Part shown: piece by piece, positions 1 to 64,000 of the stretch
Numbering within the stretch: the stretch's first letter is position 1
How the letters are laid out: every line of letters starts with the position of its first letter
Program-made: the position numbers and the translations under genes
The notes under the pieces: model-generated
What the model saw: only the letters and a program-made list of their open reading frames with translations
What the model was told of the DNA's origin: nothing
Databases searched by the model: none
NCBI GenBank assembly: GCA_024510845.1
Contig: JANEMA010000003.1
Coordinates: forward strand, 1-64,000
Direction of reading: 5' to 3'
From: Gammaproteobacteria bacterium
GTDB taxonomy: Bacteria > Pseudomonadota > Gammaproteobacteria > Chromatiales > Chromatiaceae
DNA: 64,000 nt

Positions 1-643
1 CACTGGTTTGTCGGCTTCTCGGAAAGAGCCAGGGCACAGCTGGCCTGTCTGGGGCATCTACTGATGGAAAACCGCAATGGCCTGGTCGTGGATGCCCAGG
101 TCACGCAGGCAACGGGCGCCGATGATCGGGAGGCCGCGGTCGAATATGGTCGAAGCACTCGGCAGCACGCATCGCGTGACGCTGGGTGCGGACAAAAACT
201 ACGACACCAAGGGCTGTGTGGATGTACTGCGTTGTGCCAACGTGACACCGCATGTTGCACGGAACACGAGCAACCGTTCATCGGCCATCGATGGACGCAC
301 CATCCGCCATCCGGGCTGTGCCACCAGCCAACGCTCTCGCAAGCGGATCAGGGAATGCTTCGGCTGGGCCGGGGTCATCGGCGGGATACGCAAGAGCCGC
401 CTTGTGGGACGAAAGAAGCTGGACTTCCCGTTCGTACTGAGCCTGTCCGCCTGCAACCTGGTTCGCCTGCGCAATCCGGGGATGGCGGCATGTCGATGGC
501 CGGGCTCCAAGGGTTTGGTGTGCCTGGAAACAGGCGAATCGGGCCAGATTGGCCAATTTCCGGCCAGAGGGCAGGAGTCACCGTGCTTCATCTGCTGCTG
601 GCTGCCAGAAAGGCCCCTTCAGTCGGGTTATTTTCAACGGCCT
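1..643 (+). mobile_element. Degenerate 3' part of an IS5-type transposase gene plus IS right end (frameshifted, truncated by window start)
   Basis: Frame 1 gives ENRNGLVVDAQVTQATGADDREAAVE; frame 2 gives TLGADKNYDTKGCVDVLRCANVTPHVARNTSNRSSAIDGRTIRHPGCATSQRSRKRIRECFGW, both typical of IS5-family DDE transposases. The frame changes near position 130-170. Confidence 0.75.
481..640. repeat. Copy 1 of ~160-bp direct repeat (IS end)
   Basis: Near-identical by eye to 1621-1777, including an uninterrupted 42-bp identical block (528-569 = 1667-1708); ends in ttattttcaacgg. Confidence 0.85.
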
Positions 644-922
644 GCTAAGCCGGATTCAGCACGCACGCAAAAAAAGGTTCTTCGTCATTTCAAGTGGATT
701 TGAACACGGGACCCGCGGGGCTATCGGTCATGTAGATCATGGTGATGAAGGTCTCATCGTTAGAGAATAGCCACGAAATGAAAAACATCATCGAAATGCT
801 GATTGAGGCAGAAGAAGATCTGTGTGAAGATGCGGGCCGCCTGAACATTGAGCAGGCATACAAGGATGCCTGTCCCGATCGAACCGAATTTTCGATAACA
901 GACAAATCAAGGAGAGAGCGCC

Positions 923-1423
923 ATGGCCGAGATCACCCTGCAGGGCAACCCCATTCACACCAGTGGTGACTTGCCGGCGATCGGCAGTCCCGCCCCCGAT
1001 TTTTCGCTGACGGATGGGGAGCTCAACGACGTGAGTCTGAAAGACTTTGCCGGCAAGAAGAAAGTGCTGAGCATTGTGCCCAGCCTGGATACCGGAGTGT
1101 GTGCCACCTCGACCAAGGTGTTCAACGATCGTCTCGGCGGCCGTGATGATGTGGTGGTGCTGGTCATCTCGGCCGACCTGCCGTTCGCCCAGGCGCGCTT
1201 CTGCTCGGCCGAGGGCACCGACCGGGTGAAGACCCTGTCGATGATGCGCGACAAGCACTTTGCCAGGGACTACGGGGTGCTCATCAGCGACGGCCCGCTG
1301 GCCGGCATCACCGCGCGTGCGGTGATGGTGCTCGACGAGAACGACCGTGTACTGCACGCCCAGCTGGTGCCCGAGATTGCGCAGGAACCCGACTACGACG
1401 CAGCCATCGCCGCTCTGGGTTGA
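923..1423 (+). CDS. tpx: Thiol peroxidase (Tpx-type peroxiredoxin)
   Basis: 166 aa; [31 protein letters not shown]...[22 protein letters not shown]-like aaggagag upstream. Confidence 0.95.
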
Positions 1424-1620
1424 GGTCCCGGCTCGGGTTTGGGGGGATTCCCCCGTTTCTTCCTCCCCGCAACAGTGGAAGATACCGGTTTGAGACAGGA
1501 AGAAGGACAAGCGACACGATGCGAGGCCCGGATATTCGGCAAGATTCCTTGTTCAGCACGGTCAGCCCGGAATCTCGGGTGCCGAAGGACCCTCCGTTGC
1601 GCCCGATACGGGCCATAGTC

Positions 1621-1777
1621 GATGCGGCAATGCTTCGACTGGGCCCCAAGGGTTTGGTATGCCTGTAAACAGGCGAATCGGGCCAGATTGGCCAATTTCC
1701 GGCCAGAGTAGGAGCCACCGTGCTTCATCCACTGCTGGCCGCCAGAAAGGCCCCTTCAGTCGAGTTATTTTCAACGG
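1621..1777. repeat. Copy 2 of ~160-bp direct repeat (solo IS end)
   Basis: Matches 481-640; ends 6-7 bp before the gcvPB ORF start. Confidence 0.85.
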
Positions 1778-1783
1778 TCTCAG

Positions 1784-3256
1784 ATGTCACCGATGCTGAT
1801 ATTTGAACACTCACGCACAGGTCGCCGGGCCTTCGCCCAGGCGCCGGCTGTGACCGGTGCCATGGGCGACATTCCGCCGGCGTTCCTGCGCAAGGATCCT
1901 CCTCTGCTGCCCGAGGTCTCAGAGATGCAGGTGGTGCGCCACTATACTCGGCTGTCACAGAAGAACTTCTCCATTGATACTCACTTCTATCCGCTGGGCT
2001 CATGCACCATGAAGTGCAACCCGCGTGCGTGCAACAGTCTGGCCATGTTGCCGGGTTTCCTCGGCCGCCATCCCCTGGCGCCGGAGAGCCATAGCCAAGG
2101 TTTCATGGCCTGTATGTTCGAATTGCAGGAGATTTTGCGTGAGGTCACCGGCATGACTGCCGTCTCGTTGGTACCGGCAGCTGGTGCCCAGGGTGAATTT
2201 GCGGGAGTGGCCATGATCCGCGCCTACCATGATGCGCAGGGTGACACGGCGCGTAGCGAGATTCTGGTACCCGATGCAGCACACGGCACCAATCCTGCCA
2301 CTGCGGTGATGTGTGGCTACAAGGTGCGCGAGATCCCTACGGATGCCAATGGTGATGTGGGCATCGAGGCCTTGCGTGCAGTCGTCGGTCCGCAGACTGC
2401 GGGCATCATGCTCACCAATCCGTCCACGGTGGGCGTGTTTGAGCGCAACATCGAGCAGATTGCGCGCCTCATTCACGAGGCTGGCGGTCTGCTCTATTAT
2501 GATGGTGCCAACCTCAATGCCATCCTCGGCAAGTGCCGGCCGGGTGACATGGGTTTCGATGTCATCCATATGAACCTGCACAAGACTTTCTCCACCCCGC
2601 ACGGTGGTGGCGGCCCGGGTGCAGGGCCGGTAGGTGTATCCGAGCGACTTCAGCCCTTCCTTCCGGTACCCATGGTGGCGAAGGACGGATATGGCGACTA
2701 TTACTGGCTGACCGAGAAGGAACGCCCGCAGAGCATCGGCAGGATAACGACCTTTGCCGGCAATGCGGGTGTGTTGCTTCGAGCCTGGGTCTATGCTCGT
2801 CTGTTGGGGCGATCCGGACTGATCCGCGTGGCCGAATACGCGACGCTGAATGCCAGTTACATGGCCGCGCGCCTGCGCGAGGCGGGTTTCGAACTGGCCT
2901 ATCCCGAACGCCGCGTCACCCACGAGTTCATCGTTACCCTCAGGCGCCAGGCCAAGGAACTGAAGGTGAATGCCATGGATTTTGCCAAGCGCCTGCTCGA
3001 CCATGGCTATCATGCGCCCACTACCTACTTTCCGCTACTGGTGTCCGAGTGTTTCCTGATCGAACCAACTGAGACCGAGGTTCGTGAGGAGCTCGACGGC
3101 TTCATCGCCGCGATGCAGGCCATCCAGCAGGAGGCCGATACCGAGCCGGATACCGTCAAGGGAGCTCCGCACACCTTGCCGGTACGTCGGCTCGATGACG
3201 TGCGGGCGGCACGCGAGCTGGATCTGAAATGGGTCCCGATGGGGAAGGATGTCTGA
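1784..3256 (+). CDS. gcvPB: Glycine dehydrogenase (decarboxylating) subunit 2
   Basis: 490 aa; [63 protein letters not shown] (PLP-lysine region). Confidence 0.95.
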
Positions 3257-3617
3257 ATACTTCGACAATCGCGGTCTTCTGCGTGCCTGGCGTGCCTTGG
3301 GTTATTCATTGGTCGGGTTGCGTGCGGCCTGGCAACACGAGTCGGCCTTCCGTCAGGAACTGTTTGTCGCGCTGATCGTGGTTCCGCTGGGTTTGTGGCT
3401 GGGTGCAGGCGGGGTAGAAAAGGTGTTGCTCGCAGGTAGTTGGGTTGCCGTGTTGATCGTTGAGCTGCTCAACTCCGCCATCGAGGCAGCGGTCGACTGC
3501 AACGGTTCCGAATGGCATGCGCTGGCCGGACGGGCCAAGGATATGGGGTCGGCCGCTGTGCTGCTGGCCATCGTGCTCGCGATATCGATCTGGGGGCTGA
3601 TCCTGCTGCCGGTTTGA
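3249..3617 (+). CDS. dgkA: Diacylglycerol kinase
   Basis: 122 aa; [21 protein letters not shown] and [14 protein letters not shown] motifs; overlaps the gcvPB end by 8 bp. Confidence 0.9.
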
Positions 3618-3640
3618 AGGGGAATCTCAAAGGGCACGAA

Positions 3641-3666
3641 AAACCCACGACAGTGGTCGTGGGTTC
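3641..3666. terminator. Bidirectional intrinsic-terminator-like hairpin
   Basis: Perfect 10-bp stem aacccacgac-agtg-gtcgtgggtt between the convergent genes dgkA and the SoxK-like gene. Confidence 0.7.
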
Positions 3667-3685
3667 TGATGAAAGCCGGGGTAGA

Positions 3686-3991
3686 TCAGTTGTACAGGTA
3701 ACTGGGGTTGCCGGCATTGGCTTGGGCCTTGGTCTGCTTCACGGCCATCTTGCCCTGGAAATCGGCGGCCTTTGCCATCTTGATGGCGGTGTCCAGCTCG
3801 CCGGTATTGGCCAGTTTCTTGGCCTTCCTGAGCATCTTGGCGGTGTCGCGCCACTCGTTCTTCATCTTGGCGGCCTCCTGGCGTGCAGCCTCGGCGGCGG
3901 CATAGGCCTTGTCGAAATCGGCTTGGGAAGCAGCAAAGCTGGTACCGGCCAGCAACAACATCATAGCGGTGGCAGTGAGGATCTTCATCAT
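3686..3991 (-). CDS. SoxXA-binding protein / SoxK-like small secreted protein
   Basis: 101 aa with signal peptide (MKILTATAMMLLLAGTSFAA); EWRDTAKMLRKAKKLANTGELDTAIKMAKAADFQGKMAVKQTKAQANAGNPSYLYN resembles the SoxXA-binding protein family. Confidence 0.65.
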   Translation of the reverse strand: MMKILTATAMMLLLAGTSFAASQADFDKAYAAAEAARQEAAKMKNEWRDTAKMLRKAKKLANTGELDTAIKMAKAADFQGKMAVKQTKAQANAGNPSYLYN

Positions 3992-4148
3992 CTTCTCCTT
4001 TGCTCCTCTGTCGAGTGTGGTTCGAAGGGTTGGTGGTCACGTCGGCGCCGAAGCGCAAGTTTTGTTTTTCTATCTTCATCGGCAGGTGTCGACCGCATAA
4101 GGTACCATTTTGTTCCATTGTTTTCACCATCCATTGGGAGTCGAATTC

Positions 4149-5081
4149 ATGTCGGCACTGATCTGCGGGTCCATGGCCTACGACACCATCATGGTGTTTC
4201 AGGACCGTTTCAAGAATCACATCCTGCCCGAGCAGGTGCACATCCTCAATGTTTCCTTCCTGGTGTTGGAGATGCGCCGCAACTTCGGTGGATGTGCCGG
4301 CAACATCGCATACAACCTCAAGCTGCTGGGTGGTGAGGGGTTGGCAATGGCTACGGTGGGCGAAGATTTCGCCGCCTACGCGCGCTGGATGGACGAACAG
4401 GATCTGTTGCGTACCGGATTGTGTGAGGTGCCGGGCGAGTTCACCGCCCAAGCCTTCATCACCACCGACCAGGACGACAATCAGATCACAGCCTTCCATC
4501 CTGGTGCAATGAACCATTCCCACCTCAATAAAGTGAGCGATTACTCCGACGTTACCATAGGTATCGTCTCACCAGATGGCCGTCAAGGCATGATCGAGCA
4601 TGCCGAACAGTTCGCCGAGGCCGGTATCCCCTTCATTTTTGATCCGGGTCAGGGCATGCCGATGTTCGATGGTGACGATCTGATGCGCTTTGTCGATCAG
4701 GCGACTTGGCTGGCGTTCAATGACTATGAGGCCCGTCTGATGGAACAGCGCACCGGGTTGTCGATCGAGCGCCTGGCCGAGCGGGTAGAGGCGGTAGTCG
4801 TCACCCTGGGGGGCAAGGGCTCGGTGATCCATACCGGCGGGCGTGTCATTGAGATCCCGCTGGCCGTGGCGCGTCGGGTGGTCGATCCCACCGGTTGTGG
4901 TGATGCCTACAGGGGCGGGCTGCTGTACGGCCTGATGAATGGTCTGGATTGGGAGCTGACCGGTCGTGTCGCCTCGCTGATGGGGGCTATCAAGGTAGAG
5001 TCGCGTGGGCCACAGAACCACGGCTTCGGTGGCGAGGGGTTCGCGGAGCGTTTCCGCGAAAGCTTTGGTTTCGATCTCTGA
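4149..5081 (+). CDS. PfkB-family carbohydrate/nucleoside kinase (adenosine kinase-like)
   Basis: MSALICGSMAYDTIMVFQDRF...NFGGCAGNIAYNLKLLGG...VTLGGKGSVI...VVDPTGCGDAYRGGLLYGL (PfkB signature DPTGCGDAYRGG). Confidence 0.9.
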   Translation: MSALICGSMAYDTIMVFQDRFKNHILPEQVHILNVSFLVLEMRRNFGGCAGNIAYNLKLLGGEGLAMATVGEDFAAYARWMDEQDLLRTGLCEVPGEFTAQAFITTDQDDNQITAFHPGAMNHSHLNKVSDYSDVTIGIVSPDGRQGMIEHAEQFAEAGIPFIFDPGQGMPMFDGDDLMRFVDQATWLAFNDYEARLMEQRTGLSIERLAERVEAVVVTLGGKGSVIHTGGRVIEIPLAVARRVVDPTGCGDAYRGGLLYGLMNGLDWELTGRVASLMGAIKVESRGPQNHGFGGEGFAERFRESFGFDL

Positions 5082-5156
5082 AAGATTCGAGGCCGGGGGT
5101 GTTGTTCCCGCAAGCAGGATCCTCATCCTCTGGTGGAACCGTGATCAGAGCGAGAT

Positions 5157-5390
5157 TCAGGCAGAAGGTCCCCAGTGCATGGTCCGGGTGATACGCTGGG
5201 CCAGTGGTGCGATAGGTTCTCTCTGCGTGCCGATGACTGTCACGGCGTCCCAGGTTGTGGGCAGGATTTCGCCATAGAAACGGGCGATGTGTGCCAGCAG
5301 TGCCCGTATTCTTTGCCGGTCGTTTCGTGTTCGAGCTGGGTCTCGCCGGCAGCTATTAGGAGGCTGCAGTAGAACTCAAGGCAGTTCATG
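5157..5390 (-). pseudogene. Frameshifted remnant of an uncharacterised ORF downstream of the sigma-factor pseudogene
   Basis: Minus-strand reading MNCLEFYCSLLIAAGETQLEHETTG then (shifted frame) NDRQRIRALLAHIARFYGEILPTTWDAVTVIGTQREPIAPLAQRITRTMHWGPSA*; protein-like but needs a frameshift. Confidence 0.3.
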
Positions 5391-5819
5391 TAACTTCTTC
5401 TGCCAGTCGTTCTTCAGCATGTCCGCCATCTGCCGGCATGTGCGAAACAGGCGGGTGAGTACTGTTGGGCTCGAGTCCAGCATTTGGCCGATTTCCTTGC
5501 AACTGAAGCCTCCGATGAGGCTGTAGTAACAAGGGTTCGCGATATTCCGGCGCCAGGCGGGCCAGTGCGCTGGCGTTCGCACAGCCGGGTGTGTTCATTG
5601 TACAACCGTGGCGTAGAGCCAGGCGTGCATGCTTTGCGTGTCGCGTAGCGTCTGCTGCGATCGACAGGTACACAGAAATGTCTTCTGCACTAGGTCGGGA
5701 TTGCACCATGGCCCCAGTGCGTGGCGGTAGAGTTCCGGTATCAAGGTCCCGATCAGTGCGTCGAAATGTTGGCTGAGCTGTTCCTGTGTGATATCAGATT
5801 CGACAGTGTGTCCATTCAT
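5376..5819 (-). pseudogene. Frameshifted ECF-type sigma-70 factor gene
   Basis: MNGHTVESDITQEQLSQHFDALIGTLIPELYRHALGPWCNPDLVQKTFL...(frameshifts)...LARLAPEYREPLLLQ...LIGGFSCKEIGQMLDSSPTVLTRLFRTCRQMADML: sigma region 2 and region 4 HTH-like segments in different frames. Confidence 0.65.
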
Positions 5820-5852
5820 TGCATCTTTTCCCTCCGAGTCTGGTCTGTTCAC

Positions 5853-5879
5853 AAAAAAGAGACCCGCCAGAGGCGGGTC
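5853..5879 (-). terminator. Intrinsic terminator for the minus-strand ECF/DsrE operon
   Basis: 8-bp stem gacccgcc-aga-ggcgggtc (5861-5879) followed on the minus strand by a T-rich tract (plus strand aaaaaaga). Confidence 0.7.
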
Positions 5880-5904
5880 CACGACCTTGGAGGTGAAATG
5901 ATAG

Positions 5905-6384
5905 TCAGGGCTTGATATAGATATAGCCCTGCTGCTGAAGGCGGGCCAGTTCGGCCACGCCACTGTCGACGATGTCGTTCGGCTCGACGCCATAGAGGTC
6001 GCTGTCGGCATCGATCCCGCTGCGGCGCAGGGTGGCACCACAGACCTCGAAGCGGACGCCTTGGTCCTTGAGGATGTCCACCCGGGTGGTCATCTGGCCA
6101 TCGGCGTTGGCACGCTGGAAATGCTTCAGGTGGCCGAGTGCCTCGGGTAGCAGCAGCATGGAGAGACCGTTGCCATGCAGTACCACGCGGATATCCAGGT
6201 GCTCGGGGCTTTCGGCCTCGATGTGATTCTGTACGGTGAGCAGTGCATAGGCTTGGTGTTCCGGGTCGCTGTCGTTGATGTGATAGACCACGCGCAGGGG
6301 GCCGTTGGCGGCACTTGCTGCGTTCAGCGTCAGGAGAAGCAACAGCCAGGGCAGCAGTCGGCAGGGCTTGGACATCGGCATCAC
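5905..6384 (-). CDS. Secreted DsrE-family-like protein
   Basis: 159 aa with signal peptide (CRLLPWLLLLLTLNAASA); LRVVYHINDSD...ALLTVQNHIEAES...LHGNGLSMLL...GVRFEVCGATLRR...VDSGVAELARLQQQGYIYIKP, DsrE-like fold pattern with conserved Cys. Confidence 0.7.
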   Translation of the reverse strand: MMPMSKPCRLLPWLLLLLTLNAASAANGPLRVVYHINDSDPEHQAYALLTVQNHIEAESPEHLDIRVVLHGNGLSMLLLPEALGHLKHFQRANADGQMTTRVDILKDQGVRFEVCGATLRRSGIDADSDLYGVEPNDIVDSGVAELARLQQQGYIYIKP

Positions 6385-7103
6385 ACCCGGATATAGCTCC
6401 AGCCTTCTTTCTGGCGCTTGACTACGTGGCTGACGCCGGAATCGATGATCTCGGCCTCTGGCACGATTTCAACTTCGATGCCCTGCTTGACCTCCAAGCG
6501 CTGGATGGTGTTCTTGCAGGCGACGAAGGTGAGATTCTTGTAGCGTTGGGCCAGATAATGGATGCGCTTCTTGTAGTGGCTGAGTCGCTCGCGCAGGAAG
6601 GCCAAGCCTTCCCCGTTGCTCACGATCTCGACTCGTAGTGGCAGCCCATCGGCTTCGTAGGCGGCCAGCATCTGTTCCACGTCATCCAGCAACTCACCGG
6701 CTGTGGTCTGGTCGTGCGTGGTGAGATGGAAGACGATGCGTGTCTCCTCGCTGTCGACCGGGGCCGGTGCCTGGCCGCGCCCTTCCGGATCGAGCACTAC
6801 CAGTCGGTCCTGTGCCTGTCCTTCGTTGCTTGCCAACCAGCCCCCCAGCAGCCCTACGGCCAGCATCAGCAGGCTGGCGGCCAGCGTCAGCCAACGTCGG
6901 CTGGTTCGTTTGACCTTGCAGCCGGCAAACCCCGGTGGGTTGGCATAGGCCAGCTGGAGCTGGCTCTTCAAGTTGTTGAGTTCGCACACCTCATGTGCCA
7001 GTGCCGAATTCTGCTGAATGGTTTCGAGTACCCGCACGCTTTCCTGCGAGGTCAGTTCGCCGTCCACATAGGCGTTGAGATCGATATCACTGTTCTTGGT
7101 CAT
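6381..7103 (-). CDS. Membrane anti-sigma-factor-like protein with C-terminal DsrE-like domain
   Basis: 240 aa; N-terminal DLNAYVDGELTSQESVRVLETI (anti-sigma-like), TM segment RWLTLAASLLMLAVGLLGGWLAS, C-terminal RIVFHLTTHD...EIVSNGEGLAFL...NLTFVACKNTIQRLEVKQGIEVEIVPEAEIIDSGVSHVVKRQKEGWSYIRV (DsrE-like). Sits directly after an ECF sigma gene. Confidence 0.7.
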   Translation of the reverse strand: MTKNSDIDLNAYVDGELTSQESVRVLETIQQNSALAHEVCELNNLKSQLQLAYANPPGFAGCKVKRTSRRWLTLAASLLMLAVGLLGGWLASNEGQAQDRLVVLDPEGRGQAPAPVDSEETRIVFHLTTHDQTTAGELLDDVEQMLAAYEADGLPLRVEIVSNGEGLAFLRERLSHYKKRIHYLAQRYKNLTFVACKNTIQRLEVKQGIEVEIVPEAEIIDSGVSHVVKRQKEGWSYIRV

Positions 7104-7108
7104 GATGG

Positions 7109-7669
7109 TTATCTTTTGCTGATCGGGACTACGACCCGGTCGTTCGGATGGACCTGGGTGAGCAGTTTGCGCAGGCGCTTCCGGGCGCGTGAGATGCGGC
7201 TCATCACGGTCCCGACCGGGACATCCAGGATCTGCGCGGTGTCGGCATAGCTGAAGCCGGCGAGATCCACCAACGTGATGATCTGGCGATGATCCTCGCT
7301 GAGGGCGATGATCGCCTCACGGGTGTGTTGTATCAGCTGTGAGCGACCCGCGGTTTCCTCCGGGGTTTCCTCGGTGACGGGGTCGGCATCCTGGCCGGTA
7401 TCCTCGCGTTGCCGTCGGAATTGGTCACGGAAAAGATTGGCCATGATCCGGGTTAGCCAGAAGGCCAGGCGTGCCTCGTCGCGTAGGCTGTCGAGCTTGT
7501 CCAGCGCTCGGACTAGGGTTTCCTGGACCAAGTCTTCGGCCATGTGCTGATCGTGCGACCAGGACCAGGCCAGCCGGTACAGGCGTTCGCGCTCGTCACA
7601 GATGGCGCTGCGCAGCCGGCGGGTGCGGCCCAATCGTTCCAGCAGGGAAGGGATATTTTTCTCTTTCAT
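7109..7669 (-). CDS. ECF-type RNA polymerase sigma factor
   Basis: 186 aa; LYRLAWSWSHDQHMAEDLVQETLVRALDKL (region 2) and IIALSEDHRQIITLVDLAGFSYADTAQILDVPVGTVMSRISRARKRLRKLL (region 4). Confidence 0.93.
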   Translation of the reverse strand: MKEKNIPSLLERLGRTRRLRSAICDERERLYRLAWSWSHDQHMAEDLVQETLVRALDKLDSLRDEARLAFWLTRIMANLFRDQFRRQREDTGQDADPVTEETPEETAGRSQLIQHTREAIIALSEDHRQIITLVDLAGFSYADTAQILDVPVGTVMSRISRARKRLRKLLTQVHPNDRVVVPISKR

Positions 7670-7675
7670 GTGCGC

Positions 7676-7704
7676 AAAGACGAGCAGCGGCAGAGTTTAT
7701 TCCC
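7676..7704 (-). promoter_or_regulatory. Putative ECF-sigma-dependent promoter
   Basis: Minus strand GGGAATAAACTCTGCCGCTGCTCGTCTTT: GGAAT, 16-nt spacer, CGTC, resembling ECF -35/-10 elements; sits just upstream of the ECF gene start. Confidence 0.5.
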
Positions 7705-7743
7705 TGTCACCGGGGGCACTCCGGAACAAGCTACACTATCTAC

Positions 7744-8058
7744 ATGCAGGTACTCTACCAGGCAAGTGACGAGATCGGGGCCCAGCTGCTGTGCGATTGG
7801 CTGAGGGCTTCGCACATCTGCGCGACCATACTCAATCGTTATCAATCGGTTTATGCCGGTGAGCTGCTGGCCCTGCAGTTCCCGGTGGTCTGGATCCTGG
7901 AGGACGAAGACTTGTGGTGGGTACGGCCGTTGCCTGGGGAATTCCTTTTGCGTTGCGCAGGTGCCAATTCGGGAACGCCTTGGCGTTGTACTTGTGGTAC
8001 CGAGGTGGAGGTCGGTTTCGACCAGTGTTGGCACTGTAGCCGGAGCCGTTCGTCATGA
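7744..8058 (+). CDS. Small DUF2007-like protein
   Basis: MQVLYQASDEIGAQLLCDWLRASHICATILNRYQSVYAGELLALQFPVVWILEDED...WRCTCGTEVEVGFDQCWHC; C-terminal Cys pairs; stop overlaps the mutY start (ATGA). Confidence 0.6.
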   Translation: MQVLYQASDEIGAQLLCDWLRASHICATILNRYQSVYAGELLALQFPVVWILEDEDLWWVRPLPGEFLLRCAGANSGTPWRCTCGTEVEVGFDQCWHCSRSRSS

Positions 8059-9140
8059 GCGATTTCGTCGCGCGTCTGCTAGCCTGGTTCGATGTGCACG
8101 GCCGTCACGACCTGCCCTGGCAGCGACCGGGCAATCCCTACATGGTATGGGTCTCCGAGATTATGCTGCAACAGACCCAGGTGGCCACGGTGATCCCCTA
8201 TTACCAGCGTTTCATGGTGAGTTTCCCCGACTTGGCCAGCCTTGCCGCGGCATCGGAGGATGCGGTTCTGGCACACTGGTCGGGGTTGGGTTACTACGCG
8301 CGGGCGAGGAATCTGCATCGTGCCGCGCGTCAAGTCGTGGCCGAACACGCAGGTCGCCTGCCTGAAGCCGTCGATGGCTTGCAGTCCCTGCCTGGTATCG
8401 GGCGTTCTACGGCCGGGGCCATTCTGTCGTTGGCACTGGGTCAGCGGCACGCCATTCTCGACGGCAATGTCAAGCGGGTTCTGGCCAGACACCGTGCCGT
8501 CCCTGGCTGGCCGGGGCAGGCAGCTGTGGCACACACACTCTGGGAACTGGCCGAGGCGCACACACCTCATGAACGGGTGGCCGAGTACAACCAGGCGATA
8601 ATGGATCTGGGCGCTACGATTTGCACCCGTGGCCGTCCGGGGTGTGCGTGTTGTCCGCTGGAGGCCGACTGTGTGGCCCGTCGGCTGGGACGTCAGGCTG
8701 ATTTCCCTGGTCGCAGGCCACGTCGCGCTCTGCCACAGCGTGCGGTGCAGATGCTGGTGCTGCGCGACCCCGATGGGAGGATGCTGCTGGAGCGGCGTCC
8801 TGCGGAGGGGATCTGGGGTGGTCTCTGGGGTCTGCCCGAGCTGGCGGCGGATGCCGATTTCCTGGTTTGGTGCCGGGAGCAGGGTCATCGTCCGATCAAA
8901 GCGGTCCGTGTACTGCCGTCACGGCACCACACTTTCAGTCATTTTCAGCTCGAGATCTTGCCGCGTGAAATCCGCCTCGAGAAAGTGGGATGCCGGGTGG
9001 CCGATGGCGATAGACTGCGCTGGTACCATTTCCGTGAGCTGGCGGCGCTGGGGTTGGCAGCGCCGGTTGCCCGCCTGCTGTGCGAGATCGAACAACCAGA
9101 GACAGGGGAAACACCGTGGGTCGAGTTGTCAACTGTGTGA
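8055..9140 (+). CDS. mutY: A/G-specific adenine DNA glycosylase
   Basis: [71 protein letters not shown] (FeS cluster), C-terminal NUDIX-like domain. Confidence 0.97.
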
Positions 9141-9382
9141 AACTCAAGCGCGAGGCCGAGGGCCTCGACCGTCAGTCCTACCCGGGCGAGCTGGGCAAGC
9201 GTATCTTCGATAATGTCTCCAAGCCGGCTTGGCAGGAATGGTTGCGGCACCAGACCATGCTGATCAACGAGTACCGCCTCAGCTCCATCGATCCCAAGGC
9301 ACGCCAGTTCCTGGAGGAGCAGATGGAGAAGTACTTCTTCGGCGAGGGTGCCGATACTCCGCCGGATTTTCGTCCGCAATAA
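9116..9382 (+). CDS. yggX: Fe(2+)-trafficking protein YggX
   Basis: GTG start; [55 protein letters not shown]; overlaps the mutY 3' end. Confidence 0.95.
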
Positions 9383-9599
9383 CAGACTGCCGGTCCGCAG
9401 GGATCCCAGAAATCCTTGCATTCTGAGTTGGTGGCGATTTCTTCCTCGACGTGATCAGCTTGCGTGACAGCGACAGCTTGGCCGAGGATACACGACTGGA
9501 GCGGAACAAGTGATATGGATTCCGCGATGCTGATCAACTTTGGTATCCGGAGCAGCCGATCGGTCCGCATCTATCTGCGGCAGAAATGAGGCCGGTCTG

Positions 9600-11075
9600 T
9601 CAGGGGGAGCGGTCCAGTTCCAGTTCGTCCCACAATGCGTCGATGCGCGCCTTGACCTCATCGCTCATGCTGATGGGGCGCCCCCACTCGCGCTCGGTCT
9701 CACCCGGCCACTTGGTGGTAGCGTCCAGGCCCATCTTTCCACCCAGGCCAGAAACCGGCGAGGCGAAGTCGAGATAGTCGATGGGGGTGTTTTCCACCAA
9801 TAGGGTATCGCGTACCGGGTCCATGCGCGTGGTCATGGCCCAGATGACATCCTTCCAGTCGCGTACGTCCACGTCGTCGTCGGTGACGATCACGAACTTG
9901 GTGTACATGAATTGGCGCAGGAAGGACCAGACACCGAACATCACCCGCTTGGCATGCCCCGGATACTGCTTCTTCATGCTCACTGCCGCCAGGCGGTAGG
10001 AGCAGCCCTCGGGTGGCAGGTAGAAGTCAGTGATCTCAGGAAATTGTTTCTGCAGCAGGGGCACGAAGACCTCGTTCAGCGCCACCCCGAGGATGGCCGG
10101 TTCGTCGGGTGGCCGACCGGTGTAGGTACTGTGGTAGATGGGGTTTTCTCGGTGGGTGATGCGCGAGAGGGTGAAGACCGGGAATTCATCCACTTCGTTG
10201 TAATAGCCGGTGTGATCGCCAAAGGGGCCTTCGGGGGCAGTGTCGCCGGGGTGGATAACACCCTCGAGCACGAATTCGGCGTGCGCCGGCACCTGGAGGT
10301 CGTTGCCGATGCTTTTGGTCACCTCGGTGCGGCTGCCGCGCAGCAGGCCGGCGAAGGCATATTCCGAGAGGCTGTCGGGCACAGGGGTGACCGCACCGAG
10401 GATGGTGGCGGGGTCGGCGCCCAGGGCCACGCTCACCGGGAAGGGCTTGCCGGGGTAGGCCTGCTGCCAGTCGTGGAAGTCCAGGGCGCCCCCGCGGTGT
10501 GTCAGCCAGCGCATGATCACACGGTTGTGGCCTATCACCTGCATGCGGTAGATGCCCAGGTTCTGGCGCAGTTTGTGCGGCCCACGAGTGACCACCAGGC
10601 CCCAGGTAATGAGTGGTCCGGCATCCTCTGGCCAGCAGGTCTGTACCGGGATGCGTCTCAGGTCCACGTCATCACCTTCCAGAATGCTCTTCTGACAGGG
10701 CGCGCTCTTCACCTGCCTGGGGGCCATGTCCAGCACCTTGCGGAACATCGGCAGCTTGTCCCAGGCGTCTTTCATGCCCTTCGGCGGGTCGGGTTCCTTG
10801 AGTGCCGCGAGCAGGCTGCCGACCTTGCGCAGTGCGCCGACCGACTCTTCGCCCATGCCCAAGGCCACCCGCTCCGGGGTGCCGAACAGGTTAGCCAGCA
10901 CCGGGATCTCGTGGCCCTTGGGGTTCTCGAACAGGATGGCGGGTCCACCTGTGCGCAGCACCCGGTCGCAGATCTCGGTCATCTCCAGATGTGGATCGAC
11001 CTCGGTGGTGATGCGTTGCAGCTGACCACGCCGTTCCAGCTCTGTCATGAAGTCGCGCAGGTCGCGGTATTGCAT
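9600..11075 (-). CDS. ubiD: 4-hydroxy-3-polyprenylbenzoate decarboxylase (UbiD)
   Basis: [38 protein letters not shown]...[11 protein letters not shown]; the ORF track's upstream extension is likely spurious. Confidence 0.95.
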
Positions 11076-11079
11076 GGTC

Positions 11080-12381
11080 TCAGGCGGCACTGCCGGCAGG
11101 TTCTTCGGTATCGTGCGTGCGAGGTGGCTCGACTGGCTCCTCGAGCACTGGGCGGTTGACCTGTGGCTGGCCGATGTTGGCCGGTAGTGGGATGAGGTGA
11201 AGTTCCTCACCGTGAGTGAGCGCCTTGCGATAGATCTGCAGTGCCTCGGCCTCCTCGCCCATGTGTTCGAGCAGGCGTGCCAGCTCGCGGTAGGCGTCGA
11301 TGGGGCCGTTGTGTGCCACGCTGGCCTCGAGATAAGCGCGTGCCTTTCCCCAGAGTTGGGCACGCATGCTCAGCCGACTCAAGGTGAGCAGCAGTACCGG
11401 GTCGTCCGGGTGGTCCTTGAGGAATTTCTCCAGGCGCGCGAGCTGCCGACCGGGCTTCGGGCAGTCGAGCAGGCCGTAGATCTCGACCAGGTGCGGGTCC
11501 CAGCTCAGCTTGAGCGCTTCGCGCAACAGGCGTTCGGCCTCTTCGTCACGACCGCGCTCCTGCAGGTGACCGGCATAGTCGCCGGCTAGGCGGGGTTCGT
11601 TGCGGATCGTTTTGGGCACCGTGGTCCAGGAGCGGTCGAGGTCTTTTGGATCCTTGCTCAGAAAGGCGTTCTCCAGCAGTTTGCGATGGGTTTTGATCTC
11701 GAGTGCTCGCAGCTCCCTGGCAGGTATCACTTTTCTACGCTGTAATTCGGGGATCAGCTCGAGCAGGTGTTCCCAGTCGCCCAGTTGTTCGTAGAGGCGG
11801 TGTAGCAGGCGTAACACGTAAGTATGACACGGCGCCATCTGGCGCAGGCGACGCAGGGTGGCCAGCGCCTGTTCGAGTTGCTGGTCGGCCAGTTGCAGTT
11901 CGGCCTGGGTGAGGCTGACAGCCACGTCCGCCGAAGGCATGTGTTCGTGGGCACGGCGGATATAGGCGTCGCGGCGATCGTGTGCGCCCTGCAGCTGGGC
12001 GGCGCGAGCGGCAGCCAGGTAGTTGAGCAGCGGGGTCTCGGATCGGTCGGCATAGCGCACCAGGCGGCGCTCTGCAGCACGCCAGTTGCCCTCGGACATC
12101 TCCAGCAGACCGCGGGTCATGGCCTCCCGAGCCTTGTGCATGCCGCGCTGCTGCTTCCAGGTGCGCAGGTCACGCGGCAGGCGGCGGGTGCGCACTGCCA
12201 GGCGGATCAGGAAGTACAGGCCACCGAATAGGAGCACGATCAGCAGTACCAGCAGGGCCAGGCTCATCTCGATGGTCCAGTGGCCGACCGAGATCAGTAC
12301 ATGGCCGCTGTCGTGGCTGACCACCACACCGACCGCGGCACCGGCCAGCATCACCAGCCAGAACTTGAGCAGGCGGCTCAT
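11080..12381 (-). CDS. hemY: HemY-type TPR membrane protein of the heme cluster
   Basis: Two N-terminal TM segments, TPR-like repeats, adjacent to hemX-hemD-hemC. Confidence 0.9.
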
Positions 12382-13649
12382 GGCCTGCGCTCCGTGGCCG
12401 GTGTTTCGGGCGCGATCGGCCGGCCGAGATCGGTGAGCAGCTTGAGGCGGGCGCGCAGCGCCGCCAGCGAGGCACTGATCTCGGGCAGCGGCGGGCGGAT
12501 CTTCACCCGGTCGAGTTCGCGCACCGCGTCACGCAGGGCGCGGGTGTGCTCGTCGTTCGGATCGAAATAGCTGCTCAGCCAGCGTGTCACGGTATTCAGG
12601 TTGTCGTGGTAGAGCCGTTCGTCACTCCGTACGGCTGCCAGGCGAGCGGCCTCGAGGCGCAGGCGCAGGTTTTCGTACAGAAAGTATTGCTGCTCTGGCG
12701 GGAGCATGGCCAGTACTGGCTGGTCGTTGCGGCGGATGCGCACCGCCTGCTTGAAACCAATCCAGAGGTCGTCGATCAGGGTCTGCCATGTGCGTTGTTC
12801 GCGTGGGGCGCCTGTGGTCTCTGTCCCGGAAGGCTTGCGCGGTTCCCCGTCCCGAGTGACGTGTGCCAAGCGTAGTCGGGGGACCTTCTCAGTCAGTGCC
12901 GCCAGGCGAGCCGAGATACCGTCGATGTCGGCTTGTTCGACGGTGTCGAACGTGGCGATGTCATGCGCAATCTGTTCGCGCACCGGGTTCCAGCCCGGAT
13001 CTCCGGTATCGCGCAGGCGCTGGTCGGCCAACTGCAGAGCGGCGCGCGCGGTACGGGTGTCGCGTGCCAGGTTGAGGCGTTCGTTGGCCAGGTGCAGCAG
13101 GTACTCGGCTTCGGCGACCATCCACTGGGTGCCGGAGGCGCCCACTCGCTTGTGCACGTCGGCCACTGCGGCGCGCAGCTCGGCCTCGCGCTGTTGCATC
13201 TGTTCACGTTCACTGTCGAGGTGCCGGTTCTGTTCGGTGAACTGTTGCCGGGCCTCGGTGATGTGCTGTTCCTGGGCCTCTAGCTTGCGCTGCTGGGCAG
13301 TCAGGCGCTTGGCTTGCTCGGCGACCGCGCGCCGTGCCTCGGTGAGCCGCTGTTCCAGTGCGCGCTGCTGGGCCAGGGTCTGCTCCACGCTGCGGTTCAG
13401 GCGCTCCAGGTCGTCTGCCGCCTGGCGGGTGTGGCGATAGGCGAAACCGATGGCAGCGATCGCCAGTACCAGTGACAGGCCGGCCACGATCAGAGGCAGG
13501 GCCTGACCATTGCGTTTCGCCGGGGCGGTATCTGGCGTCTCGCCGCCGCTCTGACCGTCGGCGGTCACGCTCTCCGCCGGTTCGGGCTCGGGGGTGACGT
13601 CGATCACCACCCCGGGTTTTTCTTCCTTGTCGTCGATCATGGCCTGCAT
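12378..13649 (-). CDS. hemX: HemX-family protein (uroporphyrinogen-III C-methyltransferase-like annotation)
   Basis: N-terminal TM, long coiled coil (QQRALEQRLTEARRAVAEQAKRLTAQQRKLEAQ), C-terminal HemX domain; start set at MQAMIDDKEEK. Confidence 0.9.
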   Translation of the reverse strand: MQAMIDDKEEKPGVVIDVTPEPEPAESVTADGQSGGETPDTAPAKRNGQALPLIVAGLSLVLAIAAIGFAYRHTRQAADDLERLNRSVEQTLAQQRALEQRLTEARRAVAEQAKRLTAQQRKLEAQEQHITEARQQFTEQNRHLDSEREQMQQREAELRAAVADVHKRVGASGTQWMVAEAEYLLHLANERLNLARDTRTARAALQLADQRLRDTGDPGWNPVREQIAHDIATFDTVEQADIDGISARLAALTEKVPRLRLAHVTRDGEPRKPSGTETTGAPREQRTWQTLIDDLWIGFKQAVRIRRNDQPVLAMLPPEQQYFLYENLRLRLEAARLAAVRSDERLYHDNLNTVTRWLSSYFDPNDEHTRALRDAVRELDRVKIRPPLPEISASLAALRARLKLLTDLGRPIAPETPATERRP

Positions 13650-13717
13650 AGTGAATGGAAAGTGGTTTTGCCGAAGCCTAACAAACCCGGTCAACGGCGT
13701 CTTGTCGTCGCCAGGCG

Positions 13718-14485
13718 TCAGGCCAGTTGGCACAGCGCGGCGAGCATGTCGGCATCCATTGCCGAGCGTGCCACGATCACCCGCTCGCAGTCGCGCACGG
13801 CGGCGTGTTCGGCCACCCGTCGGCCGGATGCCACCAGCGGGGTGCGGTGCAGCAGGGGCGTGCCCTCCTCGCCGAGCAGGGTGAACAGGTTGTCGAGGAT
13901 CTGCACGCTGGTCACGGTCACCGCATCGATCAGGCTGTCCCAGTTGCGAATCAGGTTGGCCGGGTTACGTTGCGGGATGCGCCGGCGATAGGCCTCGACG
14001 TATTCCACATGCGCACCACGCACCTCGAGGGTCTCTCGCAGCAGCTCACGCCCGCCGTCGCCGCGCACGATGAAGATGCGCCAGCCGGCGACATCCTGCA
14101 GCGAGGGCAGGGCCAGCAGGCCTTCGCTGTCGAAGCGCGATTCGGGTACCGCGGTGGGATCGAGGCCGACGGCCTCGAGGGCGCGCGCGGTGGCGCGGCC
14201 GACGGCGGCGACGCGCAGGTCCAGCGGGATGTGGTCGGGCATCTGCGGAAAGGCGCAGCGCACCGCGTTGGCGCTGACGAAGACCAGCAGGTCCACGTGC
14301 GCCAGGTCGGCGAGCTGGCGGCGCACCGCGTGCTTGTCGGCGGGGCCCAGGATTTCGAGCACGGGAAAGGTCACCGGACGCCCGCGAGCTGCGGCCACCT
14401 GTTCGGCGAACTCGGTGGCCTGTTCGGCAGGGCGGGTGACCAGTACGCTCAGTCCGCCCAGGTCGCAGGGGGCAGTGTCACTCAT
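13718..14485 (-). CDS. hemD: Uroporphyrinogen-III synthase
   Basis: [21 protein letters not shown]...[12 protein letters not shown]...[15 protein letters not shown]; 4-bp overlap with hemC. Confidence 0.93.
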
Positions 14486-15411
14486 GCCTGGTCGTAGAGG
14501 GCCTGCAGGATCTCGCGCGCGCCGCGTGCCAGCAGTTCCTCGGCCAGCGCCACGCCCAGCGCTTCGGCCTGCTCGCGCGGGCCGTGGATCTCGCCGCGGA
14601 TGATCTCACTGCCGTCGACTTTGCCCACCAGGCCACGCAGCCAGAGCTGGTCGCCCTTGAGCACCGCGTGGCCGCCGATGGGTACCTGGCAGCCGCCCTC
14701 GAGGCGCGCGTTGAAAGCCCGCTCGGCGTGCACCCGGTCGGTGGTGTCGGTGTGGTGCAGGGGGGCAATCAGGGCATTGACCCGTGCATCGTCGCTGCGG
14801 CACTCGATGCCCACCGCGCCCTGGCCGATGGCCGGCAGGCTGTCGGCCGGGTCGAGGGTGGTGCGGATGCGCTCGCCGAAGCCCAGGCGGATCAAGCCGG
14901 CGGCGGCGAGGATCACTGCGTTGTACTCACCTTCGTCTAGCTTGCGCAGGCGGGTATTGACGTTGCCGCGCAGGGGTTTGATCTGCAGGTCGGGGCGGCG
15001 GTCGGTGAGCTGGCACTGGCGGCGCAGGCTGGAGGTACCCACAACCGAGCCTTCGGGTAGTTCGTCGAGGCGGGCGTAGTGATTGCTCACGAAGGCATCA
15101 CGTGGATCCTCGCGCTGCATGATCACCGGCAGGTGCAAGCCCTGCGGCAGTTCCACCGGCACGTCCTTCATGGAATGAACGGCGATATCGGCATCACCGG
15201 CCAACATTCGCGCCTCCAGTTCCTTGACGAACAGCCCCTTGCCGCCGATCTTGGCCAGCGGAGTGTCGAGGAGCTTGTCGCCCTGGGTGCTCATGCCCAA
15301 GATCTCGATGTGCAGGTCGGGGTGTGCGGTACGCAGGGCGTCGGCGACATGTTCGGCCTGCCACAGGGCGAGTGGTGACTTTCGGGTGGCGATACGAATG
15401 GTTTCGGTCAT
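14482..15411 (-). CDS. hemC: Hydroxymethylbilane synthase
   Basis: [22 protein letters not shown]...[11 protein letters not shown]...RRQCQL...[13 protein letters not shown]. Confidence 0.97.
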
Positions 15412-15692
15412 GGTGCTTGCAACAGTAACGACAGATACCCGGTCGAATGTCGACTAGATGCTGCCATCCTACATGGTTCGGAGTGCTCAGGACAAAGCCA
15501 ATGATTTTCGGACAGGGTCGGGCCGAGGTGGATCACGCCGGAGATTGGGTCGGCTTGCCGTGCTCGTCGAATCTGGCAGCCAGCTGTCATGGATCCGGCG
15601 CTGTGTGAAGAAACCCGTTCCGCCGGCGAGATCGCGTTTCATGGTCTGTTCGCAGGTCCTCTATAATCTGTGTCTCCGAACGGAAAAAACCG

Positions 15693-16155
15693 ATGAATCC
15701 CACAATCCGATGGCTGAGCCCCTTGCTACTGACGTTGGCTGCCCGGGTCGCATCCTCGTCCTTGCATCGAGTACGTATTGCTGTCGATGTCGGCGATGTC
15801 TACCGGACCCTCTACCGCGAGTTGGAGGCATGCCGCCTGTTCGTGGTCTTCGAGGCGGACATCGGTGGCACCCTCGCGGGTATGGCAGAACGCCTGGGCG
15901 AGGACTACAATCACAACGGCTTGAGTACCTATGCAGCTTGGTGGCGTGCAATGCTTGGTATGCCAACCAAGTGAGCAATCTCGTACCGACATGTTGGCGT
16001 TGTGTCCCTGCGCCTGTCGGTCATCCACAAGAATGGGACCATCATCATCGGTTTTTCGCGGCCGGGCGTCCATGCCCAAGGCAGTGCGGCGCTGCCTGTG
16101 ATCCTCGAGATCGAGGGCAGGGTGATCGAGGCCATGGCAGCGACGGTTCAGGACC
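15693..16155 (+). pseudogene. Frameshifted DUF302-like secreted protein gene
   Basis: YRTLYRELEACRLFVVFEADIGGTLAGMAERLGEDYNHNGL (frame A), ACNAWYANQVSNLVPTCW (frame B), LSVIHKNGTIIIGFSRPGVHAQGSAALPVILEIEGRVIEAMAATV (frame C): consecutive parts of a DUF302-type domain. Confidence 0.55.
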
Positions 16156-16192
16156 TTCGTGCACTGAGATTCGGCAGAAACAGGCAAGTCGC

Positions 16193-16543
16193 ATGTTACA
16201 TGGAGATATCTTCGAGACCGACCAGGCCAATTTCGACCAGACCGTGTTGCAGGCCAGCCATGAAGGGCCCGTGTTGGTGGATTTCTGGGCCGACTGGTGC
16301 GCGCCCTGCCACGCCCTGACTCCGCACATCGGCCGGGTGGTCGCGGATCTCGATGGCGAGGTGCGCCTGGCCAAGGTCGAGGTGGACGAAGGCGACAACA
16401 TGAAGCTGGCGGGGCGTTATCGCCTGCGCGGCTTTCCCACCGTGATCCTGTTCCGTAACGGCGAGGAGGCCGCCCGCTTCAGCGGCACCCGCCCCGCCAA
16501 CTGGATCCACGACTGGCTGGATCAGTATTTGCAACCTGCCTGA
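16193..16543 (+). CDS. Thioredoxin-family protein
   Basis: MLHGDIFETDQANFDQTVLQASHEGPVLVDFWADWCAPCHALTPHIGRV...KLAGRYRLRGFPTVILFRNGEE; WCAPC active site. Confidence 0.88.
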   Translation: MLHGDIFETDQANFDQTVLQASHEGPVLVDFWADWCAPCHALTPHIGRVVADLDGEVRLAKVEVDEGDNMKLAGRYRLRGFPTVILFRNGEEAARFSGTRPANWIHDWLDQYLQPA

Positions 16544-16928
16544 TCGCGAGGACCCTGTTCCTTTAACAGTGGTGGCCAGGCTCTGGCGCCGGGTAACAGA
16601 AGGTTTCTGTTTGCTCTACGATTTTCCTCCGGCGTTTGCCAAGATCGATTTCCCGGTCGGACTGCTCCCCGTTCTGGCCAGCCTGTTTCGTCAACCCGGT
16701 CTGTCTGGCAGTCGAAGAAGGGATGGGCCGTTTTGTTTCCGAACCGTCGGCTGGTGTCCGATCAGGTGATCGAGGCGGTGCTGTTCTGGGGCCCGACGTG
16801 GGTGGCTTTTTTGAGCGAAGAGTTGTCCGGGTATGCCGACTGGGCCGAGGTGATCGACAGGCTGAATCTGTTGCTGTACGACCAGTGGATGCGTCGAGAA
16901 GGCCCTGGTACATCCCGGGAACCAAGGC

Positions 16929-17867
<939 letters not shown>

Positions 17868-18422
17868 TCAGCTGGCGCGCAGCACCTCGCCGCTGCGCGC
17901 GTCATGGATGGGGGTGGGGTGTTGCAGGCCGCTTGACCGACCATGCAGCAGCAGGTCGGTGCCGGGACAGCGCCTGCGTACCTGCAGGGTGCTGCGTGCC
18001 GGCGGCAACCCGGTGCGGTTGGCACTGGTGGAGACCAGGGCGCTGCCGACCGTGCGGCACAGGGTGGCGAGCAGCGGGTGGCTGGTGACCCGGCAGGCCA
18101 CGCGGTCCCTGCCCCCGGAGAGCCAGTCGGGCAGGGCCTCGCGCGCGGGCAGCAGCCAGGTGTGCGGGCCTGGCCAGGTAGCCCGCACCACGGCGCAGAC
18201 CGGGTCCTCAATGCGTGCGAAGGGGGCGAGCTGGGCGATATCGGCAGCGACCAGGATCAGGCCCTTGTGCACCGGGCGCTGCTTGATCGCCAGCAGGCGG
18301 GCGACCGCGCGCGGGTTCAGCGGGTCGCAGCTCAGGCCCCAGACTGCCTCGGTGGGCAGGGCAACCACGCCGCCCTGGCGGATCAGCCGCGCGGCCCGGT
18401 GCAGGCGGAAGGTCGAGGTCAC
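17868..18422 (-). CDS. tsaC: Threonylcarbamoyl-AMP synthase (Sua5/YciO/YrdC)
   Basis: GVVALPTEAVWGLSCDPLNPRAVARLLAIKQRPVHKGLILVA...STSANRTGLPPA. Confidence 0.92.
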   Translation of the reverse strand: MTSTFRLHRAARLIRQGGVVALPTEAVWGLSCDPLNPRAVARLLAIKQRPVHKGLILVAADIAQLAPFARIEDPVCAVVRATWPGPHTWLLPAREALPDWLSGGRDRVACRVTSHPLLATLCRTVGSALVSTSANRTGLPPARSTLQVRRRCPGTDLLLHGRSSGLQHPTPIHDARSGEVLRAS

Positions 18423-18425
18423 GCC

Positions 18426-20735
<2,310 letters not shown>

Positions 20736-20849
20736 GGGATTTGGTCTGTTCTCCAGGAAGGGCGAGGAGCGCCCGGCGGTTTCTTGATTTTTACCGAATA
20801 TCTCCCGCGGCGAGCGGGCGTCAAGTCGGCAGTGATGCGGGAGGGTCCG

Positions 20850-21332
20850 TCAATGCAGGTGAGGTGGCTCGCCGTTGTAGACCAGTTCCTCCATCAGGGC
20901 GAAGGCATTCTCCTGCCCCGGCTGGTTGAGTAGCACCAGCAGCACCACCCATTTTACGTCTTCGGGTGTGAGTTCTTCGGTCTCGATGGCCATGCAGCGT
21001 TCGATCACCAGTTCACGGCTCATTGGATCGAGGATGCCGCTTTGTTCCAGGCTGAGCAGCAGGCCCTGGATCTCGAGGTCCATCTTCTGCTGCTCCTTGG
21101 GATTGAAGATGCGCATGCTGCGGCCGGGGCGGACAGCGCCGTATTCGACCAAGCTTCCCTGGCGCCAGGCCAGTTCGTCCAGCCAGTTGAAAGCCTTGCG
21201 CACCTCGCCCTGCTGGAAGCCTGCCTGCAGCAGTTCTTCCTCGAGGAGGATCTGATCCACGGGCACGGACTCTTCGCTGTCCATGTAGTTCTCATAGATG
21301 TAGATGAGGACGTCGATGAGGTTTTCAGTCAC
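20850..21332 (-). CDS. smg: Smg family protein (DUF494)
   Basis: GTG start: VTENLIDVLIYIYENYMDSEESVPVDQILLEEELLQAGFQQGEVRKAFNWLDELA; between topA and dprA. Confidence 0.9.
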   Translation of the reverse strand: MTENLIDVLIYIYENYMDSEESVPVDQILLEEELLQAGFQQGEVRKAFNWLDELAWRQGSLVEYGAVRPGRSMRIFNPKEQQKMDLEIQGLLLSLEQSGILDPMSRELVIERCMAIETEELTPEDVKWVVLLVLLNQPGQENAFALMEELVYNGEPPHLH

Positions 21333-21402
21333 GGCAGTCTTCCTGGACAGGGAGGGTGCGGGCAGGATCCCGGTGGATGGCCGGTCGAGGCGGGATACGG
21401 GT

Positions 21403-22530
21403 TCACGATAGTGATTTTCCCAGTCGAGTGAACAATCCACCTGGTCCGGATGATACATGACCCTGCAATTCCAGCAACAGCAGCATGGAGGAGATTTCCG
21501 CGGCGGAAAAGCGGCTGTTGGCCACCAGCCAGTCGCTGCTGACCGGGTCGAAGTCCATCAGTTCGAGCAGTTCGGCGTGATCGGGATCGGGAGCTGCCGT
21601 TTCGGCTGGCGGTTCCTTGGCCGGGCGTGTGGCAAGCGGGTCGAACAGGAGCAGCGAGAGCAGTTCCTCGATGACGTGTTCGCCGGTCTCGACCAGCTTG
21701 GCTCCCTCGCGGATGATGGCGTGGCAGCCGCGCGCCTGAGGGTTGTGGATGGAGCCGGGGATGGCGAATACCTCGCGTCCCAGTTCGGCGGCAAGGCGCG
21801 CGGTGATTAGCGAACCGCTCTTCAGGGCAGCCTCGACTACCAGCGTTCCGAGTGTCAATCCGGCGATGATGCGGTTGCGCCGTGGAAAGTTACCGGGCAG
21901 CGGGGGTGTGCCAGGCGGAAACTCACTCACCAGCAGTCCTTGTTCCGCGATGCGATGGGCCAGTTCGCGGTGTTGCGCGGGGAAGACCCGATCCAGTCCA
22001 GTGCCGAGTACCGCCAGGGTGTGGCCACTGTCCAGTGCGCCCTCGTGGGCGGCGCCGTCGATGCCGGAGGCCAGACCGCTGGTGATGAGAAAGCCTTCGC
22101 CGGCCAAGTGGTGGGCGAAGGCGCGGGCGTTGTTCAGCCCGCCGCGGCTGGCGTGGCGGCTGCCGACGATGGCGATCTGTTGTCTTCCCAGCAGTCGGGT
22201 ATCGCCGCGCAGGAACAGCAGGATCGGTGGGTCGGGCAGCTCGCGCAGTAGCTCAGGGTAATCCGGGTCGGTGCAGGGCAGGGCCAGGTTGCCGCTCTCG
22301 TGCAACCAGTCGAGGTCGCGTCTGGCGCGCTTCCGGTCGGTCTCACCCAGAGCCTTGCGGATCTTCTCCGGGGTGTCGGGTGGCGGGGCGTCCAGCAGGG
22401 CTGCGGGATCGGGGCAGCGTTGCAGAAGCGGCCACAGGCCGCGCGGTCCCACGCCGGGGGCGTGCAGCAGGGTGAGCCAGGCCAGCAGTGCCTCTTCGGA
22501 GGGTTTCACGGTATTCATGTCGTGGATCAT
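21403..22530 (-). CDS. dprA: DNA-processing protein DprA
   Basis: IAIVGSRHASRGGLNNARAFAHHLAGEGFLITSGLASGIDGAAHEGAL...EFPPGTPPLPGNFPRRNRIIAGLTLGTLVVEAALKSGSLITARLAAELGREVFAIPGSI. Confidence 0.96.
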   Translation of the reverse strand: MIHDMNTVKPSEEALLAWLTLLHAPGVGPRGLWPLLQRCPDPAALLDAPPPDTPEKIRKALGETDRKRARRDLDWLHESGNLALPCTDPDYPELLRELPDPPILLFLRGDTRLLGRQQIAIVGSRHASRGGLNNARAFAHHLAGEGFLITSGLASGIDGAAHEGALDSGHTLAVLGTGLDRVFPAQHRELAHRIAEQGLLVSEFPPGTPPLPGNFPRRNRIIAGLTLGTLVVEAALKSGSLITARLAAELGREVFAIPGSIHNPQARGCHAIIREGAKLVETGEHVIEELLSLLLFDPLATRPAKEPPAETAAPDPDHAELLELMDFDPVSSDWLVANSRFSAAEISSMLLLLELQGHVSSGPGGLFTRLGKSLS

Positions 22531-22561
22531 ACCGGGTTGCGAGGTCTGCTCTACCGGGGCC

Positions 22562-23602
22562 TCAGGGTGTGCGGACGCGGTCGTGGATATGGATCGGGCG
22601 AATGGCGTTGAGTACCAAGCCGAAGCTCACACGGTCGAAGGTGCGGAACACCATGAGCAGGCCGGCCTTTTCGTCGGGCAGGCGTACCGTGTTGCTGGAA
22701 TCGGGGGTGACCACGTCGCGGATGGTCCCGCCCTTCTGGTCGATGCGCAGCACGTGCCCGGCCTCCAGGCCGTCCTGTGCGCCACGGTCGATGGTCACCA
22801 CATTGTACTGACCGATCTGTGCCACCCCGTTCATCACGCTGATGATCGAACCTTGCACGTCACACCTGGAATGGTGTGGTACGAAGTTGGTCCATGCTGT
22901 TTCCTCGTTGACGGGGAGCAGGCGATCGCCGATGACCGCCTCGCGCCCGGAGCTGTTGAAGAATACCGTGGCCGGGTCGCCGGCACGCAGGGCCTCGACG
23001 GTACCGATATGGAGCGCTTCGTATCCCAGGATCTCGCCGGTATCCGCATCGCGGTAGGGGTTGCCGGGGCGCACCACGTGATACTTGCCGCCCGATCTGG
23101 CGAGCGAGCGCACATAGGCCCGTATCCCGGTGCTGCCCATGATGTGGTCGTTGCCGAAGCTGACCAGATAGGGGGTGCTGTTGGCCCGGCCCCTGTCGAG
23201 CACGTAGGGACGGGTCAGGAAGGGCGCGATGTTGCCGATGGGGATGGTGGGAATGGCGCGGTCCCAGGGGTGGGAGCGCACGTGCGGTGACAGTCGGACT
23301 TGGCCGCGATTGAGTATCAGCCGGGGCTTGCCGTCGATGTGGACCAGGTCTAGGCGGTCGCCAGGGTAGATCGGGTGCGGGTTGGCGACCTGCGGATTGA
23401 TATACCAGATTTCCGGCCAACGCCAAGGGCTGTTCAGGAACCGAGCGGAGATATCCCAGAGGGTGTCGCCCTCCTTTACCACGTAGTGGGTCGGATGGTT
23501 GGTATGCAGCAGTTCCCCGGCGAAGCTCGTGGAGCCGGCGGCGAGCAGGGCGAACACCAGCAGGATGACGGTACAGAGGATGAACTGGCTGGCTCTCTTC
23601 AT
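22562..23602 (-). CDS. LysM-domain secreted/periplasmic protein
   Basis: Signal peptide then HYVVKEGDTLWDISARFLNSPWRWPEIWYINPQVANPHPIYPGDRLDLV (LysM); upstream of def, divergent, in the usual smg/dprA context. Confidence 0.9.
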   Translation of the reverse strand: MKRASQFILCTVILLVFALLAAGSTSFAGELLHTNHPTHYVVKEGDTLWDISARFLNSPWRWPEIWYINPQVANPHPIYPGDRLDLVHIDGKPRLILNRGQVRLSPHVRSHPWDRAIPTIPIGNIAPFLTRPYVLDRGRANSTPYLVSFGNDHIMGSTGIRAYVRSLARSGGKYHVVRPGNPYRDADTGEILGYEALHIGTVEALRAGDPATVFFNSSGREAVIGDRLLPVNEETAWTNFVPHHSRCDVQGSIISVMNGVAQIGQYNVVTIDRGAQDGLEAGHVLRIDQKGGTIRDVVTPDSSNTVRLPDEKAGLLMVFRTFDRVSFGLVLNAIRPIHIHDRVRTP

Positions 23603-23774
23603 GGGATTCCCTTGACGTTATCCCCGGTTCCTGTCGGTCGAATGCGTGAATATTAGGGTATCATCTGGCCTCATTGTCCGGCCGCCGGATTGGGCACATG
23701 CCTCGAAGGTCTGGCGCAATACAGCGGTCTGGCGACAGTTTTTGAAATTTTCAGGCTAGAACGTGGATGGGTTC

Positions 23775-24317
23775 ATGGCGATTCTCGACATTCTGCATTT
23801 TCCTGACCCACGCCTGCGCAACAAGGCCAGGCCGGTGACGCAAGTCGGCGATGACAAGGTGCGACGGTTGGTGGACGACATGCTTGAAACCATGTATGCC
23901 GCATCTGGTATCGGCCTGGCGGCCATCCAGGTGGATGTGCCGTTGAGTGTGGTGACCATCGACCTTTCAGATGAACGTGACCAGCCGTTGGTGCTGATCA
24001 ATCCCGAGATCCTCGAGCGTGACGGATTCGGGGAGATTAACGAAAGCGAGGGCTGTCTGTCGGTGCCTGGTGTCTACGAGAAGGTCCAGCGTGCCAGCCA
24101 TATCCGCTTCTGCGCTCTGGATCGCGAGGGCCGGCCGTTTGAGAGCGAGGCCGAGGGCCGGTTGGCGATCTGTATACAGCACGAGATCGATCACCTCAAT
24201 GGCAAGTTGTTTGTGGACTATCTCTCCAGCCTCAAACGCCAGCGCATCCGCAAGAAGCTGGAGAAGAAGGATGCACGCCAGGCGAGTACTCCTGCCTCGG
24301 CCGGCACTGCCATTTGA
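23775..24317 (+). CDS. def: Peptide deformylase
   Basis: [21 protein letters not shown]...[11 protein letters not shown]...EGCLSVPGV...[17 protein letters not shown]. Confidence 0.97.
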
Positions 24318-24380
24318 GATATCCCGGCCAGCTTAGACGATCTTTCATTCACGCTTTGTGACCCGGTTCCTGCATTTGCC

Positions 24381-25322
24381 ATGACGACATCGTTGCGAAT
24401 CGTGTTTGCCGGTACCCCTGATTTTTCGGTGCCGCCCCTGCGCGCCCTGCTGGGATCCTCGCACGAGGTGGTTGCGATCTACACCCAGCCCGATCGCCCG
24501 GCAGGCCGAGGTCGCAAGCTGGTTGCCAGCTCCGTCAAGGAAGTCGCGCTGGAGGTGGGTGTGCCTGTGGAGCAGCCGGTGAACTTTCGTGACCCCGGCA
24601 GTGTGGCGGCACTGACAGCATATCGGCCCGATCTGATGGTAGTGGTCGCCTATGGCCTGTTGCTGCCGCCCACGGTGCTGGCCGTTCCGCGTCAGGGGTG
24701 TGTCAACATCCATGCTTCCATCCTGCCGCATTGGCGCGGAGCAGCGCCCATCCAGCGCGCGATCAAGGCCGGCGATGCCGAGACCGGGGTCTCGATAATA
24801 CAGATGGACGAGGGTTTGGATACCGGGCCTGTGTACCTGATTGAGCGCACCCCCATCGCCGAGGACGAGACCGGTGGCAGCCTGCACGACCGCCTCTCGG
24901 AACTGGGAGCAACCGCCCTGATGAAGGCCCTGTCGGGTATTGCCGATGGTTCCCTGCAGCCCCGGCACCAGGACGATGCCCAAGCCACCTATGCACACAA
25001 GCTGAGCAAGCAGGAGGCCTGGATCGACTGGACCCGGTCGGCCGAGGCAATCGAGCGCCAGGTACGCGCCTTCAATCCCTGGCCAGTGGCGCAGACCCGT
25101 TACGAGGACGCCAACCTGCGCATCTGGGATGCCTGGGCTCTGCCCGGAGAGACTGGCGAGCCGGGCAGGGTGACGGCTGCCGGGCGCGATGGCATCGACG
25201 TGTCCACCGGTGACGGCCTGCTGCGCATCACCGAGCTGCAACTGCCGGGCAAGCGCGCCATGAGTGCACAGGACTTCACCAATGCCCACCCCATCCAGGG
25301 CATGCTGCTCGGCAACCCGTGA
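24381..25322 (+). CDS. fmt: Methionyl-tRNA formyltransferase
   Basis: LRIVFAGTPDFSVPPLRALL...GCVNIHASILPHWRGAAPIQRAIKAGDAETGVSIIQMDEGLDTGP. Confidence 0.97.
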   Translation: MTTSLRIVFAGTPDFSVPPLRALLGSSHEVVAIYTQPDRPAGRGRKLVASSVKEVALEVGVPVEQPVNFRDPGSVAALTAYRPDLMVVVAYGLLLPPTVLAVPRQGCVNIHASILPHWRGAAPIQRAIKAGDAETGVSIIQMDEGLDTGPVYLIERTPIAEDETGGSLHDRLSELGATALMKALSGIADGSLQPRHQDDAQATYAHKLSKQEAWIDWTRSAEAIERQVRAFNPWPVAQTRYEDANLRIWDAWALPGETGEPGRVTAAGRDGIDVSTGDGLLRITELQLPGKRAMSAQDFTNAHPIQGMLLGNP

Positions 25323-26635
25323 GTATCTCTGATCCGCGTCTGCTCGCCGTGCGCCATCTGGCCGCCGTGCTTGATGGTCGCTCGCTCGACGAGGTGTTGG
25401 CACTCCCCGTGTCGGGGCTGGGCGGACGCGACAAAGCCTTGGTGCGCGAACTCAGCTATGGACTTTGCCGCTGGCACCGGCAGTTGTATGCACTGGTTGC
25501 TTCATGCTTGCGCAAGCCGCTTCGCGTGCGCGATCGGGAGGTCCAGCTGCTGATGTTGCTCGGGGTCTACCAGCTGATGCATACCCGCATGCCCCCTCAT
25601 GCCGCGGTGGCCAGCGTGGTCGAGGCGACGCGTCGGGCCGGACAGAGTTGGGCGGTGAAGCTGGTCAACGGTGTGTTGCGCGGCATCCAGCGCGAGTTGG
25701 CCGACCCGCAAGCTTCTTTGCACGCCATGCTCTCGGAGGACCTGTCGCTACGCTTCGCTCAGCCCAGGTGGTTCGTGCGCTCTCTGGCCCAGGCCTGGCC
25801 GGGAACGCATGGGGCTATTCTCGATGCCCTGCAACAACGTGCGCCCATGACCCTTCGCCTGGACACCCGGCGCCTGCCGCGCGAGCGTTACCTGGTGCAG
25901 TTGTGTGAGTCCGGTATTGATGCTGCTGCGCTCGAGGTGGTGCCAGATGCGGTGGTGCTGGAGCATCCCCTGCCGGTCGAGCAACTGCCCGGTTTCGCCG
26001 AAGGACTGGTTTCGGTGCAGGATGCTGGGGCACAGCTCGCAGCCCGGCTGCTCGACCCGCGTCCTGGTCAGCGCGTGCTCGATGCCTGTGCCGCACCGGG
26101 CGGCAAGACCGGTCATCTGCTGGAGCTGGTCGACGACCTCGATCTGACGGCGGTGGACGTGGATACGCGCCGTCTCGAGCGGGTGCGCGAGAATCTGCAA
26201 CGCCTGGGCCGGCATGCAACCCTGCAGGCAGCCGATGCCGGCGCGTCGCCACCGGCCTGGCACGAGCACCCTTTCGACCGCATCCTGCTGGATGCGCCCT
26301 GCTCGGCCACGGGGGTGATGCGCCGCCACCCGGACATCCGCCTGTTGCGGCGGCGTGAGGACATCGAGGCCCTGGCCGTACGCCAGGCGCGCCTGCTCGA
26401 GGCCCTCTGGCCCTGCCTGTGCCCGGGGGGCAAGTTGCTGTACTGTACCTGTTCGCTGATGCCGCAGGAGAACGAGCAGGTGGTGACGGCGTTTCTGCGC
26501 GCCCACCCGGAAGCGCTGTCCCTGCCGCTGCCGGACACCTGGGGTCATGCGCGGGAGACGGGGTGGCAGACCCTGCCCGGGGAATCGACAATGGACGGCT
26601 TTTACTATGCCTTGCTGGAGAAGCAGGATGGCTGA
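25319..26635 (+). CDS. rsmB: 16S rRNA (cytosine967-C5)-methyltransferase
   Basis: NusB-like N-terminus; DACAAPGGKTGHLLEL...ILLDAPCSATGVMRRHPDI...YCTCSLMPQENEQVV. Confidence 0.96.
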   Translation: MSISDPRLLAVRHLAAVLDGRSLDEVLALPVSGLGGRDKALVRELSYGLCRWHRQLYALVASCLRKPLRVRDREVQLLMLLGVYQLMHTRMPPHAAVASVVEATRRAGQSWAVKLVNGVLRGIQRELADPQASLHAMLSEDLSLRFAQPRWFVRSLAQAWPGTHGAILDALQQRAPMTLRLDTRRLPRERYLVQLCESGIDAAALEVVPDAVVLEHPLPVEQLPGFAEGLVSVQDAGAQLAARLLDPRPGQRVLDACAAPGGKTGHLLELVDDLDLTAVDVDTRRLERVRENLQRLGRHATLQAADAGASPPAWHEHPFDRILLDAPCSATGVMRRHPDIRLLRRREDIEALAVRQARLLEALWPCLCPGGKLLYCTCSLMPQENEQVVTAFLRAHPEALSLPLPDTWGHARETGWQTLPGESTMDGFYYALLEKQDG

Positions 26636-27182
26636 ATGGCGTCTTCCCTTGTGGATGGTGTTGCTGGTGTTGTCTGGTCTCTCGCTGGCCGCTGCCCTGG
26701 ATTTCAGCCGGGTCATCATCACCCTGGGCGAGGATGATCGTATCTATTTGGACGCACAGATCCGCCACGAGCTTACCTCCACGGTCAGCGAGGCACTGGA
26801 GAACGGGGTGCCGCTGACCTTCGTCACCCACGTGCAGATGCGCGACACCAAGGCCTGGATCTGGCAGCCGGACGTGGCGGAGTACCGTCTGCACAGCGTG
26901 CTGCGTCACCGACCGCTGTCCGGAGTGTACGAGGTACGCAATCTGGAGAACGACGACAAGCAGGTGTTCGCCACTCGTGAGGCGGCCCTGCGTTACATGG
27001 GGAGAATCCGCGACTTTGCGATCATCGAGCGCTCGCGGCTGGACCTCGACCGCGAATATCTGGTCTGCCTCGAGGCCTACCTGGACATCGAGGCGCTGCC
27101 GCTGCCACTGCGGCCGCGCGCCTATCTTTCCGCCGAGTGGCACCTGACGGCGGAGGCATGGGAATGGCGGATCAGACCCTGA
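26628..27182 (+). CDS. DUF4390-family protein
   Basis: MAEWRLPLWMVLLVLSGLSLAAALDFSRVIITLGEDDRIYLDAQIRHELTSTVSEALENGVPLTFVTHVQM; conserved position between rsmB and ntrY. Confidence 0.85.
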   Translation: MAEWRLPLWMVLLVLSGLSLAAALDFSRVIITLGEDDRIYLDAQIRHELTSTVSEALENGVPLTFVTHVQMRDTKAWIWQPDVAEYRLHSVLRHRPLSGVYEVRNLENDDKQVFATREAALRYMGRIRDFAIIERSRLDLDREYLVCLEAYLDIEALPLPLRPRAYLSAEWHLTAEAWEWRIRP

Positions 27183-29380
27183 ATCGCCACAAGCGCCGGC
27201 TCGACCTGATCGCCACCATCATGCTGGTGGTGCTGCTGCTGGCCGCGCTGCACATCATGAGTGGTGCGGTACAGCGTTCCGAGGCGCTGGATGCCTGGTT
27301 CATCCCTCTGTTGATGTTCACCGTCTCCGGCCTGGTGATCCTGGTCGGCCTGGTCGGCTGGAACCTCTGGACCCTGCTGCAGGACTACCGTCGCCAGGCT
27401 GCCGGCGCGCGTCTCAACCTGCGCCTGGTGGTGCTGTTCGTGGTGCTGGCCCTGGTGCCGGTAAGCGTGGTCTACATCTATTCGCTGCAATTCCTCTCCA
27501 AGGGCATCGATGGCTGGTTCGACGTGCAGGTGGACAGCGCCATGGACGATGCTCTGGCGCTGAGCAAGGTCTCGCTGGACCTGCACAAGCGCGAGATGCT
27601 GCGCCTGACGCGCAACCTGCTGGCCACCCTCGAGGAGCCGGAACAGGGTGGCCCGCTGAATGTGGGCGGCGTGCGCGAGGCGGCCGGCGCCTTCGAAGTA
27701 TCGGTGTTCACCCGCGAGGGCAAGGTGCTGGGCCTCAGTCACCAGAACCCCGAGGTGCTCACCCCCAGCCCGTCCACCGTGCACATGATCAAGCTGGTGC
27801 GCGCTGGCAAGGACTTCGTCAGCCTGGTGCCCCTCAAGGACGGGCAGATGGTGGTGCGCCTGATGGTGGTGGACCCGCGCGGTCGCGACCTGGTGATGCA
27901 GGCCATCTTTCTGGTGCCCGAGCAGCTCAGCGAGCTGACCCGGCACGTGCAGGCTGCCTATGAGGCCTACCGCGAACGTGCCTACCTGCGTGGCTCGATC
28001 AAGTTCAGTTTTGCACTCACCCTGTCGCTGGTCATGCTGCTGGGACTGTTCGCCGCCGCCTGGGCGGCGTTCTATACCTCGCGCCTGCTGGTGCGCCCGA
28101 TCAAGCACATCGCCGAGGCCACCCGCTCGGTGGCTGCCGGGCACTACGACGTGCGTGTGCCGTTGCCACGGGTGCAGGACGAACTGGCCTTTCTGGTCGA
28201 TTCCTTCAACCAGATGACCCGTCGCCTGGCGCAGGCGCACAATATCGCCGAGGCCAGCCGCCGCGAGCTGGCGGCGCAGCACCAGTATCTCGAGACCGTG
28301 CTGGGGGCCATCTCCTCGGGGGTGATGGCGCTCGATGAGGGCGGCGTGGTGCGCACCGCCAACCCAGCCACCGAGGCCATCCTGCAGGTGCCGCCGGCGG
28401 ACATCGAGGGCCGCAACCTGCGTGAGATGGCGCAGATCGACGCCACCCTGACGCCCTTTGTGGAGCGCACCCTCGAGGCGCTGGCGAGCGGCCAGCAGGA
28501 AGGCAAGATCGAGATCCGCCTGCAACGCGACGACCGTCGCCAGGTGCTGCTCTGCCAGTATTCCCGGCTGCAGCTGCACGAAGGCGAGAGTGGAGGCCAC
28601 GTGTTGGTGTTCGATGATGTGACCGAGCTGGTGCAGGCGCAGCGTGATGCTGCCTGGGGTGAGGTGGCCCGTCGCCTGGCGCACGAGATCAAGAACCCGC
28701 TCACCCCCATTCAGCTGGCGGCCGAGCGCCTGCGCCGCAAGTACCTGAAGCAGATGAGCCCGCAGCAGGCCGACGTGCTGGAACGCGCGACCAAGACCAT
28801 CGTGCAGCAGGTCGAGGCGTTGAAGACCATGGTCAACGAGTTCTCCGACTATGCCCGTCCCTGTCGCATGGAGCCGCGCTCCCTGGCCTTCGATGACTTT
28901 GTGGCCGAAGTGCTGGATCTCTACGATGGCGCCGGTCATGGTGTGCAATTCACCGCCGGCGCGCCCGGTGCGGTGATCGAGGGTGACCCGGTGCGCCTGC
29001 GCCAGGTACTGCACAACCTGGTGAAGAATGCGCAGGAGGCGGGCGACGGCCAGGCCGCCGTGCAGATTGCCACCCGGGAGCTGGAGCGCAATGGTCGCCG
29101 CTGGGTGGAGCTGCGGGTGGAAGACGAGGGTTCGGGGTTCGACCCCGCGATCATCGACCAGGTGTTCGAGCCCTATGTCACCAGCAAGCACAAGGGCACG
29201 GGTCTGGGCCTGGCCATCGTCAAGCGTATCATCGGCGAGCACGGCGGCAGCATCCGTGCCGACAACTGCCCCGAGGGCGGCGCCCGGGTGAGCCTCCTGC
29301 TGCCCCTGCGCCCGGCCGGGGTTGGCGAGCCGCCCGTGACGCCTTCTTCCAAACCGAAAATGCGAGGCAGCAAGTCATGA
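27158..29380 (+). CDS. ntrY: NtrY-type sensor histidine kinase
   Basis: Several TM segments, HAMP, PAS, RRLAHEIKNPLTPIQLAAERLRRKY (H-box) and ATPase motifs; followed by an NtrX-type regulator. Confidence 0.9.
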   Translation: MGMADQTLNRHKRRLDLIATIMLVVLLLAALHIMSGAVQRSEALDAWFIPLLMFTVSGLVILVGLVGWNLWTLLQDYRRQAAGARLNLRLVVLFVVLALVPVSVVYIYSLQFLSKGIDGWFDVQVDSAMDDALALSKVSLDLHKREMLRLTRNLLATLEEPEQGGPLNVGGVREAAGAFEVSVFTREGKVLGLSHQNPEVLTPSPSTVHMIKLVRAGKDFVSLVPLKDGQMVVRLMVVDPRGRDLVMQAIFLVPEQLSELTRHVQAAYEAYRERAYLRGSIKFSFALTLSLVMLLGLFAAAWAAFYTSRLLVRPIKHIAEATRSVAAGHYDVRVPLPRVQDELAFLVDSFNQMTRRLAQAHNIAEASRRELAAQHQYLETVLGAISSGVMALDEGGVVRTANPATEAILQVPPADIEGRNLREMAQIDATLTPFVERTLEALASGQQEGKIEIRLQRDDRRQVLLCQYSRLQLHEGESGGHVLVFDDVTELVQAQRDAAWGEVARRLAHEIKNPLTPIQLAAERLRRKYLKQMSPQQADVLERATKTIVQQVEALKTMVNEFSDYARPCRMEPRSLAFDDFVAEVLDLYDGAGHGVQFTAGAPGAVIEGDPVRLRQVLHNLVKNAQEAGDGQAAVQIATRELERNGRRWVELRVEDEGSGFDPAIIDQVFEPYVTSKHKGTGLGLAIVKRIIGEHGGSIRADNCPEGGARVSLLLPLRPAGVGEPPVTPSSKPKMRGSKS

Positions 29381-30741
29381 GCGCCCCTTACATACTGGTC
29401 GTGGACGATGAGCCGGATATCCGCGAACTGGTCAGCGAGATCCTGCAGGACGAGGGTTACCAGGTGGCCACCGCCGAGAACGGCGAGCTGGCGCGCCAGG
29501 CGCTGCGCGAGCGCCGGCCCGACCTGATCCTGCTGGACATCTGGATGCCTGATGTCGACGGCATCAGCCTGCTCAAGGAGTGGGCCGAGGCCGGCGAGCT
29601 GCCCTGCCCGGTGATCATGATGTCCGGGCACGGCACCGTAGAGACCGCGGTCGAGGCCACCCGCCTCGGTGCCTACGATTTCCTGGAGAAGCCGCTGTCG
29701 CTGGCCAAGCTGCTGCTCACCGTGGAGCGTGCACTCGAGGCGCATCGCCTGGCCCAGGAGAACATCCAGTTTCGTGCGCGTGATATCACCATGGTCGAAC
29801 CGGTGGGCAACAGCCAGGTCATGGTGCGCCTGCGCGAGCAGGTCAAGCGCGTGGCCCAGCACGACACCTGGGTGCTGATCACCGGTGAGCCGGGGAGTGG
29901 GCGCGAGACCATTGCCCGTTACCTGCATGCACACAGCGCGCGCCGTGATGGTCCCTTCGTGGATGTAGGCGTGTCTGGCATCACCCAAGGCGGAGCAGCA
30001 CTGGAACTGTTCGGTCGCGAGCAGGGGGGGCGTGTCGAATACGGCCGTCTGGAGCAGGCTGCCGGCGGTATCCTGTTTCTCGACGAGATGGCCGATATGG
30101 ATCCGGATGTCCAGTCGCAACTGGCGGCGGCGCTGGATACTGGTGCCTTTCTGCGCGTCGGTGGTGCCGAGCCGGTACGCCTGGACGCACGGGTGGTAGC
30201 GGCCACCCGGCATGATCTGGCCGAGAAAGTGGCTGCCGGCAAGTTCCGCAAGGATCTGTTTTTCCAGCTCAACGTGGTGCCCTTGCGCGTGCCCCCGCTG
30301 CGTGAGCGCCGTGAGGACATCCCCTTGTTGCTGGCCTCGGCGGTGGATCGCTTGGTATTGCGCGAGAAGCTGCCTTACCGGTATTTCTCGGTGGCGGCGC
30401 AGAACTATCTGCGCAATCATGCCTGGCTAGGCAATGTGCGTGAGTTGATCAATTTGGTGCAGCGGGTGCTGATTCTCGGTCACGAGCCCGAGGTCAGCCT
30501 GGAAGAAGTCAAGGCTACGTTGGGGCAGTTGCAACCGGATGGCGTGGCGCCGCAGTTTGTCGGGGTAGTGCTCGATCAGCCACTGCGCGAGGCGCGTGAA
30601 GCCTTCGAGAAAGCCTATCTCGAGTATCACCTGGAACAGGCCGGGGGCAATATCGCGCGTATGGCACAGATCGTGGGTATGGAGCGCACCCACCTGTATC
30701 GCAAGTTGCGCGATCGTGGTATCGAGATCAAGGGACGTTGA
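29377..30741 (+). CDS. ntrX: NtrX-type response regulator (AAA+, Fis HTH)
   Basis: Receiver [18 protein letters not shown]...[17 protein letters not shown]+ domain; C-terminal Fis [30 protein letters not shown]. Confidence 0.9.
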
Positions 30742-30785
30742 TCCCGGCGGCAGCTGGAATCCGGCCTGAAGTGGGGGACGGGAGC

Positions 30786-32159
30786 ATGAAGATTATCATT
30801 CTGGGTGCCGGACAGGTGGGTACCTCGGTGGCGCACAATCTGGCCTCGGAGGCCAATGACATCACCGTGGTCGATCAGAACGGCGAGTTGCTGTGCGATC
30901 TTGCCGACCGCCTGGACATCCGCACTGTGCAGGGACTGGCCTCGCATCCCGGCGTGCTCGCCCAGGCCGGCGCGGACGATGCCGACATGCTGATCGCGGT
31001 GACCAACAGCGACGAGGTCAATATGGTGGCCTGCCAGGCTGCCTGGACCCTGTTTCACACCCCACGCAAGATAGCACGAGTGCGTGCTCCGGAATACATC
31101 AAGCACCCGGCGCTTTTCTCGCAGGAGGCGCTGTCCATCGACGTGCTGATCAGTCCCGAGCAGTTGGTCACCGACTACATCATGCGCCTGATCGAGCACC
31201 CCGGTGCCTTGCAGGTGCTCGATTTTGCGGGTGGTCGGGTGCGCTTGGTGGCGGTACGCGCTTTCTACGGCGGACCACTGGTCGGCCACGAGATCCGCGA
31301 CCTGAATGAATGGCTCAAGGGTGGTGAGGCGCGTATTGCTGCCATCTATCGCAAGGGACGGGCCATCGAGCCGCAGGGCAACACAGTGATCGAGGCCGAC
31401 GACGAGGTGTTCTTCCTCGCCGCGGCGCAGAATATCCAGGCGGTGCTCAAGACCCTGCGGCGCTCGGAAAAGCCATTTCGTCGCCTGATCTTCGTCGGTG
31501 GTGGCAATATTGGCCGTCGTCTCGCCCAGGCGCTGGAGAACAATTTCCGGGTGAAGCTGATCGAGCGTGACCCCGAGCGCGTGGAGAACGTCGCCGAGAG
31601 CCTGCGCAACACTATCGTGCTGCATGGTGATGCCGCTGACGAGAACCTGTTGCTCGAGGAGAACATCGAGGAGACCGATGTTTTCTGCGCGGTGACCAAC
31701 GACGACGAGGCCAATATCCTCTCGGCGATGCTGGCCAAGCGCCTGGGGGCACGTAAGGTGATGGCCCTGATCAACCGGGCGGCGTATGTGGATCTGGTGC
31801 AGTCGGACGTGATCGACATCGCGATCTCACCGCAGCACGCCACTATCGGTTCCCTGCTGACCCACGTGCGACGTGGCGACGTGGTTGTGGTGCATTCGCT
31901 GCGCAGGGGGGCGGCAGAGGCCATCGAGGCGGTGGCACACGGCGATCACAAGACCTCACGTGTGGTCGGTCGCACGATCGAGGGTATCAAGTTGCCCAAG
32001 GGGACCAATATCGGCGCTATCGTTCGTGGTGACGAGGTCATTGTCGCCCACCACGACACTGTGATCGAATCCGAGGATCATGTCATCCTGTTCCTCATGG
32101 ACAAGCGCCGCATCCACGAGGTCGAACGCCTGTTCGCGGTGGACATCATCTTCCTCTGA
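30786..32159 (+). CDS. trkA: Trk system potassium uptake protein TrkA
   Basis: [32 protein letters not shown]...; duplicated RCK domains. Confidence 0.97.
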
Positions 32160-32304
32160 CATCATGTACCTGCAATCGGCCCATCCTGGTCCCGACTGCG
32201 GCCTTTGCCTACTGGTATGAATGTCTTCGATGCCTTGGGCCATGTTTTCTCGACAAGTGGATATGGTTTTCACCACACTACTCCGGTCTTCTGGATGGAT
32301 CGAG

Positions 32305-33750
32305 TCAGGCGCGCCAGAACTCGGGAGTCATCAGCACCAGGATGGTGAAGATCTCGAGGCGTCCAAGCAGCATGGCGAACACGGCGATCAGCTTGCTTGG
32401 TTCGGATACCGAGCTGAAGCTGGTGGCCACTTCTCCCAGTCCGGGACCCAGATTGTTCATGGTGGCGGCAATAGCCGAAAAGGCGGAGACCTGGTCCAAC
32501 CCGGTGGCCATCATCAACAGCATCAAGATCACGAAGCTTACGACGTAGGCTGCCATGAAGCCCCATACCGCCTGTACCGTCTGCGCCGAGATCACTTGGT
32601 TGCCCACGCGGATCGGTAGTTGCGCGCGTGGGTGGATCAGACGGCGTACCTCGCGCCACCCTTGGTGAGTGAGCAGTACGATGCGTACTACCTTCATGCC
32701 GCCGGCGGTGGACCCGCCACAACCGCCGATGAAGCTGATGAAGATCAGAAGCACCGGCACGAAGCTGGGCCAGTGTGAGAAATCCACGGTTCCGAAACCG
32801 GTGCTGGTGATTACTGATATCACTTCGAAGATGCTGTTGCGCAGGGCGCTGACATAGTCGGGGTAGGTCCCGGCGAAGTGCAGAAAGCCACTGATCACCA
32901 ACACCATTGCGAGAATGATCAGCAGGAAGGCGCGGACTTCCACGTTACCCAGGTAGGTGAGCGGGTTGCGTTGCCGCCATGCCAGATAGTGTACGCTGAA
33001 GTTGATCGCGCCCAGGGTCATGAACAGAATGGATATGCCCTCGATCAGCGGGTTGTCGAAGAAGCCCAGGTTGGCGTCGTGGGTCGAGAAGCCGCCAGTG
33101 GAGACGGTGGAGAAGGCATGTGCTATGGCGTCGAATCCGCTCATGCCAGCCAGCCAGTAGGCCAGGGCGCAGGCACCGGTCATGCCCACGTAGAAGCTCC
33201 AGAGATAACGGGCGGTCTGACTCAGGCGGGGGGTGAGCTTTTCTTCCTTGAATGGACCCGGGGCTTCGGCCTTGTACAGCTGCATGCCACCGATGCCCAG
33301 CATGGGCAGCACCGCGATGGCGAGCACAATCATGCCCATGCCGCCCAGCCACTGGAGCAATTGACGGTAGAACAGCAGGGAGTGCGGCAGCTTGTCGAGA
33401 CCGCTGATCACCGTAGCGCCGGTGGTAGTGAATGCCGAGACTGCTTCGAACAATGCGTCCACGGGGCCGAGGTGGGCGCTGAGCACGAAGGGCAGTGAGG
33501 CCAAGCTGCCCACGCCGGTCCAGAACAGGGCGACTACCAGGAATCCGTCGCGATTGTTCAAGTTGTGGCGTGCGCGTCCTCCAACCAGCAGGAAGACGAG
33601 ACCGGCGCCCAGGCTGGTGCCGATGGCCTGCAGAAAATGCCCGACCTCCTGCTCGCCGTAGAGGACCGCGACTGCCAGCGGAGCGAGCAGGACCAGGCCA
33701 AAGCCGAGTGAGAAGAAACCGATGATGCGGGCGATGGTGCGGATGTGCAT
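32305..33750 (-). CDS. trkH: Trk system potassium transporter TrkH/TrkG
   Basis: MHIRTIARIIGFFSLGFGLVLLAP...SAFTTTGATVISGLDKLPHSLLFYRQLLQWLGGMGMIVLAIAVLPMLGIGGMQLYKAE. Confidence 0.97.
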   Translation of the reverse strand: MHIRTIARIIGFFSLGFGLVLLAPLAVAVLYGEQEVGHFLQAIGTSLGAGLVFLLVGGRARHNLNNRDGFLVVALFWTGVGSLASLPFVLSAHLGPVDALFEAVSAFTTTGATVISGLDKLPHSLLFYRQLLQWLGGMGMIVLAIAVLPMLGIGGMQLYKAEAPGPFKEEKLTPRLSQTARYLWSFYVGMTGACALAYWLAGMSGFDAIAHAFSTVSTGGFSTHDANLGFFDNPLIEGISILFMTLGAINFSVHYLAWRQRNPLTYLGNVEVRAFLLIILAMVLVISGFLHFAGTYPDYVSALRNSIFEVISVITSTGFGTVDFSHWPSFVPVLLIFISFIGGCGGSTAGGMKVVRIVLLTHQGWREVRRLIHPRAQLPIRVGNQVISAQTVQAVWGFMAAYVVSFVILMLLMMATGLDQVSAFSAIAATMNNLGPGLGEVATSFSSVSEPSKLIAVFAMLLGRLEIFTILVLMTPEFWRA

Positions 33751-34099
33751 GGTGGTCTTGGGCTGTCAGGGCAAGATGCTGCGTTCCAGTGTGGCACAGT
33801 TTGCCTGCTCGATGGTCAGTCTCAGCGCGGTGTTGGCGTACAGATCGTCGGGGTGAGCCTCGTGCTCCAGCGCCGAATACCTCGCTTTCAACATCTTGTT
33901 GTGGAGACTGAGATTGACTTTGTCCTCGGTTCATTGCCGGTTCTGGATGTTCTGCACCTATTCGGAACAGCTTACGCACACACCACTGGTGTTGGCCAGG
34001 ATGTCCGGTAGTACCGGGGTGTCGCGTGGCTGCAGGACCCGCTCGGACTGGGGAGTGACGGGGTCGTTTTGCCGCCTCGACCATCAGCCACGCATGGAT

Positions 34100-34612
34100 A
34101 ACACCGGCGTTTGCGACCATGGTCGTGAGTCGATTCCGCCGGAGAAGCTTCTGAGAGCCCAACTGCTGATGGCATTCTGCACTATTCGCAGCGAACGCCA
34201 GTTCAGTTGTATGGAACAGGTCGACTACTGGAAGGAGATATTGCACGACGCTTCTTTGCCCGGGTGTTCGGCCAGGTCGAACGGGGCGGCCTGCTGTTCA
34301 GGGAATACTTCAGCGTGGATGGCACGATGATCGAGGCGCAGGCCTCGCTCAAGAGCTACCGACCAAAGGATGAAGAGGATCCACCTGGAGGTGGAGTCCG
34401 TAATCCCGATGTCGATTTCCACGGAGAGGAGCGGTGCCGGGACACGCAGAATCCAAGACTGACATTGAGGAATGCCTCGGCCGGGCCAAGACGGTTGGTG
34501 GGTTGCGCGAGAGCCAGTTTGTGGGGCGCGATAAGGCCGGGCTTTCAGTTTGTGCTGAGCATGGCTGCTACAACACTAGTTCGCATGCACAATCTCAAAG
34601 GGGTGGCACGAT
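34100..34612 (+). mobile_element. Degenerate, internally deleted IS5-type transposase
   Basis: HGRESIPPEKLLRAQLLMAFCTIRSERQFSCMEQVDY; LLFREYFSVDGTMIEAQASLKSYRPKDEEDPPGGGVRNPDVDFHGEER; IEECLGRAKTVGGLRESQFVGRDKAG; FQFVLSMAATTLVRMHNLKG in different frames. Confidence 0.85.
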
Positions 34613-34734
34613 GACGGAAAAGGTGTCAAGGGGGCAGTGCGCCTGTGGGTAATGTTTGTATCCTGTCCCGGGGCATTGTCCTGCATGTCGTGTTCCAATC
34701 GCCAAATTGTCGATACACATAGTATCCTGCGCGC

Positions 34735-37446
34735 ATGGAAAATCGTCCCCCCTTGATTCTCGTCGATGGGTCTTCGTATCTGTTTCGGGCTTTCCACGCG
34801 CTGCCGGCATTGACCAATTCGCAGGGCCAGCCCACTGGCGCTATCGTCGGTGTGGTGAACATGCTGCGCAAGTTGCGCAACGATTACCAGCCCACGCATT
34901 TCGCCGTGGTGTTCGACGCTCCGGGCAAGACCTTCCGCGACGACCTGTATGCCGAGTACAAGGCCAACCGCCCGCCCATGCCCGACGAACTGCGGATGCA
35001 GATCGAGCGGCTGCACGAGATCATCCGCGCGATGGGATTGCCGCTGCTGGTGATCGACGGGGTGGAGGCCGACGACGTGATCGGCACCCTCGCCCGCCAG
35101 GCCGCTGAGCAGGGCATGGATGTACTCATCTCCACCGGTGACAAGGACATGGCGCAGCTGGTGGGCGAACATGTCACCCTGGTCGATACCCTGCAGGATA
35201 CGGTGCTCGATCGCGAGGGGGTGATCGCCAAGTTCAGCGTGGCTCCGGAGCAGATCGTGGACTACCTGACCCTGGTCGGCGACACATCGGACAATATCCC
35301 CGGGGTGCCCAAGGTCGGTCCCAAGACCGCGGCCAAGTGGTTGCAGCAGTACGGTTTGCTCGACGCGCTGGTGGTGCATGCCGACGAGATCCGTGGCAGG
35401 GTGGGCGAGAATTTGCGTGCCAGCCTGGATCAACTGCCTTTGTCGAAGCAACTGGCCACTATCAAGTGCGATGTCGAATTGCCGCTGGCACCACAGGATC
35501 TGGTGCCCGGTGAGCCCGATGTGGTGCGTCTGCGAGTGATTTATCGCGAGCTCGAGGCACGGCGATTACTCGCTGTACTGGAAGAGGAGGTGGGCGAGGA
35601 AGATGGCGGTGACGAACGGCCATCAGAGGTTGCTCAGGATTACCCGATCATCACTGATGAGGCAGTGTTCGAAGACTGGTTGCAACGGCTGGAGGCAGCG
35701 GATCTGTTCGCCTTCGATACCGAGACCACCAGTCTGAACTACATGCAGGCCGAGGTGGTTGGCGTGTCCTTCGCGGTGGCTCCCGGTGAGGCGGCCTATG
35801 TGCCATTGGCGCACAACGATCCGGACACCCCGCAACAGCTCGACCGTGAGCAGGTGCTGGCGCGTCTGCAGCCGCTGCTGGCCTCGGGGCGGGTGTGGCT
35901 GATCGGTCAGCACATCAAGTACGACATGAACGTACTGGCCAACCATGGCATCGTGCTGGAGGATGTCGCCTTCGACACCATGCTCGAGTCCTACGTACTG
36001 GATGCTGTCGCCGGACGTCACGACATGGACTCGCTGGCCGAGCGCTACCTGGGGTATCGCACCATCCGCTACGAGGAGATCGCCGGCAAGGGCGCGAAGC
36101 AATTGCGTTTCGAGCAGATTCCCGTGGCCCAGGCCGGCCCCTATGCCGCCGAGGATGCCGACATCGCCCTGCGCCTGCACCAGGCCCTGTGGCCGAAGCT
36201 CGAGGCCGAACCGAAGCTGGCGGCTGTGCTGCGCGAGATCGAGCTGCCGCTGGTGCCGGTGCTCTCGCGCATGGAGCGCACCGGGGTGCGGGTCGATCGT
36301 GAGATGCTGGCGTGCCAGAGCCAGGAACTGGCCGGGCGCCTGCATGCCTTGGAGCAGCAGGCCTATGCCATCGCCGGGCGGTCGTTCAACATGGGATCGC
36401 CCAAGCAGATCGGCCAGATCTTCTTCGAGGAGCTGGGCCTGCCGGTGATCCGCAAGACGCCCAAGGGGGCCCCCTCGACCTCCGAGAAGGTCCTGCAGGA
36501 ACTGGCCGAGCAGGGCTTCGAGCTGCCGCAAGTGATCCTCGAGCATCGGGGACTGGCCAAGCTCAAGTCCACCTACACCGACAAGCTGCCGGAGATGATC
36601 GACCCGCGTACCGGGCGGGTGCACACCAGCTATCACCAGGCGGTGGCCGCCACCGGTCGCCTGTCCTCGTCGGCTCCCAACCTGCAGAATATCCCGGTGC
36701 GCACCGAGGAGGGGCGGCGCATTCGCCAGGCCTTCGTGCCCGAGTCGGGCTGGATCATGCTGGCGGCCGACTATTCACAGATCGAGTTGCGCATCATGGC
36801 GCACCTCTCGGGTGACGAGGGGCTTCTGCGCGCCTTCGCCGAAGGCCGTGACATCCACCGTGCCACCGCTGCTGAGGTGTTCGGCAAAGGTGACCCTGAA
36901 AAGGTCAGCGATGAGCAGCGGCGCTCGGCCAAGGCCATCAATTTCGGTCTGATCTACGGTATGTCTGCCTTCGGACTGGCACGTCAGCTCGGTATCGAAC
37001 GCGGCGAGGCGCAGCAGTATATCGACCGCTATTTCGAGCGTTATCCGGGGGTGCGTGCCTTCATGGAACGCATCCGCGAACAGGCGTGCGAGCAGGGCTA
37101 TGTCGAGACCCTGTTCGGCCGTCGCCTGTACCTGCCCGAGATCAAGTCGCGCAATGGCGTGCGTCGGGCTGCCGCCGAGCGCACCGCCATCAATGCGCCC
37201 ATGCAGGGTACGGCAGCGGATATCATCAAACGTGCCATGATCGTGCTGGCTGGCTGGCTGCAACGGGAGGCTCCCGAGGTGCGTTTGCTGATGCAGGTAC
37301 ATGATGAGCTGGTGTTCGAGGTGGCGCCGGAGGTACTGGAGCCGGCTCGCGAGCGTATCCGTGAGTACATGTCGGGGGCCGCCGAGCTGGCGGTGCCTCT
37401 GGTAGTGGATATCGGGGTTGGTGAGAACTGGGATCAGGCGCACTGA
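34735..37446 (+). CDS. polA: DNA polymerase I
   Basis: LILVDGSSYLFRAFHALPAL (5'-3' exo), DLFAFDTETTSLNYM (3'-5' exo), LAADYSQIELRIMAHLSGD...KAINFGLIYGMSAFGLAR (pol A), MQVHDELVFEV. Confidence 0.99.
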   Translation: MENRPPLILVDGSSYLFRAFHALPALTNSQGQPTGAIVGVVNMLRKLRNDYQPTHFAVVFDAPGKTFRDDLYAEYKANRPPMPDELRMQIERLHEIIRAMGLPLLVIDGVEADDVIGTLARQAAEQGMDVLISTGDKDMAQLVGEHVTLVDTLQDTVLDREGVIAKFSVAPEQIVDYLTLVGDTSDNIPGVPKVGPKTAAKWLQQYGLLDALVVHADEIRGRVGENLRASLDQLPLSKQLATIKCDVELPLAPQDLVPGEPDVVRLRVIYRELEARRLLAVLEEEVGEEDGGDERPSEVAQDYPIITDEAVFEDWLQRLEAADLFAFDTETTSLNYMQAEVVGVSFAVAPGEAAYVPLAHNDPDTPQQLDREQVLARLQPLLASGRVWLIGQHIKYDMNVLANHGIVLEDVAFDTMLESYVLDAVAGRHDMDSLAERYLGYRTIRYEEIAGKGAKQLRFEQIPVAQAGPYAAEDADIALRLHQALWPKLEAEPKLAAVLREIELPLVPVLSRMERTGVRVDREMLACQSQELAGRLHALEQQAYAIAGRSFNMGSPKQIGQIFFEELGLPVIRKTPKGAPSTSEKVLQELAEQGFELPQVILEHRGLAKLKSTYTDKLPEMIDPRTGRVHTSYHQAVAATGRLSSSAPNLQNIPVRTEEGRRIRQAFVPESGWIMLAADYSQIELRIMAHLSGDEGLLRAFAEGRDIHRATAAEVFGKGDPEKVSDEQRRSAKAINFGLIYGMSAFGLARQLGIERGEAQQYIDRYFERYPGVRAFMERIREQACEQGYVETLFGRRLYLPEIKSRNGVRRAAAERTAINAPMQGTAADIIKRAMIVLAGWLQREAPEVRLLMQVHDELVFEVAPEVLEPARERIREYMSGAAELAVPLVVDIGVGENWDQAH

Positions 37447-37746
37447 ACCCTGTCCATTCGACGACAGGGATGTGTGTGGTCGGTGTGGAATTACTGGTGG
37501 CAGGTGATCATGGGCGATGATCAGCCGGGTCTTCGTCTGGGTACTTGCTACTTTCTCCGATGCCGGTTCCTGCCTTTTTCACCGTGTCGTCGATTACCAG
37601 GCCAACCATGGCCAGGCAGTGTGGTACATGAGTTCCAGCGTCATCATCTGATACCGAATGGTATTGTGCAGAAGCTGGTAGTCGAGGTGCTGTACTTGGT
37701 TGTGCGCATCGCCCTTGCTGCCGGGTGTCTGTTCCGCGGGTCCGCC

Positions 37747-37775
37747 GAAAAAACCCCGCCACGGTGGGCGGGGTT
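37747..37775 (-). terminator. Intrinsic terminator downstream of the phosphofructokinase gene
   Basis: Stem aaccccgcc (37752-37760) / ggcggggtt (37767-37775); minus strand followed by a T-run (plus strand gaaaaaa). Confidence 0.8.
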
Positions 37776-37795
37776 CATGTGTCGAGCGGATTCCT

Positions 37796-39052
37796 TCAGA
37801 TCTCGAAGGGTGGTAGCTTCTTCTCGATAGTGGCCAGCCTGAGGGTCACGTAGCGCGGCATGCCGTTTTCGTCGTACTTGGGATAGGCTTCGCCCTTGAT
37901 CAGTGGATAGAGGTATTCCTTGCACTTGTCGGTGATGCCGTAACCGTCTTCGGAGATGAAGTCCAGGGGCATCATCTTCTCGACGTTGGCGACCTCGGAC
38001 AGCGGGGCCTCGCCAATACTCCACTTGTAGGGCGAGGAAGACTCACGCACCACGGTGGGCATGATGGAGTTCTTGCCTTCCAGTGCCTTTTCGACCGCGG
38101 TGGCGCCCAAGGCGTAGGCCTGTTCCACGTCGGATTCCGAGGCCAGGTGGCGTGCTGCGCGCTGCAGGTAGTCGGCCACCGCCCAGTGGAACTTGTGGCC
38201 CAGGACATCCTTGATCATGTTCGCGACCACCGGGGCGGCGCCGCCGAGCTGGGCGTGACCGAAGGAGTCGCGGGTACCCTGCTCGGCCAGGAACTTGCCG
38301 TCCGGCCAGTGGCAGCCCTCGGAGACCACCACGGTGCAGTAGCCGTGTTCCTTCACCCTGGTGTCCACCGCGGTGAGGAACTTGTCCTTGTCGAATTCCA
38401 CCTCGGGGAACAGGGTCACGACCGGGATGCCGTAGTCCTCGACCAAGGCGCCGGCGGCGGCAATCCAACCGGCATGGCGGCCCATGACCTCGATCACGAA
38501 GATCTTGGTCGAGGTCGCGGCCATGGAGCGCACGTCATAGCTGGCCTCCAGGGTGGAGACGGCGATGTATTTGGCCACCGAGCCGAAGCCTGGGCAGTTG
38601 TCGGTGATTGGAAGGTCGTTGTCCACGGTCTTGGGGATATGGATGGCCTGCACAGGGAAGCCCATCTTCTCGGACAGCTGCGAGATCTTGTAGCAGGTGT
38701 CGGCCGAGTCGCCGCCGCCGTTGTAGAAGAAATAGCCGATATTGTGGGCCTTGAAGATCTCGATCAGCCGTTCGTACTCGCGCTGGTTCTCTTCCAGACT
38801 TTTGAGCTTGTAGCGGCAAGAACCGAAGGCACCCGAGGGGGTGCTCTTGAGTGCCGCTACGGCTTCGTCCGACTCCTGGCTGGTGTCGATCAGTTCCTCG
38901 GTGAGCGCGCCGATGATGCCGTTGCGACCGGCATAGACGTTGGCGATCTTGTCGGGGTGCTTGCGGCAGGTCTCGATGACCCCGCATGCCGATGCATTGA
39001 TGACGGCGGTCACGCCGCCGGATTGGGCGTAAAAGGCATTTTTGGCACTCAT
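37796..39052 (-). CDS. 6-phosphofructokinase, probably pyrophosphate-dependent type
   Basis: NAFYAQSGGVTAVINASACGVIE...YFFYNGGGDSADTCYKI...AIHIPKTVDNDLPITDNCPGFGSVAKY...EVMGRHAGWIAAA. PKTVDND and GGGDS are typical of PPi-PFK rather than ATP-PFK (PGTIDND, GGDGS). Confidence 0.88.
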   Translation of the reverse strand: MSAKNAFYAQSGGVTAVINASACGVIETCRKHPDKIANVYAGRNGIIGALTEELIDTSQESDEAVAALKSTPSGAFGSCRYKLKSLEENQREYERLIEIFKAHNIGYFFYNGGGDSADTCYKISQLSEKMGFPVQAIHIPKTVDNDLPITDNCPGFGSVAKYIAVSTLEASYDVRSMAATSTKIFVIEVMGRHAGWIAAAGALVEDYGIPVVTLFPEVEFDKDKFLTAVDTRVKEHGYCTVVVSEGCHWPDGKFLAEQGTRDSFGHAQLGGAAPVVANMIKDVLGHKFHWAVADYLQRAARHLASESDVEQAYALGATAVEKALEGKNSIMPTVVRESSSPYKWSIGEAPLSEVANVEKMMPLDFISEDGYGITDKCKEYLYPLIKGEAYPKYDENGMPRYVTLRLATIEKKLPPFEI

Positions 39053-39070
39053 GTTCATCCTCTTGATCAT

Positions 39071-39427
39071 TTAGGTATCCAGATTACCGTGCTCGCGGGC
39101 TGCGTAGTCGGCCTGGGCCTGCAACAGCGAGACAGTACATTCGGTGAGATCGTCGTATTCGTGCACACCGGTGCCGTATTGTTGGTAGCCCCGGTAGAAG
39201 AACTGGCAACGGTAGCGGTTTTCGCCGGTTTTGAAGATCACGAAGTGACAACTCTCGCTGTCTTCCCAGAAGAACACGGGGCACAGGCTCAGCTCGCGAT
39301 CGGCGGGGTTGAGACGGATCTCTGCGTCGGCGAATTCCAGCTTGGGCGGAGGGTCGCCGTAACGTTCCTTGAGCGTGGTCTCCACGATCCAGCGTTCGGT
39401 ATCGGTGATGTCAGAGATGTCGCTCAT
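39071..39427 (-). CDS. Conserved-looking hypothetical protein
   Basis: 118 aa: MSDISDITDTERWIVETTLKERYGDPPPKLEFADAEIRLNPADRELSLCPVFFWEDSESCHFVIFKTGENRYRCQFFYRGYQQYGTGVHEYDDLTECTVSLLQAQADYAAREHGNLDT; immediately upstream of the PFK, same strand. Confidence 0.7.
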   Translation of the reverse strand: MSDISDITDTERWIVETTLKERYGDPPPKLEFADAEIRLNPADRELSLCPVFFWEDSESCHFVIFKTGENRYRCQFFYRGYQQYGTGVHEYDDLTECTVSLLQAQADYAAREHGNLDT

Positions 39428-39839
39428 CGGTTCGTCTCGAGAAAACGGGACACGATTCTGCCCGGCGGGCCGCCAGAATAGTGTGCAGTGTATTGTGCGA
39501 ACGATGGCGGGTCAGGCAAGACAACGAACTGAAAAACTACAGAATTCAAGTGAGCCTCTCGGGTTTCGTGAAAAGATTTTCGGAAATCCGGTCCTTGAAC
39601 ATCGACTCAATCTTTGTATCACAGCCCGCCTGCATCCGTTTCCTTGCGCTATGTCCCGCTGGTTTACAGCACAAGACAAAGCCAGAAAATGGTTTGACGC
39701 CATATTCGGATGCTCGTTTTATTTCCCCTGTCTGGCGCGGAAGCACACGCCAGAAGAACCACTCACCCGGCGTCCATCCGCCCTTGCGCTCCCTGGCGGG
39801 TAGCGGCAGTGACAAAGTGGCCGAAAAGCCCGGTTCTCA

Positions 39840-39868
39840 TTGACAACGTAAAAATGTGCAATTAGCTT
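39840..39868 (+). promoter_or_regulatory. Putative sigma70 promoter upstream of the adenylate-kinase-like gene
   Basis: TTGACA (39840-39845), 17-nt spacer, TAGCTT (39863-39868). Confidence 0.4.
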
Positions 39869-40035
39869 AGACTAGGGAGGACAGGGCTAGCCAATGCAAA
39901 ACACGCATGCCCCCATAGGAAATTCCTAATTTCCTGATTGATGTTGCCGGTCTGCCGGGGGGCTGGCCCTGCCGTATCGGTGAATCGTCTCGGAGCATGA
40001 ACAAAACTAAACAAGCGTGTTGCGCAGGAGCCACC

Positions 40036-40890
40036 ATGCGGATAGTTCTACTTGGTCCACCAGGGTCCGGCAAGGGCGGGTTGGCAGAAAGAGTTGCCGG
40101 GGCCTACGACATCCCCATCATCACCCAGGCCAGCGTCGTCGGTGCGGTGGCTGCCGAGCCGGGTGAACTCGGACGCCTGGCTGCCGAGGCACGCGGCGCA
40201 GCACGAGTCTCCGATGAGTTGCTGCTGGCCCTGTTGCGTATCCGGTTACCCAAGCTCGATCTGAGCCGGGGTTATCTGCTGGTGGACATGCCGCGTAATG
40301 CCGGGCAGGCCGATGTGCTCGATGTCATGCTCAACGACTTGGGCAAGCCCATCGATCTGGTGATCAAACTCGATGTGGATATGGACGAGCTGATGGAGCG
40401 TCTGGTCGGCCGTATCCAGTGCGATCACTGCGGTACCCTGTACAACATGTACGTGAATCCTCCACTGGTGGACGGGGTCTGCGACGAATGTGGGGCCCGA
40501 GTGCGTCGGCGCCCGCCAGACTATGAAGAGACTATTAGCAACCGCCTGCGGGTCTATGAAGGTCAGATGGGGCCTCTGTTGCAGTATTACCAGCAGGCGG
40601 GGAGGCTGCACCGTTTCGATGCTGCCGGCGAGGTCGCCCCACTCTGGCGGCAAGTGAAGGCGGTGATCGACGCTACACCCAGCCAGGAGGTGACGGCGCC
40701 GGGTGAGGGCACCGTGAAAGCAGGTGGTGTCGACGATGCCGGGTCATCTGCCAAGAAGGCTGTCACCAGGAAGTCGAGCACGAAGATGGCGAAGAAGGCT
40801 GCCACGAAAAAAGCGGCCAAGAAAACTGCGAAGAAGGTCGTAGCCAAAAAAACAGCCAAGAAAACTGCGAAGAAGACGGCAGCCAAGTAA
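40036..40890 (+). CDS. Adenylate-kinase-like nucleotide kinase with zinc LID and Lys/Ala-rich C-terminal tail
   Basis: [25 protein letters not shown]...[14 protein letters not shown]...[53 protein letters not shown] then [33 protein letters not shown]. Confidence 0.85.
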
Positions 40891-40994
40891 GGCGGCAGGG
40901 GAGACAGCGGCCAGACCTCGTCGCTTATACTCGTGGTTTCACGGGGAAAATACTGGGTATTTCGTCGCCAGGTCTTCCCCGGTATGCTCCGCGC

Positions 40995-42812
40995 ATGCCT
41001 GCCACCATCCTCTCCGACATTCAGCAGACCCTGGCCAGGGTGTTCGGCTATGCCGAATTCCGCCCGGGCCAGCGCGAGATCATCGAGACCCTGGTCGCCG
41101 GGCAGGACGCCTTCGTACTGATGCCGACCGGTGGTGGCAAGTCACTCTGTTACCAGATCCCCGCCCTGCACCGCCCCGGAGTGGCCGTGGTGGTCTCGCC
41201 TCTGATCGCCCTGATGAAGGATCAGGTCGATGCCCTGCAGGCCAATGGAGTGAAGGCCGCGGCCTATCACTCCGGTGGCGCGCCGGAAGAGGCTCGCGCC
41301 ATCCTTGCCGGCCTGAACACAGGCGAGTTGGATCTGCTCTATGTCAGCCCCGAACGGCTGGTCAATGGTAGCCTGCTCAGTCGTCTGGCAGAGATGCCGC
41401 TGGCCCTGTTTGCTATCGACGAGGCGCATTGTGTGTCGCAATGGGGTCATGACTTCCGGCCCGAGTACGCCCGGCTTGGTCGGTTGCGCGAACGTTTTCC
41501 CGACGTGCCCCTGGTGGCGCTGACCGCCACCGCTGATGAACAGACCCGTGAGGATATTGTGCGCGTGCTGGGACTGGCCGGTGCGCGCCGTTTTGTCGCC
41601 GGTTTCGACCGCCCCAACATCCGTTACAGCGTGCTCGAAAAGTATCGTCCTGCCGAGCAGTTGCGCGCCTTTCTCGAGCAGCGGCAAGGCGAGTCGGGCA
41701 TCGTCTACGCGCTGAGTCGTCGCAAGGTCGAGGAGATTGCCCAGCGCCTGTGTGAGCAGGGCTTCTCTGCCGCTGCCTACCATGCGGGCCTGCCGCCGAT
41801 GGAACGTGAGTCGGTGCAGGGCGTCTTCCTGCGTGACGAGTTGCGCATTGTGGTCGCTACCGTCGCCTTTGGCATGGGTATCGACAAGCCGAACGTGCGC
41901 TTCGTGGTGCATTACGACCTGCCGCGCCACATCGAGGGCTATTACCAGGAGACCGGCCGTGCCGGTCGTGACGGCCTGCCTGCCGAGGCCCTGCTGTTGT
42001 ATGGGGCGCAGGATGTGGTCACTGCACGCCGCCTGATCGAGAACAATGACAATGAGACGCAACGACGGATCGAGTCACACAAGCTCGATGCGATAGTCGC
42101 GTTATGCGAAAGTCCGACCTGCCGGCGCCGGGTGCTGCTCAACTATTTCGGTGACTGGTTGGACGCGGACTGCGGCAACTGTGATGTCTGTTCCGATCCG
42201 CCTGCGCGTTTCGATGCCACCCGCGAGGCGCAGATGGCGTTGTCCTGCGTGTATCGGGTGGGACAACGTTTCGGTATCCGTCATGTTGTCGAAGTGCTGC
42301 GCGGGGCAGATACTGAACGCATCCGTCGGTTGGGCCACGATCGTCTGTCCACCTACGGTATTGGTCAGGCGCTGGGTGAGGCCGAATGGACCTCCATTCT
42401 GCGCCAGCTGATTCACTTGGGCTATCTGCGCCAGGATATCGCCAACTACGCAGTGTTGCAGCTCACGGAGCGCGCCCGCCCGCTGTTGCGTGGCGAGTTT
42501 CGCCTGGAGCTGGCCCGTCCCCGTGTGCGTGAGCGCCCCGCGCGCAGGCGCCGAGCCACCTTGTCCGCTGACGGTCCCTGTGACGAGGTATTGTTCGAGC
42601 GTCTTCGCGCGCTGCGCAAGCAGCTGGCCGACAAGCGCGGAGTGCCGCCCTATGTGATCTTCGGTGATGCCAGCTTGGTGCAGATGACGCGCCACAAGCC
42701 GGGCGACGAACGCGCCCTGCTGTCCATTCACGGTGTCGGGGTACACAAGCTGGAACAGTACGGTGCGGCTTTTCTGCGCGTCATTGCGGCTTACGTCGGT
42801 GAGACGGTCTGA
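40995..42812 (+). CDS. recQ: ATP-dependent DNA helicase RecQ
   Basis: [37 protein letters not shown] zinc cluster [25 protein letters not shown]-terminal HRDC. Confidence 0.97.
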
Positions 42813-42824
42813 GGGACTCCAGGT

Positions 42825-43337
42825 TCAGATGGGGCGCAGGATCTCGCCGCAATCGCGGCACTGGTATTGCCGTTGGCCACGGCGGATTCGGTTGTGTCGG
42901 GTGGTGCTGAGCAGGTGTTTGCGGCAGGCGCAGTGATAGGCCCAGCGGCGCTGACGATGTAGGCTGTCGGTATCCGTCAGGGCAAAGTCGTGGCAGCGTT
43001 TGGGTTCGGACCCCAGATGGCGCATCATCGCCTGCCACTCGGGGCCGTGGGGACGTACCCGCTGGTCGTACAGCCAGCCGGTCAGCACGTGTGCCACTTC
43101 GTGCGGTACCGTTTGCGCTACGAAGACTTCGGGCTGAAGACGGGCGATGTCGAGGTTGTAGCGGATTTCGATGTGGCCGCCCGGATGGTGGCGCACCTGA
43201 CCTGCCGCGTGACCATGCAGATCACAATGTACCAGCACGGTCAGCATGCGCCTGCCGCGCTCGGCCAGCAATGGCCGAGCCTGCTTCAGGCAGTCCTCGG
43301 TGGCTTGGCGCAGGCGTGCGCACAGCAAGTCGTTCAT
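42825..43337 (-). CDS. sprT: SprT-like zinc metalloprotease domain protein
   Basis: VPHEVAHVLTGWLYDQRVRPHGPEWQAMMRHLG (HExxH-type) and C-terminal zinc ribbon YHCAC...YQCRDCGEIL. Confidence 0.88.
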   Translation of the reverse strand: MNDLLCARLRQATEDCLKQARPLLAERGRRMLTVLVHCDLHGHAAGQVRHHPGGHIEIRYNLDIARLQPEVFVAQTVPHEVAHVLTGWLYDQRVRPHGPEWQAMMRHLGSEPKRCHDFALTDTDSLHRQRRWAYHCACRKHLLSTTRHNRIRRGQRQYQCRDCGEILRPI

Positions 43338-43441
43338 GTCTTTCTGCCAATCAGTTCGATGAGGTAACCATCAGGGTCCTCGACGAAGGCGATGACGTGC
43401 TCGAGGTCACCGGCGCGAAGCATGATGTGCAGGATGCGTAT
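43334..43441 (-). pseudogene. Internally deleted lactoylglutathione lyase (gloA) remnant
   Basis: IRILHIMLRAGDLE directly joined to HVIAFVEDPDGYLIELIGRKT*: N- and C-terminal ends of GloA with the central domain missing. Confidence 0.7.
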
Positions 43442-43736
43442 GGGGGGTCCTCCCGATTCGGATTGGTGAGCATTGTGCTGCCGAAGAGAGAAGAGTGCAA
43501 AGTGGTTTCGGCGTTCTGGCGAGATGACTGCCATCGGGCGGGTTCCGCCGAACAGGTAGTCTTGCAGCCAGCCAGAAACCCTCGGTGCGCAGGCACCGTT
43601 CCACCCGGATCGATGGTTGGTCATCGGTGAGGTGTCTGTGACGGTCGTTGATCTGTCTGAAATGGTCCAGGTCGGGAAACAGGTCGGAAGGTGCGCCGAA
43701 GGCAGGGTCTTCAACCACCGCGGCGACAGTCCCACC

Positions 43737-45047
43737 TCAGCCGATGGGATCACCCTTGCCGCCGCCGGGCCCTTGGTTGTGAGGCCGCCGTCGGTGCGGC
43801 CGTTTCTTGCCGCCGCCCTTGCTGCGAGGTGGGCGGCGCTTGTGTTCGATGCGTATGCGACTTGCCGGATCTACCTCGGCGAGCAGTTCTCGGGTGACTG
43901 GTTCCACCGGAATCTTGTGGCCGATGTAGTCCTCGGTATCGGGTAGTGAAAAGGCGTAGGTCTCGCAGATGAAGGCGACCGCGTCACCCTCAGCCCCGGC
44001 GCGTGCCGTGCGGCCGATGCGGTGTACATAATCCTCCGGGTCGTCGGGCAGGTCGTAGTTGAAGACGTGTGTCACGCCGGGGATGTGCAGGCCGCGCGCC
44101 GCCACGTCAGTGGCGACCAGTACAGACACTTCGTCGTCGGAAAACTGGCGCAACAGGCGCTCGCGCTTTTTCTGCGGTACGTCGCCGGAGAGGATGGCCG
44201 CCTTGTGCCCATTGCCTTCCAGATAGCCCCAGACACGCTCGGCTTCGCGCTTGGTATTGACGAATATGATGCTGCGCGCCTCTTCGAGGCGGTCGATCAG
44301 TCCCAGAAGCAGCGGAATCTTCTCGTTGTTGGCCACCATGTAGCCAGTTTCGCACACTCGGTCGGCGGTGATCTGCTCGGCCTCGACCTCGACCTTCTGC
44401 GGGTTGTTCATATGCTCGTAGGCCAGTTCGAGGACGCGCCAGGAGAGCGTGGCAGAGAACAGCATGCTCAGGCGTCGCTCGGGTGGCGGGCAGCATCGCA
44501 ACAGGTAGCGGATATCCTTGATGAAGCCGAGATCGAACATGCGGTCGGCCTCGTCGAGTACCACCGCCTGTATGGCGCGCAGGTTGAACACCCGTTGCTT
44601 GAAGTAATCGATCAGGCGGCCTGGGGTGCCGATCAGGATGTCCGCACCGGTCGCCAGGTGTTTGCGTTGCTTCTCGTAGTCGGTGCCACCATATACCACG
44701 CACACATGATGCCCGGTATGCCCCGCCAGCACCTCGGCATCGCGGTGGATCTGGATGGCTAGCTCCCGGGTCGGTGCCACGATCAGCGCACCAGGCTGGT
44801 TGGTACGGCGCTGTGAGTCGACCGGTTCCTGATCGAGCCGGTGCAGGATTGCCAGCAGGAAGGCTGCGGTCTTGCCGGTTCCGGTCTGCGCTTGGCCGGC
44901 CACGTCCCGACCGTCGAGGGCGAGCGGCAGGGTGGCAGCCTGGATGGGTGTGCAGTACTCGAAGCCGGCATCGCGGGTGCCATCGATAAGGGCCTGAGAA
45001 AACGGGAAGCTGTCGAAACGGGTGTTGGTCAGGTGCTTGTCGCTCAT
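43737..45047 (-). CDS. rhlB: DEAD-box ATP-dependent RNA helicase RhlB
   Basis: [65 protein letters not shown]...DEADRM (DEAD); adjacent to trxA-rho. Confidence 0.95.
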
Positions 45048-45220
45048 GGCGGCCAAGGATACCCTAAAAGGGCAGATCGGGCTTGAAATACGCTGGGTAT
45101 TAGGCTCAAATTGAAGACCGTTGCATTTATTGCAGAAGTCTCGGACCCTCACCCCGCGCGTTCTGGTCCGACGCATTGGTTGCATGACGAATTCCGTTTC
45201 AGGTTGCTGGAGAATCCCAA

Positions 45221-45547
45221 GTGAGTGACAAGATCGTTTATGTGACGGACGATACCTTCGAGAACGATGTGCTGAAATCCGACATCCCCGTGCTGGTGGA
45301 CTACTGGGCCGACTGGTGCGGTCCCTGCAAGATGATCGCGCCGGTACTCGACGAGATCGCCGAGGAATATGACGGCCGGCTCAAGGTGGCCAAGCTGAAC
45401 ATCGATTCCAGTCCCAACACGCCGCCGCTGTATGGCATTCGTGGTATTCCCACCCTGATGCTGTTCAAAGATGGCGAGGTGGAGGTCACCAAGGTTGGTG
45501 CTGTCTCCAAGTCGCAGTTGACCGCTTTCATCGATAGCAATCTCTGA
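45221..45547 (+). CDS. trxA: Thioredoxin 1
   Basis: [39 protein letters not shown]...[17 protein letters not shown]. Confidence 0.98.
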
Positions 45548-45730
45548 TTCGGTTTTGGTCTGATCGAAAGTCTGGCCTTACACTTGGCTGTGCTGGACCT
45601 TCGTGAAACCCATGCTAGAATTCCCTGACTGCCGCTTCCTGCCGTATCCCGTTCCTGCGCCATAACACCTTGTACGGTGTTCTGTTATTTTTTGTCCAAT
45701 CCCAATTTGGCACGCCACAGGTCGTTTGCA

Positions 45731-46993
45731 ATGAACCTCACTGAACTCAAGAAGATGCCCGTTCCCGAGCTGCAGGCTCTTGCCAGCTCGGTGAAGATCG
45801 ACAACATGGGTCGATCGCGCAAGCAGGACCTGATATTTGCCATCCTCAAGGCACATGCCAAGAAGGGTGAGGACATCTATGGTGATGGCGTGCTCGAGAT
45901 CCTGCAGGATGGATTTGGTTTTCTGCGCTCGGAAGACTCGTCCTACCTGGCGGGCCCCGACGATATCTATGTGTCGCCCAGCCAGATTCGCCGTTTCGGC
46001 CTACGTACCGGTGACACCATCTCCGGCAAGATTCGGCCGCCCAAGGACAATGAGCGCTACTTTGCTCTGCTCAAGGTCGACGAGATCAACTTCGATCGCC
46101 CCGAGAACGCCAAGAACAAGATTCTGTTCGAGAACTTCACCCCCCTGTTTCCCAACAAGAAGTTCAATCTGGAGTTGGGCAACGGCAGCACCGAGGACAT
46201 CACCGCGCGCACCATCGAGCTGGTGGCGCCTATCGGCAAGGGTCAGCGCGGCCTGATCGTGGCCCCTCCCAAGGCGGGTAAGACCATGCTCATACAGAAC
46301 ATCGCGCAGTCGATCGCCATCAATCATCCTGAGTGCTATCTGATCGTGCTGCTGATCGACGAACGACCCGAAGAGGTCACCGAGATGGCCCGATTGGTGC
46401 GTGGCGAGGTGATCTCGTCCACCTTTGACGAGCTGGCCACGCGCCATGTGCAGGTGGCCGAGATGGTGATCGAGAAGGCCAAGCGTCTGGTCGAGCACAA
46501 GCGCGACGTGGTGATCCTGCTCGACTCCATCACCCGCCTGGCACGCGCCTACAACACTGTGATTCCCTCTTCGGGAAAGGTGCTCACCGGTGGTGTGGAC
46601 GCCAATGCCTTGCAGAAGCCCAAGCGCTTCTTCGGTGCTGCGCGCAACGTCGAGGAGGGTGGCTCGCTGACCATCATCGCCACGGCACTGGTGGAGACCG
46701 GGTCGCGCATGGACGATGTGATCTACGAGGAGTTCAAGGGTACCGGTAACATGGAGGTCCACCTCGATCGCCGCATTGCCGAGAAGCGTATTTTCCCGGC
46801 GATCCACATCAACCGCTCCGGCACCCGCCGCGAGGAGCTGCTGATTCCCGAGAAGGAACTGCAGAAGATCTGGATACTGCGCAAGATCCTGCATCCAATG
46901 GATGAGCTGGCGGCCATGGAATTCTTGTACGACAAGCTCAAGGCGACCAAGACCAACCAGGAATTCTTCGACGCCATGAAGTCCAAGGCCTGA
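45731..46993 (+). CDS. rho: Transcription termination factor Rho
   Basis: [67 protein letters not shown]...[24 protein letters not shown]. Confidence 0.99.
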
Positions 46994-47227
46994 GTACGTC
47001 GGGGGATGTAAGCGCAAAGGGTTGCAGGGGTCTAAGAAAGAGGCGCCACAAGGGGCACAAAGGTTCTTGATGTGTGACTTTGTGGCTTTCGCAGAATGCG
47101 ACGTTGGCCCCGCGCAATGGATTTTTGTGCGTTCGGAAGGTGGGCCGACCCGAGGGATGAGCGTGCTGGCATCCTGCCTTGCTTCCTTGGCGGTTTTACC
47201 TGATAGATCTTTCGTGTCCTTCGTTAA

Positions 47228-49122
<1,895 letters not shown>

Positions 49123-49719
49123 CGTCAAGAACCTGTAGGTGGTATACAAAACGACTCGAATGCCTACCCTAGGGGATACGGGGCGGGAAATCCACACCAT
49201 CGACTTCACCCCCGAGGTTTTCGCTTCGGTGATCTGGCTCACCTGCAACTGCAGGGAAAGCCATCTCGTCTTGTAAGGTGATTTCGTGTTCCTGGTGGGG
49301 GGAAGATGCCGTGAGAACGGAGGGGCACGGGGGAGGTGTCTCTCATTTGCTGCTGTTCGCTGGCTGACGGCACCCGGTATTGCCATTTGGTGGCACCAGC
49401 TCTCAGTTGGCGACAATGGGGCCCGGCGAGTGAGAAAGAGCATGGTCTGAGCCGCGCCCTACCGGAGGCGCAAGACCGCCTGCTTGGCGACATTGTCTGG
49501 CATCTGAATGCCCTGCTCGGTCGTGGCTGTTCAGGGAGAGCGTGCCTTTGCTGCCCTGTCCTATCTGCCCGATTCGGCGCAACAGGCGTGGTAGGATGTG
49601 GTATGGCAAGAAGCAAGTCAGGCGCTGGCCCCTTCCCCCCGCACGCCAGCCGCAGTGCCTGGATAGTGCAGGAGGACTGAAAGCGCCTGAACACGCGTGT
49701 TGCAGCTCGAAGGTTCGAG

Positions 49720-50058
49720 CTAGGCCTTCTTTACGAATTGAGACTTCAGTCCCATGGCACCGACGCCGGGGATGCGGCAGTCGATGTCGTGATGACTCTT
49801 CACCAGGCGGATGTTCTTGACCTTGGTGCCAACCTTCACCACCTGTGAACTGCCCTTGATCTTCAGGTCCTTGATCACAGTCACGCTGTCGCCATCGCCG
49901 AGCACATTGCCCACGGCATCACGCACCACTGGGCGCTGTTCATCCATTTCGCTGTCGCTGGCGGACCATTCGTGGCCGCATTCGGGGCAGACATGGTTGC
50001 CACCATCCTGATAGGTGTATTCCGAGTCGCATTCCGGGCAATTGGGAAGATTGTTCAT
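49720..50058 (-). CDS. phnA: PhnA/YjdM family zinc-ribbon protein
   Basis: [29 protein letters not shown]...[42 protein letters not shown]...[24 protein letters not shown]-type ending. Confidence 0.95.
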
Positions 50059-51047
50059 TGGGGTTCGTCTCCGTGCCGGGTGCCTAGCAGGGAGTTGGCC
50101 TGCAGGTCGGCGTGATAGGAAGAGCGTACCATGGGGCCACTGGCCACGCTGGAGAAGCCCATCGCCTCGGCTCGGGTGCGCAGAGCGTCGAACTCCTCGG
50201 GAGTGACGAAATATTTCACCGGCAGGTGGTCACGGCTGGGTTGCAGGTACTGGCCCAGGGTGAGCATGCTCACCCCGTGAGCACGCAGGTCCTGCATCAC
50301 TTGCTCCACTTCTTCCAGGTTTTCGCCGATGCCGAGCATGATGCCCGACTTGGTCGGCGTTCCGGGATGTCGTTCACCGAAGTGAGCCAGTAGTTTCAGC
50401 GACCAGTGGTAGTCGGCACCGGGGCGGGCCTGCCGGTACAGGCGGGGGACGGTTTCGAGGTTGTGGTTGAATACGTCAGGCGGGGCTTTCGCCAGGGCGG
50501 TCAGCGCCGGTTCCATGCGTCCACGGAAATCGGGAGTGAGGATCTCAATAGTGGTCTGTGGCGCCCTGGCGCGTACAGCGCGAATGCAGGCGGCGAAGTG
50601 TCCGGCACCGCCGTCGTGCAGATCGTCGCGGTCCACTGAGGTTACCACCACGTATTTCAGTGCCATCTCGGCGATCGCCTCGGCCAATTGCTGTGGCTCG
50701 TCGGGATCGGGTGCGAGTGGCTTGCCGTGGGCTACGTCGCAGAATGGGCAGCGGCGGGTGCAGATGTCGCCCAGGATCATGAAGGTGGCGGTGCCATGGC
50801 TGAAACACTCGCCGAGGTTGGGACATTGTCCCTCCTCGCACACCGAGGACAGGCCGCGATCACGCAGAATGCGCTTGATACGTGTCACGCCGGGGCCGGA
50901 GGGCACGCGCACGCGGATCCATTTCGGCTTGCGCAGCATCTCGGTGGTGGTCTCGACCTTCACCGGGATGCGCGCCACTTTGTTACTGCCACGCTGGTGG
51001 GTCTCGGGGTGATGGCGCGAGGGGGCGTCGAGATCGTATTTGTTCAT
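50055..51047 (-). CDS. lipA: Lipoyl synthase
   Basis: [44 protein letters not shown]; start set at [11 protein letters not shown]. Confidence 0.98.
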
Positions 51048-51165
51048 TGGGGCATTGTAGTCTGTCGGGAGGGGTAATGGTGCCCCGGCTGGTTGATTCG
51101 TTCGCGGCACTCCTGGTGCGAATCGTGATCGGGTCAGGGGGGATCCGCGACTCCGCAGAACGGGT

Positions 51166-51792
51166 CTACACGGCATAGCCCAGGCGGTCTGCCAGAGCGG
51201 TGACCAGGCGCTCTGTGCAGGCGTCCATGCCGAGGTCCACGCCCAGGTCGCACAGCCGGGTCACCGGCATGCCGGCGTAGCCACAGGGGTCGATGCGCGA
51301 GAAGGGTTCGAGGTCGAGATCGATGTTGAGCGCCAGGCCATGGTAGCTGTAACCGCGGCGCACGCGCAGGCCGAGCGCGGCGATCTTGGCTTCGCCGACA
51401 TAGACGCCGGGAGCCTCGGGGCGTGCGTGCGCGATGATGCCCAGCCCGTCGAGCAGGTCGATGACGGCCTGCTCCAGCGCCGAGACCAGGGTGCGTACCC
51501 CGAGCCCGGCTTCGCGCAGGGAGAGCAGCACGTAGACCACGAGTTGTCCGGGGCCGTGGTAGGTGACCTGGCCACCGCGGTCTGTCTGCACCACAGGGAT
51601 GTCACCGGGCGCCAGCAGGTGTTTGGGGCATCCCGCCTGTCCCTGGGTGAATACGGGTTCGTGTTCGACCAGCCACAACTCCGAGGGGGTGTCGGTGGTG
51701 CGTGTGTTGGTGAAGGTGCGCATTGCCTCCCATGTCTCACGGTAGGGGCGGCGTCCCAGATGACGCAGGCGCAGGACAGGACGATGGTTCAC
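51166..51792 (-). CDS. lipB: Octanoyltransferase
   Basis: [16 protein letters not shown]...[24 protein letters not shown]...[39 protein letters not shown]. Confidence 0.98.
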
Positions 51793-52079
51793 AGGCGCAT
51801 CAGTACCTCGTCGTGAGCGGTGAGTGCATCGTAAATGGCGTCGAGCTGTTCTCGGCTCTGGGCTTCGATGGTGATGCTCACCGACAGGTACTTGCCGTTG
51901 GTGCTGGAACGGCAGCTGACATGACGGTCGTCGATATGCTCGCAGTGTTGGCCGACGATCTTTACCACGGTGTCGCAGAGGTTGCCTTCGTTTCGCCCCA
52001 TGGCCTTGATCTGGTACTGACAGGGGAACTCGAAGCCCGGGGCCTCGGCATCGTCTTGCGTCTTTCGGTGTTCAGTCAT
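51789..52079 (-). CDS. ybeD: DUF493/YbeD family protein
   Basis: [96 protein letters not shown]; between lipB and dat. Confidence 0.92.
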
Positions 52080-52087
52080 CTTGCGTT

Positions 52088-52960
52088 TCATCTGCTGGTT
52101 GGCCGCGCGGCCAGACGGATATGTTCCTTGGCAGTCTGGAACAGACTGTCCATGTGGTGCCAGCACGGTCCCGGGCGACCATCACCCACCGCCTGGTCGT
52201 CGAGCTGCACCACCGGCGCGATTTCGCGCGTCGAGCTGGTCAGCCAGATCTCCTCGGCGCGGCGCAGCTCGTTCTCGGTGATGGCTGCCTCGGCATATGC
52301 GATCCCGGTATCATGAGCCAGTTCCAGCACCAGGTCGCGGGTGATGCCGGGTAGCAGGTGTTCGCTGTTGGGTGGGGTGATCAGCAGGCCATCGAGCACG
52401 ATGAACAGATTGCTGGCGGTACCTTCCAGGGCCTGGCCATCACGCAGGAAGATGGCGTCGTCTACGCCACTTTCAAGCGCCTCGGCCTGAGCCAGCACAT
52501 TCGGCAGCAGGGTAGTGGCCTTGATGTCGCAGCGTGCCCAGCGGATGTCCGCCAGAGTGATCGCAATGATGCCCTGTTCCGCGATACGTGGATCACGTGC
52601 GGTAATGGGGCTGGCGAAAGCAATCACTGTGGATTCGATCGTGCTGGGAATGCGATGTACCCGCGTGCGATAGGTACCGCGGGTAATCTGGATATAGATC
52701 GATAGGTCATCGGCCTCGGCGTTGGTGCACAGTTCGCCGATGATGGCACGCCAGCGGGTGTCATCGAGCGGGTCTTCCATGCGGATGGCGGCGAGGCTGC
52801 GACGCAGGCGCGCCAAGTGCTGCTCCAGCCGAAATGGCTGGCCGCCGTAGGCGGGGATCACCTCGTACACGCTGTCACCGAACAGCAGGCCGCGGTCGGT
52901 GATCGGCACACAGGCTTGTTCGGCGGGGACGAAGCGACCGTTGAGATAGACCTTGTTCAT
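52088..52960 (-). CDS. dat: D-amino acid aminotransferase (class IV aminotransferase)
   Basis: VYLNGRFVPAEQACVPITDRGLLFGDSVYEVIPAYGGQPFRLEQHLARLRRSLAAI...EGTASNLFIVLDG. Confidence 0.93.
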   Translation of the reverse strand: MNKVYLNGRFVPAEQACVPITDRGLLFGDSVYEVIPAYGGQPFRLEQHLARLRRSLAAIRMEDPLDDTRWRAIIGELCTNAEADDLSIYIQITRGTYRTRVHRIPSTIESTVIAFASPITARDPRIAEQGIIAITLADIRWARCDIKATTLLPNVLAQAEALESGVDDAIFLRDGQALEGTASNLFIVLDGLLITPPNSEHLLPGITRDLVLELAHDTGIAYAEAAITENELRRAEEIWLTSSTREIAPVVQLDDQAVGDGRPGPCWHHMDSLFQTAKEHIRLAARPTSR

Positions 52961-54240
52961 CAGAAGGGCATCCAGTGTTGCACGGTGTCCACGGCCTGGC
53001 GCCAGAGTCCCCCCTCGGGAATCTCGTGCAGGGCCACCAGTGGCACCTCGGCGATGGTTTTGCCCTCCAGTTCGACGATGACTTCGCCGAGTTTCTGTCC
53101 CTTGTGTACCGGTGCCCGGATGTCGGGCTCGATCTCGCTGCGTGCACTCAGCCTGTCGTACTGGCGGCGGGGGATGGTGACATACAGGTCTTCTACCAGG
53201 CCCAGCGGGATCTTCTCCTGTTCACCCATCCATACTCGTGCCTCGGTCAGGCGGTTTCCCCCGGCATACAGGCGATGGGTCTCGAAGAAGCGAAAGCCGT
53301 AATTGAGCAGTATCCGGCTGGTCTTGATGCGCGCTCTGTCGCTGGGGGTGCCCATCACCACCGAGATCAGTCGCATGTCGTCACGCCTGGCCGAGGCCAC
53401 GAGGCAGTAGCCGGCAGATTTCGTGTGTCCGGTCTTGACTCCGTCCACCGACGGATCACGCCATAGCAGGCGGTTGCGGTTGTATTGGCGGATCTTGTTG
53501 TAGGTGAATTTTTTCTGCGAGTACAGATTGTAGTACTCCGGGTAGTTGCGAATGGTGGCGATGGTCACCCGGGCGATGTCGTGGGGCGTGGTGTAGTGGT
53601 CGGGATGCGGCAGGCCGGTGGCATTGGCGAAATGAGTGCTCTGCATACCCAGCCGCGCGGCATGTTCATTCATCAGTTTGGCGAAGGTATCCTCGCTGCC
53701 GGCGATGTATTCGGCCAGGGCAACAGCTGCGTCGTTGCCAGACTGGATGATCAGGCCCTTGAGCAGGTCGGCGATCGACACCCGGCTGTTGACCTTGATG
53801 AACATGCGCGAGCCTTCGGTCTTCCAGGCCTTCTTGCTGACGGTCACCAGGTCGTCGGGTTTGAGTGTGCCGTGTGCCAGTTCTTCGAACACCACGTGCG
53901 CGGTCATGATTTTGGTCAAACTGGCCGGTTCCATGCGTTGACTGGCGTTTTTTTCTGCCAGGATCCGTCCGCTGTGCATGTCCAGCAGCAGATAGCCGGC
54001 GGCGTCGATGTCGGGTGGTGTGGGCACCAGAGTCGCGCTGGCGAAGGGAGCGAGGCAGAACAGGATGAGGGGAACGACCAAGGCAACCCCAACCGATCTT
54101 TCACCCAGAGCAGCCCGGATTTCCGGGCGTCCATCCACTGTGTTACGTCGATGCCCATTGTGTTGGCGTGCCTTGTGTTTGAACGTCCAGAAGCCCGCTG
54201 AGCGTGGCTTTGACCGGGATTGTCTTGGTCGGTGCTTCAT
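52960..54240 (-). CDS. dacA: D-alanyl-D-alanine carboxypeptidase (PBP5/6-like)
   Basis: AGYLLLDMHSGRILAEKNASQRMEPASLTKIMTAHVVFEEL (SxxK), SGNDAAVALAEYIAGSE (SxN), VDGVKTGHTKSAGYCLVASA (KTG). Confidence 0.95.
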   Translation of the reverse strand: MKHRPRQSRSKPRSAGFWTFKHKARQHNGHRRNTVDGRPEIRAALGERSVGVALVVPLILFCLAPFASATLVPTPPDIDAAGYLLLDMHSGRILAEKNASQRMEPASLTKIMTAHVVFEELAHGTLKPDDLVTVSKKAWKTEGSRMFIKVNSRVSIADLLKGLIIQSGNDAAVALAEYIAGSEDTFAKLMNEHAARLGMQSTHFANATGLPHPDHYTTPHDIARVTIATIRNYPEYYNLYSQKKFTYNKIRQYNRNRLLWRDPSVDGVKTGHTKSAGYCLVASARRDDMRLISVVMGTPSDRARIKTSRILLNYGFRFFETHRLYAGGNRLTEARVWMGEQEKIPLGLVEDLYVTIPRRQYDRLSARSEIEPDIRAPVHKGQKLGEVIVELEGKTIAEVPLVALHEIPEGGLWRQAVDTVQHWMPF

Positions 54241-54346
54241 ATCGGTGACAAAGTCCTCATCTGGGGGTGGGATGATTGCTTGGATGCCGCGGATCGCCAC
54301 GGGTTCTGCGAGCCGCCATCTTACACCCGGCTCGTTGCCTAGGGCA

Positions 54347-55132
54347 TCAGCGAATCTGTATTCGGCTGTCGTGGATGTGCAGGCGCTCTAGGGTCGCGGT
54401 GACCTGGTCGGCGATCTCAATCGAGGTCAGGGGGCCGATCTGCACCCGATGTACTTGGCCATGCCGCGAGGTTGAATGCTGTATGCGTACTTCGTGCTGT
54501 AACAGCTGGCTCAGGCGGGTAGCCAGATGTTCGGCATTGCGGCGCACGCCAAAGGCCCCCACCTGGATGTAGATGTGGGGCGTATGGTCGGGTGCGCCGT
54601 TCGGACGTCGGGTGCTGTGTTCCGGGTGTCGCGGGTCGATGGCTGTGACTTCCACCAGCGAGGTTCCCTTGCCGAGCATACCGGTCTTGCTGGCCGCGGC
54701 ATAGGACAGGTCGATGATACGGTTGTCGTGGAAGGGGCCGCGGTCATTGACGCGAACCACTACGCTGCGGCCGTTCTCGAGATTGGTCACCCGCACGTAG
54801 CTGGGTAGTGGCAGGGTCCGGTGCGCGGCGGTCATGGCATACATGTCGTAGCGTTCGCCCGAGGCCGTCCGTCGTCCGTGAAACTTGTTGCCGTACCATG
54901 AGGCGATTCCACGCTCGCGGTAGCCGACGGCGCTGTGCAGGGGCCGATAGGTGTGGCCTGCCACGGTGTAGGGACGCATGTTGGCTCGGCGATAGGGCTC
55001 GACGCGTGGCACGGCATCCGGTACGTGACTGAAGTCGGGGTATCCTGGTGGGGCGCTGTCGCGTTGTGCTCCGCCATCGCCGCATCCGGCGAGCACCAGG
55101 ATCAGCAGGGCGAGGAGCAGACGGTGAGTCAT
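54347..55132 (-). CDS. rlpA: Septal ring lytic transglycosylase RlpA family lipoprotein
   Basis: Lipobox LVLAGCGDGG; GIASWYGNKFHGRRTASGERYDMYAMTAAHRTLPLPSYVRVTNLENGRSVVVRVNDRGPFHDNRIIDLSYAAASKTGM; C-terminal SPOR-like domain. Confidence 0.95.
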   Translation of the reverse strand: MTHRLLLALLILVLAGCGDGGAQRDSAPPGYPDFSHVPDAVPRVEPYRRANMRPYTVAGHTYRPLHSAVGYRERGIASWYGNKFHGRRTASGERYDMYAMTAAHRTLPLPSYVRVTNLENGRSVVVRVNDRGPFHDNRIIDLSYAAASKTGMLGKGTSLVEVTAIDPRHPEHSTRRPNGAPDHTPHIYIQVGAFGVRRNAEHLATRLSQLLQHEVRIQHSTSRHGQVHRVQIGPLTSIEIADQVTATLERLHIHDSRIQIR

Positions 55133-56109
55133 TGCGTCTTTCGGTCGTGCAGGTGGCGTAGGGCGTCGGCCAGTTGGAACACGGCCATGGCGTACAGCGG
55201 GCTGTGGTTGTAACGGGTGATGACGTGGAAGTTGTCCAGTGTCAGCCAGTACTCGGTGCGCTCGCCGTCGTGCAGGGCCAGCAGTGTGGCGGGGAGTTCG
55301 TCGGGCAGGTGACGGGTGAGATGAACACCCGCGTCACGCAGGCTGCCTACGGTGGTGTACGACTTGTACCTCCGCTTGATGACGGCTTGCAGCGAGGCGT
55401 CGACACCCTGGACACGCCGGGTGACAGGCTGGCCGCGTTGCCAGCCGTGGCGGGCGAAGTAGTTGCCCACGCTGCCGATCACGTCGGTGTCGTTCTCCCA
55501 GATGTTGCGCCGGTCGTCGCCATCGAAGTCTACCGCGTAGCTGCGAAAGCTCGAGGGAATGAACTGTGGCTTGCCCATGGCCCCGGCATAGGAGCCGAGC
55601 AATGCGGTGGGATCGGCATTTTCCTCGCGTGCGAGCAGCAGGAATTCGCGCAGCTCGCTGCGAAAGAAGGCCGCGCGCGGCGGGTAGTGGAAGCCCAGGG
55701 TGGTCAGGGCGTCGAGCACGCGGTAATGTCCGGCATGCCGACCGTAGCGGGTCTCCACGCCGATGATGGCAACGATGATCTCTGGCGGTACGCCGTATCG
55801 CTCTTCGGTGCGCGCCAGGGCCTCGGCGTTGTCGTGCCAGTAGCGCAGGCCGCCGCGGATGCGCCCGCGGGTGAGAAAGATCTTGCGGTACTGGCCCCAG
55901 TCGAGGCGTTTCTCGGCAGGGCGTGCGATAGCATCGAGAATGGATTGTCGAACCTTGGCCTGTTCGAGCAGGTGGCTGAGTGCCTGGGCGTCGAAACCGT
56001 AGCGTGTCGTCATCTCGGTGATGAATTCCTGTTGCAGTCTGCCGGGGTCGGCAACGCCTGCCGCCAGGGTGGGCAGCAGCAGGATCAGGCTCAGCAGGCA
56101 CGGTTTCAT
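55129..56109 (-). CDS. mltB: Membrane-bound lytic murein transglycosylase B
   Basis: VPPEIIVAIIGVETRYGRHAGHYRVLDALTTLGFHYPPRAAFFRSELREFLLLAREE...GSYAGAMGKPQFIPSSFRSYAVDFDGDDRRNIW. Confidence 0.96.
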   Translation of the reverse strand: MKPCLLSLILLLPTLAAGVADPGRLQQEFITEMTTRYGFDAQALSHLLEQAKVRQSILDAIARPAEKRLDWGQYRKIFLTRGRIRGGLRYWHDNAEALARTEERYGVPPEIIVAIIGVETRYGRHAGHYRVLDALTTLGFHYPPRAAFFRSELREFLLLAREENADPTALLGSYAGAMGKPQFIPSSFRSYAVDFDGDDRRNIWENDTDVIGSVGNYFARHGWQRGQPVTRRVQGVDASLQAVIKRRYKSYTTVGSLRDAGVHLTRHLPDELPATLLALHDGERTEYWLTLDNFHVITRYNHSPLYAMAVFQLADALRHLHDRKTQ

Positions 56110-57245
56110 CTCGGCAACAGCTTGCGGTGGGTGTGGATGGACATGAGCATACCGAAGCCGGCCATCAGGGTCACCAGCGAAGTGCCGCCGTAGCTGATCA
56201 GTGGCAGCGGAACCCCGACTACTGGCAGCAGGCCCGAGACCATGCCGATATTGACGGACAGGTAGACGAAGAACACCAGGGTGAGGGTGCCACCGAGCAG
56301 ACGGCCGTAGGTGTCCTGGGCACGGCTTGCGATATACAGCCCGCGCAGGATGACGAACAGGTACAGCGCCAGCAGCATGGTGACGCCGACCAGGCCGAGT
56401 TCCTCGGCAAGCACGGCGAAGATGAAGTCGGTATGACGCTCGGGCAGGAAGTCGAGCTGCGACTGAGCACCGGCCAGCCAGCCCTTGCCCCAGATGCCCC
56501 CCGAGCCGATGGCAATCTTGGATTGAATGATGTGATAACCGGCGCCGAGTGGGTCCTGTTCCGGGTCGAGGAAGGTGAGTATGCGCTGTTTCTGGTAGTC
56601 GTGCATGAAGTGCCAGAGTACCGGAGTGGCCACGGCTGCCGCGCCCAGAAGGCCGAAGATCAGGCGCCAGGAGATACCCGCCAGGAACAGCACGAAGCCC
56701 CCGGCGCTGGCCACCAGCAGCGCGGTGCCCAGGTCGGGCTGGCGGGCGATCAGCAGTACTGGCACCATCATTATCAGCGCAGAGAGGAGCAGATGCTGCC
56801 AGGTGGGGGGATGCGGCTTGTCGGTCAGGTACCAAGCCAGCGTCATGGGCACGGCCAGCTTGACCATTTCGGAGGGTTGGAAGCGGATAAGATCCAGGTC
56901 GAGCCAGCGCTGCGCGCCTTTGCCGACGTCGCCGATCAGAAGCACCAGTACCAGCATCAGTGTGCCGACCAGGTACAGCCAGGGACTCCAGCGCATGAGC
57001 TGTTCCTGGCGTACCTGGGCGATGCCGATCATCACCGTGAAGGCGAGGCCGAAGCGCATGAGCTGGTGTTCCACCTGGCCCATGTCCTGGCCGCTGGCGG
57101 AATACAGCACCAGCAGGCCATAGCTGCTGAGCGCCAGCAGACCGAGCAGCAGAGGCAAGTCGAGATGGAAGCGCGCCAGCAGGCCCCGTTGGCGGGTAGG
57201 GTCGGTGGGTGTGAGATCGCCGATATCGGTCGGGTGCAGGTTCAT
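56106..57245 (-). CDS. mrdB: Rod shape-determining protein RodA
   Basis: SEDS family; RWLDLDLIRFQPSEMVKLAVPMTLAWYL...QPDLGTALLVA...HTDFIFAVLAEELGLVG...PLISYGGTSLVTLMAGFGML. Confidence 0.97.
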   Translation of the reverse strand: MNLHPTDIGDLTPTDPTRQRGLLARFHLDLPLLLGLLALSSYGLLVLYSASGQDMGQVEHQLMRFGLAFTVMIGIAQVRQEQLMRWSPWLYLVGTLMLVLVLLIGDVGKGAQRWLDLDLIRFQPSEMVKLAVPMTLAWYLTDKPHPPTWQHLLLSALIMMVPVLLIARQPDLGTALLVASAGGFVLFLAGISWRLIFGLLGAAAVATPVLWHFMHDYQKQRILTFLDPEQDPLGAGYHIIQSKIAIGSGGIWGKGWLAGAQSQLDFLPERHTDFIFAVLAEELGLVGVTMLLALYLFVILRGLYIASRAQDTYGRLLGGTLTLVFFVYLSVNIGMVSGLLPVVGVPLPLISYGGTSLVTLMAGFGMLMSIHTHRKLLPR

Positions 57246-59107
57246 GAATCGTCGTTTCCGTGGTTGGATCCGGGGCCGTAGATGCGCGGCAGCAGCCAAG
57301 CGTCCATCAGCTTGCGTGCTACCGGGGCGGCGGTGGCTCCGCCGTGGCCCCCGTTCTCGACCACCACCGCGACGGCGATCTGCGGGTCGTCGGCGGGTGC
57401 GTAGCCGATGAACAGCGCGTGGTCGCGGAGTTTGTGAGCAACGTTCTTTTCGTTGTACTCGTCTTCCTGACTGACGGTGAAAACCTGGGCAGTACCGGTT
57501 TTGCCTGCAATGGCGTAGAGCTTGGTACGAATGCGTCGTGCGGTGCCGCGTAGCCCCTCGACGACATGGCGCATGGCACGCCGCACGTTGTCCCAGTTGG
57601 CTTGAGATGCTATGGGGACGCTGGTTTCCCTCGGTAGGATGGGGTGGCGCTTGCCGTTGCCCCGGTTCTGCAGGTAATCCACCACGTGCGGGGTCATCAG
57701 GTGGCCGTTGTTGGCGATGGCGGCGGTGGCGATGGCCAGCTGCAGGGGGGTGGTCAGAAAATACCCCTGGCCGATGCCGGCGATGACGGTTTCGCCCGGG
57801 TGCCAGGGTTGGTGCCGGGTGCGGCGTTTCCAGTCGCGTGAAGGCAGGATGCCACGTGACTCGCCATCCATGTCCACGCCACTGCGGCGGCCAAAGCCGA
57901 ACTGGCCGAGATAGTCGCTCATGGTGTCGATGCCCAGGTTGAAGGCCAGCTTGTAGTAGTACACGTCACACGACTGGGTGATGGCTGCATCGATGTCCAT
58001 GGAGCCATGCCCGCCTTTTTTCCAGTCGCGGTACTTGTGTTCGTGTCCCGGCAGCTGGAAGGAGCCAGGGCAGTAGTAGCTGGTGTCGTAGCGGATCACG
58101 CCGGCCTCCAGGCCGGCCAGACCGATGAAGGGTTTGATCGTGGAGCCTGGCGGGTACTGGCCGCGCAGGGCACGGTTGTAGAGCGGTCGGTAGCGGTCGG
58201 TCTGCAAGGTCATGTAGGCGTGTCGACTGATGCCCTCCACGAACAGGTTGGGGTCGTAGCCCGGCTTGCTGACCAGTGCGAGGATGCCACCGCTGTGTGG
58301 GTCGATGGCCACCACCGCGCCGTTGTGGTCACCCAGGGCCTCCAGCGCGATCTGCTGCAGGTCGATGTCCAGGTGTAGGTGCAGGTCCTGCCCGGGTTGT
58401 GGTGGGGTTTCATCGAGGATGCGCACCACTCGTCCCGACGAGTTCACCTCAACCTGCTGGACGCCAATCGCTCCGTGCAGTGTGGCCTCGTAGCTTTTTT
58501 CGATACCGGTCTTGCCGATGTGGTTGGTGCCGGTATAGTTGGAGGTGTCGATGGTTTTGATATCACGGCTGCTGATGCGTCCCACATAACCCAGAAGGTG
58601 TGAGGTAACCTCGGCAAAGGGATAGTGGCGCAGTAGTTTGGCCTTGATCTCGACGCCAGGGAACTGGTGACGCACCACAGCGAAGCGTGCGGTTTCCTCG
58701 ATGTCGAGGTTGACGCGGATGGGAATACTGTCGAAGCGCCGTTTGTGTCGGCGCAGGTGGTTGAAGCGTTCTCGGTCGTCGGCATCGAGGGTGATGTAGT
58801 GCGAAAGTCGTTCCAGGGTGGCATCGATGTCCTTTACCTGTTCTGGTACCAGTTCCAGGTTGTAGGCGGGCCGGTTCTGCGCCAGCAGAACGCCGTTGCG
58901 GTCGAAGATCAGGCCGCGGGTGGGCGCGAGTGTGATCAGCTTGATCCGGTTGTCCTTGGACAGGGTGGTGAAGTGCTGGTGTTCGATCACCTGCAGTTGC
59001 ACCAGGCGGGCGCTCAGGCCCAGCAGGGCCAGCATGATCAGTAGGGCGGCAATGATGACGCGTCCGAGAAAGTTCTGTTCCTCGCGGATGTGGTCCTTGA
59101 TCCGCAT
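57242..59107 (-). CDS. mrdA: Penicillin-binding protein 2
   Basis: GLIFDRNGVLLAQNRPAYNLELVPEQ...YPPGSTIKPFIGLAGLE (SxxK)...ITQSCDVYYYKLA (SxN)...IAGKTGTAQVF (KTG). Confidence 0.97.
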   Translation of the reverse strand: MRIKDHIREEQNFLGRVIIAALLIMLALLGLSARLVQLQVIEHQHFTTLSKDNRIKLITLAPTRGLIFDRNGVLLAQNRPAYNLELVPEQVKDIDATLERLSHYITLDADDRERFNHLRRHKRRFDSIPIRVNLDIEETARFAVVRHQFPGVEIKAKLLRHYPFAEVTSHLLGYVGRISSRDIKTIDTSNYTGTNHIGKTGIEKSYEATLHGAIGVQQVEVNSSGRVVRILDETPPQPGQDLHLHLDIDLQQIALEALGDHNGAVVAIDPHSGGILALVSKPGYDPNLFVEGISRHAYMTLQTDRYRPLYNRALRGQYPPGSTIKPFIGLAGLEAGVIRYDTSYYCPGSFQLPGHEHKYRDWKKGGHGSMDIDAAITQSCDVYYYKLAFNLGIDTMSDYLGQFGFGRRSGVDMDGESRGILPSRDWKRRTRHQPWHPGETVIAGIGQGYFLTTPLQLAIATAAIANNGHLMTPHVVDYLQNRGNGKRHPILPRETSVPIASQANWDNVRRAMRHVVEGLRGTARRIRTKLYAIAGKTGTAQVFTVSQEDEYNEKNVAHKLRDHALFIGYAPADDPQIAVAVVVENGGHGGATAAPVARKLMDAWLLPRIYGPGSNHGNDDS

Positions 59108-59111
59108 GGTC

Positions 59112-59587
59112 TCAGGTCACCTTGAATTGGCGATGGACGTTGTGCAGGATCACGAATACCCAGGGCCACAGCAGGGCGCTCACCAGAGGAATGGTCCAGT
59201 AGCGCAGTGCCGCAGGAGCGGCGGCAGTGGCCGCCGTTACCCAGAGCGACAGCATGTGTTCCATGACCAGAAGAACCAGTATCGCGAAGGTTTGTTGCCA
59301 CAGTGGAAAGATGCGGATCCGCGTATGCAGTTGTACCGAGAGATAGGCCACCAGCGACAGTCCCAGTGCATGCTGTCCCAACAGTGTGTTGGTGAGCACG
59401 TCGAGCAGCAGGCCCAGGACGAAGCCGGTACCCACACTGATGCGGTGCGGTAAGGCCAGGCACCAGTAGATCAACACCAGCACTGCCCACTGTGGGCGAA
59501 ATGCGCGTGCCCACTCCGGCAGAGGCAGGATCATCAGCAGCAGGGCCATGCCCAGTGACGTCCAGACCACGCTGATGCTGCGTCCGT

Positions 59588-59591
<4 letters not shown>
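59112..59591 (-). CDS. mreD: Rod shape-determining protein MreD
   Basis: 159 aa multi-TM protein; GTGFVLGLLLDVLTNTLLGQHALGLSLVAYLSVQLH; between mreC and mrdA. Confidence 0.93.
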
Positions 59592-61574
<1,983 letters not shown>

Positions 61575-61809
61575 TCATCCAGTGGCAAATCCGTGCCCGG
61601 GCGGCAAGTTCGGATTTGATGTTGGTCGAGCAGCCCTTTGGCCGCGATTCATGTGAACTAATCTAACAAGTGCCCGCGGCTGGAGGCAAGCGGGCATGTT
61701 CCGCTTCCGGGCGGCTGTGCGTCGATTGTGGTGGCCTGTCGCCGGCTGGCCGGAGCCGGGGCGGATGTGGTAATTTCCCGCCTTCTCCGAGCTGTTCCAA
61801 GGCAGATCC

Positions 61810-62097
61810 ATGTCCCTGAGTTCCGACGACGTCCACAAGATCGCCCACCTGGCCCGCTTGGCGGTGAGTGACGAGGAGGCCGAGGCGCTGTGCCGCGACC
61901 TGTCCAACATCCTCGGCCTGGTCGAGCAGATGGCGGCGGTGGACACCTCGGCCATCGAGCCCATGGCCCATCCGCTGGCCATGCATCAGCGCCTGCGCCC
62001 CGACGAGGTCACCGAGAGCGACCGGCGTGACCTCTACCTGCGCAATGCCCCGGCGGCCGAGAATGGCCTGTTCCTGGTGCCGTGCGTGATCGAGTGA
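61810..62097 (+). CDS. gatC: Asp-tRNA(Asn)/Glu-tRNA(Gln) amidotransferase subunit C
   Basis: [56 protein letters not shown]. Confidence 0.96.
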
Positions 62098-62111
62098 GGC
62101 GGGAGCGAGGC

Positions 62112-63566
62112 ATGCACCACAAGACCTTGGCCGAATTGTCCGCCGGGCTGGCCGCCGGCGAATTCTCCAGTGTCGAGCTGACGCGGCATTTTCTCGAGCG
62201 CATCCGCGCCCATGACGAGCGCCTCAACAGCTTCATCACCGTCACCGAGGAGCAGGCGCTGGCTGCCGCCGAGGCCGTCGATGCGCGCCGTGCCGCCGGT
62301 GAGGCCGGCCCGCTGACCGGTATCCCGCTGGCGCACAAGGACATCTTCTGCACCTTGGATGTGCGCACCAGCTGTGGCTCGCGCATGCTCGACAATTTCG
62401 TCTCGCCCTATGACGCCACCGTGGTCGAGCGGCTGGCCGCCGCCGGCATGGTGATGCTGGGCAAGACCAACATGGACGAGTTCGCCATGGGCTCGTCGAA
62501 CGAGACCAGTTGCTACGGCCCGGTGCACAACCCCTGGGACACCGAGCGGGTGCCGGGCGGTTCCTCGGGCGGCTCGGCCGCAGCGGTGGCTGCCCGGCTC
62601 ACCCCGGTGGCCACCGGTACCGACACCGGCGGTTCCATCCGCCAGCCTGCTGCGCTCACCGGCATTACCGGGCTCAAGCCCACCTACGGCCGCTGTTCGC
62701 GCTGGGGCATGATCGCCTTTGCCTCCTCGCTGGATCAGGCCGGCCCCATGGCGCGCACTGCCGAAGACTGCGCCCTGCTGCTGTCGGGGATGGCTGGTTT
62801 CGACCCGCGCGACTCCACCAGTGCCGAGCGCCCGGTGGACGACTACCTGGCTGCGCTGGACCGCCCCCTCGACGGTCTGAAGGTCGGCCTGGTGCGTGAG
62901 TTCATGGCGCAGGATGGTCTGCACTCCGGCGTGGCCGCGGCCACCGAGGCGGTGCTCGAGGAACTGAAGCGCCAGGGTGCCGAGGTGGTCGAGGTGAGCC
63001 TGCCGCATGCGCATCTCTCGGTGCCAGCCTACTACGTGGTGGCACCGGCGGAATGTTCGTCCAACCTGTCGCGCTTCGATGGCGTACGCTTCGGTCCTCG
63101 CTGCGAGGATCCGAAGGACCTCGAGGACCTGTACAAGCGATCGCGCTCCGAGGGTTTCGGCGCCGAGGTCAAGCGGCGCATCCTGATCGGTGCCTACGCG
63201 CTGTCTGCCGGCTACTACGATGCCTATTACCTGAAGGCGCAGCAGGTGCGGCAGCTGATCGCGCAGGATTTCCGCGTCGCCTTCGAACAGGTGGACTTGA
63301 TCGTCAGCCCCACCACACCGGACGTGGCCTTCCCGCTGGGCGCCAAGACCGATGACCCGGTGGCCATGTACCTGCAGGACATCTACACCATCGCGGTCAA
63401 CCTCGCCGGGTTGCCGGCCATCTCCATCCCCGCGCCGGCCGCCGACGGTCTGCCCACCGGTTTCCAGATGATCGGCAACCACTTCGACGAAGCCTGCCTG
63501 CTCAACGTGGCGCACCGCCTCCAGCAGGCGACCGACTGGCACCGGCACGCCCCGGAGGGATTCTGA
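62112..63566 (+). CDS. gatA: Asp-tRNA(Asn)/Glu-tRNA(Gln) amidotransferase subunit A
   Basis: Amidase signature [54 protein letters not shown]-type sequence. Confidence 0.98.
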
Positions 63567-63567
63567 G

Positions 63568-64000
63568 ATGCAATGGGAAGTCGTCATCGGTCTGGAGATC
63601 CACACCCAGCTGGCCACCCGTTCCAAGATCTTCTCGGGTTCGTCCACCGCCTTCGGCGCCGGGCCCAACACCCAGGCCTCGCTGATCGACCTGGGCATGC
63701 CCGGCACCCTGCCGGTGCTGAACCGGCGCGCGGTGGAGTACGCCGTGCGCTTCGCGAAGGCCATCGGTGCCGAGCTGGGCGAGCGCTCGGTGTTCGCGCG
63801 CAAGAACTACTTCTACCCCGATCTGCCCAAGGGCTACCAGATCAGCCAGTTCGAGCTGCCCATCGTCGGTCGTGGCCAGGTGGAGATCGTGCTCGATGAT
63901 GACGGCGTGAAGACGGTCGGTGTGACCCGTGCCCACCTCGAGGAAGACGCTGGCAAGTCGCTGCACGAGGATTTCCACGGCATGACCGGCATCGACCTCA
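63568..64000 (+). CDS. gatB: Asp-tRNA(Asn)/Glu-tRNA(Gln) amidotransferase subunit B (truncated by window end)
   Basis: [52 protein letters not shown]...[21 protein letters not shown]. Confidence 0.98.

Follow-up and report, generated by a model that had tools for sequence, protein, structure and literature searches.

A candidate transmembrane ECF sigma/anti-sigma switch with a DsrE sensor domain for the control of sulfur oxidation genes in Gammaproteobacteria

We describe a gene trio in which an ECF sigma factor is encoded together with an anti-sigma/transmembrane/DsrE fusion protein and a secreted DsrE protein. The reading that we favour, with a probability of roughly 70%, is that this trio forms a transmembrane sigma/anti-sigma switch controlling dissimilatory thiosulfate and sulfur oxidation. 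A wider proposal, put forward tentatively and with somewhat less than even confidence, is that there is a widespread class of such sigma switches, which read sulfane sulfur directly in the periplasm through persulfidation of a DsrE cysteine, use a co-regulated secreted DsrE protein as a sulfur relay and are the principal means by which many sulfur-oxidizing Gammaproteobacteria turn on thiosulfate oxidation.

Results

Layout of the trio

The window, that is the whole stretch of 64,000 nucleotides analysed here, carries the three genes on its minus strand in the order 7109-7669, 6381-7103 and 5905-6384, the latter two sharing 4 bp. The first gene encodes a small protein of 186 aa with sigma2 and sigma4 domains alone (PF04542, 4.9e-14; PF08281, 2e-16; both above cut-off), as is characteristic of ECF sigma factors, and it also matches the TIGR02937 superfamily above its cut-off. 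The product of the second gene (240 aa) is assigned as a fusion of an anti-sigma domain, a single transmembrane (TM) helix and a periplasmic DsrE domain on the basis of NF052375, AlphaFold and Foldseek. The third gene encodes a secreted standalone DsrE protein (PF02635, 1.5e-12) with a signal-peptide-like N-terminal segment, its likely start being the ATG at 6381 or 6375. An intrinsic terminator on the same strand, with a 9-bp stem and a T tract, lies 3' of the trio at 5860-5880. The original prediction of three packed minus-strand reading frames with a 4-bp overlap of the last two, an ECF sigma factor as gene 1, a signal-peptide-bearing DsrE-like protein as gene 3 and a closing hairpin was borne out throughout, including all coordinates. 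A search of positions 1-14000 against Rfam found no RNA, and scans for sigma-70 promoters 5' of the trio gave no convincing match.

Domains, fold and conserved residues of the fusion protein

In the fusion protein, the anti-sigma domain (ASD) covers residues ~1-57, the TM helix residues ~71-90 and the DsrE domain residues ~121-239. The N-terminus of the window protein matches NCBIfam NF052375 weakly (residues 9-57, E=5e-4, below the curated cut-off). When 21 members of the fusion family were searched with Pfam, zf-HC2 was found in 13 (best 3.5e-6), DsrE in 6 and RseA_N in 2; these zf-HC2/RseA-like matches, combined with the location beside a cognate sigma gene, mark the protein as a candidate class I anti-sigma factor (ASDI). 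The HxxxCxxC motif of the zinc-binding anti-sigma (ZAS) type was present in none of 84 fusions, and such absence is common, concerning about 44% of ASDIs (PMC7406223). An excess of Lys and Arg residues N-terminal to the TM helix was observed in 81 of the 84 fusions, which predicts an N-in/C-out topology with the DsrE domain in the periplasm.

Modelling with AlphaFold on an alignment of the 21 sequences gave a DsrE fold at residues ~121-239 with a pLDDT of ~92. With this model as the query, the top Foldseek match was MTH1491 (1L1S, COG1416; E=4.8e-10, TM 0.89), the lower matches being other DsrE-family structures down to DsrEFH, and an HMM search agreed on an MTH1491-like DsrE domain (profile-sequence match 2.8e-20). 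Cys196 and Trp235 are invariant (84/84 each) and His126 is present in 81/84 fusions. Cys196 aligns with the cysteine of MTH1491, so that the conserved cysteine of the COG1416 domain is retained, and a matching cysteine occurs in 64/65 standalone DsrE proteins. Judging by its position, where a strand ends and a helix follows, Cys196 would be the topological equivalent of Cys78 of Allochromatium vinosum DsrE, which carries persulfide sulfur (PMC3397948). An anti-sigma-like N-terminus devoid of the zinc motif, one TM helix and a DsrE fold in the C-terminal part had all been anticipated from the window sequence and are upheld by these analyses. The segment 'FVACKNT' had likewise been rightly singled out as DsrE-like, but its cysteine, the key invariant residue Cys196, had been given too little weight.

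Linkage and distribution of the module

Fusion genes were surveyed in 55 relatives and in a sample of 369 genomes of the class, and subsequent retrieval of the loci yielded the 84 full-length fusions. Carriers in the class sample amounted to 66 genomes from about 40 families. At no fewer than 74 of the 84 loci, the sigma gene is co-oriented with the fusion gene and lies directly 5' of it, the two usually sharing 4 bp; the remaining ten include losses at contig ends and over-extended reading frames. Most fusions have a standalone DsrE gene either adjacent or divergent, and some lack an adjacent one. It is found directly 3' of the fusion, as in the window, at ~22 loci (type A), and divergently, beyond the sigma gene, at about 33-34 loci (type B). 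The divergent DsrE gene of type B is mostly followed by a gene for a Porin_O_P-type porin (34 loci, e.g. L115 7639-9498; Pfam 2.2e-12). The porin was modelled as a beta-barrel with OprP/OprO as the nearest solved structures, and it may let sulfur anions such as thiosulfate enter. The linkage expected by the original prediction is thereby confirmed in dozens of loci, and a chance neighbourhood is ruled out by this survey. The fusion appears to be nearly confined to Gammaproteobacteria: a sample of 399 genomes of the phylum contained the window's own fusion and two further full-length ones, both of the same class. In a close relative (G006, L045 7807-8510) the fusion is split into two overlapping frames by a frameshift or a sequencing error.

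A predicted promoter motif shared by the sigma genes

Comparison of 73 regions upstream of sigma genes revealed a top word pair in 31 sequences, compared with at most 4 in shuffled sequences. The resulting bipartite motif, GGAATA-N15/16-CGTC, occurs 5' of 45/74 sigma orthologues (mean of 0.08 for letter-permuted motifs) and 5' of 17/34 of the divergent type B DsrE genes or DsrE-porin operons (0.02 for permuted motifs). Its sole exact occurrence in the window (0.09 expected) is the predicted ECF promoter GGAATAAACTCTGCCGCTGCTCGTCT at 7678-7703 on the minus strand, and mismatch-tolerant scans of the window gave no convincing site beyond it. Since this site lies 8-9 nt before the ATG of the sigma gene, the message would be leaderless or nearly so. 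Judged from the sequences, it is a candidate for the autoregulated bipartite promoter of an ECF sigma factor, and we predict that the sigma factor drives its own operon from it.

The predicted regulon comprises sox and sulfur transport genes

A pattern search of the window's own genome placed motif sites 5' of the sigma gene, soxB, soxX, a YeeE/TsuA-like transporter gene and an unlinked DsrE paralogue. The site of soxB (TIGR04486, 715 bits) is 150 bp upstream of the gene; soxX, the family of which was assigned by its orthologue, is followed by soxY- and soxZ-like reading frames. The unlinked secreted DsrE (C72; L058 7261-7686), whose gene is flanked by mutL and an N-acetylmuramoyl-alanine amidase gene, is the protein of this genome most closely related to the sensor domain (40% identity). 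The remaining matches, several of them intragenic, look like chance, the reversed pattern giving 4 matches.

Eight relatives were scanned with a stricter pattern, for which a reversed-motif control gave 0-1 matches per genome. Of the 27 sites, ~24 precede sigma, soxB, soxX, SoxXA-binding protein, yeeE or dsrE genes, as named by sequence recognition and by family matches for representatives. As a side observation, the start of a YeeE-like gene and its promoter occur twice in genome G001 (L193 / L198), 592 bp apart, which may reflect a join made during assembly or a stretch that was duplicated in part.

As an independent test, regions of ~10 kb around soxB were compared between 30 genomes with and 30 without the fusion. 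The motif was present in 12/30 regions of the former and 1/30 of the latter (p=0.001), permuted motifs averaging 0.7-0.9 regions, and 15 of the 17 sites precede soxB, soxX or a transporter gene. By ranks the difference was modest (Mann-Whitney p=0.003), and 18 of the 30 fusion genomes had no exact site in the soxB region. With sites 5' of sox genes that are tied to the presence of the regulator, the sigma factor is, on motif evidence, a predicted regulator of a Sox regulon. In the window, a candidate gene for a SoxAX-binding protein (SAXB/SoxK) is located 1.9 kb from the trio at 3686-3991 on the minus strand (NF052674, E=1.5e-16, below the curated cut-off); the region upstream of this gene contains no sigma-type site, while that of its homologue in congener L191 does.

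Co-occurrence in the class sample points to the same function. SoxB was found in 65/66 fusion genomes compared to 85/303 others and DsrA in 52/66 compared to 65/303, these being raw counts that ignore kinship. The sole fusion genome without SoxB (G088) has DsrA. The predicted regulon (soxB, soxXYZ, YeeE/SoxT-like and dsrE genes) and the co-occurrence with SoxB lend independent support to the earlier proposal that the system is sulfur-responsive.

Discussion

Proposed mechanism and alternatives

The computations support an ECF sigma factor co-encoded with a membrane anti-sigma factor, the C-terminal COG1416/MTH1491-like DsrE domain of which would be periplasmic. By motif conservation, the sigma factor is predicted to transcribe its own operon, soxB, soxXYZ, and genes for the YeeE/SoxT-like transporter and periplasmic DsrE proteins. 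When reduced sulfur is absent, the N-terminal ~60 residues of the anti-sigma factor would hold the sigma factor at the membrane; such binding, foreseen by the original prediction, would agree with the anti-sigma-like N-terminus, the 4-bp overlap with the sigma gene and the predicted N-in/C-out topology. Processing of thiosulfate or sulfide in the periplasm would then deposit sulfane sulfur on Cys196 of the sensor, possibly brought there by the secreted DsrE protein or by Sox carriers. The resulting persulfide, or a mixed di- or trisulfide, might alter the oligomeric or partner state of the sensor, and the sigma factor could be set free by a conformational change or by regulated proteolysis. 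Newly made DsrE may act as a carrier, an amplifier or a feedback sink. The trigger is probably sulfane sulfur on the cysteine of the periplasmic DsrE domain, which is the simplest reading of the fold, the invariance of Cys196 and the regulon taken together.

The sensor domain could instead serve as a protein-interaction module to which the secreted DsrE protein binds as a co-repressor or ligand, the sulfur loading of the latter being what is read. DsrE-fold proteins form hetero-oligomers (DsrEFH, 2hy5), and most fusions have a standalone DsrE gene beside or divergent from them under the same promoter. Pure docking would, however, have no need for a cysteine that the sensor keeps in all 84 fusions, and some fusions lack an adjacent DsrE gene, so that we regard this alternative as rather unlikely.

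It is also conceivable, but in our view quite improbable, that the same sulfur-oxidation genes are controlled by a stress sensor in which Cys196 responds to thiol redox or to a thiol poison (an oxidant, a heavy metal or arsenite). A single invariant cysteine in an oxidizing compartment would suit such a role, and near the operon there is a reading frame (923-1423) that we take, from its sequence, to encode a thiol-peroxidase-like protein. In Thioalkalivibrio, furthermore, several DsrE/F-like genes changed their expression under arsenite (PMC6620896). Nonetheless, the predicted targets serve thiosulfate oxidation and sulfur transport, not the response to oxidative stress, and the sensor domain has a sulfur-handling fold. 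A general envelope-stress system of the RpoE/RseA kind, with a DsrE-fold domain that has lost its sulfur chemistry, would account for the RseA-like architecture (cytoplasmic ASD, one TM helix, periplasmic domain) and the RseA_N matches in 2/21 members, but it is very improbable given that the fusion is almost confined to SoxB-positive genomes and its cysteine is invariant, and we rejected it because no envelope-stress genes were recognised among the predicted targets.

Comparison with known systems

With ECF/class I anti-sigma pairs such as RpoE-RseA and the non-zinc ASDIs (PMC7406223), the favoured sigma switch shares a sigma gene with an overlapping anti-sigma gene and an autoregulated promoter, as well as a short helical N-terminal domain, one TM helix and a periplasmic output domain. 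It differs from RpoE-RseA-type pairs in that the periplasmic domain belongs to the DsrE/COG1416 family and that the predicted targets are sox genes. RpoE1/RpoE4 of Sinorhizobium meliloti (ECF26) is an ECF sigma/anti-sigma system that responds to sulfite and induces the sulfur-oxidation enzyme SorT (PMC3511301); it thus resembles the present pair in having a sulfur compound as the signal and a sulfur-oxidation target, whereas its signal is sulfite, its anti-sigma factor is of the COG5662 type without DsrE, and it is alphaproteobacterial (PMC3511301).

Reported regulators of sox genes include the ArsR-type repressors SoxR and sHdrR together with the YeeE-like signal transducer SoxT1B (PMC10451225, PMC12423496, PMC11582611), a CsoR-type regulator in Thermus, and sigma54 two-component systems (PMC10318464, PMC12194929). 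Sulfane-sulfur-responsive sox control with a YeeE-like protein in the circuit is common to SoxR/sHdrR-SoxT1B and our proposal. SoxR and sHdrR, however, are cytoplasmic repressors that need the sulfur signal to pass through the membrane, whereas the sensor proposed here would be periplasmic and the sigma factor activating. The sigma54 system TspS/TspR, as cited in PMC12194929, is similar in its sensor-driven sox activation and differs in being a two-component system of unrelated proteins. MTH1491 (1L1S) and DsrEFH/TusD have the fold and the conserved cysteine of the sensor domain, but the function of MTH1491 is unknown and DsrEFH/TusD are soluble cytoplasmic carriers that are not fused to anti-sigma factors, unlike the sensor described here.

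A search of mainly freely available papers retrieved no description of an anti-sigma/DsrE fusion or of an ECF sigma factor for sox genes. The group may be listed in the main ECF re-classification paper, without a described function. What is new here is a sensor and a target set for a known type of ECF/anti-sigma pair and a promoter motif common to the sigma genes. According to PMC11582611, little is understood of the way in which sulfur oxidizers perceive reduced sulfur beyond the cytoplasm. If our proposal is true, the sensor sits in the periplasm, the compartment of the Sox reactions, as opposed to the cytoplasmic SoxR-type repressors, and periplasmic COG1416 DsrE proteins and the Porin_O/P-type porin with the same promoter would gain a function. 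The proposal is directly testable, as it names a sensor residue (Cys196), a promoter motif and a regulon in a large bacterial group.

Decay beside the trio

In congeners L034, L039 and L040 the trio is followed by an intact second ECF sigma gene and a DUF3379 anti-sigma gene (PF11859, 7e-59 in L034). In the window this pair (5160-5780) is degraded while the trio is intact. The second sigma gene has become a pseudogene at 5379-5780 on the minus strand, with an internal stop and deletions (tblastn, 51% identity to the second sigma factor of L034, 4.6e-41), and two fragments (aa 1-30 and 190-238 of 256) are left of the DUF3379 anti-sigma factor at 5160-5389 on the same strand. This loss shows that the locus can decay, which we count against the reading of the trio as a sigma switch. 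The genome of the window measures 1.87 Mb, compared with 2.5-3.5 Mb in congeners, and the intact trio has thus been kept during an apparent reduction.
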